The position numbers and the translations under genes were made by a program. DNA of 44,632 nucleotides from an uncultured Pseudomonadales bacterium (lineage in GTDB: Bacteria > Pseudomonadota > Gammaproteobacteria > Pseudomonadales > Porticoccaceae), in assembly GCA_905478975.1 (NCBI GenBank), contig CAJQKW010000092.1:1-44632 (forward strand), given 5' to 3'. Below the pieces are notes generated by a model. It saw only the letters and a list, made by a program, of their open reading frames with translations, was not told the origin of the DNA and searched no databases. The stretch's first letter is position 1. Each line of letters opens with the position of its first letter. Shown one piece after another: positions 1 through 44,632 of this stretch.

Positions 1-46
1 GCCCGAATCACTTTAAACACTTCAGCCACTTTAGCCGTGCAGAATT

Positions 47-973
47 CTACTGCCCCCCAGCATCGGCGGCAGCCTCAACCTTATCCATATGCCCACGCAT
101 CCGCGAGATCAGCTCAGGCAACACATTCTCTGGCATGTTGTGGCCCATATCCTCGAGCAGGACAAACTCCGAGCCCTGAATTAACTCCGCGGTGTGAACA
201 CCATGTGGCGGCGGCACCAGAGTGTCATCAACACCGTGCATCACCAGCGTGCTGGCCTGAATACTGGCGACATCTTCAGAGCGGTCGCCGGACTTAAAAA
301 TCGCCATCAGCTGGCGTGGCATTGAATCGGGAAAGAAACCTCGAGCGCGCATCATCGCATCCCGCTCCGCCGCCGCATCGCCCACGGCAAGCTCACGCAA
401 ATTACCCTCGGCCTGACGCGTCGGCCAAGGCAGATGACGGGCACCAGTAGAAGACATAATAGAAACCAAGCTGCGGGTGCGCTGGGGATATTGCGCGGCA
501 ACCACCTGGGCGATCATGCCGCCCATAGAGGTGCCAATAATATGCGCATCCTCATAGCCCAACTCATCCATTAGAGCCACCGTATCAGCTGCCATATCAT
601 CCAGCGTATAGGGGGCATTAACTGACAGGCCGATCTTTTGCTTAATCAGCTGCAACCACAGAGTCGGCTGCCCCCAATCATCAAAGCGGGTAGAACCACC
701 GACATCGCGATTATCAAACATCAGCAGTTCATAGCCACCCTCTTCGAGACCTTTGACCAGGGTATCCCCCCACACCAGATTGGAACCCCCAAGACCCATA
801 ATAATCACTACCTTAGGGCGGTCGGGTTTTGCTCCAACAATTCGGTAGGCCATTTCAATACCGTTTACAGAAACGATACTCAGTGGATGAGATTCAATAT
901 AGGTGCGGGAATACTCGGCACTCACTAATGGCGCTGCCACTGTTAGCAACAGACCTAAAATAATGGTTTTCAT
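47..973 (-). CDS. Exported alpha/beta hydrolase
   Basis: A 308-residue alpha/beta-hydrolase-fold protein, probably an esterase or lactonase acting on a small ester in the periplasm. Residues 1-19 form a signal peptide (one Lys, hydrophobic core, VSA before Glu20). The nucleophile elbow is G147-T-S149-M-G151, the oxyanion region is near MGLGGSN (59-65), the acid is Asp249 or Asp250 in HGVDDT, and the catalytic His is H278 in DMGHNMP. Length and motif order fit the family. The ATG follows AGGAAAGG at good spacing. It is the last recognisable gene of a minus-strand operon and starts 25 bp after the oxygenase stop. Substrate is unknown; hydrolysis of an ester or lactone made by the upstream oxidoreductases is an inference. 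Confidence 0.88.
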   Translation of the reverse strand: MKTIILGLLLTVAAPLVSAEYSRTYIESHPLSIVSVNGIEMAYRIVGAKPDRPKVVIIMGLGGSNLVWGDTLVKGLEEGGYELLMFDNRDVGGSTRFDDWGQPTLWLQLIKQKIGLSVNAPYTLDDMAADTVALMDELGYEDAHIIGTSMGGMIAQVVAAQYPQRTRSLVSIMSSTGARHLPWPTRQAEGNLRELAVGDAAAERDAMMRARGFFPDSMPRQLMAIFKSGDRSEDVASIQASTLVMHGVDDTLVPPPHGVHTAELIQGSEFVLLEDMGHNMPENVLPELISRMRGHMDKVEAAADAGGQ

Positions 974-998
974 AAACCTTTCCTAATCAAGCAATTCA

Positions 999-1976
999 CT
1001 AAGAGATCAATGAAGCCAGCACCGCGCGTTTCCCCTGAAAGGGCCGCCGTCCATGCATCACTAAAAAATTATCTAACACAGCAACATCACCAGACTGCCA
1101 GGGAATATCAAACGTCAGTTGGTCGGCCAGCTCAATGGCCAGGGCCATATGGCTGCTGTCGATAGCCGAACCATCGCCAAAACAGATGGATTTCTCACCG
1201 CTATTGCGGGCATCTTTCCAACCGCGGAAGGCGGCGATCAGCTGATTGAAGAATACTGTTCGGCCATCATTGAGCTGGCGCACCGCGGGCAATACAGGGG
1301 TGGTCACAGTCAGGGAGCCGTCTTCCTGCCACTGCCAGTGATAATTCAAATGGGCAAGTTTTGCCTCAGCCTGCTGGCGATTATCGGCACTCAATGTGCT
1401 CTGCCAACTGCGGCCCTGACCTGAGGCCAAGTCCTCTACCAGAGGCATGGTCTGGGAATAGCGCACGCCTTTATTCTCGCAATCGGTAACAAACTCCGGC
1501 AGCTGCTCGCGAAGTTGTTGCAGCAAAATATCTGAACGGCAAATGGGGGTAGCACCGCCGCTTTCAGCCGCGTGCTCACAGAAAAACAGTAGCTTCGAAG
1601 GGTAGACCGGGGTCTGGGCCATCTCGTGATGTAAAAAGATCGACACCGTTGGCGGTGCTTCATTGGCGGTAAACACCAACTCGGTGCGGTTGCGTCTCAC
1701 TGCATTGGACAGAGACTCGGCATAGGTAAAGTTGGGCCAGTCAAAGGCGCGAATAAAATCATCGAAGTCGCGATCATCTTTAAGCCCAAAACCGCGAAAT
1801 AAAATCGCACCAGTGAGCGCCAGCTGCTCTTCGATCTGATCTCTATGCTCGACGATCCAATCCGCAATAACAGCCTTACTCGCTTGCTGATCCGAACAGA
1901 ACGCCAGCGGAAAAACCGTCTCGGCATAATGCTGTTGTCCGGCTAAATCGATCGTTTTAACGTTAAATTGGCTCAT
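999..1976 (-). CDS. TauD/TfdA-family Fe(II)/2-oxoglutarate oxygenase (SyrP-like)
   Basis: A 325-residue non-haem iron dioxygenase that should couple 2-oxoglutarate decarboxylation to hydroxylation of an unknown substrate in the cytoplasm. The iron triad is visible: H116 and E118 in FLHHEMAQTP and H308 in LDNFLVMHGRRP; R317 in GKRAVLAS is the expected 2-oxoglutarate-binding arginine. The HHEMAQTPVYPSKL stretch is typical of the SyrP-like branch, in which Glu replaces the Asp of classic TauD. No signal peptide. The start lies 5 bp after the aldo/keto reductase stop, with only a weak ribosome site, so translation is probably coupled. It is not close to the broken TauD-like gene at 7550-8385. Confidence 0.88.
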   Translation of the reverse strand: MSQFNVKTIDLAGQQHYAETVFPLAFCSDQQASKAVIADWIVEHRDQIEEQLALTGAILFRGFGLKDDRDFDDFIRAFDWPNFTYAESLSNAVRRNRTELVFTANEAPPTVSIFLHHEMAQTPVYPSKLLFFCEHAAESGGATPICRSDILLQQLREQLPEFVTDCENKGVRYSQTMPLVEDLASGQGRSWQSTLSADNRQQAEAKLAHLNYHWQWQEDGSLTVTTPVLPAVRQLNDGRTVFFNQLIAAFRGWKDARNSGEKSICFGDGSAIDSSHMALAIELADQLTFDIPWQSGDVAVLDNFLVMHGRRPFQGKRAVLASLIS

Positions 1977-1981
1977 AGGGC

Positions 1982-3004
1982 TTAATCGTAAATCGAGTGG
2001 AAAGTATTAAACGCCGCTTCACAGAACTGTGCCGGATCATTAAAACGACGGTTCTGATTGAGCGCTGAAATGGCCTCCATTTCCTCATCGTTTAAGCTAA
2101 ATTCAGTAAGGGTTAAATTCTCAATCAGACGCTGAGGATTACTGGTCTTAGGAATCACCGCCGTGCCCCGCTGAATACCCCAGCGCAATACCACCTGAGC
2201 TGCTGTAACAGCATTACGCTGAGCCGCTGCCAGCACTGAGGGATCTGTTAGTACGGTGTCATTGGCGCTGGCCATATTCAGTGCCACATAGGACAGGGAA
2301 CCCAGCGGCGAGAACGCAGTGACCGCCATATTGTAAGAGCGCGCTGTGCGCAATAAAGCTTCCTGAGTAAGGTAAGGGTGAGATTCAATCTGTAGCATGG
2401 CCGGCTTGATTCGGGCATAGCTCATCAGATCATGTAATAGAACTGCACTGTAATTACAGACGCCAATTTGGCGCACCAAACCCTTTTCAACAAGCTGTTC
2501 CATGGCACCCCAGGTTTCACTCAGGGGAACCTGATCAAGCTCCATACCCGGGTTCTCAGCGCTGTGATCAAAGATCCACTCCGCCGGGTAGCGATGATTA
2601 AAATCCACATAGCGCAGGGCAATGGGGAAATGCACCAAATACAGATCAATATAATTCAAACCCAGATCATCCATTGATCGGCGACAGGCCGCCTCAACAT
2701 GCTCAGCACGGTGATAGGTATTCCACAGTTTGGTGGTTACCCACAGCTCTTCACGAGTGCAGAGACCCTCGGCAAGGGCTCTGGCGATACCCTCACCCAC
2801 CTGCTGCTCGTTGCCGTAATCAGACGCGCTATCCAGATGGCGATAGCCCACTTTGATTGCTTCATAGACTGCATCTGCAGCACTGTCCTGATCGATCTTC
2901 CACAGACCCAGACCCACAGCGGGCATGGACTTGGAAGAGACTTTAATCAACGGTGCTTGAATAGCAGGCGCTTGAACAGCTTGAGCATTAATAGCGTCAG
3001 ACAT
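1982..3004 (-). CDS. Aldo/keto reductase (xylose-reductase-like)
   Basis: A 340-residue NAD(P)H-dependent aldo/keto reductase. The catalytic tetrad is complete: D58 and Y63 in YRHLDSASDYGNE, K92 in TTKLWN and H125 in DLYLVHFPI. The cofactor phosphate-binding region is near the C-terminus (VIPKTSNPQRLIENL). The insert after HFPI (ALRYVDFNHRYP) and the overall length resemble the AKR2 xylose/aldose reductases, so sugar aldehyde reduction is likely but not proved. The N-terminus before the first strand carries an imperfect five-residue repeat (QAPAI, QAPLI). AGGAATCTT before the ATG supports this start. It lies 7 bp after the MocA-type gene, in one operon with it. Confidence 0.9.
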   Translation of the reverse strand: MSDAINAQAVQAPAIQAPLIKVSSKSMPAVGLGLWKIDQDSAADAVYEAIKVGYRHLDSASDYGNEQQVGEGIARALAEGLCTREELWVTTKLWNTYHRAEHVEAACRRSMDDLGLNYIDLYLVHFPIALRYVDFNHRYPAEWIFDHSAENPGMELDQVPLSETWGAMEQLVEKGLVRQIGVCNYSAVLLHDLMSYARIKPAMLQIESHPYLTQEALLRTARSYNMAVTAFSPLGSLSYVALNMASANDTVLTDPSVLAAAQRNAVTAAQVVLRWGIQRGTAVIPKTSNPQRLIENLTLTEFSLNDEEMEAISALNQNRRFNDPAQFCEAAFNTFHSIYD

Positions 3005-3011
3005 AAGATTC

Positions 3012-4256
3012 CTAATCGTTTAAGTAATGGGCCAAATCATTGGCCGTCATAAATTGGTTGATATCCACTGCCGCGCCACTGGCCATAGAGGCTTGCGCAG
3101 CACTGGCAACAATCATTGACCAGAGTCCCTGGAGTGGCGTTGCCGCCGACACAGACTTTTTCTCGAGCTGATCGACAAAGGCAATATGTTCAAAATAGGT
3201 GGCGCCGTGGTGACCGCTCTGCTCTATCAGTGCAGGGTAAGTCACGTCCATGGTTTTCGATGGGCCCAGCTCACCGGCTTCAATTGCTAGAGTGGCGACA
3301 GAACCCTGCTGCTGGTGAAAATTAAACACTTCCTTGGCGGTCAAACGACCGCGGTCGCCACTGACAACCAGCTCTTCGCTAAACTCATGGCAAAACATAT
3401 TCAAAGTGAAATTGGCTCGGGTGCCATTGGCGTAATCAATCACCACAAAGGCATGATCATCAATATCGGACTTTTTGCCGTGCCGCTGCAAGTCGATAAA
3501 GTTCACCGCCTGACCGCCGCTGGCATAAACCTTAACCGGCTGAGACTGGGCCAACAGATTAATCAGATCAAAATAATGGCAGCACTTCTCCACCAACGTG
3601 CCACCACTGGTAATATTAAATTTATTCCACTGCTCCACCTTATCCAAAAACGGCGGCCGGTATTCACTGAGGCTAATGGTTTTGATCTCACCCAGAGAGG
3701 CTCTGTCTAGCGCTTCGTGAAAGGCCTCTACATACTGAGCCTTGTAGCGGTATTGCAAACCGATCTGGATAAACGAGGAGTAGTCTCGGGCCATCGCCTC
3801 GGTGGCCGCGGCATCCTGTAGGTCGGTAGCCATAGGCTTTTCTAAAAAGATCGCCTTGCCGGACTTGATCGCGATTCGCAGAATCTCAAAATGGGTGTAG
3901 TTGGGCGTGCAGATAAATAGCGCATCTACAGCTGGATCATTACAGGCAGACTCTAGGTCTGGATAACGCACCAACGACTTTTCTGAGTAACTGGCAAAGT
4001 TAGTCTCGGCAATATCCATACTGTGCTGATGAGTATCGTAGATACCGTGGATTTTCGCGCGACCGAGCAGAGTCGCCACACGCATATGCTCTTGCCCAAT
4101 AGTGCCGGTGCCAATCACAACCAGATTATGGCTCGGCGTTGGACGCTGATAGAGGTACTGATCAGCTTCCGTTATATGTTGCTGACCCGCCGCGTCTTCA
4201 AAGAAGCGAAGTCTCGGTTTACCGGCTATCGGCTTATTGCCTTTTGAATGATTCAA
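3012..4256 (-). CDS. Gfo/Idh/MocA-family NAD(P)-dependent oxidoreductase
   Basis: A sugar or cyclitol dehydrogenase-like protein. An N-terminal Rossmann fold (VVIGTGTIGQEHM) is followed by FLEKPMATDLQDA, whose EKP lysine is the usual catalytic/cofactor residue, and then the C-terminal alpha/beta domain. The family oxidises or epimerises sugars, inositols or their acids. No ATG lies near the N-terminus. I chose TTG at 4256, which has GGA about 8 bp upstream and falls 41 bp after the symporter stop. A longer form from TTG at 4340 would overlap the symporter gene. Either form has an N-terminal extension of about 45 residues or more before the Rossmann fold, unusually long for the family. Its place between a transporter and a reductase suggests catabolism of the imported solute. 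Confidence 0.85.
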   Translation of the reverse strand: MNHSKGNKPIAGKPRLRFFEDAAGQQHITEADQYLYQRPTPSHNLVVIGTGTIGQEHMRVATLLGRAKIHGIYDTHQHSMDIAETNFASYSEKSLVRYPDLESACNDPAVDALFICTPNYTHFEILRIAIKSGKAIFLEKPMATDLQDAAATEAMARDYSSFIQIGLQYRYKAQYVEAFHEALDRASLGEIKTISLSEYRPPFLDKVEQWNKFNITSGGTLVEKCCHYFDLINLLAQSQPVKVYASGGQAVNFIDLQRHGKKSDIDDHAFVVIDYANGTRANFTLNMFCHEFSEELVVSGDRGRLTAKEVFNFHQQQGSVATLAIEAGELGPSKTMDVTYPALIEQSGHHGATYFEHIAFVDQLEKKSVSAATPLQGLWSMIVASAAQASMASGAAVDINQFMTANDLAHYLND

Positions 4257-4297
4257 TCTGGAGTCCGCATTTATTATTCTGTTTTTTATTCTGCTTT

Positions 4298-6031
4298 TTA
4301 CGCTGTTCCTGCGAATTGCTGTCGGGAAGCATTCCACCAAACCAGCATATTAATGCCAATCAGCGCTAATATCAGTGGCCAAAATGCCATGCTGATACCA
4401 TCGACCAAACCAATCGGCGAAAACAGCAGATACAGACCCACTACAGATGACGCCAGTGTCACTGCGCAGGGGACAGCATAGCGCCAACTTCGCAAGTCCA
4501 TTTTTTCACTGCGCTTAAAGGTCCAAGCCTCATCGCGGGGATAAAGCTGGCCAATCACCAGCATCATCGCCACTTCGATAACAAACAGGATGGCATACAA
4601 ATGTAGAAAGTGAATCGTCACCCAGGCATCGAAAACAAACTTCAACAGCCCATAGGCAATCACATGGAAAACGATGACCAGCTTCGCCGCCAGGGCCGGA
4701 ACTCGACGGGTAAACAACCCGACAATCACAATAGTGATCACCGGAATATTATAAAATCCGGTGAATATACGAATAATCTGCCACAGCCCTTCCGGGGCAA
4801 ATTGCAACATCGGCGCCACCACAAAGGAGAACAGGGCAATTATCACCGAGGCGCGTTTGGCCACCTGCACCAGCTGTTTATCATCCACTGCTGGAGCACC
4901 CTGGCGCTGTTTCAATGGTAGGTAAACATCCAAGCAGAACAGTGTCGCGGCACTATTGAGCAGAGAGTTAAACGAACTAAATACCACGCCTAGCAAGACC
5001 GCCAAAAAGAAACCCATGGCATAGGTGGGCAGCACATCGCGGATCAGTTGCGGGTAGGCCAGGTCAATTGAAGGCAGACCGCCCTCCGAACCCAACGGGC
5101 CATAGAGATGATAGGCAATCACCCCGGGAATCATCATCATAAACGGCACCAAGACTTTGAAAAATCCTGAGAACAGCACGCCCTTCTGGCCCTCGGCGAG
5201 GTTTTTAGCCGCCAAGGTGCGTTGAATCACATATTGATTGGTACACCAATAAAATAGATTGGCAAAGATCATCCCGGTAAATAACGTGCCAAAAGGTGTT
5301 GGATCAGTGGGCCCACCAATGGCATTGAGTTTTTCAGTATGGGTATTAGCCACTATATGCAGCCCATCGCCAACACTGCCATCACCCAAGGCGGCCAGCC
5401 CCAACAGCGGCACTGCAAGACCGATTAGCAGCAAACCCATACCATTTAAGGTGTCTGACACCGCAATCGCTTTAAGACCGCCAAACACTGCATATAGAGC
5501 GCCAGTGCTGCCGATCATAACAATAGTCAGAGTTAGCGCCTGACTGTAGGGCAGGTTAAATAATTCTGGCACATCGAATAGACGCAGCACGGCAATGGAT
5601 CCTGAGTAGAGCACCGAGGGAATAGTCACCAAACCGTAGCCGAGCATAAAGAGCAGCACCGTTAGGCGCCGCACATCGTCGTCAAAACGGCTGTTTAGGA
5701 ACTCGGGTAAAGTGGAGAATGCTCCTGCCAGATAGCGTGGTAGAAAAATAAATGCCATGCAGATCGTGGAGATTGCGGCGGTGACTTCCCAGGCCATACT
5801 ACTGAGATTAAAACCATAGGCCGAGCCATTGAGGCCGATTAACTGTTCCGCAGAGAGGTTGGTCAGCAGCAGTGAACCGGCGATAAATACCGCGGTCAGT
5901 CCGCGACCGGCAAGAAAATAGCCGTCCCGGGTGGCCACCTCTCCCCTACTCTTGCGATAGGAAACCCACGCCACCAGCAGCATAAAAAAAAGGCAACTGA
6001 GTAGCGTTGCGCTCAGGTCGGTTGTATTGAT
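4298..6031 (-). CDS. Sodium:solute symporter (SSS/SGLT family)
   Basis: An inner-membrane sodium-coupled transporter of the SGLT type with about 14 hydrophobic segments. DGYFLAGRGLT and LLLTNLSAEQLIGLNGSAYG match the diagnostic region after the first helix and in the second helix of vSGLT-like sugar transporters, so a sugar or sugar derivative is the likely cargo. The first ATG (5983) would cut the first helix in half and has no ribosome site. Sixteen more codons upstream (INTTDLSATLLSCLFF) complete that helix, and AGGGGA lies 4 bp before an ATC codon at 6031, so I place the start there; no ATG, GTG or TTG is available in that stretch. It is first gene of the operon running to position 47. 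Confidence 0.85.
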   Translation of the reverse strand: MNTTDLSATLLSCLFFMLLVAWVSYRKSRGEVATRDGYFLAGRGLTAVFIAGSLLLTNLSAEQLIGLNGSAYGFNLSSMAWEVTAAISTICMAFIFLPRYLAGAFSTLPEFLNSRFDDDVRRLTVLLFMLGYGLVTIPSVLYSGSIAVLRLFDVPELFNLPYSQALTLTIVMIGSTGALYAVFGGLKAIAVSDTLNGMGLLLIGLAVPLLGLAALGDGSVGDGLHIVANTHTEKLNAIGGPTDPTPFGTLFTGMIFANLFYWCTNQYVIQRTLAAKNLAEGQKGVLFSGFFKVLVPFMMMIPGVIAYHLYGPLGSEGGLPSIDLAYPQLIRDVLPTYAMGFFLAVLLGVVFSSFNSLLNSAATLFCLDVYLPLKQRQGAPAVDDKQLVQVAKRASVIIALFSFVVAPMLQFAPEGLWQIIRIFTGFYNIPVITIVIVGLFTRRVPALAAKLVIVFHVIAYGLLKFVFDAWVTIHFLHLYAILFVIEVAMMLVIGQLYPRDEAWTFKRSEKMDLRSWRYAVPCAVTLASSVVGLYLLFSPIGLVDGISMAFWPLILALIGINMLVWWNASRQQFAGTA

Positions 6032-6071
6032 AGATTCCCCTAATGGCCAATTTGTTGGCCTGGCACTGATT

Positions 6072-6100
6072 ATTATAATTGTGCGGCTATTCTAGCTTAA
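6072..6100 (-). promoter_or_regulatory. Probable sigma-70 promoter of the symporter operon
   Basis: On the minus strand a perfect TATAAT lies at 6077-6072, with TTAAGC 17 bp upstream as a weak -35. Transcription would begin near 6065, giving a leader of about 34 nt before the AGGGGA ribosome site (6041-6036). This placement supports a start codon near 6031 and not far upstream of it. Prediction only. Confidence 0.5.
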
Positions 6101-6130
6101 TTTATGTTCTTGGGAATGTCGGTAGTCCTA

Positions 6131-6476
6131 AACCACCCAGCCTGTCATCCTGAACCACCCAGCCTGTCATCCTGAGCGTAGCCGAAGGATCTCCTCGCCC
6201 CGGCACCTGCCTCTGAACAAACTACCCAATCCCAAAAGCATTCTGCCAATTGCAGGAGATCCCTCCACTACGGTCGGGATGACAGAGTAAAGTGGCCGGA
6301 ACGGCAGAGTAAAGTGGCCGGAACGACAGAGTAAAGCGGCCCGGATGACAACCCTGACCCTGTCATCCTGAGCGTAGCCGAAGGATCTCCTCGCCCCGGC
6401 ACCTGCCTCTGAAAAAACCACCCAATCCCAAACGCTCGTTGCCAATTGCAGGAGATCCCTCCACTCCGGTCGGAAT
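6131..6476. repeat. Hairpin repeat, two copies, with 22-bp tandem units
   Basis: Two copies of an intergenic inverted-repeat element (6164-6285 and 6360-6476) begin 196 bp apart. The left arm starts CTGTCATCCTGAGCG and the right arm ends GGTCGGGATGACAG, its imperfect reverse complement. The arms enclose a roughly 60-bp core. Copy 1 is followed by three 22-bp units (6281-6302, 6303-6324, 6325-6346), each running from a GACAG-type start through GAGTAAAG to GGCCGGAA or a close variant. Left of copy 1, a 22-bp stretch is duplicated exactly (6131-6152 and 6153-6174). The same family recurs at 7348 and 15788-16411. From memory, related TCATCCTGAGCG elements are widespread in bacteria. No gene is visible between 6031 and 6691. 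Confidence 0.85.
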
Positions 6477-6690
6477 AAAGACACTGACTATTAACCTGAC
6501 ACTGACAGTCCTAATTATGCTTCTATCTCAGACTAATTAACCACCGTTTATTATTCAACTGACTAGCCCAGAGACCCCGATGTTAGTAAAAACCCTTAGC
6601 TGAGAACATTTTTCTCGGTTAAATGTTCGTCGTTATTTTCTTTAACAGTATTCTGAGTTACTATCGGTGCTTAACCAAGAGGCTCAGAAA

Positions 6691-7215
6691 ATGAAGAACA
6701 TAATCACACTAATTACACTAGCATTACTGACTATCTCGTTATCTGGATGCAGTCTTTTCCCGGATGCTGATCAGTCCAGCGCTTACCAGGAAGATTCACG
6801 TAAGATCATTAGCTACTTGCTGGCCGATATGCCGCTGCCTGAAGATGCAGAGATTCAAAAAGCCCCAACCGTTATCCTCGGAACAGGCTCTGGCATCGCC
6901 GGTCGCATTGTCCTGACCTCTCCTGTTAGCCCAGCATCCAATCTGATTTTCTTTAGTGATGCGACATTAGGCACTGGCTGGTCACTGATTTCATCAACCG
7001 TTGCTGAGCAGATCGTATTGATCTACACCAAAGATGGTCGCTATGCCACCATCGAAATCGTCAAGGCTGGCGGATCAACAGGTTGGTTCGGCGCCGAGAG
7101 CAACAGCCAGATCAATATCTCAGTTGTTCACCCAAGTGCGATTCAACAGCAAAATCCGTACATGAGCCTGAAGCCTGCTAGTGCGGCAGATAGCCTTGTA
7201 GTACAGGGTGATTAA
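6691..7215 (+). CDS. Small hypothetical lipoprotein
   Basis: A 174-residue predicted lipoprotein of no family I recognise. The signal peptide ends in the lipobox LSGC (Cys21), so it should be lipidated and anchored in the outer membrane unless retained. The mature part is about 150 residues, with a run of alternating hydrophobic residues (VILGTGSGIAGRIVL, SVVHPS) suggesting a small beta-rich fold. I use the ATG at 6691 over the one at 6667 because AAGAGG precedes it and the signal sequence begins there. It is monocistronic: repeats lie upstream and a strong terminator lies 48 bp downstream. An imperfect hairpin (GAACATTT / AAATGTTC, 6604-6628) lies in the upstream region. Confidence 0.8.
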   Translation: MKNIITLITLALLTISLSGCSLFPDADQSSAYQEDSRKIISYLLADMPLPEDAEIQKAPTVILGTGSGIAGRIVLTSPVSPASNLIFFSDATLGTGWSLISSTVAEQIVLIYTKDGRYATIEIVKAGGSTGWFGAESNSQINISVVHPSAIQQQNPYMSLKPASAADSLVVQGD

Positions 7216-7262
7216 TTCCCTGAGGTAGCTGTATATAAAACTCGCTGTTCTTGGACAGTTAG

Positions 7263-7292
7263 AAAGCCCCGATTTATCGGGGCTTTTTTTTA
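7263..7292 (+). terminator. Rho-independent terminator
   Basis: AAAGCCCCGA and TCGGGGCTTT form a perfect 10-bp stem around a TTTA loop, followed by a run of T residues. It closes the lipoprotein gene that ends at 7215. Confidence 0.92.
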
Positions 7293-7347
7293 CTCTTTTT
7301 TTTTCAGCCCAACCCCCACAGTATTATCATATTGCCACCACCCATTT

Positions 7348-7452
7348 TGTCATCCTGAGCGCAGCCGAAGGATCTCCTGCAAACTGGCAGCGGGCGGCAA
7401 TAAGATCCCTCGGCTCCGCTCGAGATGACAAAGTAGAAGTTCAGGATGACAG
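7348..7452. repeat. Short copy of the hairpin repeat
   Basis: A shortened copy of the element seen at 6164: left arm from TGTCATCCTGAGCGCAGC, right arm ending GAGATGACA at 7430, with a much smaller core. To its right, GATGACA recurs 21 bp later (7424 and 7445), so this copy also has one period-21/22 unit on its right side. It sits between the terminator and the broken oxygenase gene; the 7293-7549 stretch holds nothing else I can identify. Confidence 0.8.
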
Positions 7453-7549
7453 GGCCGCGGCTGGTAATGGCAATAGGCAACCTGCCATTACTACTTGAAT
7501 TGCCTCAGATCGAACGGCACACTGGAATCAAAAAATTGTAGGGGAGCAT

Positions 7550-8385
7550 ATGAGATTCACAGTGACAGTGTCGGATCAAGCCTGCGGCGCTAGCATAGAA
7601 GGCCTAGACCTATCCCAGCCACTGGATAGCGCAACCATCACAGAACTCCGTGCGGTCTGGCTCGAGCACCATGTGATCTGCTTTCCCGAGCAACATATTA
7701 ACGACGATGACCTCGAACGCTTTAGTCAGTACTTTGGTGAATTCGCCGGCGACCCCTACATTGCCCGTTAAAGGATCGCCAAAACATTATCCAACTGCGC
7801 CGCACCGCCGACGAACAGACACCCATTTTCGCCGATGCCTGGCACACCGACTGGAGCTTTGGCAAAACCCCACCGGCGGCAACCATCCTCTATGGCATAA
7901 CCATCCCACCCCATGGCGGCCACACCAGCTTTATCAATCAGCACCGCGCCCTTGCCGATATGCCCGAAGAACTGCTCAGTCGCATCCAAGGCAAGGTAGC
8001 TTTGCACTCCGCGTAGAAAGCCTATGCCCCGGACGGCGCCTATGGCGACCAAGAAAAAGATAGCGGCCGAGGTTTTACCATCAACTGCTCAGACACTGCC
8101 TATGCAGTGCAACCTCATCCGCTGATTCGTCAGCACCCGGAGACCGGCGAACCCTGTCTCTATGGTTGCTTTGGTTATATTATTGGTATAAAAGGTATGG
8201 GTGATGAAGAATCCATGGCCCTGCTCACGGAACTGTACCTGTGGCAAACTCGCGAAGAGTTTCAATACAACCACCACTGGAAGGCCGGTTTGTTGGTGAT
8301 GTGGGATAACCGATCGCTCTTGCACAAAGCCAATGGTGGCTATCAAGGTTATGAGAGAATATTACATCGCACCGTTGTCGGTTGA
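7550..8385 (+). pseudogene. TauD-type 2-oxoglutarate dioxygenase, broken
   Basis: This region encodes a nearly full-length TauD/TfdA dioxygenase (about 278 codons) but is interrupted twice. The first frame (7550-7771) ends at TAA just after GDPYIAR. Loss of one base near 7765-7770 would restore IA-x-LKDRQNIIQLRRTADE in the next frame. That frame then meets an in-frame TAG at 8014-8016 (HSA-stop-KAYAPDGAYGD). All functional residues remain: HTD in AWHTDWSFGK (iron), the distal His in NRSLLHKA and the Arg in RILHRTVVG. The conserved remains suggest recent decay or sequencing error at two sites. A ribosome site (GGGGAG) precedes the ATG. The intact ancestor would oxygenate taurine or a similar small acid. 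Confidence 0.85.
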
Positions 8386-8583
8386 GACCAATCGAAGTAC
8401 TTAAACGCATTTTTCCAGGCGTCAACCAATAGGACTGGCGAGCGTTTAACGCGCTGATATGTAAGGCGCTGTTATCAACAGTCTATAAATTTCCAAAGCT
8501 TCAAATTTCAAAAGCTATAAAGAGCACAAAAAAAATAAAGTTGCCATGACTTTACCGTCAACTTACAACAGGGGGAATAAAAA

Positions 8584-10050
8584 ATGAGTAAAGCCAGACT
8601 GTCGCGCCGCCGATTTCTCAAAAGATCCTCTCAGCTGTCCCTGGCCTCCGCCGCCGCAGTCAATTCCATCGGCATGCTCGGACTGCTCGGCGCCAGCCAA
8701 AGTCTCTCCGACGCCAGTGATCATAAAGCCCTGGTCTATATCATGCTGTTGGGCGGCAATGACTCCTACAATATGCTGGTTCCCACTGGCGACAATCAGC
8801 TGCGACGCAACTATGAAACCCACCGCGGCGTAGTTGCCCTGCCAGAGGCCGAGCTACACAGCTTACAACTGACGAGCCCGGCAAAAGTCTACGCCGGAGT
8901 CGGCAATGCCACCACCAACTCAACTGAATTTGCCATGCATCCGGCCTGCCCGGCTATGGCAGAACTGTTTAACAGTGGTGAACTGGCGGTTATTTGCAAC
9001 ACCGGCAATTTAATTCAGCCTACCAGCAAAGCCCAATTCGACAATGGCTCGGTGGCGCTGCCACCTCAGCTGTTTTCCCATTCCGATCAACAGCGTCAAC
9101 TCCAGAGTGAACCGACCAATCCGTTTCGCTACGGCTGGGGCGGCGGCATGGCCGAACGATTGGCCGATTACAATTCCGACAACAATGTCTCGCCGCTGAT
9201 CGCCGTGGGCGGACTCAACTCCTTTCAAGTGACTCAAGAGGGGCTGATCAACACCTACTCATTAGGCGATAGCGGCGCGCCCTCCTTAGATGGCTTTGCC
9301 GGAGCGCGACAACAGATACTTGAAGCCTCAATGCAGTCGATTGATTCACAGGCGCATCTAATGGCGCAGAAATATCGCGACACCTTTGACGCTGCTATAA
9401 AAGCGCAAACTGTTGTCCAGGGTGCATTCAATCAGGCCGAATCACTGGGTGTGGATTACGACGGCATCTTTGCCGCCGCCGGGGCTGTGGCGACCGACAG
9501 ATCGACTCAACGACTGAAAACGGTGGCCAAAATGATTGCTGGGCGCTCGCTGACAACTAACCAGCGACCGGTCTATTTTCTTGAAATTCACGGCTTTGAC
9601 ACGCACCAAAAATTACTCTCCGATCACCAGGAATTGATGACCGAACTGAATGCCGCACTCAAAGGTTTTCGCGATGTGTTGGTGGCCCAGGGTGACTTCG
9701 ACAAGGTTCTCACCGTGGTCGGCTCTGAGTTTGCTCGCACCATGACACCCAATGGCGAAGACGCAGAGGCCGGCACCGATCACGCCTGGGGTGGCCACAG
9801 TATGGTTATGGGGGGCATGGTTAATGGCGGCCAACTGTTTGGCACTCACCCTGATCTGGAATTAAATCAGGGACTCGACACCGGACGCGGGCGCTGGATA
9901 CCGACCACTAGTAATTCTCAGTGCTCGGCGGTTATGGCGCATTGGATGGGGGTTCCGCAATCCAACCTTAACGCGCTGTTCCCCTCTCTGGACAATTTCG
10001 ACAGTCCATTTGATGCTACCACCAATCTCGATTTTATAGCTCGGGCTTAA
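8584..10050 (+). CDS. DUF1501 protein with Tat signal
   Basis: A 488-residue DUF1501 family member. The N-terminus has the twin-arginine motif SRRRFLK (residues 7-13) and a hydrophobic stretch, so it is exported folded through Tat. ALVYIMLLGGNDSYNMLVP is the typical family opening, and the C-terminal half carries EIHGFDTHQK, VVGSEFARTM and TDHAWGGHSMVMGG, which resemble alkaline-phosphatase-superfamily metal sites. Activity is undetermined for the family. AGGGGG precedes the ATG. DUF1501 genes very often neighbour DUF1800 genes, as here, where a DUF1800 gene follows after 90 bp. The two are probably one transcription unit. Confidence 0.92.
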   Translation: MSKARLSRRRFLKRSSQLSLASAAAVNSIGMLGLLGASQSLSDASDHKALVYIMLLGGNDSYNMLVPTGDNQLRRNYETHRGVVALPEAELHSLQLTSPAKVYAGVGNATTNSTEFAMHPACPAMAELFNSGELAVICNTGNLIQPTSKAQFDNGSVALPPQLFSHSDQQRQLQSEPTNPFRYGWGGGMAERLADYNSDNNVSPLIAVGGLNSFQVTQEGLINTYSLGDSGAPSLDGFAGARQQILEASMQSIDSQAHLMAQKYRDTFDAAIKAQTVVQGAFNQAESLGVDYDGIFAAAGAVATDRSTQRLKTVAKMIAGRSLTTNQRPVYFLEIHGFDTHQKLLSDHQELMTELNAALKGFRDVLVAQGDFDKVLTVVGSEFARTMTPNGEDAEAGTDHAWGGHSMVMGGMVNGGQLFGTHPDLELNQGLDTGRGRWIPTTSNSQCSAVMAHWMGVPQSNLNALFPSLDNFDSPFDATTNLDFIARA

Positions 10051-10106
10051 ATGCTCGGACTTAAATGCTCGGACTTAAATGCTCGGACTTAAGCGCTTGC
10101 TCTTAA
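10039..10106 (+). repeat. 14-bp tandem repeat between two genes
   Basis: Three exact copies of ATGCTCGGACTTAA (10051-10064, 10065-10078, 10079-10092) are flanked by degenerate copies at 10039-10050, which contains the DUF1501 stop codon, and at 10093-10106. The array occupies most of the gap before the DUF1800 gene. Each unit supplies an in-phase TAA or an ATG in a different frame, because 14 is not a multiple of three. Confidence 0.9.
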
Positions 10107-10140
10107 ACGCCGCGACTTTACTACTTAGGAATATAGCCAA

Positions 10141-12840
10141 ATGCTCAACATAAAACCCATATCTGGATTCCTAACCAGTGCCCTCTTGCTCAGTGCCCTC
10201 TTGCTCAGTGCCCTCTTGCTCAGTGGCTGTGGTGGCGGATCGGGATCCGGCGACAGCAGCCCCCCGATTGAAACGCCTCCGCCCCTACCCTCGGTGTCAC
10301 TCAGTACAGTCACGCAACAGGCTTACGAACAGAGTAGCCAGATCGCCAAAATTAAACTTGAACGCAGCAGTTCGAGCGCTCAACTGACGGTGCAATATGC
10401 CATCAGCGGCGCTATCGACATCACTAAGGGCTCGGCAAGCAGTGATGACTACCAGCTGACCTATAGCGACGATAACAGCGCTGTAGGGGCTAGCCTTGAG
10501 ATGGCGGCCAACCAGTCCTATCGTATTATCGAAGTGACCCCGGTCAACGATACCCTGCACGAGGTGCCAGAAAAATTGGTGTTCACCCTCAGCGTGGATT
10601 CCACCTACAGCATTGCCAGCGACCAAAGCAGCGCTACTGTCACCATCAGTGACGCCGATAATGCCATCGCCAACGGCAAGGTCTTTATCGGCGCCTTTGG
10701 CCCTCAGGGCGGTGCCAGTACCATCGGCAATGGACAGCTAAGTTTTATTCTCCAGGGCGATAATGACAGCGGCCTACTGAGCTACAGTTTTGCCAACCTC
10801 GGCACCCAACAGACTGATCAACACATCCACCTGTCGCCCTCAGGCACGATGATTAAAGATATTGAGACAATGGGCAACCTGTCTAACTACGCTTGGAATT
10901 TAGCCCCAGGCGGTATCTTCAAAACTGAACAGGAAATGCTCGACACACTGTTTGATGGCAACTTTTACGTCAATATTCACAGCGCCGATTACCCTTCTGG
11001 AGAGATCTCTGCCCCGCTTTCCTATCAAGCCTCGATAACCCCAGAAAACCCCGGCGAGCTGAGCGCGCAACAGGTGGATCTCGATATCCTGCGTTTTTTA
11101 ACCCAGTCGACCTTCGGCGCAACCCCGGAACAGTACCAACAACTGCGCGGGGCAATAACCCCTGAAGGCGACAACCGTATCGACGCCTACAGCGACTGGA
11201 TCGATCAACAGATTGGCATTCCCCAGACCAGCCTGCTGGCCTTGACCGACGCCACCCTAGAAAAATTTGGCACCGAGGATATTACCGTAGCCCGGGACCG
11301 CCAGGAGCCGGGGCAGAATATTCGCAGTGACAGCTTTTGGCCCATCGCGCTCTATGGCCGCGACCAATTGCGCCAGCGCATGGCCTTCGCTCTAAGTGAA
11401 ATTTTGGTGATCAGTGAAGAGAATGCCGATGTAAATAATGCCTATAGAGGTGCCGCAGACTACTGGGATATGCTCGCCAGCAATGCCTTCGGCAGCTATC
11501 GCGAAACCCTCGAAGAGGTTACTCGCCACCCGGTAATGGGTGCCTATTTAAGCCACCTGCGCAACCAAAAAGCCGATCCTGAAAGCGGCTATTACCCCGA
11601 TGAAAACTATGCCAGAGAAGTTATGCAACTGTTCACTTTTGGACTGGTGCAGCGCCAAAAAAATGGCTCAGTTGTTCTCGGCGACAACAATTTGCCGATC
11701 GCCACCTACAACAACAGCGTGATAAAAAATATGGCTCGTGTCTTTACTGGCCTCTCTTTCAGTTACGCAAAAAACGGCGACGATGAAAAAGTCGTCAACA
11801 ACAACTTTTTCCGTGGCAACTATGCCAATGCCTATCAGTATCGCTATACCGAGCCGATGAAATTTTTCGCCGATTACCATGACTATGATGCCAAAGTGCT
11901 GTTTTCCGATAATGGCAGCGAACTCACCATTGCCCCGGGCAGCCCATCGGATCCCAACTCTGCCAATGACGAATTGAATCAAGTGATTACCAGCCTCGTG
12001 GCTCACAGCAGCACCGCACCTAATATTGCCCTTAAACTGATTCAGCGCTTTGTCACCTCCAACCCTAGCCCTGACTATATAGAGCGGGTGGCCAGCGCCT
12101 TTGGTGCTGAGGGAGATCTCAGGGCCACTGTCAAAGCCATACTGCTCGATGAAGAAGCACGCAACCCCGCAGTCGCCAACTCAATTACCTTTGGCAAAGT
12201 CAAAGAACCGGTTTTAAAATTCAGCGCACTAATGCGACTGTTACAAGTTGGCTCATCGGTGCCACTGGGCAGTTCCAACGACGAGACCATAGCCAGTTTG
12301 AATTACGCCCAGGCAGAGCAGTTTGACGATGGCGCAACACTGATGCGAGTGGGTAACGCGTCGATTGGACAGAAAGCTCTCGCGGCGCCATCGGTGTTTA
12401 ATTTCTTCGCCCCAGATTTCTCACCATCTGGTGCCCTATCGCGTAATTCACTGGTGTCACCGGAGCTACAGCTGACCACCGAAAGTCAGCTGTTTGATAG
12501 CTTTAATAGCCTCCATCTATTGCTCATCAATCGTTCTAATCGCAACAATGCCTTTACCAAATTCAATATACATTTCAGCGTAGAACAGCTGAATATAGGC
12601 TTGGACTTTAGCCGCTTGGAAAGCGTTTGGAATTCAACTCAGGGCTCCGAAAACGACAAAGCAACTGCAGTGGTAGACTATTTAGATTTCTACCTCAATG
12701 CTGGACAGCTGGCTGCCGCAGATAATAACGTCAGCCGCGCAGCGATGATCAGCAATATCGCCACCGCCTCAGCTGAGGATCGTTATACCCTAGCGGTCTA
12801 TGCTGCGGGCAACGTCGCTGAGTTTCAATTGCAGAAATAA
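10141..12840 (+). CDS. DUF1800 lipoprotein with Calx-beta and CHRD domains
   Basis: An 899-residue surface or periplasmic lipoprotein. The order is: signal peptide and lipobox LLSGC (Cys30), a Gly/Ser linker, a Calx-beta-like domain (about 50-172, ending SSATVTISDAD), a CHRD domain (about 179-297, with DQHIHL and GNFYVNIHSADYPSGEIS), then DUF1800 (about 315-895, starting RFLTQSTFGATPEQ). The biochemical role of DUF1800 is unknown; partnership with DUF1501 is a recurring genomic association. The signal peptide core is built from a repeated SALLL unit encoded by three 15-bp copies. It ends 58 bp before the convergent sulfatase gene. Confidence 0.92.
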   Translation: MLNIKPISGFLTSALLLSALLLSALLLSGCGGGSGSGDSSPPIETPPPLPSVSLSTVTQQAYEQSSQIAKIKLERSSSSAQLTVQYAISGAIDITKGSASSDDYQLTYSDDNSAVGASLEMAANQSYRIIEVTPVNDTLHEVPEKLVFTLSVDSTYSIASDQSSATVTISDADNAIANGKVFIGAFGPQGGASTIGNGQLSFILQGDNDSGLLSYSFANLGTQQTDQHIHLSPSGTMIKDIETMGNLSNYAWNLAPGGIFKTEQEMLDTLFDGNFYVNIHSADYPSGEISAPLSYQASITPENPGELSAQQVDLDILRFLTQSTFGATPEQYQQLRGAITPEGDNRIDAYSDWIDQQIGIPQTSLLALTDATLEKFGTEDITVARDRQEPGQNIRSDSFWPIALYGRDQLRQRMAFALSEILVISEENADVNNAYRGAADYWDMLASNAFGSYRETLEEVTRHPVMGAYLSHLRNQKADPESGYYPDENYAREVMQLFTFGLVQRQKNGSVVLGDNNLPIATYNNSVIKNMARVFTGLSFSYAKNGDDEKVVNNNFFRGNYANAYQYRYTEPMKFFADYHDYDAKVLFSDNGSELTIAPGSPSDPNSANDELNQVITSLVAHSSTAPNIALKLIQRFVTSNPSPDYIERVASAFGAEGDLRATVKAILLDEEARNPAVANSITFGKVKEPVLKFSALMRLLQVGSSVPLGSSNDETIASLNYAQAEQFDDGATLMRVGNASIGQKALAAPSVFNFFAPDFSPSGALSRNSLVSPELQLTTESQLFDSFNSLHLLLINRSNRNNAFTKFNIHFSVEQLNIGLDFSRLESVWNSTQGSENDKATAVVDYLDFYLNAGQLAAADNNVSRAAMISNIATASAEDRYTLAVYAAGNVAEFQLQK
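10176..10220 (+). repeat. 15-bp in-frame repeat in a signal peptide
   Basis: Three exact copies of CAGTGCCCTCTTGCT (10176-10190, 10191-10205, 10206-10220) encode SALLL three times in the hydrophobic core before the lipobox. Gain or loss of a unit keeps the frame and changes only core length, from about 5 residues per unit. Confidence 0.93.
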
Positions 12841-12842
12841 AA

Positions 12843-12873
12843 AGCGGGCAAACATCTTTAAATGCTGCCCGCT
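12843..12873. terminator. Hairpin between convergent genes
   Basis: AGCGGGCA and TGCCCGCT form a perfect 8-bp stem with a 15-nt loop, in the gap between the convergent DUF1800 and sulfatase genes. There is no long T run, so action as a two-way terminator is only plausible. Confidence 0.45.
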
Positions 12874-12898
12874 CGAAGACATTATTGGCGACAGTGGC

Positions 12899-15151
12899 TT
12901 AATTAAAACTCGGATCCATCTGTCCCTTTAGGCAACCCATAATGTAAGGGTATGCATCGCTAATAAAATATCCGTAGACCCCATCCACTTGCATGCCGTT
13001 GCATTCGTCGAGATCACCTAGACCTTCAATATACTCATAGTCATCCCGATAAGTGCCGTCGTAGTCACCGCTGGGTGTGGTATAGCCGGATACCGCCTGA
13101 CGTGTACCCGTCTTTAACCTATAGCTCGGCAGGGCTTTTCGCACAGTGCCATCGTCATCAAACCAGCTGCCAAAAATCGGAAAGCCATCGGCGGCAAAGC
13201 CTACCAGTGGCGACTCGACCGCAGTGTCCGCAGCGAACATCGCATTCGGCGTTCCGTGATAATGGTAACTGCCATTGGGCTGCACATGGGCATTGTGACT
13301 GTCTACTCTAAAGCCATTGGCCGGAAACATCGGATCAAACCGCCATGGCTGTGACATATCGCCACAGCCGGTTTTTTCATCGCCAACAGCAAAACAGGCG
13401 GCGGCAAGCAGATCAATTTTGACCCCATTCAACATAAGCCCATTGTCATTGCCAATGGCCAGAGCAGTATTGGTACTGGCAAACACCGGGCTGGTGGTTA
13501 TCTGGTAGTTATAAGCTTGCTCACTAAGATTATTCGGAAAGCTCTGCTGCCCATCGTTAAAATCATGATTGGGAACACCGTTTGACTGCAGCTGGCATTT
13601 TCCTGCGCTAGTTGAAATAGTCAGATTGCCGGAAAATAGTACGGAGCGAAATACATCCATCGCCGTCGATTGGTAGCTGGCAATATAGTCCTCACAGTTA
13701 GCGCTGCGCTGAGTAAAAATATCCCCAGTAATATCGATCACCAGAGTTTCACCCTCTCCCCCGTTATCGGTATCGCGAATCATGGTGGCCACAGCCGCAA
13801 GCTGCTCAACAACAGTTGAATAGCCGCTGGAGCCACCAATCAAGTTATTAGTTTCCAGCGGATCATTTACCAGATCATAGAGCTGTTGTTGCCCATCGAG
13901 AGTAGTAATCAACTTGTATTGACCGTCACGGACTGCCCAGCCAGATACCGAATCAGCCTCAAAATCACTGTATATATAGTCTCGCTGATCAGCGTCTGCA
14001 TTGCTTAGCAAGTCTTTAAAGCTCTGACTGTCCCCTACCGCAGTGACACTGCTGCCGGCTAAATTGGCGATGGTGGCAAAAAAGTCACTGCTATTAATCA
14101 ACGCAGTTTCGCGAACATTCTGTCGCGACACACCGGCCCCTGAGACCACCATGGGCACCCGCAGCCCACCTTCGGTTAAACTGCCCTTGCTGCCATTGCC
14201 ATAAACTGAGCGATCCACTACCCGCCCTGGCGTGCCGTTATCGCCTATATAAAGAATGATGGTATTGTCTAACTCAGCCTCAGTCATAGTCCCCAACAGG
14301 CGACCAATTTCAGTGTCCATAGCCTCAATGGCGGCTAGATAATAGGCTCGTGGATTTGCCGCAATATCCGCCGCAGTTCCGGAAAGAGTCTGTGTATGCA
14401 GCGCTGTCGGAGGCAGGTGGAACGGAGTGTGAGGAGCCACATAGGCGAGCCACATAAACCAGGGCTGAGCCTGATCATCAATCCAATCGATCGCCAAATC
14501 AGTTATCGCGCTAGTGTGATACTCAGTCGAGACACTGGTCTCACCATTAACGGTGAGATCCCATTCAGAGTAATCACTGATCGCCCCACGCAGATTGCCG
14601 GCAAAGTAATCAATACCCACCGCAGCGGGATGACTGGCATCTACCGGTGTGCCGCTGAGGTGCCACTTGCCAATCACAGCCGACTGGTAGTTGTCGGTAC
14701 TCTCATCGCTGGAGAGAAAGCGTTGCAGGGTCAGGGCATCAACAGGTAATTTGTCACCCACATCAAGCACCCCAGAATTAACCCCATACTGTCCCGTAAT
14801 CATCGTGCTGCGTGTTGTGGTGCAGGCCGGTGTCGCCCAGGCATTGTCAAAAATAATGCCCTGAGACGCCAGCTGATTAAGTGTTGGGGTAACTGGAAGA
14901 TCAGAACTAAGAGCATATTGTGCTGAGGCATCGAGGCCCTGATCATCGGCAATTATCAGTAGGATATTAGGTTGATCCGATGTCGTGCCAGTGTCTATAT
15001 TACTGCCGCTATTATCGCCACCTAAATCGGAATCCGTTTGCTCCTCTCCACCAACAGCAGCAGTAGATCCACCTCCGCCTCCGCCTCCACCACCACAACC
15101 CAATAACAATAAAGACAGTAAAATAACCACTAAGGGAGCTGAGGTAACCAT
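12899..15151 (-). CDS. Lipoprotein fusion: type I sulfatase plus YHYH domain
   Basis: A 750-residue lipoprotein (lipobox LLGC, Cys19, followed by ten Gly in a row). Residues about 60-470 are an arylsulfatase-type domain: IADDQG holds two metal-binding Asp, YIGDNGTPG holds another Asp/Asn pair, and the catalytic Cys is C110 in PACTTTRSTMITG. The formylglycine core is CTTTR instead of the usual C-x-P/A-x-R. Residues about 500-745 form a YHYH domain, with YHYH at 629-632 and FPIFGSW after it. Sulfate release from a polysaccharide or other sulfate ester outside the inner membrane is likely; the YHYH domain role is unknown. AAGGATA precedes the ATG. It converges on the DUF1501/DUF1800 pair. Confidence 0.9.
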   Translation of the reverse strand: MVTSAPLVVILLSLLLLGCGGGGGGGGGSTAAVGGEEQTDSDLGGDNSGSNIDTGTTSDQPNILLIIADDQGLDASAQYALSSDLPVTPTLNQLASQGIIFDNAWATPACTTTRSTMITGQYGVNSGVLDVGDKLPVDALTLQRFLSSDESTDNYQSAVIGKWHLSGTPVDASHPAAVGIDYFAGNLRGAISDYSEWDLTVNGETSVSTEYHTSAITDLAIDWIDDQAQPWFMWLAYVAPHTPFHLPPTALHTQTLSGTAADIAANPRAYYLAAIEAMDTEIGRLLGTMTEAELDNTIILYIGDNGTPGRVVDRSVYGNGSKGSLTEGGLRVPMVVSGAGVSRQNVRETALINSSDFFATIANLAGSSVTAVGDSQSFKDLLSNADADQRDYIYSDFEADSVSGWAVRDGQYKLITTLDGQQQLYDLVNDPLETNNLIGGSSGYSTVVEQLAAVATMIRDTDNGGEGETLVIDITGDIFTQRSANCEDYIASYQSTAMDVFRSVLFSGNLTISTSAGKCQLQSNGVPNHDFNDGQQSFPNNLSEQAYNYQITTSPVFASTNTALAIGNDNGLMLNGVKIDLLAAACFAVGDEKTGCGDMSQPWRFDPMFPANGFRVDSHNAHVQPNGSYHYHGTPNAMFAADTAVESPLVGFAADGFPIFGSWFDDDGTVRKALPSYRLKTGTRQAVSGYTTPSGDYDGTYRDDYEYIEGLGDLDECNGMQVDGVYGYFISDAYPYIMGCLKGQMDPSFN

Positions 15152-15376
15152 AGAATATCCTTGCTATGCAGTTTAATAATGATTTTTATATTGACCGACA
15201 CAACGCCGAAGCCTAGAGAGGGTTGACCGAGTAGCAGAATATTTAATGATATGGACTGTTGAAAATAGTATTGGTTGAAAAAATCACTAAAACTCAGCTT
15301 CAGCCTACTATTTGGCCGTCGCCCAAATAAACTAAAATAGCGTCTAAGGTTGCCCCATTACCCAATCTGATGGAAC

Positions 15377-15403
15377 AAAAAAAAGCCCCCAACTGGGGGC
15401 TTT
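15377..15403 (-). terminator. Rho-independent terminator
   Basis: On the minus strand AAAGCCCCC and GGGGGCTTT pair around a short AGTT loop, followed by eight T residues. It lies just downstream of the membrane-gene remnant that ends at 15433. The rest of 15152-15376 holds the sulfatase upstream region and no gene. Confidence 0.92.
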
Positions 15404-15432
15404 CTCAATCTTAAGGCTACTCCATTAAAGCT

Positions 15433-15770
15433 CTAAGCTTTTTTCTGCCAAATCTTACCAAACAGCATAATCGCTACCACTAACCACCAAGCAGCCATAA
15501 TAGGGTTGCCCACAAGGCTCATTTCAGCCGCTGCACCGGTGCCCCAGTCATTGATAAAGCGCAGTGCGCTGGCACTCTCAGCGCCGACTTGTGTCAATGA
15601 ATAGGCCGTGGCTTTTAGGTTTAGGGCCAGTAACGCTGAAACCGTCAGACCATTAAAGATAATGCCTGCAGAAAATAGCGACAGTAAAACTTTAATGACT
15701 ACCGAGTCGGAACTGGTAAGTTGATTGGCGGCGCGAAAAGCCACCCACAGGATAAAAAAGTAAGGGCGCC
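15433..15770 (-). pseudogene. 3' remnant of a membrane protein gene, cut by repeats
   Basis: The minus-strand frame from about 15770 to 15433 encodes roughly 110 residues with three hydrophobic segments (YFFILWVAFRAAN, VVIKVLLSLFSAGIIFNGLTVSALLAL, NPIMAAWWLVVAIMLFGKIW) and ends properly before a terminator. Upstream, the frame stays open but reads straight into the hairpin repeat array (CHSGRP is repeat-encoded), so the original N-terminus has been replaced or displaced. I cannot find the missing 5' part on the far side of the array. The family is not recognised. A read-through fusion starting inside the repeats (up to 207 codons) is formally possible but unlikely to be the native protein. 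Confidence 0.6.
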
Positions 15771-15787
15771 CGGAATGGCACCCCAGT

Positions 15788-16411
15788 CTGTCATCCTGAG
15801 CGCAGCCGAAGGATCTCCTGCAAACTAGCACCCAAACCTGCAAGCCTGAGTGAAGTAAAAGAGTCTTGTGCCAACTGGATGAGATCCCTCCACTACGGTC
15901 GGGATGACAGAGTGGGTACGGCCGAATGACAGAGTGGATGCGGCCGAATAACAGAGTGGATGCGGCCGAATAACAGAGTGAGTGTGGCCGAATGGAAGAG
16001 TGGGTGCAGCCGAATGAAAGGGCGGCTGCGGCCGGAATGGCACCCCAGTCTGTCATCCTGAGCGCAGCCGAAGGATCTCCTGCAAACTAGCACCCACACC
16101 TGCAAGCCTGTGTGAAGTAAAAAAGTCTTGTGCCAACTGGATGAGATCCCTCCACTACGGTCGGGATGACAGAGTGGGTACGGCCGAATGGAAGAGTGGG
16201 TGCAGCCGAATGAAAGTACGGCTGCGGCCGGAATGGCACCCCAGCCTGTCTCCTGAGCGCAGCCGAAGGATCTCCTGCAGACTAGTACCCAAACCTGTAA
16301 GCCTGAGTGAAGTAAAAGAGTCTTGTGCCAACTGGATGAGATCCCTCCACTGCGGTCGGGATGACAGAGTGGGTGCGGCCGAATGACAGAGTGAGTACCG
16401 CCGAATAAGAG
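15788..16411. repeat. Compound repeat array: three hairpin elements with 22-bp tandems
   Basis: Three hairpin elements (15788-15910, 16050-16172, 16246-16367), each followed on the right by 22-bp units: six after the first (15911-16042), three after the second (16173-16238) and two after the third (16368-16411). Units share a core like GAGTGGGTGCGGCCGAATGA with small changes. Element starts are 262 and 196 bp apart; the difference is exactly three 22-bp units. The third element lacks two bases in its left arm (CTGTCTCCTGAG). The arms match those at 6164 and 7348, but the cores differ between locations. Confidence 0.92.
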
Positions 16412-16472
16412 TGGGTAAAGTCAGAAACATCGGCATACCAGAATAAAGTTAATCGAATACTGCAATAGTCCA

Positions 16473-16632
16473 TATAGACCCTGGGCTTACCCTTGCGATC
16501 AATCAGGGCCCGCTTATGGGAGCCATCATTTTCAGAAACAGAGAGCACTTGTCTGAGCGTCAGCGAGTTGTGCGAACGCTGAAAAAGATGGCACCCATGG
16601 GACCGATCGCAAGGGTATGCCCAGGGTCTATG
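16473..16632. repeat. Fold-back element with ~55-bp imperfect arms
   Basis: A left arm (16473-16534) containing TAGACCCTGGGCTTACCC, TTGCGATC, GGAGCCATC and TTTTCAG is the imperfect reverse complement of a right arm (16579-16632). The end 25 bp match with one mismatch, and the left arm has an extra segment of about 8-11 bp. The 44-bp centre is not paired. No target duplication is visible. It could be a remnant of a miniature transposable element or a structured RNA. Between it and the gene at 16887, scraps of the hairpin repeat recur (GAGATCCCTCGTCGC near 16668, CGATGACAG near 16780). Confidence 0.7.
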
Positions 16633-16886
16633 CGCACCCAACCAACCTTCCTGCCAAGCACAAACAAGAGATCCCTCGTCGCATGCCCTGTCAGGATGAT
16701 AAATAAAAGGCTCTGTCGCAATAAAAGTAGGTAGAAAACCAGCTGCCGGGATTACACCAGCTAAAAGAAACCACTGCCGCGATGACAGTCGTGGCTGCGA
16801 CGGTATCAGATTACAACCCAGCAAAGATCCAAAGCAGCAACTGCTCACGTAGTGATGACAGATCTCTACTCTACAGGGTACTTGCT

Positions 16887-17249
16887 ATGACCAACTTGAA
16901 AAAAGCGCTACTACCCTACGGAACCACATCCAGCTCGCCACCCATAGTCCTGCCTGACACTGCCCTTTTCCTCTCCGAGCGCGGCTCACTAACGAAAAAC
17001 TATTTTGACAACGCAGTTGAGCTACTCAACCGAGAATACCAGGCTATAAGAAGTCTTGCGGCACTAAATGAACTTGTCTACAACGCCTCATACAACTTTG
17101 TGCCCCGCGTCGGGCAAACCTATCATCTCTACAAAAAAACCGATGGGCACTACCTACTCAGCATGATTGAAAACTGGACAGCATATGAATTTGTCGTCTC
17201 GGTAGAGTACACCGCCGACAGTGTCTGGAAAGATATTACCGCCCTTTAA
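16887..17249 (+). CDS. DUF2452-like protein
   Basis: A 120-residue soluble protein resembling the DUF2452 family by its C-terminal pattern NFVPRVGQTYHLYKKTDGHYLLSMI...WTAYEFVVSVEYTADSVWKDI and the preceding helical stretch of aliphatic and charged residues (AVELLNREYQAIRSLAALNELVYNA). Function is unknown. I start at the ATG at 16887; frames upstream (from 16782) come from repeat-derived sequence. An AGGG lies about 10 bp before it. It ends 8 bp before the stop of the convergent thioesterase gene. Confidence 0.75.
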   Translation: MTNLKKALLPYGTTSSSPPIVLPDTALFLSERGSLTKNYFDNAVELLNREYQAIRSLAALNELVYNASYNFVPRVGQTYHLYKKTDGHYLLSMIENWTAYEFVVSVEYTADSVWKDITAL

Positions 17250-17256
17250 AACAGCG

Positions 17257-17691
17257 CTATTGAGAATCTAACAGCGGCTGTCTCTGGAGTATATTGGCCC
17301 TGTAAAATGCCGGAATCGGAATCGATTTACGCGTCTTAGGATCAACAAATACCTGAGTCAGCCCGCCCTTCGCCAACAGCACTCCATCGGCACTGTTATA
17401 CAGTTCAAAAACCGCATCAGCACTGGACTTGCCCAGCCGCGAGTATCCCACAGCAACCCTAACCTCACTGCTACCCCCGATCTCACTAATGTAGTCGCAG
17501 TGAATATTCACCGTAAAAATCAGGCAGGGAGCCACAAGGGGATCCATAATATCTAACCCCAGCGCTTCCATATAAGCACCCAACACCTCATCCCCATAAA
17601 CCAGGTAGTTAGCAAAATAGAGGTGCCCCTGAGCATCTAGATCACTGAACCTGACACTGACATTATCACTGAAGGGTAATTGGCTTTGCAT
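17257..17691 (-). CDS. Acyl-CoA thioesterase (4HBT hot-dog fold)
   Basis: A 144-residue cytoplasmic hot-dog-fold protein. VRFSDLDAQGHLYFANYLVY matches the 4-hydroxybenzoyl-CoA thioesterase signature, with the catalytic Asp in DAQGH and the conserved Asn before the Tyr. The family hydrolyses acyl-CoA thioesters; chain preference cannot be read here. ATG at 17691 is preceded by AGGATAAC and matches the family start; an ATG 14 codons upstream (17733) is possible. It converges with the DUF2452-like gene. Confidence 0.82.
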   Translation of the reverse strand: MQSQLPFSDNVSVRFSDLDAQGHLYFANYLVYGDEVLGAYMEALGLDIMDPLVAPCLIFTVNIHCDYISEIGGSSEVRVAVGYSRLGKSSADAVFELYNSADGVLLAKGGLTQVFVDPKTRKSIPIPAFYRANILQRQPLLDSQ

Positions 17692-17951
17692 AGGGTTGTT
17701 ATCCTGTAAGGTTGCGAGATATTTTAACATCAAGCCCCAGTCTACGGCATAGAAAAAACCTGTAAATCAACGGCCTAATCTGAAGTCGCCGGCCCTTATT
17801 ACCGCCCCCAAAGACGGCCTAAAAGACATCTAACACAGAGGGATCAAGTCCATTGCCACCGAAAAATATTCCAATGCAGCTCACGGCGACCTCTGGTAGG
17901 CTGAGTTACAAAGACCGCCCAAGCACTAATAATGATCGAGGAAATGACCTA

Positions 17952-18476
17952 ATGGACAGTAGATCAATGATCAATAACGGGCTTACCAAGACGTCGACAC
18001 TTACCCTTCTCTTACTCACCTTTATGGCCTTGATCCTTGGCTTTAGTATCTTCACAGAGGCCACTGGGGGAATTATTCTCGACACTATCGGCCCTGTTTC
18101 AGATGCCCAAGCCCTGCTCGCGTCGATGTCTGAAGCACAAAAGCTCGCCCACTTTAGACTCACCCTGTGGCTCGACATGCTATTCCCACTAGCCTATGGC
18201 GGCCTGTTCGCCGGCCTTACCCTAAGGTATTTTCAAACCTATGGAAAATGGCTGGTGCTGCCAGCCCTGCTGGTCATCCCCGTCGATATAACCGAGAACA
18301 TCATCCAACTGTTGGCACTTAGCGGCAGTGAAAGCCTGCTGGGGGTTAAAGCGCTATTGACCCCCACCAAGTTTATACTGTTCCAGCTATCCGCCGGCCT
18401 AGCGCTAATATCAGTCTTAGTGGCTGCGGCCCGCCGACTTTGGGGACGTCAAAAAGCGAATCAAACCGAAATATAA
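17952..18476 (+). CDS. Hypothetical inner-membrane protein
   Basis: A 174-residue protein with about four membrane helices (LTLLLLTFMALILGFSIF, MLFPLAYGGLFAGLTL, LVLPALLVIPVDITENIIQLLAL, FILFQLSAGLALISVLVAAA) and a basic C-terminus, which suggests a cytoplasmic tail. I do not recognise the family. The start at 17952 has GAGGAA 11 bp upstream; an overlapping three-codon reading frame (ATGACCTAA) uses the same ribosome site. Its last 60 bp overlap the end of the opposing gene. Confidence 0.65.
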   Translation: MDSRSMINNGLTKTSTLTLLLLTFMALILGFSIFTEATGGIILDTIGPVSDAQALLASMSEAQKLAHFRLTLWLDMLFPLAYGGLFAGLTLRYFQTYGKWLVLPALLVIPVDITENIIQLLALSGSESLLGVKALLTPTKFILFQLSAGLALISVLVAAARRLWGRQKANQTEI

Positions 18477-19049
18477 CAGCGGCGTCAGTATCAACCAGGG
18501 CAGCTGACTACTGAGCCTGATACTGCGCTCACCGAATTGATACAAAATCGGATCAAACCAGGGCCCCGCCGGAGACAGTGGCGCCCAGGAGAGCGACTTT
18601 CCCTCAGCCAGCTGATCATGATAAAGAAATATTTCCACGATGATATTTTGGCCGACAAAAATAACCAACAGCAGCCCTACCACCCGCCAGTCCCACTCTC
18701 TATAGATAGCCGCTCGACGACCCATAAGCAGCCACACCAACAGCAGAGTGCCGCAACAAATGCTGCCCGCATCAGCCAGTGAATTGAGCAAGCCATTAAT
18801 ATGCAGCGGGATCATCTGATTTACGATATCCACCCGCCTAAGCGTGACACTGTCACCAGCCACCAAGCCATAGTTAAACCATAGCTCCCAGCCCAGTGCG
18901 CAGACCACAAACATAGCCATATAAAACCTTAGCACCCACCATGGAATCAACTTTCGACTGTGCAAGATAGGAATCAGAATCAGCGGTGCCAAGGCGGAGG
19001 TATACAAAACAATCACCAGGCGCAGTTGCTCAAAGGTTAATAGTTCCAA
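18417..19049 (-). CDS. Hypothetical inner-membrane protein
   Basis: A 210-residue protein with about six membrane helices (for example LRLVIVLYTSALAPLILIPIL, LRFYMAMFVVCALGWELWF, VVGLLLVIFVGQNIIVEIFLY, LPWLILTPLLYFGLIRFL). The acidic and aromatic loop FLYHDQLAEGKSLSWAPLSPAGPWFDPILYQFG is its most distinctive part. No family assigned. It overlaps the convergent gene at 17952-18476 by 60 bp tail to tail; both frames look hydrophobic up to the overlap, so I keep both. Upstream (19050-19288) there is no further gene. Confidence 0.7.
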   Translation of the reverse strand: MELLTFEQLRLVIVLYTSALAPLILIPILHSRKLIPWWVLRFYMAMFVVCALGWELWFNYGLVAGDSVTLRRVDIVNQMIPLHINGLLNSLADAGSICCGTLLLVWLLMGRRAAIYREWDWRVVGLLLVIFVGQNIIVEIFLYHDQLAEGKSLSWAPLSPAGPWFDPILYQFGERSIRLSSQLPWLILTPLLYFGLIRFLTSPKSAGRSH

Positions 19050-19288
19050 AATATGCCTCCATCCATTCGCAGCAGCAAAGTGAAAATACTAACTCAGAAA
19101 ACCGAGTTAAAATAGAGTTAAAACAGCAGAGCCCAATAAATATAAAAAAACTGACCTACTGGTGAGCAGCAAAGATACCCTTTGCGCTTTAATATCAGCC
19201 TATTATCACTATCGCGTTGCACCAGCAGCGCAAGCGGGACAATCAATCAGAGCCTAATCCAAATTTATAATTTCGGAGTATACAAGAC

Positions 19289-19483
19289 ATGGCCATTAGC
19301 GATCGACTACTCAAGTACTTCAACCGCAAGAAATCAGATTCTACGGATAAATATCATACCCGCTACAGACACGATATCTGTAACCATTGGGATTTAGATT
19401 ACCTGTCCTTGAAAGAACTGGATAAATTACTGACAGAGGGCCCTGTTGAAACCACTCTGGTACGCAAGAAAAAAGACAGTTAA
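19289..19483 (+). CDS. Small basic hypothetical protein
   Basis: A 64-residue, highly charged protein without a signal peptide or membrane segment. It is rich in Lys, Arg, Asp and Tyr in the middle (KYFNRKKSDSTDKYHTRYRHD) and ends in KKKDS. CGGAG lies about 11 bp before the ATG. It precedes the two-esterase lipoprotein gene by 51 bp on the same strand. Not recognised; it could be a spurious frame, but ribosome site and composition favour a gene. Confidence 0.5.
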   Translation: MAISDRLLKYFNRKKSDSTDKYHTRYRHDICNHWDLDYLSLKELDKLLTEGPVETTLVRKKKDS

Positions 19484-19534
19484 GCAGCTGAATCCAACAA
19501 CCTGGTGTATCAAGATGTCGAACGAAAAAATATT

Positions 19535-21088
19535 ATGAAACCAGCCATTTTAATTTGTCTGTTTGTCTTGAGCGCCTGCGGCGGTGGCAGCGGCAACACT
19601 GGCGGCGGCGATCAAAATCTACCGCAAGAACAGACACCGACCCAGCCAACCTCTGATACCTCAGCCGACCAAGCAGAGACAATCACCCAGAGCATCAACG
19701 GTGAGCTTGTCAGTCGCACCTACCAACTACGCTACCCAGAGAATCCCTCGGAAAACAGTTATCCGGTGGTGTTCTTTTTCCATGGAGCCGGTGGTAGCAG
19801 AACCGATTGGTTGGAGCAAAATCCCAGCATTGCCAACCTAATCGATGCTGGCGAATTTATTGGTGTATTCCCCCAGGGCTACCAGCAGCGTTGGAATGTC
19901 AATAGTGAAACCAATGCCGATGATGTGGAATTTGTCAGCCTTATTATCAACAGCCTCGATCCCGCAGGGTTATTTGATTTAACCAGGGTCTATGGCATCG
20001 GTATCTCAAATGGCGCCGGACTGGTCAATAAAATTGCCAAAGAGACAACAATTTTTAGCGCCATAGCCCCACTGATCAGCCAACAGACCGCGACTCTCGG
20101 TGAGGTAGTTGCCCCTCGGGCGGTATCCGTTCTCCAAGTCAGCGGCGCAGATGACAGTCAGGTGCCAGTCAATGGCGGCCCTGGGGTTGCCGACAGTCTA
20201 TTTATGTCGGCTCAGAACAGTGCAGAGAACTGGGCATCCAATGCCAACTGCAATATGACCCCGAGCAACAGGGTCGAGATATGGGGTGACTATACCGTTG
20301 ATAAAATCACCTTTAGTGGCTGCCTCGAAAATACAAAGATTGACTACGTGATTGCCAGAGACTCGGGACACAGCATCGCTTTCGGCGACGATTTCAATTT
20401 GTATAATGCAATATGGTCATTCTTCCAATCCACCGAGAATAGCGCACCACAAAATTTTAAGCTCTTAGCCCTTGGTGACAGCTATACCATCGGCCAAAGT
20501 GTCTGTGATGCATGCAGCTTTCCAATGCAGCTTAAAAACAGGTTGGAATTAGCTTTTTCTGAACAAAATGGCTTTGAACAGATTAGCTTTGAACAAAATA
20601 GCATTGAAGTACAGATTATTGCCCAGACGGGCTGGACCACAAGCATCTTAAAAAATGAACTTAGCAGTGAAATGCCGGCAGAGGATTTCGACTTAGTCAC
20701 GCTGCTTATTGGGGTCAATAACCAGTTCCAAGACAGACCCTTCAGCCTCTATGAAACGGACTTTGTCGAACTGGTAAACGCCGCAACTGCCACTGTCGGT
20801 GGTGACGCCAACAAGCTCATTATTATCTCGATTCCCGACTATGCCTATACGCGATTCGGTCAGGGCGGCAATCCAGAGAAAATTAGCGCAGAGCTGCAGC
20901 TGTATAACGACTTTGCCCAGCAATACAGTGAAGACAACGGCCTTTCCTATCTCTATATAACAGATATTACCCAACAGGGATTAGACAACCCAGCCCTGGT
21001 TGCAGATGACGGCTTGCACCCCTCGCAACTTGCCTACAGCCAGTTTGTAGAGCGACTACTGCCACTGGCTATTGAAAAACTAAGATAG
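19535..21088 (+). CDS. Lipoprotein fusion: PHB-depolymerase-type esterase plus SGNH hydrolase
   Basis: A 517-residue lipoprotein (lipobox LSAC, Cys15, then a Gly/Ser-rich linker). Domain 1 (about 50-300) is an LpqC/PHB-depolymerase or feruloyl-esterase-like alpha/beta hydrolase: HGAGGS at 83-88, nucleophile S158 in GISNG, acid D206/D207, His279 in DSGHS. Domain 2 (about 308-517) is an SGNH/GDSL hydrolase: S316 in GDSYTIG, Asn395 in GVNN, D492 and H495 in DDGLHP. Two complete esterase active sites in one chain suggest removal of two kinds of acyl group, for instance acetyl and feruloyl groups on a polysaccharide; this is inference. Start at MKP chosen because the signal peptide begins there. 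A three-unit, five-codon repeat lies in domain 2. Confidence 0.88.
   Translation: MKPAILICLFVLSACGGGSGNTGGGDQNLPQEQTPTQPTSDTSADQAETITQSINGELVSRTYQLRYPENPSENSYPVVFFFHGAGGSRTDWLEQNPSIANLIDAGEFIGVFPQGYQQRWNVNSETNADDVEFVSLIINSLDPAGLFDLTRVYGIGISNGAGLVNKIAKETTIFSAIAPLISQQTATLGEVVAPRAVSVLQVSGADDSQVPVNGGPGVADSLFMSAQNSAENWASNANCNMTPSNRVEIWGDYTVDKITFSGCLENTKIDYVIARDSGHSIAFGDDFNLYNAIWSFFQSTENSAPQNFKLLALGDSYTIGQSVCDACSFPMQLKNRLELAFSEQNGFEQISFEQNSIEVQIIAQTGWTTSILKNELSSEMPAEDFDLVTLLIGVNNQFQDRPFSLYETDFVELVNAATATVGGDANKLIIISIPDYAYTRFGQGGNPEKISAELQLYNDFAQQYSEDNGLSYLYITDITQQGLDNPALVADDGLHPSQLAYSQFVERLLPLAIEKLR
20561..20605 (+). repeat. 15-bp in-frame repeat within the SGNH domain
   Basis: Three imperfect 15-bp units (20561-20575, 20576-20590, 20591-20605) encode EQNGF, EQISF and EQNSI in sequence. 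The repeated segment lies about 30 residues after the GDSY nucleophile motif, probably in a surface loop. Confidence 0.85.
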
Positions 21089-21150
21089 TCTTTGATCTTA
21101 CTGCCAAGCTCTCGGGGCAATTGCATAATGGCAATAGGTCACCTGTGCAC

Positions 21151-21180
21151 TTCAATTTGTGCATATTCAATTTGTGCACT
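21151..21180 (+). repeat. 15-bp-spaced direct repeat upstream of the LysR gene
   Basis: TTCAATTTGTGCA occurs at 21151-21163 and 21166-21178, and a partial third copy (TTCAATT) follows at 21181. GTGCA also precedes the first copy. The spacing is 15 bp. It may be a protein-binding site or simply another short tandem duplication. Confidence 0.75.
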
Positions 21181-21242
21181 TCAATTCCATCGGCTGAGAA
21201 CCGAGCTTTTAAGCAGAAATAGACCTTAAACTGCGCTATTCT

Positions 21243-21259
21243 ATTGTCTTAATAACAAT
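21243..21259. promoter_or_regulatory. Palindrome before the LysR gene, possible autoregulatory site
   Basis: ATTGT and ACAAT flank a 7-bp A/T-rich centre 31 bp before the LysR start codon. This fits the general T-N11-A plan of LysR-type sites, and such regulators often bind their own promoters. Not tested by any second site in the window. Confidence 0.4.
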
Positions 21260-21290
21260 AATAGACTGCATAACAAGAGTATTTCTTAAT

Positions 21291-22193
21291 ATGGATAAGC
21301 TAAGAGCACTGCGCTATTTCAGCAAAGTTGTGGAGACCGGCAGCTTTACCCGTGCCGCCGAAGCCTTTTCAGTACCCCCCTCCTCACTGTCTCGACGTAT
21401 CGCCGACCTAGAAAAAACCCTCGGCGCAAATCTGTTAAAACGCAGTACTCGAGTAGTTCAGGTCACCGAAATTGGTCAGCTGTATTTCAAACAGGTACAG
21501 GAGATTCTCGCCCAGCTTGAGCACAGCGATGAAACTGTGCGCAGCTATCAGGCTAAGCCCACCGGGTTTTTGCGTATTAGCGCTATGGTCAGTTTTGGCG
21601 AGCGCCTGCTGCTACCCCTATTAGAAGAGTTTAAAACTCTCTATCCAGAGATTATTCTGGATATCAGCCTCAGCGACGAACTCTCCAGCCTGTCACGAGA
21701 CGATGTGGACATTGCCATCCGCGGCGGCTATGCCCCTAACGAGCGAGTGCAGGCGGTGCGCCTGATGGACAATGAGTTTATTCCGGTAGCCGCGGCGAGC
21801 TATTTAGCCGCCATGGGTACACCGGTGCAGGCTACTGAACTGAAACAACACCAGGGCTTATTTTTTCGCACACCTAACGGCCCCAGCCCTTGGCTCTGTG
21901 AGCTGGATGGCGAATGGCTAGATGTATCAGCTCAGCCTCTGGCGATCTCTAATAATGGCAAATGGTTGGGTCAACAGGCGATTGCCGGACGGGGCATTAC
22001 TATGGTGCCGAGATGGTCGGTGCAGGACTACTTAGACAGCGGCGAATTACAGGAACTGTTAATCGAACCAACCTTGAGAGTCAGCCAAAATCCGAGTCTG
22101 GCGATTTATTTGCTCTATCAAAAGCAGCAGTATCTGATGCCGAAAGTGAAGGTCGCAGTGGATTTTTTAGTGGCGCGCTTTTCCATCCGCTGA
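21291..22193 (+). CDS. LysR-family transcriptional regulator
   Basis: A 300-residue regulator of standard length. The winged helix-turn-helix occupies residues 1-60 (LRYFSKVVETGSFTRAAEAFSVPPSSLSRRIADLEKTLGANLLKRSTR), followed by a linker helix and the substrate-binding domain. It belongs to the CrgA/AaeR-like group judged by the LKRSTRVVQVTEIG stretch. The effector is unknown. Its gene converges on the reductase gene at 22326-23408, so that gene is not its divergently transcribed target in the usual sense. A palindrome and 15-bp repeats lie in its upstream region. Confidence 0.92.
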   Translation: MDKLRALRYFSKVVETGSFTRAAEAFSVPPSSLSRRIADLEKTLGANLLKRSTRVVQVTEIGQLYFKQVQEILAQLEHSDETVRSYQAKPTGFLRISAMVSFGERLLLPLLEEFKTLYPEIILDISLSDELSSLSRDDVDIAIRGGYAPNERVQAVRLMDNEFIPVAAASYLAAMGTPVQATELKQHQGLFFRTPNGPSPWLCELDGEWLDVSAQPLAISNNGKWLGQQAIAGRGITMVPRWSVQDYLDSGELQELLIEPTLRVSQNPSLAIYLLYQKQQYLMPKVKVAVDFLVARFSIR

Positions 22194-22325
22194 TGGCTCA
22201 AGCACTCAATCCAAAGAAGCTCTCACCCGCTCGCCTCAAAACAATAAAAAAGGGATACTAAGCCAGATCACTGAGTACCCCTATAACAACGCTTAGACTC
22301 TATTATTTAAGTCTGATAACAACTA

Positions 22326-23408
22326 TTAGAGCGCATTAGGCACAATCAAAACCTTGCCGCTTCTGCCGCGCTCAGCGGCACGAGTAACAGCTTGCTTGAT
22401 CTGATCAACAGTAAAGCGCGAGTCAACATTGGCTTTTAAAATACCCTGTGCAACCAGAGGAATAACCTGGCCAAAAGCCGCCTGCTTGGTTTGCATATCA
22501 GCGCTCTGGTACCACTTGTAAAGCCAAAAACCCCGTATGCTGATGTCATTGAAAATAATCTTGCCGGTATTCACGCTTGAGGGCTGTCCCGAGAGCACAC
22601 CATAGGTAACAATCGTACCGCCATAACCAAGACTATCCGCCAGTCGCGTAAAAGTCTCACCACCCACTGGATCCAGTGCCAGAGCAATGCCAGCATTATC
22701 TGTGGCAAGCGCGATCTGTGCCGCGAGATCTGGACCATCGATCAATACCACATCCGCACCCTTGGCCATCAGATCGTCCGCCAGACCTTCACGGCGCACC
22801 ACATTGACTGTCTTAATACCACGCTGTTTGGCCAGCTGAATCACATAGCCACCCACCGCTGAATTCGCCGCACTCTGAACAATCCACTGACCCGCTTCAA
22901 GGTCGGTAAAGCTGTTTAGCATCAACAGTGCAGTCAGCGGGTTTACCGCTGACATAGCCAGCTGTTCAATCACCGCTGCACCCACAGGTCCGAGATCCGG
23001 CAATGGGAGGAAAGCTGCGGCTGGAGCGACGATCTGCTCACGCCAGGTGCTGCCACCGGCCAGTAGTACCAGCTGGCCAACCACCAGATGCTTCACTTCG
23101 GGAGACACTTCCAAGACTCGACCCACGCCTTCACTGCCGGGATTAGAGGGCAACACTGGATCGACTCCATACTTGCCGGCAATCTGTAAAAGATCTGAAG
23201 GGTTAATCGGCGCAACCAATACAGCGACTCTCACTTCACCCGCGTTTAGCACCTCGGCGCTGTGATATTTGACCTCCAATACCTCGGCAGGATTACCCAT
23301 CTGACTAAACTCGACATACTTCAGACCCTCTTGCGTTGCCCCTGCAATAGCGAAAGATGTGGCGCCTAATAAAAGCGCCAAAATTGTACTGATTGAGAAA
23401 TTTTTCAT
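22326..23408 (-). CDS. MDR-family enoyl-reductase/quinone-oxidoreductase-like protein with signal peptide
   Basis: A 360-residue medium-chain reductase. The core from about residue 28 resembles the trans-2-enoyl-thioester reductase branch: PINPSDLLQIAGKYG, NPGSEGVGRVLEV, NPLTALLML and QWIVQSAANSAVGGYVIQLAKQRG (the NADPH-binding site). It has no zinc-binding motif. The N-terminus is odd: residues 1-22 (one Lys, hydrophobic core, FAIA before Gly) look like a Sec signal peptide, which is not expected for a cytoplasmic nucleotide-dependent enzyme. The start has no clear competing downstream ATG except inside the fold (M37). Either it is exported or the N-terminus is misread. Confidence 0.82.
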   Translation of the reverse strand: MKNFSISTILALLLGATSFAIAGATQEGLKYVEFSQMGNPAEVLEVKYHSAEVLNAGEVRVAVLVAPINPSDLLQIAGKYGVDPVLPSNPGSEGVGRVLEVSPEVKHLVVGQLVLLAGGSTWREQIVAPAAAFLPLPDLGPVGAAVIEQLAMSAVNPLTALLMLNSFTDLEAGQWIVQSAANSAVGGYVIQLAKQRGIKTVNVVRREGLADDLMAKGADVVLIDGPDLAAQIALATDNAGIALALDPVGGETFTRLADSLGYGGTIVTYGVLSGQPSSVNTGKIIFNDISIRGFWLYKWYQSADMQTKQAAFGQVIPLVAQGILKANVDSRFTVDQIKQAVTRAAERGRSGKVLIVPNAL

Positions 23409-23498
23409 GATCTTGATCCATTACCTTTTTTTATTGGTTAAACCTAATACCGACTAACCGGCATTAGCGCTTGTTGATAATTTTGTAATCAGCGAGGT

Positions 23499-24839
23499 TT
23501 AAACTGGGCTGTTCTCAGGTGCTCGAAGGATTGTTTCTTTTATCTCGTCCACCTCACCACTCTCATCCCGCTCAAACCAGCGACCCAGATAGATGCCCAC
23601 CAGAGACCAGAGCGCCGCTATACCTGCCCCCACTAGAGCCACCGCCGCTAATCCTAGACCAAGCCCCTGCGTCAGACCGGTAAACAACCACGCCATAAGC
23701 ATATCGCCACCGCGGTAGGCGACAATATCGATAACCGGTTTAGCTTTAAAGCGAGTCTCCCGATCAACTCGGGTAAACAGCATCTCCCGCGCCGGTCGCG
23801 TCACCGCATAGTTGCCGGCTCGGCGAATCACCTGCAGGGCGACCACTGCCCCTAAAAAGGGCGACACCGCTAACACCAGCAAACCAATGCAAATCATTAC
23901 CGGCACCAGGGCGATAGTAGTGGGCATACCAAATTTACTGACAATGCGACTGGTGGCAAATAAGCCGGTGGCGATGGAGAGGATATTCACCGCCAAATCC
24001 ATTTGCGCCCATACCGCCGTGCGCTCTGGACGGCTCAATTCGCTGAGTAAATTCTTGAGCTCGAAATAGACAAAGGAGCTGATACCGGTATAGAGAAAAA
24101 TAAACAGGCCGATGGCGAGCAGGTAGGGATTGGAGAAAAACATTTTGAAACCGGCGAAAGGATTGCCGCCAATAGCCCCCCTAGGGGATTTTAGCTCTGC
24201 ATCCTGATTACCTAAGTCTGACACTTTTAACCACTGTAGATAGAAGATAATTGGAATTGGGATCAGCAGCATTAGACTGGCGATCAGCATCAGATTATCG
24301 GTGCCTAGAGAGGCGGAGAAAAACGAGGGTATGGAGGGACCAATAAGACCACCGACACTGGCGCCAGCGGCGATAATGCTAAACAGCCTGCCAGCCTGTT
24401 CTTTGCTGAACAGGTCTGACATAAAGCTCCAAAACACTGAGATATGGAACAGGCTAAAGACACTGACCCAGACATAAAAGGATTTATCTATTAATGTGCG
24501 CTCCACAGAGTTTGACGCCAGCAAATAGAACACCACAAAGGTCAGAGCAAAAATAGCGTACATAGCCGGCACCAGAAACCGGAAGCGAAAACGTGAAACC
24601 GCTATGCCATAGATCGCCACCACTGCGGTGCTGATAAAAAAGTTAAGTGTCCACAGCCAGCTGACTTCTGCATCGCTCCAGTCACTGGCCATGGCATCGC
24701 GCACTGGCCGCAGAATATAGTAGGCCGACATCAATACCACGACAAACAAAAATGAGCTGAAGACGGCTTTCGCCTCCGACGCTTCGATTTTTGAGACTCG
24801 GGTTAGGAAATTAATAATCGGATTGTTGCTCGCGGGCAT
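23499..24839 (-). CDS. ADP/ATP-carrier-like MFS transporter
   Basis: A 446-residue inner-membrane protein with about 12 hydrophobic segments, resembling the NTP/NDP-exchange-like group of the major facilitator superfamily: MSAYYILRPVRDAMASDW early in the chain, SFMSDLFSKEQAGRLFSIIAAGASVGGLIGP in the middle, and RRAGNYAVTRPAREMLFTRVDRETRFKAKPVID near the C-terminus. In free-living bacteria the substrate of this group is undefined; nucleotide exchange should not be assumed. I choose ATG at 24839 because AGGAGAG lies 5 bp before it; a GTG 14 codons upstream is the alternative. The 428-bp gap to the next gene holds a terminator at 25088 and the upstream region of this gene, with nothing else recognised. 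Confidence 0.82.
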   Translation of the reverse strand: MPASNNPIINFLTRVSKIEASEAKAVFSSFLFVVVLMSAYYILRPVRDAMASDWSDAEVSWLWTLNFFISTAVVAIYGIAVSRFRFRFLVPAMYAIFALTFVVFYLLASNSVERTLIDKSFYVWVSVFSLFHISVFWSFMSDLFSKEQAGRLFSIIAAGASVGGLIGPSIPSFFSASLGTDNLMLIASLMLLIPIPIIFYLQWLKVSDLGNQDAELKSPRGAIGGNPFAGFKMFFSNPYLLAIGLFIFLYTGISSFVYFELKNLLSELSRPERTAVWAQMDLAVNILSIATGLFATSRIVSKFGMPTTIALVPVMICIGLLVLAVSPFLGAVVALQVIRRAGNYAVTRPAREMLFTRVDRETRFKAKPVIDIVAYRGGDMLMAWLFTGLTQGLGLGLAAVALVGAGIAALWSLVGIYLGRWFERDESGEVDEIKETILRAPENSPV

Positions 24840-25087
24840 TGCGCTCTCCTGGGCTGAAACCGGTTGGGTTTCATCTTCCACCTATGGTTATTTTTATTAT
24901 TCACTAGGCGCAGGGGCATAGGAGTTACTTTAAAGCGAGGTATTATCACTCTGTTTAAGCCTGGGGTAAATGCCGGTATATGAGTATCTTTATTGCTTTA
25001 AAGACAAAAGTCTGGGGGTTAGCACCGTATTATATTTATGTCATCCCAACAGAGCGCACAAAACTGCCCACCCACTAATCCCCAAAC

Positions 25088-25113
25088 AAAAAAAAGCCCT
25101 GGGTTAACAGGGC
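25088..25113 (-). terminator. Rho-independent terminator
   Basis: On the minus strand GCCCTG and CAGGGC form a stem around TTAACC, followed by eight T residues. It lies 155 bp downstream of the metallo-beta-lactamase-fold gene ending at 25268. Confidence 0.88.
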
Positions 25114-25267
25114 CTTTTAGAGGGGGATATAAACGTGTATTTTCTTTGGGGAAGAATCATGCACATAAAGTAAGACCCCTATTTTCAGAAAAGTTCACCA
25201 GCAATGATATTTTTAATTATTTAAATACTTAACAGCGAAATATTCCACCCTAAAAGACGCCAGCGTC

Positions 25268-27034
25268 TCAAAATAACCCGGCAAATTCATCAAAGCTGCC
25301 CTTATCCCCAGCCAACTCAAGAACACCCGCGTTATAAAGCCCCTGCCAAGTCACCAGACCCTCACATACCAGCGCCAAATTGCTATGACTGATACTCAAA
25401 CTAAAAGCCACATCCTCAGCACGATACTCAGATGTCAGCAAAACACCCCGATCAATATCCACAACATAGTTTCCAGGACGATCATTTAATACAATCTTAA
25501 AACGCAGATCGGTCTCTCTTGCCGCCTCAACATTCAGCCGCGCACCCAGCGTATGCAAAAACCCAACCCCATCCGCTGACTTATAGGTCTCGGGCAAGCC
25601 CCGTGCCGCAGCCGCTCTGGCTATAGCCCCAAGAGAAATATGGCCATCCATGATCAATGTCTGAGTGAGTAGATAGTTGCGCTCATTGGCACTTTCACTG
25701 GCATAGGCCAGAGCCTTAATCGACCATGACTTAAGCTGGCGCGCCTCGGGATGCTGTTGATCTAGAGCGAGAATATAACCGGCCAGTTCCAACGTCCATT
25801 TAAAGTCTTGCCCCTGATAGGCCTCACGCAATTTATCCATGGCATTCTCGATACCACCAAAGCCATCGACAATTCTGACCGCCCGAGTATAGGGTGAAAC
25901 CGGCGCTAAACCCGCGGCCTCACCACCAAACCATCCCATTAACTGAGCATAAATGCCCCGGGTGATCCAGCTAAGCTTGTGATAGTAATCGCCGCGATCT
26001 TCACCCTGTAAAAACCACTCCGGGTAGGCAAATACATCTTGGACATATTCGCCCGAGCGGTTTTGTCTAATATACCTGGTCACTTCATCGATCATAAATT
26101 GCGCGGAGCGGCGATCATTTCGGGTCATATGACGCACTGCTGCCCTGCCCTCCACTACATCACCGTGACCGCCAATTAACACCTCGGCATTCAGTGATTC
26201 AATGCGCGTCATACTGTCCACGAAGGCTTGAGCATCTCGGCCCGGTTCATGGCGCGGTGTGGACAATATGGCATGGACATGGCTATCGGTGACTGTATCT
26301 CCAGTCAGCACAGCTTGGTTGTCGGGAAACCACAGGGATAGGCCATCATCTAAATCCCCTGGGGTGTATAGCGCCTGAAATCGAAGCCCGGCAAATTCAA
26401 GCCATTCGCCGTCGGCAACAGTCATAGTGGGTGTCACATAAGAGAGGGTTCCCTCCGCACGCAACACTGGCCCGCCTCCGGAGCCCACGGTTCCATAGAG
26501 CCCTTCGGGCAAAACCATACCCAGCTGGGCAAAGGCACGCAAAGTAACGATCGGCATAACCGCACTGGAAACATAGTTGATATTGCGCTGCCAGTTACTG
26601 TGGGCAATAAACGCTGCATTGGGTGCGGCGGCTTTAAAGGCCGCGGAACCGCCCACATGGTCGCCATGACCATGGGAATAAATCACCGCAACAATCGGCT
26701 TGTCGGTAATCTCCCGGATCGCCGCGATGGCCAGCTGTGCTTTCTCAACCCGAAAGCCGGTATCCATCACCACAAGCCCCTCAGGGCCTTCAATAAAGAT
26801 GATATTGCTCATATCGAAACCATGAGCCACATAGATATTGTCCTGAACCCGAATAATTTCGGCCTCAGAAAACCTCTGTTGATGAGCTAGCAGCGCTTTG
26901 TTAGCGGAGGGAGTGGGGGCTTTTAATTGGCTGCTTGAGTCCGCGAAAGCCTTTTCATTAGGGGTGAATAGCGCCATGGCCAACACTAAAATAGTGCTAT
27001 ACAAAATAGTGCTATACAAAAGAGGAATATACAA
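25268..27034 (-). CDS. Exported metallo-beta-lactamase-fold alkyl-sulfatase-like hydrolase
   Basis: A 588-residue relative of the SdsA/BDS1 alkyl sulfatases. The signal peptide ends KAFADS (about residue 31). The zinc site is SHGHGDHVGG (H121, H123, D125, H126), with GDTVTDSHVHA and GGHGDVVEG giving later ligands. The helical dimerisation region (about 330-470) and a C-terminal SCP2-like domain (about 480-588) complete the architecture. These enzymes cut linear alkyl sulfates to alcohol and sulfate in the periplasm, which would feed the neighbouring oxidation genes. The start is uncertain: TTG at 27034 is upstream of a 15-bp repeat that itself contains TTG codons, and an ATG occurs at residue 20. 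It follows the AraC gene by 107 bp on the same strand. Confidence 0.85.
   Translation of the reverse strand: MYIPLLYSTILYSTILVLAMALFTPNEKAFADSSSQLKAPTPSANKALLAHQQRFSEAEIIRVQDNIYVAHGFDMSNIIFIEGPEGLVVMDTGFRVEKAQLAIAAIREITDKPIVAVIYSHGHGDHVGGSAAFKAAAPNAAFIAHSNWQRNINYVSSAVMPIVTLRAFAQLGMVLPEGLYGTVGSGGGPVLRAEGTLSYVTPTMTVADGEWLEFAGLRFQALYTPGDLDDGLSLWFPDNQAVLTGDTVTDSHVHAILSTPRHEPGRDAQAFVDSMTRIESLNAEVLIGGHGDVVEGRAAVRHMTRNDRRSAQFMIDEVTRYIRQNRSGEYVQDVFAYPEWFLQGEDRGDYYHKLSWITRGIYAQLMGWFGGEAAGLAPVSPYTRAVRIVDGFGGIENAMDKLREAYQGQDFKWTLELAGYILALDQQHPEARQLKSWSIKALAYASESANERNYLLTQTLIMDGHISLGAIARAAAARGLPETYKSADGVGFLHTLGARLNVEAARETDLRFKIVLNDRPGNYVVDIDRGVLLTSEYRAEDVAFSLSISHSNLALVCEGLVTWQGLYNAGVLELAGDKGSFDEFAGLF
26988..27032 (-). 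repeat. 15-bp in-frame repeat in the signal peptide
   Basis: AAAATAGTGCTATAC (plus strand) occurs twice exactly (26988-27002, 27003-27017), with a degenerate third unit at 27018-27032 (11 of 15 identical). On the coding strand the units give LYSTI, LYSTI in the hydrophobic core. Confidence 0.9.
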
Positions 27035-27141
27035 AGTAGGTTCGCCTATTTTTTTGATCGATTATAGCATCCATAAGCGACAATAAAGAGCCACCAACTC
27101 AGTCAGCTGTCAGTAGCAAAAATACTTCCCTGCAAATGTGA

Positions 27142-28143
27142 TCAAAGGTTGCTGCCTGCATGCTTTGCTTGTCGAATACGCAACGGCGTGGTTCCCGACC
27201 AACGTTTAAAAGAACGGCGAAAGTTGGCTGAATTATTAAACCCCAGCAGAGCGGCAATTTCTGCTCCAGGCAAATCTGTGCCCTGCAAATACTCAAGCGC
27301 CAGTCGGTAGCGAACCTGATCCAGCAGCTGCTGATATCGACTGCCCTCTTTCCCCAGCCGCCGCTGCAAAGTACTCTCACTCATATACATCTGCTGGGCC
27401 ACCGCTGCAGCGGTGGGAAATTCTGAGCGCGATAACAGCAGCAGCTGCACAACCCGCTCACTCACCGCACCAGAATAATTGTCGTTGGCCAAAATCCGAT
27501 CGCACTCGCGGCGAAACACACCCTGAGCAATAGGATCCGATGTCGAGATAGTCACCGCCAGACTCTCGGCATCAAAGGTCAGTCCGCAGCGGTTCGAATT
27601 AAAGTGAATCGTCGAACCAAACACCGACTCGTAAAATGCCCGATCTCCTGGCTGCCCGTGATTCAACTCAAGGACTGGCGTGGCCCCTTGATTGTCGGTG
27701 AGCAAATTCAGGTTGGTCACCAGCCCGGCATACAGCGCATCTTTATAAAACTGTTCCAGTGCTTGCGGGAGATGCGGCGCGGCACTGCGCAACTCCACAG
27801 ACCCTTCACCTGGTATTAGCTCAATACGCATACTCGGCAGCAGCGCACGCTTGTAACGCACCATTAATTTGAGCACATCATCCACAGTGGCGCTGGTCAT
27901 CAGGGCGTAACCCAAAATACCCAGAGAGACCATATCCAATTTAGTGCCCAGCTTAATACCCAGCAACCTGTCACCGGAAAGGGCAATCGCTCTACCGCAA
28001 ACTTCATCGGATTGGGCGGCGTTAAAAAGCTGTGATCGACTCAAGTCAACGCCGTCTAAATCGGTATTTTCAAGTAGTTGAGTCTTAGAAATACCCTGCT
28101 CTGCTAGCAGATCTATCAATACAGGTAACGCAAGAGAATTCAT
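27142..28143 (-). CDS. AraC-family regulator 1
   Basis: A 333-residue regulator with an N-terminal arabinose-binding-type (OruR/ArgR-like) domain and a C-terminal AraC double helix-turn-helix (MSESTLQRRLGKEGSRYQQLLDQVRYRLALEYLQGTDLPGAEIAALLGFNNSANFRRSFKRWSGTTPLRIRQ). The start at 28143 has GAGG five bases upstream in TTGAGGTATTTATG, exactly as in its paralogue at 32387-33370, so I reject a 32-codon extension. It is divergent from alkB; three copies of the 15-bp operator lie between them. The effector is probably a substrate or product of the oxidation pathway. The metallo-beta-lactamase-fold gene follows and may be cotranscribed. Confidence 0.92.
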   Translation of the reverse strand: MNSLALPVLIDLLAEQGISKTQLLENTDLDGVDLSRSQLFNAAQSDEVCGRAIALSGDRLLGIKLGTKLDMVSLGILGYALMTSATVDDVLKLMVRYKRALLPSMRIELIPGEGSVELRSAAPHLPQALEQFYKDALYAGLVTNLNLLTDNQGATPVLELNHGQPGDRAFYESVFGSTIHFNSNRCGLTFDAESLAVTISTSDPIAQGVFRRECDRILANDNYSGAVSERVVQLLLLSRSEFPTAAAVAQQMYMSESTLQRRLGKEGSRYQQLLDQVRYRLALEYLQGTDLPGAEIAALLGFNNSANFRRSFKRWSGTTPLRIRQAKHAGSNL

Positions 28144-28178
28144 AAATACCTCAAAGCCATAGATGGAAAGCCATAAAA

Positions 28179-28267
28179 TTGACGGTAAATGACCTTTTAA
28201 TTGACCGTATTTGACTTTCTGATTGACTGTATTTGACACTCTTTACCAGCCCACTGTCAATTACAAT
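28179..28267 (+). promoter_or_regulatory. Operator/promoter of alkB: three 22-bp-spaced direct repeats
   Basis: Three 15-bp repeats start at 28179 (TTGACGGTAAATGAC), 28201 (TTGACCGTATTTGAC) and 28223 (TTGACTGTATTTGAC), each 22 bp from the next. Each contains two TTGAC-like halves 10 bp apart. TACAAT at 28262-28267, inside GTCAATTACAAT, is the likely -10, 39 bp after the start of the last repeat; no good -35 is in position, which fits an activator-dependent promoter. The same layout occurs at 33405 and 34546. Confidence 0.85.
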
Positions 28268-28309
28268 CTTCAAAACAGAATTTCCGCAAACAACATTAAG
28301 GAGATCACA

Positions 28310-29509
28310 GTGGCAACTTATACCCTAGAGCACCCAGACAAAGGTTTGATTAGTTACACCGACAAGAAGCGCTACCTCTGGTTGATATCCATGTTAATGC
28401 CAGCTTTCCCGCTGATGGGCGTGGCTATCTTTTATCAGACTGGCATTCAGTGGACTCTGACCCTGCCTCTGGCGGTGAACTACCTGATTCTGCCCTTTGT
28501 CGATCATTTCGTCGGCAGCGATGTCAACAATCCCCCGGAAGAGCTGGTGCCTCAGATAGAGGCTGATAGGTATTACCGTATTCTGACCATGCTCACCGTT
28601 CCTCTGCATTTTGCCGTGCTCGGCGTAATGGCCTATGTGGTGGGCACCAATGATCTGAGTCCTTGGACAGTTTTGGTGATGGCAATTATTGCCGGCGGCT
28701 ACAGCGGTCTGGGAATTAACACCGCCCATGAACTGGGGCACAAGCAAACAGCCATAGAACAGCTGTTGGCCAAAATAGTATTGGCAGTTCCCGCCTATGG
28801 GCATTTTTGTGTCGAGCACAATCGCGGCCATCATGTACTGGTAGCCACGCCGGATGACCCGGCCAGCTCAAGACTGGGTGAGAACATCTATGCCTTTACC
28901 CTGCGTGAAATTCCCGGCACTTTTGTACGCGGCTGGAATCTAGAAAAAACCCGGCTCAATAAACAGGGTAAAGCCACCTGGTCTGTGGGCAATAATATTT
29001 TGCAGTCCTACCTAATGAGTCTGGTATTGCAGGGCACATTGGTTTATTTGTTTGGCTGGATTATGCTGCCCTTTTTGGCGGTACATAACTTTTGGGCCTG
29101 GTATCAGCTGACCTCGGCCAACTATATTGAGCACTATGGTCTGCTGCGTAAAAAGAACGACAACGGTCGCTACGAGCGCTGCCAGCCACACCATTCTTGG
29201 AATGCTAATTATATTATGAGCAACCTGGCACTGTTTCATCTGCAACGTCACTCAGACCACCATGCCAACCCTATTCGCCGCTACCAGAGCCTGCGCAACT
29301 TTGATGATATCCCCGAACTACCCAATGGCTATTACGGCATGTATCTACTGGCCTATATTCCGTGGCTGTGGTTTAAAGTGATGGATAAGCGCGTGTTGGC
29401 CCTGCCCCATATCAATGGTGACCTGAGTAAGGTTAATATACTGCCCTCAAAGCTTAAAGCCACCTATGAGCAATATGGCCAAAGCCAAGAAATCCCTCAA
29501 CAAGGCTAA
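28310..29509 (+). CDS. alkB: AlkB-type alkane/aliphatic monooxygenase
   Basis: A 399-residue integral-membrane di-iron hydroxylase. The three histidine boxes are HELGH (140-144), EHNRGHH (169-175) and LQRHSDHH (311-318), and NYIEHYGL (271-278) is the family signature; there are about six membrane helices. It hydroxylates alkanes or other aliphatic chains at a terminal or near-terminal carbon and needs electrons from rubredoxin, which is not encoded in this window or fused to it. The GTG start is set by AAGGAGA six bases upstream and lies about 35 nt after the predicted transcription start. Expression is probably controlled by the upstream operator and the divergent AraC gene. The DUF1330 gene follows 57 bp later. 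Actual substrate is unproved. Confidence 0.93.
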   Translation: MATYTLEHPDKGLISYTDKKRYLWLISMLMPAFPLMGVAIFYQTGIQWTLTLPLAVNYLILPFVDHFVGSDVNNPPEELVPQIEADRYYRILTMLTVPLHFAVLGVMAYVVGTNDLSPWTVLVMAIIAGGYSGLGINTAHELGHKQTAIEQLLAKIVLAVPAYGHFCVEHNRGHHVLVATPDDPASSRLGENIYAFTLREIPGTFVRGWNLEKTRLNKQGKATWSVGNNILQSYLMSLVLQGTLVYLFGWIMLPFLAVHNFWAWYQLTSANYIEHYGLLRKKNDNGRYERCQPHHSWNANYIMSNLALFHLQRHSDHHANPIRRYQSLRNFDDIPELPNGYYGMYLLAYIPWLWFKVMDKRVLALPHINGDLSKVNILPSKLKATYEQYGQSQEIPQQG

Positions 29510-29566
29510 GGCCCGAAAGAGCCTTTAAGCCATTTGTTTTATCATTTTAAACACAGGAAAGAAAAG

Positions 29567-29857
29567 ATGACCGTTTATATCATTGCTAAATTCACCATTC
29601 ACGATCGCAGTGAATATGACATCTACGAGAGTGGTTTTGCCGAGGTGTTCGCGAAGTTTGATGGCAAGATGCTCAGCGTTGACGAAGAGCCACTGGTACT
29701 GGCGGGAGATTGGCAGGCCACTAGGTCAGTTATCATTGAGTTTCCCTCAAAGGAAAGTGCTTTAACCTGGATGACCTCTGATGAATATCAAGCGATTGCG
29801 ACCCATCGCAATGCAGGAAGCACAGTGACCTCCATATTAGTTAAGGGCCTAGAATAA
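29567..29857 (+). CDS. DUF1330 protein
   Basis: A 96-residue cytoplasmic ferredoxin-like (dimeric alpha/beta barrel) protein of the DUF1330 family: KFTIHDRSEYDIYESGFAEVFAKFDGKMLSVDEEPLVLAGDW, then VIIEFPSKESALTWMTSDEYQAIATHRNAGSTV. Function is unsettled; the fold is shared with small oxygenases and dimeric regulatory subunits. AGGAAAG precedes the ATG at 29567. It is cotranscribed with alkB, which suggests an accessory role. Confidence 0.88.
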   Translation: MTVYIIAKFTIHDRSEYDIYESGFAEVFAKFDGKMLSVDEEPLVLAGDWQATRSVIIEFPSKESALTWMTSDEYQAIATHRNAGSTVTSILVKGLE

Positions 29858-29867
29858 GCTCTCAATC

Positions 29868-29900
29868 AGCAGCCTATAAATCGTTTATTTATAGGCTGCT
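29868..29900. terminator. Hairpin between convergent genes
   Basis: AGCAGCCTATAAA and TTTATAGGCTGCT form a perfect 13-bp stem with a 7-nt loop, between the DUF1330 gene and the convergent DUF5916 gene. No long T run follows, so termination is likely but not certain. Confidence 0.65.
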
Positions 29901-29960
29901 AATAAGCTATTTATAACTATTTATAAGCTGAACACCTAGCCCATAGTGGCGTCCTGAACC

Positions 29961-32243
29961 TCAAAAACGATAGCGAATCTTAGCAATAACCGATTCAACC
30001 TGAACCCCATCCCAGCCCTCGTTAATAAGCGTTCCCGGACCCTCATCACCATCATCGCTGGAGAAGTAACCACCGCGACTGTAGACCAGAAAAATATCGG
30101 ACAGCGGCGCGAGCTGATAACGGTAACGCACTTGCAACGCCGTATCACTGAGGCTGAAGTCATCAGCCGAGCTAGCGGATAAGCCCAGAGTGCCATCGCT
30201 ATTGAGCTGATAACTATCGACCTGCTCTGCGTCTATACCCACCCACTGGAATTTTAAGCGCACTTCTTGCCTCGCCGAGGGGTACCAATCAAAACGCAGA
30301 TCGGCATTAAAGCGGTCAGCGTCAAAACCCGCCAACTGGGCTGTATCGAAATCCCATATCAACCATTCCTGTAGGCGTTTATAACTGAAGTCTCCGGCCA
30401 GCGTGACTGTTTCACTAAGATATATCTGAGTACTAAACTCAAGAGTTAAGGCGACCTTTTCTATCTCATCATATTTAATCTTGGCCTCAACATTAAAAGT
30501 CAGATCATTGCCTCTAGGACTTGAGTATCGCGTCTCTAGCCAGTAACGAGAGGGCTTGGCAAACATGCCATTACCTCGAGACAGTCGATCGTCCCAGCTA
30601 GAGGCAGAGGCTCCAGCTCTTAAGGCCAGTTTACGGGTCGATTTATAGGTCCAGGTATGGTCCCAGTTAGCGCGCAACTTGAGACGATCGCCCTGTGTAT
30701 TCTCGACAATGTCATATTCATATACGGTGCTGCTTGAGAGAATATTAGAGTCAGCCTCATACTCCAGGCGATCATGGCGACTACTGCCAGAAAACTCTCT
30801 AAAATCATTGCGCTTCATAAAGCCCATATCGTTCATATCAAATTTATCACCGTAATGGGATAAATAGACACTGTGGTACCACTCATCACTTGGCGCATAA
30901 GACCAACTAGCCCAGCCAGCAAAATCTTGATCGTCGACAGACACCTGGCTATTAGCGCTATTCCCTTGCTGCTGAACATCGGCACGGAGAATTTGCCCGC
31001 GAAATTCTGTGGTTTCATCTTTGCGCCAGATCATATCCAGCACCTGAACTGTCGCCTCTCTATCGAGAATAGGTCTCTCTGCATAGGTCAGACGATGTCC
31101 AAGGGTCAGCCCATTAACCTTGTGCTGAATCCTACTGGATAAAAAATCACCGCCAAAACTGCCTTTAGAATCATCTTCTCTGACAACAAAAAGACCCAGG
31201 TCAGTGGCCTCGCCGAAATGGGTCACCTTGGCGGCCAAATCAATATCCACAAGACCGCCGCCCTGACCTGCTGGGCCAGCGCCAATCCGCCGAGTGTAGA
31301 GAGTTTGATCACCATTGCGAATATTGCTGCTAAACAGCGATTGATTCTCGGTGAAAAATGGCCGTTTTTCAGTAACAAATGTTTCAAACGCGGAAAAGTT
31401 AACCACCAAATTATCACTTTCCACCTGGCCAAAATCAGGATTAATCGCACCGGTCAGCTGGCTGCTGCTATTGGGTCGCCAGATAAAATCCAGCCCCCCA
31501 TTAAACTCCTCACTAGTGGTTCCCGGCGTGCTGTTTTGCAGGTCACTGCTGTAGCTAATATAGGGAAACCAGTCCAAGGTTGAGGTGGACACCTGCTCCA
31601 CTTCTAATGGCTGCCAATCTTCCATAAAGGTTGGCCGCGAATAATAGGCGTTGGGGAAGGCGAAGCGCAGAGATTCATCAAACACCACTCTGGAGAACCA
31701 CAGAGCAATTTTCTTACGGCCATTTCCGGCATCGGTCATCGGCGCTACAGTCCAGGGAATATGCATCTCGCTGTACCAGTAATCCTTATTCGACGAGGTT
31801 TGGGAATACCAGGTGCCGTCCCAATCTCCGGAGTAGTCGCCGGGCGTGACAATGCCATCCTGCTGTGAGTTAGCCGACCCCACGGTAAAGTCATAGCCTG
31901 CAAGGGCAGTGCTATCGAAGTCGATACTCACGACATTTCGATCTGCTTCAATCTGGGCGTCACGGGGAAATTGCCGATTGACACGCTTTACTGAAGCCGG
32001 CTGATAGTTGCTAAAACCAACAAATATGCCTTCAGAATTGGTGATTACACGCACTTCAGTGGAGTATTTTGCCGAATCACCTGTGAGTGGCTCTACTGTG
32101 ACGAAGTCACTGTATACCTTGGCATCAGCCCACTCCTCTTCATCCAGAACCCCATCAATAACAATGCCGGCAGAAACACTGGATATACAGAATAGACAGC
32201 AACTGAGAAGCAGCCACAGTCGGCTAGAGGATGTATTTCGCAT
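29961..32243 (-). CDS. DUF5916 outer-membrane protein with CBM9-like N-terminus
   Basis: A 760-residue outer-membrane protein. After a signal peptide (cleavage near VSAG, residue 25), GIVIDGVLDEEEWADAKVYSDFVTVEP begins a CBM9-like beta domain; NPDFGQVESDNLVVNFSAFETFVTEKRPFFTENQ is diagnostic of the DUF5916 family. The rest is rich in amphipathic strands and ends in SVIAKIRYRF, a terminal Phe typical of barrel insertion. Members occur with TonB-linked uptake and carbohydrate or lipid degradation; the ligand is unknown. Its setting between alkB and the second AraC gene suggests a role in passage of the hydrophobic substrate, which is inference. No clear ribosome site precedes the ATG. Confidence 0.87.
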   Translation of the reverse strand: MRNTSSSRLWLLLSCCLFCISSVSAGIVIDGVLDEEEWADAKVYSDFVTVEPLTGDSAKYSTEVRVITNSEGIFVGFSNYQPASVKRVNRQFPRDAQIEADRNVVSIDFDSTALAGYDFTVGSANSQQDGIVTPGDYSGDWDGTWYSQTSSNKDYWYSEMHIPWTVAPMTDAGNGRKKIALWFSRVVFDESLRFAFPNAYYSRPTFMEDWQPLEVEQVSTSTLDWFPYISYSSDLQNSTPGTTSEEFNGGLDFIWRPNSSSQLTGAINPDFGQVESDNLVVNFSAFETFVTEKRPFFTENQSLFSSNIRNGDQTLYTRRIGAGPAGQGGGLVDIDLAAKVTHFGEATDLGLFVVREDDSKGSFGGDFLSSRIQHKVNGLTLGHRLTYAERPILDREATVQVLDMIWRKDETTEFRGQILRADVQQQGNSANSQVSVDDQDFAGWASWSYAPSDEWYHSVYLSHYGDKFDMNDMGFMKRNDFREFSGSSRHDRLEYEADSNILSSSTVYEYDIVENTQGDRLKLRANWDHTWTYKSTRKLALRAGASASSWDDRLSRGNGMFAKPSRYWLETRYSSPRGNDLTFNVEAKIKYDEIEKVALTLEFSTQIYLSETVTLAGDFSYKRLQEWLIWDFDTAQLAGFDADRFNADLRFDWYPSARQEVRLKFQWVGIDAEQVDSYQLNSDGTLGLSASSADDFSLSDTALQVRYRYQLAPLSDIFLVYSRGGYFSSDDGDEGPGTLINEGWDGVQVESVIAKIRYRF

Positions 32244-32386
32244 ATAAGAATCGATTTATTATTGTTATAGGATTATGTAAAGAGTCTATGGTATTTCAAC
32301 CAAAGAAACAGCTGTAATACCTCAATTAAGCTGGCCCTGAGGCGTAAAATTGTCAAACCGGGTGCCAACTAAATGACCATAACAGC

Positions 32387-33370
32387 CTAGTTAGCCTGTC
32401 GAATCCCCGCCGGTGTTGTTGACGACCATCGTTTAAAGGAACGGCGAAAATTAGCTGAACTACTGAAGCCCACTAAGGCGGCAATTTCTGCGACGGGCAA
32501 CTCTGTGCCCTCTAAATATTCAAGCGCAAGTCGGTACCTCACCTGATCGAGCAGTTGCTGGAAGCGAGTCCCCTCCTTGGCCAGTCGTCTCTGCAAAGTA
32601 CTCTCACTCATATGCATCTGCTCGGCTACAGCGGCACCGGTGGGGAATTCTGAGCGCGATAACAGCAGCACCTGTTTAACCCGCTCGCTGACAACACCAG
32701 AGTAATCATCGTTGGCCAAAATACGATCACACTCGCGGCGAAAAATATCCTGAGCCACAGGGTCAGAAGAGGTTATCGGCACAGCTAGGCTGGCGGCATC
32801 AAACACCAGGCAACAACGGTCGGCGTTAAAACGGACATTGGGACCAAATATGGATTGATAAAAACTCATATCCTCTGGCTGACCATAATCCAACTCCAGG
32901 CGGGTCGCGGCGCCCTGATTGTCTGTGAGTAATTTTAGATTAGTGACCAGACCAGCAAACAGTGAGTCTTTATAAAACTGCTCTAAGGCTTCGGGCAAAT
33001 GGGCAGCTGAACAGTGCAATTCTAAAGTGCCAGCCCCGGGTATTAAATCAATACGCACACTGGGCAGTACCACACGTTTATAACGTACTAATATTTTGAC
33101 CATATCCCCTGCCGTGGCACTGGTCATCAGGGCGTAACCGAGGATGCCCAGGGAGACTATATCGAGCTTCGTGCCCAGCTTAGCACCCAGTAATCGATCA
33201 CCAGAAAGCTTGATGGCTTTACTGCAAATTTCATCCGCTTGCTGGGAATTGAAAAACGTCGTGGCGCCCAAATCTAGGGTTTTCAAGCCTATTTTTTCAA
33301 GTAGCTGCGTTTCAGATATGCCCTGGTCAGCGAGTAGATCGATCAATACAGGTAACACAGGAGAAAGCAT
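32387..33370 (-). CDS. AraC-family regulator 2 (paralogue of regulator 1)
   Basis: A 327-residue regulator that is collinear with and very similar to the one at 27142-28143 throughout (for example LGTKLD-VSLGILGYALMTSAT, DPxAQ..FRRECDRILAND.YSG, SESTLQRRL.KEG). The C-terminal AraC HTH is intact. The start at 33370 has the same GAGGTATTTATG leader as the paralogue. It is divergent from the SDR gene, with two 22-bp-spaced operator repeats between them. The pair probably arose by duplication and may bind the same sites or differ in effector. It precedes the DUF5916 gene by 143 bp on the same strand. Confidence 0.92.
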   Translation of the reverse strand: MLSPVLPVLIDLLADQGISETQLLEKIGLKTLDLGATTFFNSQQADEICSKAIKLSGDRLLGAKLGTKLDIVSLGILGYALMTSATAGDMVKILVRYKRVVLPSVRIDLIPGAGTLELHCSAAHLPEALEQFYKDSLFAGLVTNLKLLTDNQGAATRLELDYGQPEDMSFYQSIFGPNVRFNADRCCLVFDAASLAVPITSSDPVAQDIFRRECDRILANDDYSGVVSERVKQVLLLSRSEFPTGAAVAEQMHMSESTLQRRLAKEGTRFQQLLDQVRYRLALEYLEGTELPVAEIAALVGFSSSANFRRSFKRWSSTTPAGIRQAN

Positions 33371-33404
33371 AAATACCTCAAAGAAATTGTTGAAAAACCC
33401 GAAA

Positions 33405-33471
33405 ATGACCGCAAATGAGCTGTTCATTGACCGTATTTGACACTGGCCTTTAGTGGTCTGTCAATTACAAT
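33405..33471 (+). promoter_or_regulatory. Operator/promoter of the SDR gene
   Basis: Two 15-bp repeats start at 33405 (ATGACCGCAAATGAG) and 33427 (TTGACCGTATTTGAC), 22 bp apart. TGTCAATTACAAT at 33459-33471 supplies the -10 TACAAT (33466-33471), 39 bp after the start of the second repeat, as at alkB. The predicted leader is about 125 nt long; its first part (CGCAAACAGAATAAACCGAGG region) resembles the alkB leader. Confidence 0.83.
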
Positions 33472-33602
33472 AGGTTCATTAGGATGTTCGCAAACAGAAT
33501 AAACCGAGGCTTTATTATTTTGCGCTTGGCCTAGAGGGCTAATCGCCACTGTGCAACATTCAGACCTAGCCAATAATAAAAATTAGAAAAGAGGCAACTT
33601 TA

Positions 33603-34505
33603 ATGAAAACACTTTCCAACAAAGTCGCAGTGATCACCGGTGCTGGTTCAGGTATAGGCCGCTATCTCGCCATACTGCTGGCACGATCTGGTGCCAATAT
33701 AGCCGCCTGTGAAATTAGTGAGACGGCACTAGCAGAGACCGTTTCGATGCTTCGAGACTACCCTGTAAAAGTATCTAGCCATCTACTCGATGTAGCCGAC
33801 AAAGCTGCCATCGAAGCCCTGCCGGAACAGGTTATTGCCCAACACGGCCACGTTGACCTGGTGTTCAATAACGCCGGGGTTACCGTTGACTCCACCTTTG
33901 AGGATTTGTCTGAGACCGATTGGGACTGGGTGATGAATATCAATCTGCAAGGCGTGATCAATTCCAGCCGTGCCTTCTTGCCCCATTTAAAGCAGCGACC
34001 TGAAGCCGCTCTAATCAATACCTCCTCTATTTTTGGCATGATTGTGGTTGAGCGACAGTCGGTTTATCACACCGCAAAATTTGCCGTGCGCGGCTTTACT
34101 GAAAGCCTCGCCAAAGAAATGAAAGGTGGCTCGGTACAGATACACTGCGTGCATCCCGGCCATATAGGAACCAATATTCTCGGCAATGCGCGGATTAATA
34201 AGAGTGAGGAATCGGCAAACGCCTTTCAGCGCCTGATGGGCAAGCTTGCGGGCATAGGTGATGATCAGGAATCCATGGCTGCCTTCTTTGAGCAAAATGG
34301 TATGCATCCCAGCCGTGCGGCGCAGATTATGCTCAATGGCGTATTGAACAATCGCCCCCGAATTCTTGTTGGCACCGATGCCAAACTGATGGATCTCTGT
34401 CAGCGCCTGATGCCCATCCACTATGAAAAGTTATTCCCCTTTTTCACTGTGCCCCTGACCTTTTTACGCAATAAGAAACCGATTAAGGGCCTACCTAGTC
34501 TTTAG
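33603..34505 (+). CDS. Short-chain dehydrogenase/reductase
   Basis: A 300-residue SDR. The nucleotide-binding motif TGAGSGIG is at 12-19, NNAG at 89-92, the catalytic Ser at 141/142, Y155 and K159 in SVYHTAK. Members oxidise alcohols or reduce ketones with NAD(P). In this setting it would oxidise the alcohol made by AlkB or released by the alkyl sulfatase. A C-terminal extension (about 225-300) carries basic and hydrophobic residues (LTFLRNKKPIKGL), consistent with membrane association. AGAGG precedes the ATG. The operator upstream is shared with alkB and the flavin monooxygenase. Confidence 0.9.
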   Translation: MKTLSNKVAVITGAGSGIGRYLAILLARSGANIAACEISETALAETVSMLRDYPVKVSSHLLDVADKAAIEALPEQVIAQHGHVDLVFNNAGVTVDSTFEDLSETDWDWVMNINLQGVINSSRAFLPHLKQRPEAALINTSSIFGMIVVERQSVYHTAKFAVRGFTESLAKEMKGGSVQIHCVHPGHIGTNILGNARINKSEESANAFQRLMGKLAGIGDDQESMAAFFEQNGMHPSRAAQIMLNGVLNNRPRILVGTDAKLMDLCQRLMPIHYEKLFPFFTVPLTFLRNKKPIKGLPSL

Positions 34506-34545
34506 GCCCAGTCTCTAAGCTAAGAACAGCCTGGTATAGCAAAAT

Positions 34546-34611
34546 ATGACGGTATATGAATCGCTAATTGACCGTATTTAAGCCCTTCAATATTGAGCGG
34601 TCAATTACAAT
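34546..34611 (+). promoter_or_regulatory. Operator/promoter of the flavin monooxygenase gene
   Basis: Two 15-bp repeats start at 34546 (ATGACGGTATATGAA) and 34568 (TTGACCGTATTTAAG), again 22 bp apart. GGTCAATTACAAT gives -10 TACAAT at 34606-34611, 38 bp after the start of the second repeat. The site falls between the SDR stop and the monooxygenase start, so this gene has its own promoter within an apparent operon. Confidence 0.82.
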
Positions 34612-34651
34612 ACAAATCTGAATTAGCAAAAGTGACCTAGGGGAAATAACA

Positions 34652-36169
34652 GTGTCGGAATCTTCACCGCAGCGCCCAGATCAAGCAGTAACCAGCACAG
34701 AACATAGAGATGTGATTATCGTCGGTGCTGGCCTATCCGGTATTGGCGCCGCCTGCCATCTCGCTGACAAATGCCCTGACCGCAGTTATCTATTGCTGGA
34801 ATCACGCAAGGCCATGGGCGGCACCTGGGATCTGTTCCGCTACCCCGGCATTCGCAGTGACAGCGATATGCACACATTGGGCTATAGCTTTAAACCCTGG
34901 GAAGGTGCCAAAGCCATTGCCGACGGCCCTTCTATTCTCAATTATGTTCGTGAAACCGCTGTTGAAAGTGGTGTCGACCAGCATATTCGTTACGGCCACC
35001 GCCTGGTCTCAGCCAGCTGGTCTTCAGAACAGTCAATATGGACATTAGCGGTACGTCAGTCCGACAGCGATCAGACGGTGCAGATGACCTGTAATTTTCT
35101 CTATATGTGTTCCGGCTATTACAGCTACGAGACACCCCATAATCCTAAGTTCCCAGAAGTGGATAGCTTTAAAGGCCAAGTCATTCGCCCGCAATTTTGG
35201 CCCGACAATCTCGACTATCAAGATAAGACTGTGGTGATAATTGGTTCCGGTGCGACCGCTATGACATTGGTTCCGGCCATGGCTAAAAAAGCCAAGCAGG
35301 TGACAATGCTTCAGCGCTCTCCCACCTATGTGCTCTCAAGGCCGTCCGAAGACTGGTTTGCCAACGGTCTGCGAAAAATTTTACCGTCGGCCTGGGCCTA
35401 TGGAGTAACGCGCTTTAGAAATACGCTATTCCAAGAATTTCTTTTTAAGCAGGCACGCAAATATCCGGCAATGGCCAAGCGTCTTTTAATCCGACAGTTA
35501 CGCAAACAGCTTGGCAAAGACTATGACGTCGAGAAGCATTTTACCCCCAACTATAATCCCTGGGATCAACGCCTCTGCCTAGTGCCCGACGATGACTTAT
35601 TTAAAGCCATTAGCAGCGGTAGCGCGACCGTCGTAACCGACCACATTCAGCGTTTTACCGAGGCTGGTATTGAGCTGAAATCGGGACAGCATCTTCAGGC
35701 AGATATTGTTGTCAGTGCCACGGGGCTTGAGTTAGAAGTGATGGGTGGTGCGACCTTTAGTGTTGATGGCCAAGCCGTGGACTTCGCGAAGCTAACCACC
35801 TACAAAGGGTTTATGGTCTCGGATGTGCCCAACATGGTGTCGACCTTCGGCTATGTCAACGCCTCTTGGACATTGCGTGCAGACCTGATCTCAGAATGGG
35901 TTTGCAGAACCTTAAACCATATGCGTCAAACTGAGACCAGCAAAGTAGTGCCAGTGCTTCCAGAATCCTTAAAAGATATGCCCACCAAAGACTGGATTGC
36001 CGACTTCCCCGCTGGCTACCTAAAGCGGGCTATGCATCTGCAGCCTAAACAGGGCAATCAGGCACCCTGGGTAAATAGCCAAGATTTTCGCAGTGAGCGG
36101 GCGCTGTTTAGGCTGCCCATAGAGTCGGATAAGGCGCTGTATTTTAGCGCAGCAGAAAAAAGCACTTAA
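34652..36169 (+). CDS. EthA-like flavin monooxygenase (Baeyer-Villiger type) with altered fingerprint
   Basis: A 505-residue FAD/NADPH monooxygenase. FAD-binding GAGLSG is at 25-30, GGTWDLFRYPGIRSDSDMHTLGYSFKPW at 56-83, and the NADPH site GSGATA at 198-203. Relatives convert ketones to esters (Baeyer-Villiger) and oxidise sulfur compounds. The Baeyer-Villiger fingerprint F-x-G-x3-H-x3-W is present as F173-K-G175-Q-V-I-R179-P-Q-F-W183, with Arg where His is normal (CGC at 35186-35188). The GTG start is set by GGGG about 9 bp before it. It ends 29 bp from the convergent lactonase gene. A ketone formed by the SDR is the obvious candidate substrate. Confidence 0.9.
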   Translation: MSESSPQRPDQAVTSTEHRDVIIVGAGLSGIGAACHLADKCPDRSYLLLESRKAMGGTWDLFRYPGIRSDSDMHTLGYSFKPWEGAKAIADGPSILNYVRETAVESGVDQHIRYGHRLVSASWSSEQSIWTLAVRQSDSDQTVQMTCNFLYMCSGYYSYETPHNPKFPEVDSFKGQVIRPQFWPDNLDYQDKTVVIIGSGATAMTLVPAMAKKAKQVTMLQRSPTYVLSRPSEDWFANGLRKILPSAWAYGVTRFRNTLFQEFLFKQARKYPAMAKRLLIRQLRKQLGKDYDVEKHFTPNYNPWDQRLCLVPDDDLFKAISSGSATVVTDHIQRFTEAGIELKSGQHLQADIVVSATGLELEVMGGATFSVDGQAVDFAKLTTYKGFMVSDVPNMVSTFGYVNASWTLRADLISEWVCRTLNHMRQTETSKVVPVLPESLKDMPTKDWIADFPAGYLKRAMHLQPKQGNQAPWVNSQDFRSERALFRLPIESDKALYFSAAEKST

Positions 36170-36198
36170 TCTGGCCGCTGTTAGAGCCCCTATACCAG

Positions 36199-37377
36199 CT
36201 AAAACGGAAAACCCTGCACATTCATTTGCGCGGTATAAATTCCCGCCTCTAAACAATTAGCAGCGCCACACTGACGGAGGCTATCCCCGTCCATAAGATC
36301 GGTTAAGCCTGTCACAAATAATGTTTTCCCATCCTCCCCACCAAAGGCAACATTGGTGACAATATGGATTCCTTCAACGTTTAACTGACCCAGCTCAGTG
36401 TGATTTTTATCGATTACCACCACCACTTGGCCGTCAGATCTGGAGGCGAGTTCTCTGGTGGTGGTCGCATAAATATTGCCACTGCAATCTTTTCCCATAC
36501 CATCAATTGGCGTCTCTAATATTTTCTGCGGATTCGATACTTCACCGGCGATTAAATCAAAGGCCCACAATCCCTGCATTCCACCCACAATCAGCTGTTG
36601 TTGATCCAGTGACAGGATAATCCCATTGGGTTTATCGCGCAGAGCCGGTACAAGCTCAGTCACGGCGGTGGCATTCACTGCACCCTCACTGGTGACCCGG
36701 TAAATACGCTGCCCCGGTTCGGTTGATCCAGGTTGGCCGCCACCCTGTACCCCCTCTAAGTTAATATTGGAAGGGGTGTTCCAATTCGGGTCGGTAAAAT
36801 AAACCGTATCATCATGGCCAATGGTCAAGTCATTGGGCGCGTTAAATCGCTTATTGTTGTAGCTGGATACAATTGGCGTAACCTCTTGGCTTTCCCAGTC
36901 AATATAAGACAGAGAGCCATCTAGCTGCCTTGCTGCCACTAAATGGCCCTGGCTATCCAGTGCCAAACCATTGCTGCCGGCAACGCTGTCATTTAGCCAG
37001 ACCTGCGGTTCTTGACCCTCAACCCAGCGCCAGATGGTAGTTTGGTTAGTTAACTGAAAGCCGTTTTGGTCCACTGTGCCCATATTGGAATAATAGAGCG
37101 CGCCATCGTGCCATACAGGGCCTTCGATATTGTTATAGCCCTCATACATCAGCGGAATATTTTGTTCACGTGTAAGGACTACATTGGCCAAATCGAGCTT
37201 TAGATTTTCTGCCCCTGCAGAGCAATATTGGGCATTGGCCTGAGCTATGGATTCCACATTATTGGCTAGCTTAGGGGGTTCTATATCTGCACATGAAGCC
37301 GCCAGAATAGAGTAACAAGCCACGGCCATAAGTGAGGTTTTTTTGGTGTTAAATTTAGTCGCAAACAATGAAGGCAC
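36199..37377 (-). CDS. SMP-30/gluconolactonase-family lipoprotein
   Basis: A 392-residue six-bladed beta-propeller of the SMP-30/gluconolactonase/LRE type: EGPVWHDGALYYSNM (first metal Glu), NGLALDSQGHLVAA, FNAPNDLTIGHDDTVYFTDPNW (Asn and Asp ligands) and KPNGIILSLDQQQLIV. The N-terminus has a lipobox (AASC), so it is a periplasmic lipoprotein. It opens sugar lactones such as gluconolactone to the acid. The GTG at 37377 has AGG too close; a TTG at 37368 with AGGGTG six bases upstream is a better start. It follows the LacI gene by 32 bp, as the last gene of the gluconate operon. Confidence 0.88.
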   Translation of the reverse strand: MPSLFATKFNTKKTSLMAVACYSILAASCADIEPPKLANNVESIAQANAQYCSAGAENLKLDLANVVLTREQNIPLMYEGYNNIEGPVWHDGALYYSNMGTVDQNGFQLTNQTTIWRWVEGQEPQVWLNDSVAGSNGLALDSQGHLVAARQLDGSLSYIDWESQEVTPIVSSYNNKRFNAPNDLTIGHDDTVYFTDPNWNTPSNINLEGVQGGGQPGSTEPGQRIYRVTSEGAVNATAVTELVPALRDKPNGIILSLDQQQLIVGGMQGLWAFDLIAGEVSNPQKILETPIDGMGKDCSGNIYATTTRELASRSDGQVVVVIDKNHTELGQLNVEGIHIVTNVAFGGEDGKTLFVTGLTDLMDGDSLRQCGAANCLEAGIYTAQMNVQGFPF

Positions 37378-37409
37378 CCTAGTGATAGATTTCGTATTTT
37401 GATTTGAGA

Positions 37410-38441
37410 TTATCGGGTTGATTTGCGCATAACCAGCTCAAATCCAGTATCTATATAATCCGGTAAGGCTAAGACCTTGTCGTCTTGTTGATTGATTTTC
37501 TGGAAAATAATGTTCATGGCTTTACTGCCCATGCTGTATCGATTAACGCTGACACTGGACAATGCAGGCTCGGCATAGGCGGCCATTTCAATATCGTTAA
37601 AACCGCAGACCCCAAACTTTTCGGGCACATTAATATGCATCTTTTTACATTCATGCAAAACCCCTAGAGCCAAGTCATCGTTACAGCAAAATACCGCGTC
37701 ACAGTCGCCCTCAGTATTGGCCATTAACTCTCTAAATAGCGATGCACCCATGGACACGGAAGATGGCTGGGGGGTTGTGATCACGCGCTTTTTATCCAGG
37801 CCATTAACAGCGGATAAAGCATATTCAAATCCCGCTAGCCGATCGCAGGCTCTGGTGTCCATTCGGGCGCCGATAAAGCCAATTTTAGCGTATGACTTGG
37901 CAACCAATGACTGGGTCACAGCGGCTCCAGCGTCGAAATGTGAGAACCCAACATTAATATCAATGGGGTCGTCGACCTTGCCCATTATTTGAACCACAGG
38001 AACGCCAGAGGCTTCTAGCATGGCTCTGGCGGCATAAGTCTGCCCACCACCGGTGATAATTAGCCCCTCTGGAGATTGCCCCAATAGTGTTCTAATCGCC
38101 CGCTCCTCCTCAATCGGAGAGTAATGGGTGTTAAACAGTAGCACCTGATAATTAGCCGGAATCGCAATATCATAGATGCCACGCAAGACATCGTTAAACA
38201 CGACATTTGAAAGGGACGGAATAAGTACACCAATTAGTTTTGATTTTGATGATGCCAGCACAGATGCCGAGCGATTCGGGATATACCCCAACTCAGTAAT
38301 GGCTGCATGGACTTTGTCCCGAACATCAGCGCGAACCCCTTCATAGCCGTTCACCACGCGAGATACGGTCATGGGACTGACCTGCGCTTTTTCCGCTACG
38401 TCTTTTAGGGTAAGTCGCTTGCCAGCTTGGGGCTTAGTCAT
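37410..38441 (-). CDS. LacI-family transcriptional repressor (GntR-like)
   Basis: A 343-residue LacI regulator. The DNA-binding helix-turn-helix and hinge are RLTLKDVAEKAQVSPMTVSRVVNG and YIPNRSASVLASSKS, followed by the periplasmic-binding-type ligand domain (IGVLIPSLSNVVFNDVLRGIYD). Position between a gluconate permease and a lactonase gene, and similarity to GntR-type repressors, point to gluconate or its phosphate as inducer. The TTGCGCAA-centred sites upstream of the glucosidase gene at 42235 and 42329 are the likely operators. No good ribosome site precedes the ATG. Confidence 0.9.
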   Translation of the reverse strand: MTKPQAGKRLTLKDVAEKAQVSPMTVSRVVNGYEGVRADVRDKVHAAITELGYIPNRSASVLASSKSKLIGVLIPSLSNVVFNDVLRGIYDIAIPANYQVLLFNTHYSPIEEERAIRTLLGQSPEGLIITGGGQTYAARAMLEASGVPVVQIMGKVDDPIDINVGFSHFDAGAAVTQSLVAKSYAKIGFIGARMDTRACDRLAGFEYALSAVNGLDKKRVITTPQPSSVSMGASLFRELMANTEGDCDAVFCCNDDLALGVLHECKKMHINVPEKFGVCGFNDIEMAAYAEPALSSVSVNRYSMGSKAMNIIFQKINQQDDKVLALPDYIDTGFELVMRKSTR

Positions 38442-38528
38442 CGGGAGAAAATTACCATTAGCTATACAACCTCTTCACTTAATATAGAAAAACAACAGTC
38501 GCAGAGTATCAGAATTAAGTTGATCGAC

Positions 38529-39866
38529 TTACAAAAACAGCGCTATCACCAGACAACTGGCCAACCCAACCAAAGAGATAAGTGTTGTCATCACTGTCCA
38601 TGTTTTTAATGTGTCCTTCTCGCTCATACCCAGGTAACGACTCACCAGCCAAAAGCCCGAATCGTTTACATGAGAGAGAATAGTCGCACCAGAGGAAATG
38701 GCAATCACCAACAGACCCAAGCTTGGCGCTGACATAGGCTGCAACTCCAAAATCGGCGCCATCAGCCCTGCCCCGGTAATCATTGCAACCGTCGCTGAAC
38801 CCTGAGCCACCCGGGTAATCGCCGCAATTAAGAACCCCAAAATAAACACCGAGAATTGTGCTTCGACAAAGACCGATGCCAACATTTGCCCAACACCGGA
38901 ATCAATTAGCACCTGTTTAAATGCCCCGCCGGCACCGGTAATTAAAATCACAACTCCGGCGGGCTCTAGACCTTTATTGGCAATATTTAACAGCGCCTCT
39001 CGGCTGAGATCACATTTTTTATGGGCAATGAATAGAGCCAAAATAGTAGCAATGGTCAGTGCGACAAATGGGTGTCCTAAAAAGCTCACCACAGCCATCG
39101 GGGTACTGTCTGCAACCCACACAAAGGGCGCTGTAGTGGCCAGCATAATCAACAGTAGCGGCAGCAAAATAATCGATGACATCCAAGCAAAGCTCGGAGC
39201 GGACACATCTGCTGCTGTGACCTGATCTCTATGAGCTTCGGGTACTGGAACAAATAGTCGGCTGGCAATAAATTGGCCAAACCAGGGGCCGGCGATAATC
39301 ATTGCCGGTATGCCAGCCATTGCGCCAAATAAAATCACCCAACCTAGATCGGCTTTGACCAGTTCGGCCACGGCAATAGGGCCCGGCGTAGGCGGAATAA
39401 AACTGTGGGTAATAGCCAGACCCGCCAGTAGCGGAATCGCGTAATATAACAGCGACCGACCTGAGCGATTAGCCAAGCCATACAACAGCGGCGCCAAAAT
39501 AATAAAGGCCACATCAAAAAATACTGGGATAGCGACAATAAAACCGGTTACCCCAAGACTCCACTGGATTTTGCCACTGCCAAATGACTGAATTAGGCTG
39601 TCGGCAATGCGCTGGATACCGCCAGAGCTCTCGAGTATTTGACCGAGAATAGCCCCTAGACCTACCACTATGGCAACAAAACCTAGGGTTCCGCCCATGC
39701 CATTTTTAATCGAATCTATTACCTGTTGCGGCTCTAAACCAGAACTTAGACCCACCAATAAGCTGGTGATCAGCAGCGCCAAAAAAGCCGGCAGACGCAA
39801 TTTGACCACCAACAGCAACAGCAGTGCAATGCCGGCTCCGGCAACAAAAAATAGCGATAAATCCAT
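38529..39866 (-). CDS. gntT: Gluconate:H+ symporter (GntP family)
   Basis: A 445-residue inner-membrane transporter with 12-14 hydrophobic segments. GFIVAIPVFFDVAFIILAPLLYGLANRSGRSLLYYAIPLLAGLAITHSFIPPTPGPIAVAELV and MTGAGLMAPIL / SLGLLVIAISSGATILSHVNDSGFW are typical of GntT/GntP gluconate permeases. GAGGATTTG precedes the ATG. It lies between the GH3 gene (45 bp upstream) and the LacI gene (87 bp downstream) on one strand. Confidence 0.92.
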   Translation of the reverse strand: MDLSLFFVAGAGIALLLLLVVKLRLPAFLALLITSLLVGLSSGLEPQQVIDSIKNGMGGTLGFVAIVVGLGAILGQILESSGGIQRIADSLIQSFGSGKIQWSLGVTGFIVAIPVFFDVAFIILAPLLYGLANRSGRSLLYYAIPLLAGLAITHSFIPPTPGPIAVAELVKADLGWVILFGAMAGIPAMIIAGPWFGQFIASRLFVPVPEAHRDQVTAADVSAPSFAWMSSIILLPLLLIMLATTAPFVWVADSTPMAVVSFLGHPFVALTIATILALFIAHKKCDLSREALLNIANKGLEPAGVVILITGAGGAFKQVLIDSGVGQMLASVFVEAQFSVFILGFLIAAITRVAQGSATVAMITGAGLMAPILELQPMSAPSLGLLVIAISSGATILSHVNDSGFWLVSRYLGMSEKDTLKTWTVMTTLISLVGLASCLVIALFL

Positions 39867-39911
39867 ATCAAATCCTCGGCGATATTAAATTCGCATCACT
39901 GGTTCTAGCCG

Positions 39912-42173
39912 TTAATCTCGAGCTATCACTGTTGCGACTTTTACATGGTCGCCAATAATAATTTCAAATTCACCGGGCTCAACAACCGGCTTCATATGAC
40001 GGTCTAATAACTCAAAGTCTTGGTTATCAATAGTAAAGCTCAATGTCTTCTGCTCGCCACGCTTTAAATGTATGCGCTTAAAGGCAACCAGCTTTCTCAC
40101 CGGCGTAGTCACTGTGCTGACTTTGTCATTAATATAAATCATCACTACTTCATCGCCGTCCATCTGACCGGTATTTTCAATATCAACAGTCATGGTGAGA
40201 CTGTCTTTCGTGGTCATGGTTTCGGGCACAGTGAGATTGCGGTAATCAAAAGTCGTGTAAGACAACCCATACCCAAAGTAGTACAGCGGCTTGCGTGAGC
40301 TTAGATAGAAGCCACCGCGATGAAACGCTGAGGGTTTATGATTATAAAAGCTCTGTAGATGACCCACCGAGCGCGGCACCGTAATCGGCAGTCTGCCAGC
40401 GGGATTAACTTTGCCCACTAGGGTCTCAGCAATCGCCTGGCCTCCATACATGCCCGGCTCCCAGGCCTCTAAAATGGCATCAGCATTTTCAGTTAACCAC
40501 TCCGAGGCAATCGGCCCCCCATTCACCAACACCACCACTAACTTGGCGCCACTGGCTTTGATATTTTGAAGCAGCTCAATTTGATTGCCGACTAAGTCTA
40601 GTGTCGGGCGGTCAACATTCTCAGCACTGGTTTTATTAGTATCAAAGCGTAGAGAGTTTTCACCCATCACCGCAATCACCACATCAGCTTGCTTGGCTGA
40701 TTGGCTCACTGCAGATAATTCGACAGCGGAAATAAGCTCGTGCCGGGCAATAGCCACATGCTCTATGGTTGAACCAGCACCATACTGCTGGTTAATGCCC
40801 TCTAGCACCGTAATCACGTTGTTATCTGGCTGCACTCTAGCCCATTCCCCCAAAAGCGCCTGATGATCAGCATTGGGGCCGGTAACTAAAATACGCTCTA
40901 CGCCCGGCTTAAGAGGCAATACGCCATTGTTCTTCAGCAGCACCATGGATTTCTGTGCGGTTTTTAGTGCCAGATCCCGATGAGCCTTACTGAGCAGCGT
41001 ATTATCCACTGCCTCTTGACTGGTATAGCGGTTTTCAAATAGCCCCAACTGAAACTTCGCGTAGAGAATTTTGCTTACCGCATGGTCAATCCGGCTCTGG
41101 GGTATTTCACCCTCTTCGACCAAGGCTTTTACATTGTCGAAAAACCCCGGGCCCTGCATATGTACATCCATACCCGCCAGCACAGCAACCTTGTCCGCTT
41201 GTTTTTCTGAGTCGACAATTTTATGCGCGGTTTCAAGACGCTGGATATCCATCCAGTCGCTAACATAAAAGCCTTCGAAGCCCCATTCGTTGCGAATTAA
41301 ATCGGTTAAATAGCCTTCGTGGGCATGAGCTGGAATGCCATTAATTTCATTGTGAGCAGGCATGATGGTGTAGACACCACTTTCGATTGAGCCAACAAAC
41401 GGGGGAAAAAATATTTCATGCAAGGTACGCTCGGAAACATCTGCCGGAGCGCCATTGACGCCATTGTAGGCAATGCCGCCAGCGACAAAGTGCTTGGCAG
41501 AGGCTATCACATTCGACTCAGAGCCAAAGTCTTTGCCCTGATAACCCCGCACCATGGCATTACCCATTTCCGTGACTAGGTAGGGATCTTCACCAAAGGT
41601 CTCACCGATACGGCCCCAACGGGCATCGCGCACCACTTCAATATTGGGAGAATAAGCCCAGTGAAACCCGGTTGCGCGCATTTCACTGGCGGTATATTCG
41701 GCCATTAACTCGGCTAATTCGGGCTCAAATGATGCCGCCAAGCCAATCTGAGTGGCATAGATAGTGGTGGCATCCATATACATGCCGTGCCCATGAATCG
41801 CATCAGTGGCAATAAGTAGTGGAATTTTAAGGCGAGAGGTTTCAGCTAAACTTTGTAAAATATTGGCTTCTTCAAAAGTAGACACTTTTAAAAATGACCC
41901 AATTTTGCCCTCTTTAATCAGTCCTGCTCTATCCCCTAAGGCTAAGGTGTAATCTGTCTTAGTATCTTTGCTATCAAAATCGATATCCGACGCTTCACCG
42001 ACAAACTGGCACATTTGGCCAATTTTCTCATCCAGAGTCATCTCTTCAAGTAACAGCTCAACACGCTTATCTGAAGATAAACTGGCGTCTAAGTAGGAGG
42101 CCGTAGCCGCTAAGCTGTCGAATGAAGCAATCAAACAGGCTGACAGGAGCAGCTTTTTAATAGCAGAGTTCAT
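39912..42173 (-). CDS. GH3 beta-glucosidase (BglX-like)
   Basis: A 753-residue exported glycoside hydrolase. After a signal peptide (cleavage near SLAA, residue 22), domain 1 (about 40-380) is the GH3 barrel with the nucleophile Asp in GFYVSDWMDI, and KHFVAGG and RDARWGRIGETFGEDPYL as substrate-binding motifs. Domain 2 is the alpha/beta sandwich with the ENSLRFD and ASEWLTENADAILEAWEPGMYGGQA stretch. A C-terminal fibronectin-III-like domain ends at about 750. It removes terminal beta-glucose units from oligosaccharides in the periplasm. It is first in the operon controlled by the TTGCGCAA sites. Confidence 0.92.
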   Translation of the reverse strand: MNSAIKKLLLSACLIASFDSLAATASYLDASLSSDKRVELLLEEMTLDEKIGQMCQFVGEASDIDFDSKDTKTDYTLALGDRAGLIKEGKIGSFLKVSTFEEANILQSLAETSRLKIPLLIATDAIHGHGMYMDATTIYATQIGLAASFEPELAELMAEYTASEMRATGFHWAYSPNIEVVRDARWGRIGETFGEDPYLVTEMGNAMVRGYQGKDFGSESNVIASAKHFVAGGIAYNGVNGAPADVSERTLHEIFFPPFVGSIESGVYTIMPAHNEINGIPAHAHEGYLTDLIRNEWGFEGFYVSDWMDIQRLETAHKIVDSEKQADKVAVLAGMDVHMQGPGFFDNVKALVEEGEIPQSRIDHAVSKILYAKFQLGLFENRYTSQEAVDNTLLSKAHRDLALKTAQKSMVLLKNNGVLPLKPGVERILVTGPNADHQALLGEWARVQPDNNVITVLEGINQQYGAGSTIEHVAIARHELISAVELSAVSQSAKQADVVIAVMGENSLRFDTNKTSAENVDRPTLDLVGNQIELLQNIKASGAKLVVVLVNGGPIASEWLTENADAILEAWEPGMYGGQAIAETLVGKVNPAGRLPITVPRSVGHLQSFYNHKPSAFHRGGFYLSSRKPLYYFGYGLSYTTFDYRNLTVPETMTTKDSLTMTVDIENTGQMDGDEVVMIYINDKVSTVTTPVRKLVAFKRIHLKRGEQKTLSFTIDNQDFELLDRHMKPVVEPGEFEIIIGDHVKVATVIARD

Positions 42174-42234
42174 AAAAAATGCCTTTGTTATAGAGTTTCC
42201 CCTGGCCTACAGGAGTCAGTTAATCTCAACGGAT

Positions 42235-42253
42235 CATTGGTTGCGCAATCATT
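42235..42253. promoter_or_regulatory. LacI-type operator, proximal to the GH3 gene
   Basis: CATTGGTTGCGCAATCATT, centred on TTGCGCAA at 42241-42248, 62 bp upstream of the GH3 start. Its reverse complement matches the second site at 42329 (AATGATTGCGCAAACAAA) at nearly all positions. The palindromic CG centre is typical of LacI-family operators. Confidence 0.72.
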
Positions 42254-42328
42254 CTATGTAACAATGGGTCCAGTTACAACCACCGCTCAATGTATTACAA
42301 GTGAAAAGGTTGGCCCTCTCTTACCATA

Positions 42329-42348
42329 AATGATTGCGCAAACAAAAA
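42329..42348. promoter_or_regulatory. LacI-type operator, proximal to the gluconokinase gene
   Basis: AATGATTGCGCAAACAAAA, with TTGCGCAA at 42334-42341, 19 bp before the gluconokinase start codon. It is the inverted counterpart of the site at 42235, 93 bp away, so the two could be joined by DNA looping between the divergent promoters. Confidence 0.72.
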
Positions 42349-42366
42349 CTTGCATAGAGACTGATA

Positions 42367-42909
42367 ATGTCGTCATTAGAAAACCTTGCTCAACACAAAC
42401 TACAGCCCTTATTAGTGGTCGTTATGGGTGTGTCGGGAACCGGCAAGTCAACCCTGGCCAATGAAATTGCAAAACGTTCTGGATTGATCTATCTAGACGC
42501 GGACTCCTTTCACAGTGCCGAAGCGATCGCACAGATGTCACAGGGCATACCCCTAACTGATGCTCAGCGAGCACCCTGGATAGAACGCATATACAACCAA
42601 CTATGTGAATATGAATCAAACAATGACGGCTGCGTCCTCGCCTACTCCGGATTAAAGCAGCAACACCGGAAAATTATCTTTAGCGCTTATAAGCATACCG
42701 CTGGGGTCTTATTGAATGCTGATCCAGATTTAATAACTGAGCGTTTAGTTAGCCGGAGCGACCACTTTATGCCTGCACAATTGCTCAGTAGCCAAATTGC
42801 CGAGATGCAGCCCTTTGATAGTGAAGTACCAATATTAAGGCTCGATACTGCTGATAGCGTAGAGCAGTTACTGGTACAATTCTTAGAATTTATGGACCTA
42901 TTAAATTAG
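42367..42909 (+). CDS. gntK: Gluconokinase
   Basis: A 180-residue P-loop kinase of standard GntK length. The Walker A motif GVSGTGKST is at 21-29, followed by IYLDADSFHSAEAIAQMSQGIPLTDAQRAPWI, which binds the sugar acid, and YSGLKQQHRKII. It phosphorylates gluconate to 6-phosphogluconate in the cytoplasm. It is divergent from the GH3-permease-repressor-lactonase operon, with a LacI-type operator 19 bp before its ATG. Confidence 0.95.
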   Translation: MSSLENLAQHKLQPLLVVVMGVSGTGKSTLANEIAKRSGLIYLDADSFHSAEAIAQMSQGIPLTDAQRAPWIERIYNQLCEYESNNDGCVLAYSGLKQQHRKIIFSAYKHTAGVLLNADPDLITERLVSRSDHFMPAQLLSSQIAEMQPFDSEVPILRLDTADSVEQLLVQFLEFMDLLN

Positions 42910-43064
42910 CCTTCAGCTTAGCCATTCACTCTTTGTAGTCAGATTATTTAGAGCTATAGACACGACTCTAAAGGCATAGCTTAATTGCATAAGCCGCAAG
43001 TTAAATCTTATTTCCTTTCGACAGCGTAAGTGCCTCTGCGGATAAATCATAATCGGAGTGAGTT

Positions 43065-43406
43065 TTGGACATTATTGTTTCTTCTATAGCCTTTTTCAGC
43101 ATAACTGCCTTTGTCTACTTTAGAGTCGGCTACGGAAATATTACCAACAGCTATCGCCTGTGGTTCCAAGAGGGCTATTGGGTGAATTACAACATAGTAG
43201 AGGCTGGGGCCTGGCTTGCCAAAGCCGCTGTTATTCTGCCCGGACTTATTTGGCAGAAAGAAATATGGCAGTTACATGTGATTACGCTGTTTACTTCCGG
43301 CCTGCTGATCTGGGTCTCTGAACGCAAGTTACTGCCTACAATGGTGGCCTTTAATACCCTTTGGATTGGTTTATCGTCGGTGGTAATTGTGCGAAATTTA
43401 ATCTGA
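43065..43406 (+). CDS. Small hypothetical membrane protein
   Basis: A 113-residue protein with three or four membrane helices (IVSSIAFFSITAFVYF, AGAWLAKAAVILPGLIW, LHVITLFTSGLLIWV, MVAFNTLWIGLSSVVIV). No family recognised. The TTG start has GGAG about nine bases upstream. It stands alone after the gluconokinase gene; 42910-43064 holds nothing I can identify. Confidence 0.62.
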   Translation: MDIIVSSIAFFSITAFVYFRVGYGNITNSYRLWFQEGYWVNYNIVEAGAWLAKAAVILPGLIWQKEIWQLHVITLFTSGLLIWVSERKLLPTMVAFNTLWIGLSSVVIVRNLI

Positions 43407-43574
43407 GGCCCACAACAAAATTGCGAAATGACTAATCAGGGCGGGAGACTGTTAGTAAAAGGTTCTACCTCAGCAGGTTTCTCCCTGCTAACATCAAGCA
43501 AGCTTTTGGGTAGCTGTGTAGTTAAGTCGAGTAATCCTTTGGGGGATTGGTTAGCCATCAATCTGGCCTTAGTT

Positions 43575-43868
43575 TTATATCTTACTGCTCTGAACTACTT
43601 TGTCCCCTATTATTGTGAAAGTGCTTATTCCAGAATAGAGCCAGTGAACATACTGGTATGTCTCGACAGTCTGGCCAGTATACGGTGGATTTTTAGCCCT
43701 ATATTGAGCGACTAGCTTGGCTTTCTTTACGATACAGAATGCTTCGTCCCTAGTCATATCGAGCAAGACCATCTTATTTTCTTTTTTAAACTGCTTACAC
43801 TCGGCTTTTGGCATATCAGCAAAGCTAAAGGGGCTTATCAGTATTAGGATAATCATTAGTCTTTTCAT
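43575..43868 (-). CDS. Small exported hypothetical protein
   Basis: A 97-residue protein with a signal peptide (MKRLMIILILISPFSFAD, cleavage after SFA) and a mature part of about 80 residues rich in Lys and aromatic residues, with two Cys (AECKQF and AFCIVKK) that may form a disulfide. Start at 43868 chosen for AGAGAGG upstream. The opposing frame at 43428-43715 overlaps it and is less gene-like. Not recognised. Confidence 0.6.
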   Translation of the reverse strand: MKRLMIILILISPFSFADMPKAECKQFKKENKMVLLDMTRDEAFCIVKKAKLVAQYRAKNPPYTGQTVETYQYVHWLYSGISTFTIIGDKVVQSSKI

Positions 43869-44059
43869 TCTGTGCCTCTCTGGTTTCACAAAATCCTAAC
43901 TTATTTTTTTTAGCCAGTCATTGGGATTTTTTTTGCGGAGGGCATATAGATATTTAGAACGGTGGTTTTCAGGAGGGAGGTATGAATAAGAGTACGTTTT
44001 TGATTACAACTGTAACTCTAACTCTAACTCTGGTCAGATTTTCTACACCAAAAATGAAA

Positions 44060-44083
44060 AAACCCCAGAATTTTCAGGGGTTT
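44060..44083. terminator. Terminator-like hairpin
   Basis: AAACCCC, GAA and TTC, GGGGTTT form a nearly continuous stem around a short centre. It follows a stretch with TAACTC three times (44013-44030) and a strong ribosome site (GGAGGGAGGT) at about 43972 that leads into a 62-codon frame of no recognisable product; this may be the 5' relic of a lost gene. Confidence 0.5.
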
Positions 44084-44215
44084 CAACGATTTTACAGTCT
44101 CTCTCAACTCTTTGATTCAACCCAGAATAGAGCCGGGCTCTTCATTTCAAACGAGTTCAGGAAACCCTGAGAAATTGGGGCCGTATTGAGGTTGCCATAC
44201 TTTTTCGGACGATTT

Positions 44216-44295
44216 AGAAATTGGGGCCGTATCGCTTATTTTTTAACCAGTATCCAGAAATTGGGGCCGTATCGCTTATTTTTTAACCAGTATCC
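44216..44295 (+). repeat. 40-bp tandem repeat
   Basis: Two exact 40-bp copies (44216-44255, 44256-44295) begin AGAAATTGGGGCCGTATCGC and end AACCAGTATCC. A partial copy of the first 16 bases (GAAATTGGGGCCGTAT) lies at 44171. No coding potential recognised. Confidence 0.92.
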
Positions 44296-44333
44296 TGTAC
44301 ACCGGGCTCAAACAAAGTACCTCGTCATACCGT

Positions 44334-44632
44334 CCCCCGCATCTTTGATAGGTTGGAGTGCCGAACTGGAGGGATTGATTGATATCAGCCTAGGGGCTGA
44401 TATCAAGTACTGCGCACCGCCTTTGGCGTCCAAAATGCGTTCGCGTTTAGTGATAGATTTCAGCCTGAAGGGCTGAGATCTAGTCCTGCGGACCGCCTGT
44501 GGCGCCCAAAACGCATTCGCGTTTAGTCGAACCGGCTAGGGGTCTCACCCTTCGTTCGACGGCAAAAAAAATCCCCCGCATCTGCGATGGTTTGGTGTGT
44601 TGAATGGGAGGGATTGATTGCTATCAAGCTGA
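44334..44632 (+). repeat. Nested hairpin-containing repeat array, incomplete at the window end
   Basis: A higher-order unit of about 239 bp begins with CCCCCGCATCT at 44334 and again at 44573, each leading to GGAGGGATTGATTG. Inside it, a 55-bp segment ending TTCGCGTTTAGT occurs at 44397-44451 and 44473-44527 (76 bp apart). Each is preceded by a hairpin: GATATCAGCC/GGCTGATATC with TAGG loop (44381-44404), and a similar one at 44456-44480. A third stem, GTCGAAC/GTTCGAC, spans 44526-44560. The array continues beyond the window. No gene is visible in 43869-44632. Confidence 0.85.

Follow-up and report, generated by a model that had tools for sequence, protein, structure and literature searches.

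We have found that the 22-bp-phased repeats in front of three genes of the window (the whole stretch of DNA analysed, 44,632 nucleotides from an uncultured bacterium of the Porticoccaceae) very probably serve, as judged by comparative sequence analysis, as operator for the pair of AraC-type regulators encoded nearby. The motif, its spacing, its phase, its conservation and its tie to the regulator gene are established.

Boxes, promoters and genes of the window

The sequence-only reading had described seven 15-mers, set in 22-bp steps before the promoters of an alkane monooxygenase gene (alkB), a short-chain dehydrogenase gene (SDR) and a flavin-binding monooxygenase-like gene (FMO), and all seven lie exactly where it had placed them (Table 1). 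The boxes each contain a pair of contact segments with an offset of about 10 bp, in agreement with the two halves it had claimed for each 15-mer. It had also placed a TACAAT-containing sequence 38-39 bp past each box set; GTCAATTACAAT starts at 28256 (alkB), 33460 (SDR) and 34600 (FMO), its TACAAT hexamers occupy 28262-28267, 33466-33471 and 34606-34611, and the distance measured from the start of the last box to TACAAT is 39, 39 and 38 bp, respectively. The TTGACA that ends the proximal box of alkB and of SDR was considered as a -35 element and rejected, as it lies 23 bp from the -10.

Table 1. Proposed operator boxes, promoter elements and adjoining genes, in window coordinates
Feature	Position	Strand	Basis
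AraC1, PF12625 ligand domain and HTH_18	27142..28143	-	profile matches, paralog alignment
alkB operator box 3 (distal), TTGACGGTAAATGAC	28179..28193	+	15-mer pattern search, IUPAC doublet scan
alkB operator box 2, TTGACCGTATTTGAC	28201..28215	+	15-mer pattern search, IUPAC doublet scan
alkB operator box 1 (proximal), TTGACTGTATTTGAC	28223..28237	+	15-mer pattern search, IUPAC doublet scan
alkB conserved GTCAAY element, directly 5' of the -10	28256..28261	+	GTCAA also in 35/47 loci
alkB putative -10, TACAAT	28262..28267	+	TAnnnT 23-24 bp past last box, 47/47 loci
alkB, AlkB-type alkane 1-monooxygenase	28310..29509	+	PF00487
AraC2, AraC1 paralog with the same recognition-helix core	32387..33370	-	profile matches, alignment
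SDR operator box, distal, ATGACCGCAAATGAG	33405..33419	+	IUPAC doublet scan
SDR operator box, proximal, TTGACCGTATTTGAC (same letters as alkB box 2)	33427..33441	+	pattern and doublet scans
SDR GTCAAT element and putative -10 TACAAT	33460..33471	+	sequence coordinates
SDR, short-chain dehydrogenase	33603..34505	+	PF00106
FMO operator box, distal, ATGACGGTATATGAA	34546..34560	+	IUPAC doublet scan
FMO operator box, proximal, TTGACCGTATTTAAG	34568..34582	+	pattern and doublet scans
FMO GTCAAT element and putative -10 TACAAT	34600..34611	+	sequence coordinates
FMO, flavin-binding monooxygenase-like protein	34652..36169	+	PF00743

AraC1 (its start set at 28143, the position aligning with orthologs) and AraC2 share 72% identity over 326 residues and adjoin alkB and SDR, respectively, both in divergent orientation, which bears out the earlier description of two paralogous regulators facing two of the promoters; no AraC gene lies beside FMO. 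The alkB product is 51.7-53.9% identical to its five best plasmid hits, each annotated as an alkane 1-monooxygenase, and its translation contains HELGHK, EHNRGHH and QRHSDHH, which fit the membrane fatty-acid-desaturase superfamily (PF00487) and which we take to be the defining AlkB histidine boxes. We presume that FMO may belong to the AlmA/MymA flavin monooxygenase subgroup, a lead that goes beyond its PF00743 match.

Single boxes are unspecific, the 15-mer at 2 mismatches giving 5 matches in the genome (one of them on another contig) against 7 for the reversed control. Within the window the exact 15-mer, with as many as 3 mismatches allowed, is matched 5 times against 1.04 expected (maximum 3 in 100 shuffles), the distal boxes of SDR (33405) and FMO (34546) being too degenerate for this pattern. 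A doublet of IUPAC boxes at 22 bp, under the same mismatch limit of 3, is matched 4 times across the entire draft genome (2,244,207 bases, 79.86% complete), every time at the alkB, SDR or FMO promoter, and the reversed doublet has none there; the boxes were built from the seven sites, and the scan thus speaks for absence elsewhere and is not an independent discovery. A random occurrence of the motif at similar density, named beforehand as grounds for doubt, is not what we see, with the phased doublet limited to the three promoters and an array in a single one of 1580 control windows (counted per strand).

Conservation of the array and its link to AraC genes

Related genomes were compared at 52 loci chosen by the AraC protein alone, several of them near-duplicates. 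An array at period 22 is present in 47 of them, from several families and with varying neighbouring genes, whereas periods of 16-21 and 23 gave an array in none of the 52, and none was found in 100 Markov-resampled sets (the sampling kept dinucleotide transitions, not exact counts). Two of the remaining loci (L177 and L179) score below threshold, yet by eye have boxes at exact 22-bp steps; the others have 145 N upstream (L180) or belong to distant AraC proteins of 27-28% identity (L198, L199). The box consensus is TTGACnGTATTTrAC, with nCC usually following the proximal box, and in the alignment of array loci the spacers are mostly variable by position while the boxes are kept. Allowing up to 4 mismatches a box, 23 of the 47 loci have two boxes, 15 have three, 8 have four and 1 has six; with end boxes of at least 3 mismatches trimmed, the counts are 1 locus with one box, 25 with two, 15 with three, 5 with four and 1 with five.

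A -10-like TAnnnT stands 23-24 bp past the last box in 47/47 array loci, and at any other distance from 5 to 39 it is never seen in more than 5 of them. GTCAA stands before it in 35 of the 47. That GTCAAY is a plain inverted second half-box is unsupported: box position 13 switches between A (45/51 boxes, non-alkB loci) and G (61/78 boxes, alkB loci), and GTCAA stays (16/18 and 19/29 loci, respectively). It is possible that the element is an inverted first half-box.

Among alkB homologs, the array is present in 24/24 that lie beside an AraC gene of this group and in 0/16 without one (p = 2e-11, in a 24/0/0/16 table that counts related genomes, not independent events). Three loci were left out of this table, one masked (L083) and two at contig ends (L091, L099), and the 16 AraC-less homologs include L098 (52% identity, 538 bp upstream) and L100 (33%). 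Eight alkB orthologs of 74-81% identity without the AraC gene have no array, whereas AraC-linked orthologs at only 67-72% identity have it, and because the closer genes thus lack what the more distant ones possess, the array follows the regulator and not alkB ancestry. Conservation upstream of orthologous genes, for which the sequence-only reading had asked, therefore holds where the AraC gene is also kept. Among genomes of other families matched by the motif scan, 4 of 12 are without such a neighbourhood, and these look like chance.

How the arrays may be read, and by what

Both AraC proteins have a two-HTH C-terminal domain (PF12833 and PF00165 above cut-off) and an N-terminal effector domain (PF12625) with fold matches to the N-terminal domain of VirS (8rcw) and to CdpR. 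Their three best NCBIfam matches are the equivalogs QhpR, GliR and CypR, and the curated cut-offs of 250, 570 and 500 bits were not reached in that search (149, 126 and 116 bits for AraC1; 154, 143 and 115 for AraC2). In a set of 14 AraC proteins that extends to 44% identity, SESTL.R.L and NFRR are near-invariant, and AraC1 and AraC2 are the same at SESTLQRRL and at ANFRRSFKRW; in the structural model these segments map to helices 256-265 and 305-316, which we take, by AraC family topology, to be the recognition helices.

That the arrays arose by chance or by simple repeat expansion, with no regulatory meaning, is scarcely credible: duplication can create short repeats, but the boxes are kept while most spacer positions vary, the phase is exact across families and no further doublets occur in the genome. 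It is also very unlikely that the boxes are bound by another regulator encoded elsewhere, with the AraC gene a frequent neighbour only. One genome (G026, 94% complete) does carry two arrays, with neither an AraC of this group (E 1e-50) nor alkB (E 1e-40) detected, and it is possible that the AraC gene is absent because of a missing contig; against another regulator, AraC adjacency predicts the array (24/24 versus 0/16), 47/52 AraC-selected loci from several families keep it though the neighbouring gene changes, and the size and split of the box match a two-HTH AraC domain.

Less far-fetched, though still improbable, is that the array serves mainly for repression or autoregulation of the araC genes, any effect on alkB, SDR and FMO being secondary. 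Between the AraC start and the first box upstream of it there are 1 to 102 bp in the 47 loci (322 in one of them), and a protein bound there would cover the leader or promoter, and the accessible part of one report has APR1, the AraC-type activator of almA in Acinetobacter, repressing its own gene (PMC11784139). However, the FMO array has no adjoining araC, arrays in sister genomes stand before DUF1254 and desaturase genes where the 12-18 kb analysed contain no AraC1 or AraC2 homolog, and the constant distance of 23-24 bp from array to -10 on the side of the other gene (47/47) points to activation of that gene.

If the arrays are operators of the AraC proteins, as we favour, then binding, activation, the ligand and autoregulation are what we infer, and they could fit together as follows. 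One monomer would occupy each 15-bp box, with each HTH motif on one of the two contact segments 10 bp apart, and at a period of about two helical turns the monomers would line up head to tail along the same face of the helix. The proximal box, which ends 23-24 bp before the -10 and would span about -51 to -37 from the presumed start, beside a poor -35, would hold its monomer in the position of a class II AraC activator, touching and activating RNA polymerase. The protein would be switched on by a ligand, perhaps an alkane, a fatty acid or an oxidation product, leading to joint induction of alkB with its three boxes and of SDR and FMO with two apiece. We propose that AraC1 activates alkB and the shared regulon and that AraC2 regulates SDR and FMO. 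Either paralog should be able to read all three promoters because the recognition-helix core is the same in both. Autoregulation is likely, given the position of the array immediately 5' of the araC start. We note a more tentative extension, which we think possible but would not expect: that the proteins form cooperative head-to-tail oligomers on three to six boxes, and not only dimers, with box number tuning the response; that GTCAAY adds another contact, either as an inverted half-box or as an element for RNA polymerase, and so makes the promoter switch-like; and that different lipid and alkane oxidation genes of marine gammaproteobacteria have taken up one and the same regulator-operator module.

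Known systems and the reach of the regulon

By analogy, the operator layout is of the classical AraC/XylS direct-repeat type and is already known. In the accessible part of PMC4514859, the MtlR operator at PmtlE of Pseudomonas fluorescens has two 15-bp blocks (-72/-58 and -50/-36), each of two pentamers 5 bp apart, with N7 between the blocks and hence a 22-bp period. Block length, period and, almost, promoter position are as we infer here, whereas the box sequence, the sugar-alcohol inducers and the limit of two blocks differ from our arrays, which often have more than two boxes and GTCAAY at the -10. XylS at Pm likewise reads 15-bp direct repeats of two sub-boxes each with its two HTH motifs, the proximal monomer assisting binding of the distal one (PMC5481539, accessible part), but its period is 21 bp by the site formula given in PMC4514859, its sequence is different and its ligand is of the benzoate type. 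AraC-type regulators are also linked to alkane use in APR1-almA and AlkR/AlkRa/AlkRb of Acinetobacter and CypR of Dietzia, activators of alkane oxidation genes, as proposed here (PMC11784139, accessible part); the CypR model, however, is far below its cut-off for our proteins (115 versus 500 bits), and for APR1 the accessible text gives no footprint or repeat operator. The VirS-mymA operon of Mycobacterium tuberculosis includes the Baeyer-Villiger monooxygenase MymA (PMC13234193, accessible part). VirS shares the N-terminal fold (8rcw, target TM 0.78) but at 20% sequence identity in the fold match, and it differs in organism and role; the accessible text describes no operator repeat.

The earlier claim of an operator code outside the described alkB regulators appears to stand for the sequence; the kind of layout is one that MtlR and XylS already display. 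No described operator of this sequence was found in the literature searched, which left most subscription journals outside, and within it the box consensus, the GTCAAY element and arrays that exceed two boxes appear not to have been described before. A portable code of this kind would allow the regulon of each genome to be listed from sequence and its induction predicted, and would supply biosensor parts; from two to about five or six boxes for the same protein family would also form a natural series on AraC-type use of more than two sites.

alkB is a usual marker gene for hydrocarbon use, and the nearest named relatives of this genome are SAR92-clade/Porticoccaceae bacteria, which are common in surface seas. 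Of the proposed oxygenase regulon, the arrays at all three promoters hold here, but a genus-wide three-gene regulon was sought and not found: an SDR and/or FMO array occurs in only 4/17 AraC-bearing genomes (this one included) against 0/12 without AraC (Fisher p = 0.12, not significant). The comparison looked at 34 genomes and counted the 29 with a readable SDR upstream region, leaving aside G024 (75 bp upstream) and the FMO-only genomes G041, G099, G108 and G111, none of which has an array; the FMO loci come from 30 of 73 matching genomes. The three-gene regulon is thus, on these comparisons, lineage-restricted, and the widely conserved core is AraC with alkB or another lipid-oxidation gene. 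In one genome (G037), alkB and SDR each have an array, and a single AraC of this group is found there (E 1e-50). The lipid or alkane oxidation gene that goes with operator and regulator differs from species to species, and in a regulator tree built by a quick method (L179, L180 and L199 left out) the gene beside the regulator needs 6 changes (its 6 labels require at least 5), with the operator kept.

Phased boxes in the window

All seven 15-mers that the sequence-only reading had placed upstream of alkB, SDR and FMO at 22-bp spacing, together with the GTCAATTACAAT blocks, are exact at the positions claimed. The TACAAT element it had set at 38-39 bp is also present, as a -10-like hexamer that begins 39 (alkB), 39 (SDR) and 38 bp (FMO) past the start of the last box (the proximal box, nearest the -10). 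AraC1 and AraC2, the regulators divergent from alkB and SDR, had been called paralogous and share 72% identity.

Genes of the cluster and its flanks (window coordinates)
Gene	Position	Strand	Description
alkyl-sulfatase-type gene	25268-26980		flanks cluster
AraC1	27142-28143	-	AraC-type regulator
alkB	28310-29509	+	AlkB-type alkane 1-monooxygenase
DUF5916 gene	29961-32243		between alkB and AraC2
AraC2	32387-33370	-	AraC-type regulator
SDR	33603-34505	+	short-chain dehydrogenase
FMO	34652-36169	+	flavin-binding monooxygenase-like protein
SMP-30/gluconolactonase-like gene	36199-37377		flanks cluster

The phased pair of boxes is specific, unlike the single box. At 3 mismatches the exact 15-mer matches 5 times in the window against 1.04 expected; at 2 mismatches a scan of its own genome finds the lone 15-mer 5 times, once on a different contig (C60), and its reversed control 7 times; single boxes are therefore not specific. 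The doublet (two IUPAC boxes 22 bp apart, 3 mismatches over both) is found 4 times in the 2.24-Mb genome, each time at the alkB, SDR or FMO promoter, and the reversed doublet not once, so the motif does not occur at random genome density. In the doublet scan neither flanking gene has an array. One can imagine a pathway in which AlkB, SDR, FMO and the two flanking genes carry out hydroxylation, conversion to a ketone, then to an ester or lactone, and hydrolysis. The DUF5916 gene has the same position in HTCC2207 (L039) and adjoins alkB in other relatives.

Array and regulator in relatives

Selection by an AraC profile, blind to the motif, gave 52 loci with named records; these include HTCC2207 (L151), MOLA455 (L149), HTCC2143 (L184), HTCC2148 (L175), Paraglaciecola (L187, L189, L197) and Zhongshania (L192). 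In 47 of the 52, the 450 bp preceding the AraC gene contain an array at period 22, and the array is thus conserved. Periods 16-21, 23 and 25-28 gave no array in the same loci; period 24 gave one, 32 one and 44 (twice 22) twelve. No array appeared in 100 Markov-resampled sets of the 52 loci, and 450-bp control windows elsewhere in them, both strands counted, had one in 1/1580. Counted loosely, the 47 loci hold two boxes (23 loci), three (15), four (8) or six (1); after trimming of weak end boxes, one (1), two (25), three (15), four (5) or five (1). Among the misses, L177 and L179 have weaker boxes, still at 22-bp steps, L180 is masked, and L198 and L199 encode distant AraC proteins. The AraC gene at 4001 of L188 has six consecutive box-like units in its upstream region, phased at exactly 22 bp and three of them weak (3 mismatches); they precede a PF10118-like gene. 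A contig titled Flavobacteriaceae bacterium TMED48 (L174) has a Porticoccaceae-like AraC and alkB with an array, a taxon conflict that likely comes from a wrongly labelled bin.

The array tracks the regulator. Of 43 family alkB loci from 42 genomes, 40 were countable: an array is present in 24/24 with an AraC homolog alongside and in 0/16 without. The array is missing from alkB orthologs of 74-81% identity with no AraC beside them, while AraC-linked orthologs of only 67-72% identity possess it. The exception is genome G026, where two arrays are present but neither an AraC of this group nor alkB was found. A quick tree built from 51 AraC proteins requires six changes of neighbour gene (minimum possible five) and places AraC2 within the genus's alkB-linked regulators, where a late duplicate would be expected. 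A second AraC copy at SDR was seen only in G000 and G012; G053 has two copies, with an alkB beside each.

Promoter architecture and proposed mechanism

TAnnnT lies 23 or 24 bp past the last box in 47/47 loci and GTCAA 17 or 18 bp past it in 35/47, and the aligned promoters give the profile TGTCAAYTAnAAT. CC is kept at the second and third base after the proximal box (1.70 and 1.07 bits), which puts the box nearer 18 bp. The aligned loci show no conserved TTGACA at -35 spacing, as would be expected of an activator-dependent promoter.

The boxes match a two-HTH AraC domain in size and 10-bp inner spacing. The AraC1 structure model (mean pLDDT 80.8, pTM 0.58, so that domain packing is unsure) has CdpR (5chh) and the VirS N-terminal domain (8rcw) as its best fold matches by E-value. 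Precedents are XylS (PMC5481539) and MtlR, whose footprinted blocks lie at -72/-58 and -50/-36 (PMC4514859), and AggR is described as most effective with a site 22 bp from the -10 (PMC6392122). By analogy, the proximal box, here at about -51 to -37, would activate. The recognition-helix cores of AraC1 and AraC2 are identical, and cross-talk between the two would thus be expected. Judging from the target genes, the ligand may be an alkane, a fatty acid or a product.

As a kind, this is an AraC/XylS direct-repeat operator, already known; our literature search found no description of the consensus, of regular arrays of at least three boxes or of the GTCAAY element. almA is under AraC-type control (PMC11784139), and the available part of that source maps no repeat operator for its regulator.

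Candidate target genes within and beyond the cluster

The set of three promoters with arrays is real in this genome, but among relatives it is rare. SDR homologs occur in 30/110 genomes and FMO homologs in 73/110, and arrays at SDR and/or FMO only in G000, G012, G037 and G044 (at FMO of G017 there is a weak match, with 3 mismatches). That is 4/17 AraC-bearing genomes with readable SDR upstream sequence against 0/12 without AraC (p = 0.12), and from so few genomes it follows that the three-gene set is either recent or often lost. G037 carries arrays at both alkB and SDR with a single AraC of this group; one protein could thus plausibly serve both.

A family search by doublet matched 27/112 genomes with 53 listed matches, 4 of these in the window, against 6 for the reversed control. 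Relatives account for 49 matches, of which 29 were examined as loci (L010-L038): 21 adjoin AlkB and AraC homologs (L014 and L038 being the same array), three adjoin SDR and FMO homologs (L024, L036, L037), and five have no window-protein homolog nearby (L016, L017, L019, L022, L033). Two- or three-box arrays precede a DUF1254/DUF1214 gene in L016, L017 and L022 and a fatty-acid desaturase gene in L019, with another desaturase site in L045; both are candidate further regulon members (Pfam assignment from L044 and L045 only). Double or triple 22-bp arrays before such genes are seen in sister genomes G026, G027, G031 and G039, at about 8.1-9.5 kb of L044, L045, L046, L048 and L052. The stretches fetched around these five arrays hold no AraC1/AraC2 homolog; GTCAAC stands upstream of the -10 in L044, L046 and L052 and is changed in L045 and L048.

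An order-wide search at 2 mismatches matched 20/390 genomes (8 Porticoccaceae, 12 of other families), with 3 control matches. Four of the 12 other-family matches (L131, L132, L134, L136) look like chance; at the other eight sites an AraC homolog, alkB or both are present. Their arrays stand with a P450 (L133), PF10118 (L135, L137, L140), acyl-CoA dehydrogenase (L138, L142) or alkB (L139, on a contig that stops short of any AraC, and L141), as assigned by Pfam on one representative per kind and, for L137 and L140, by sequence.
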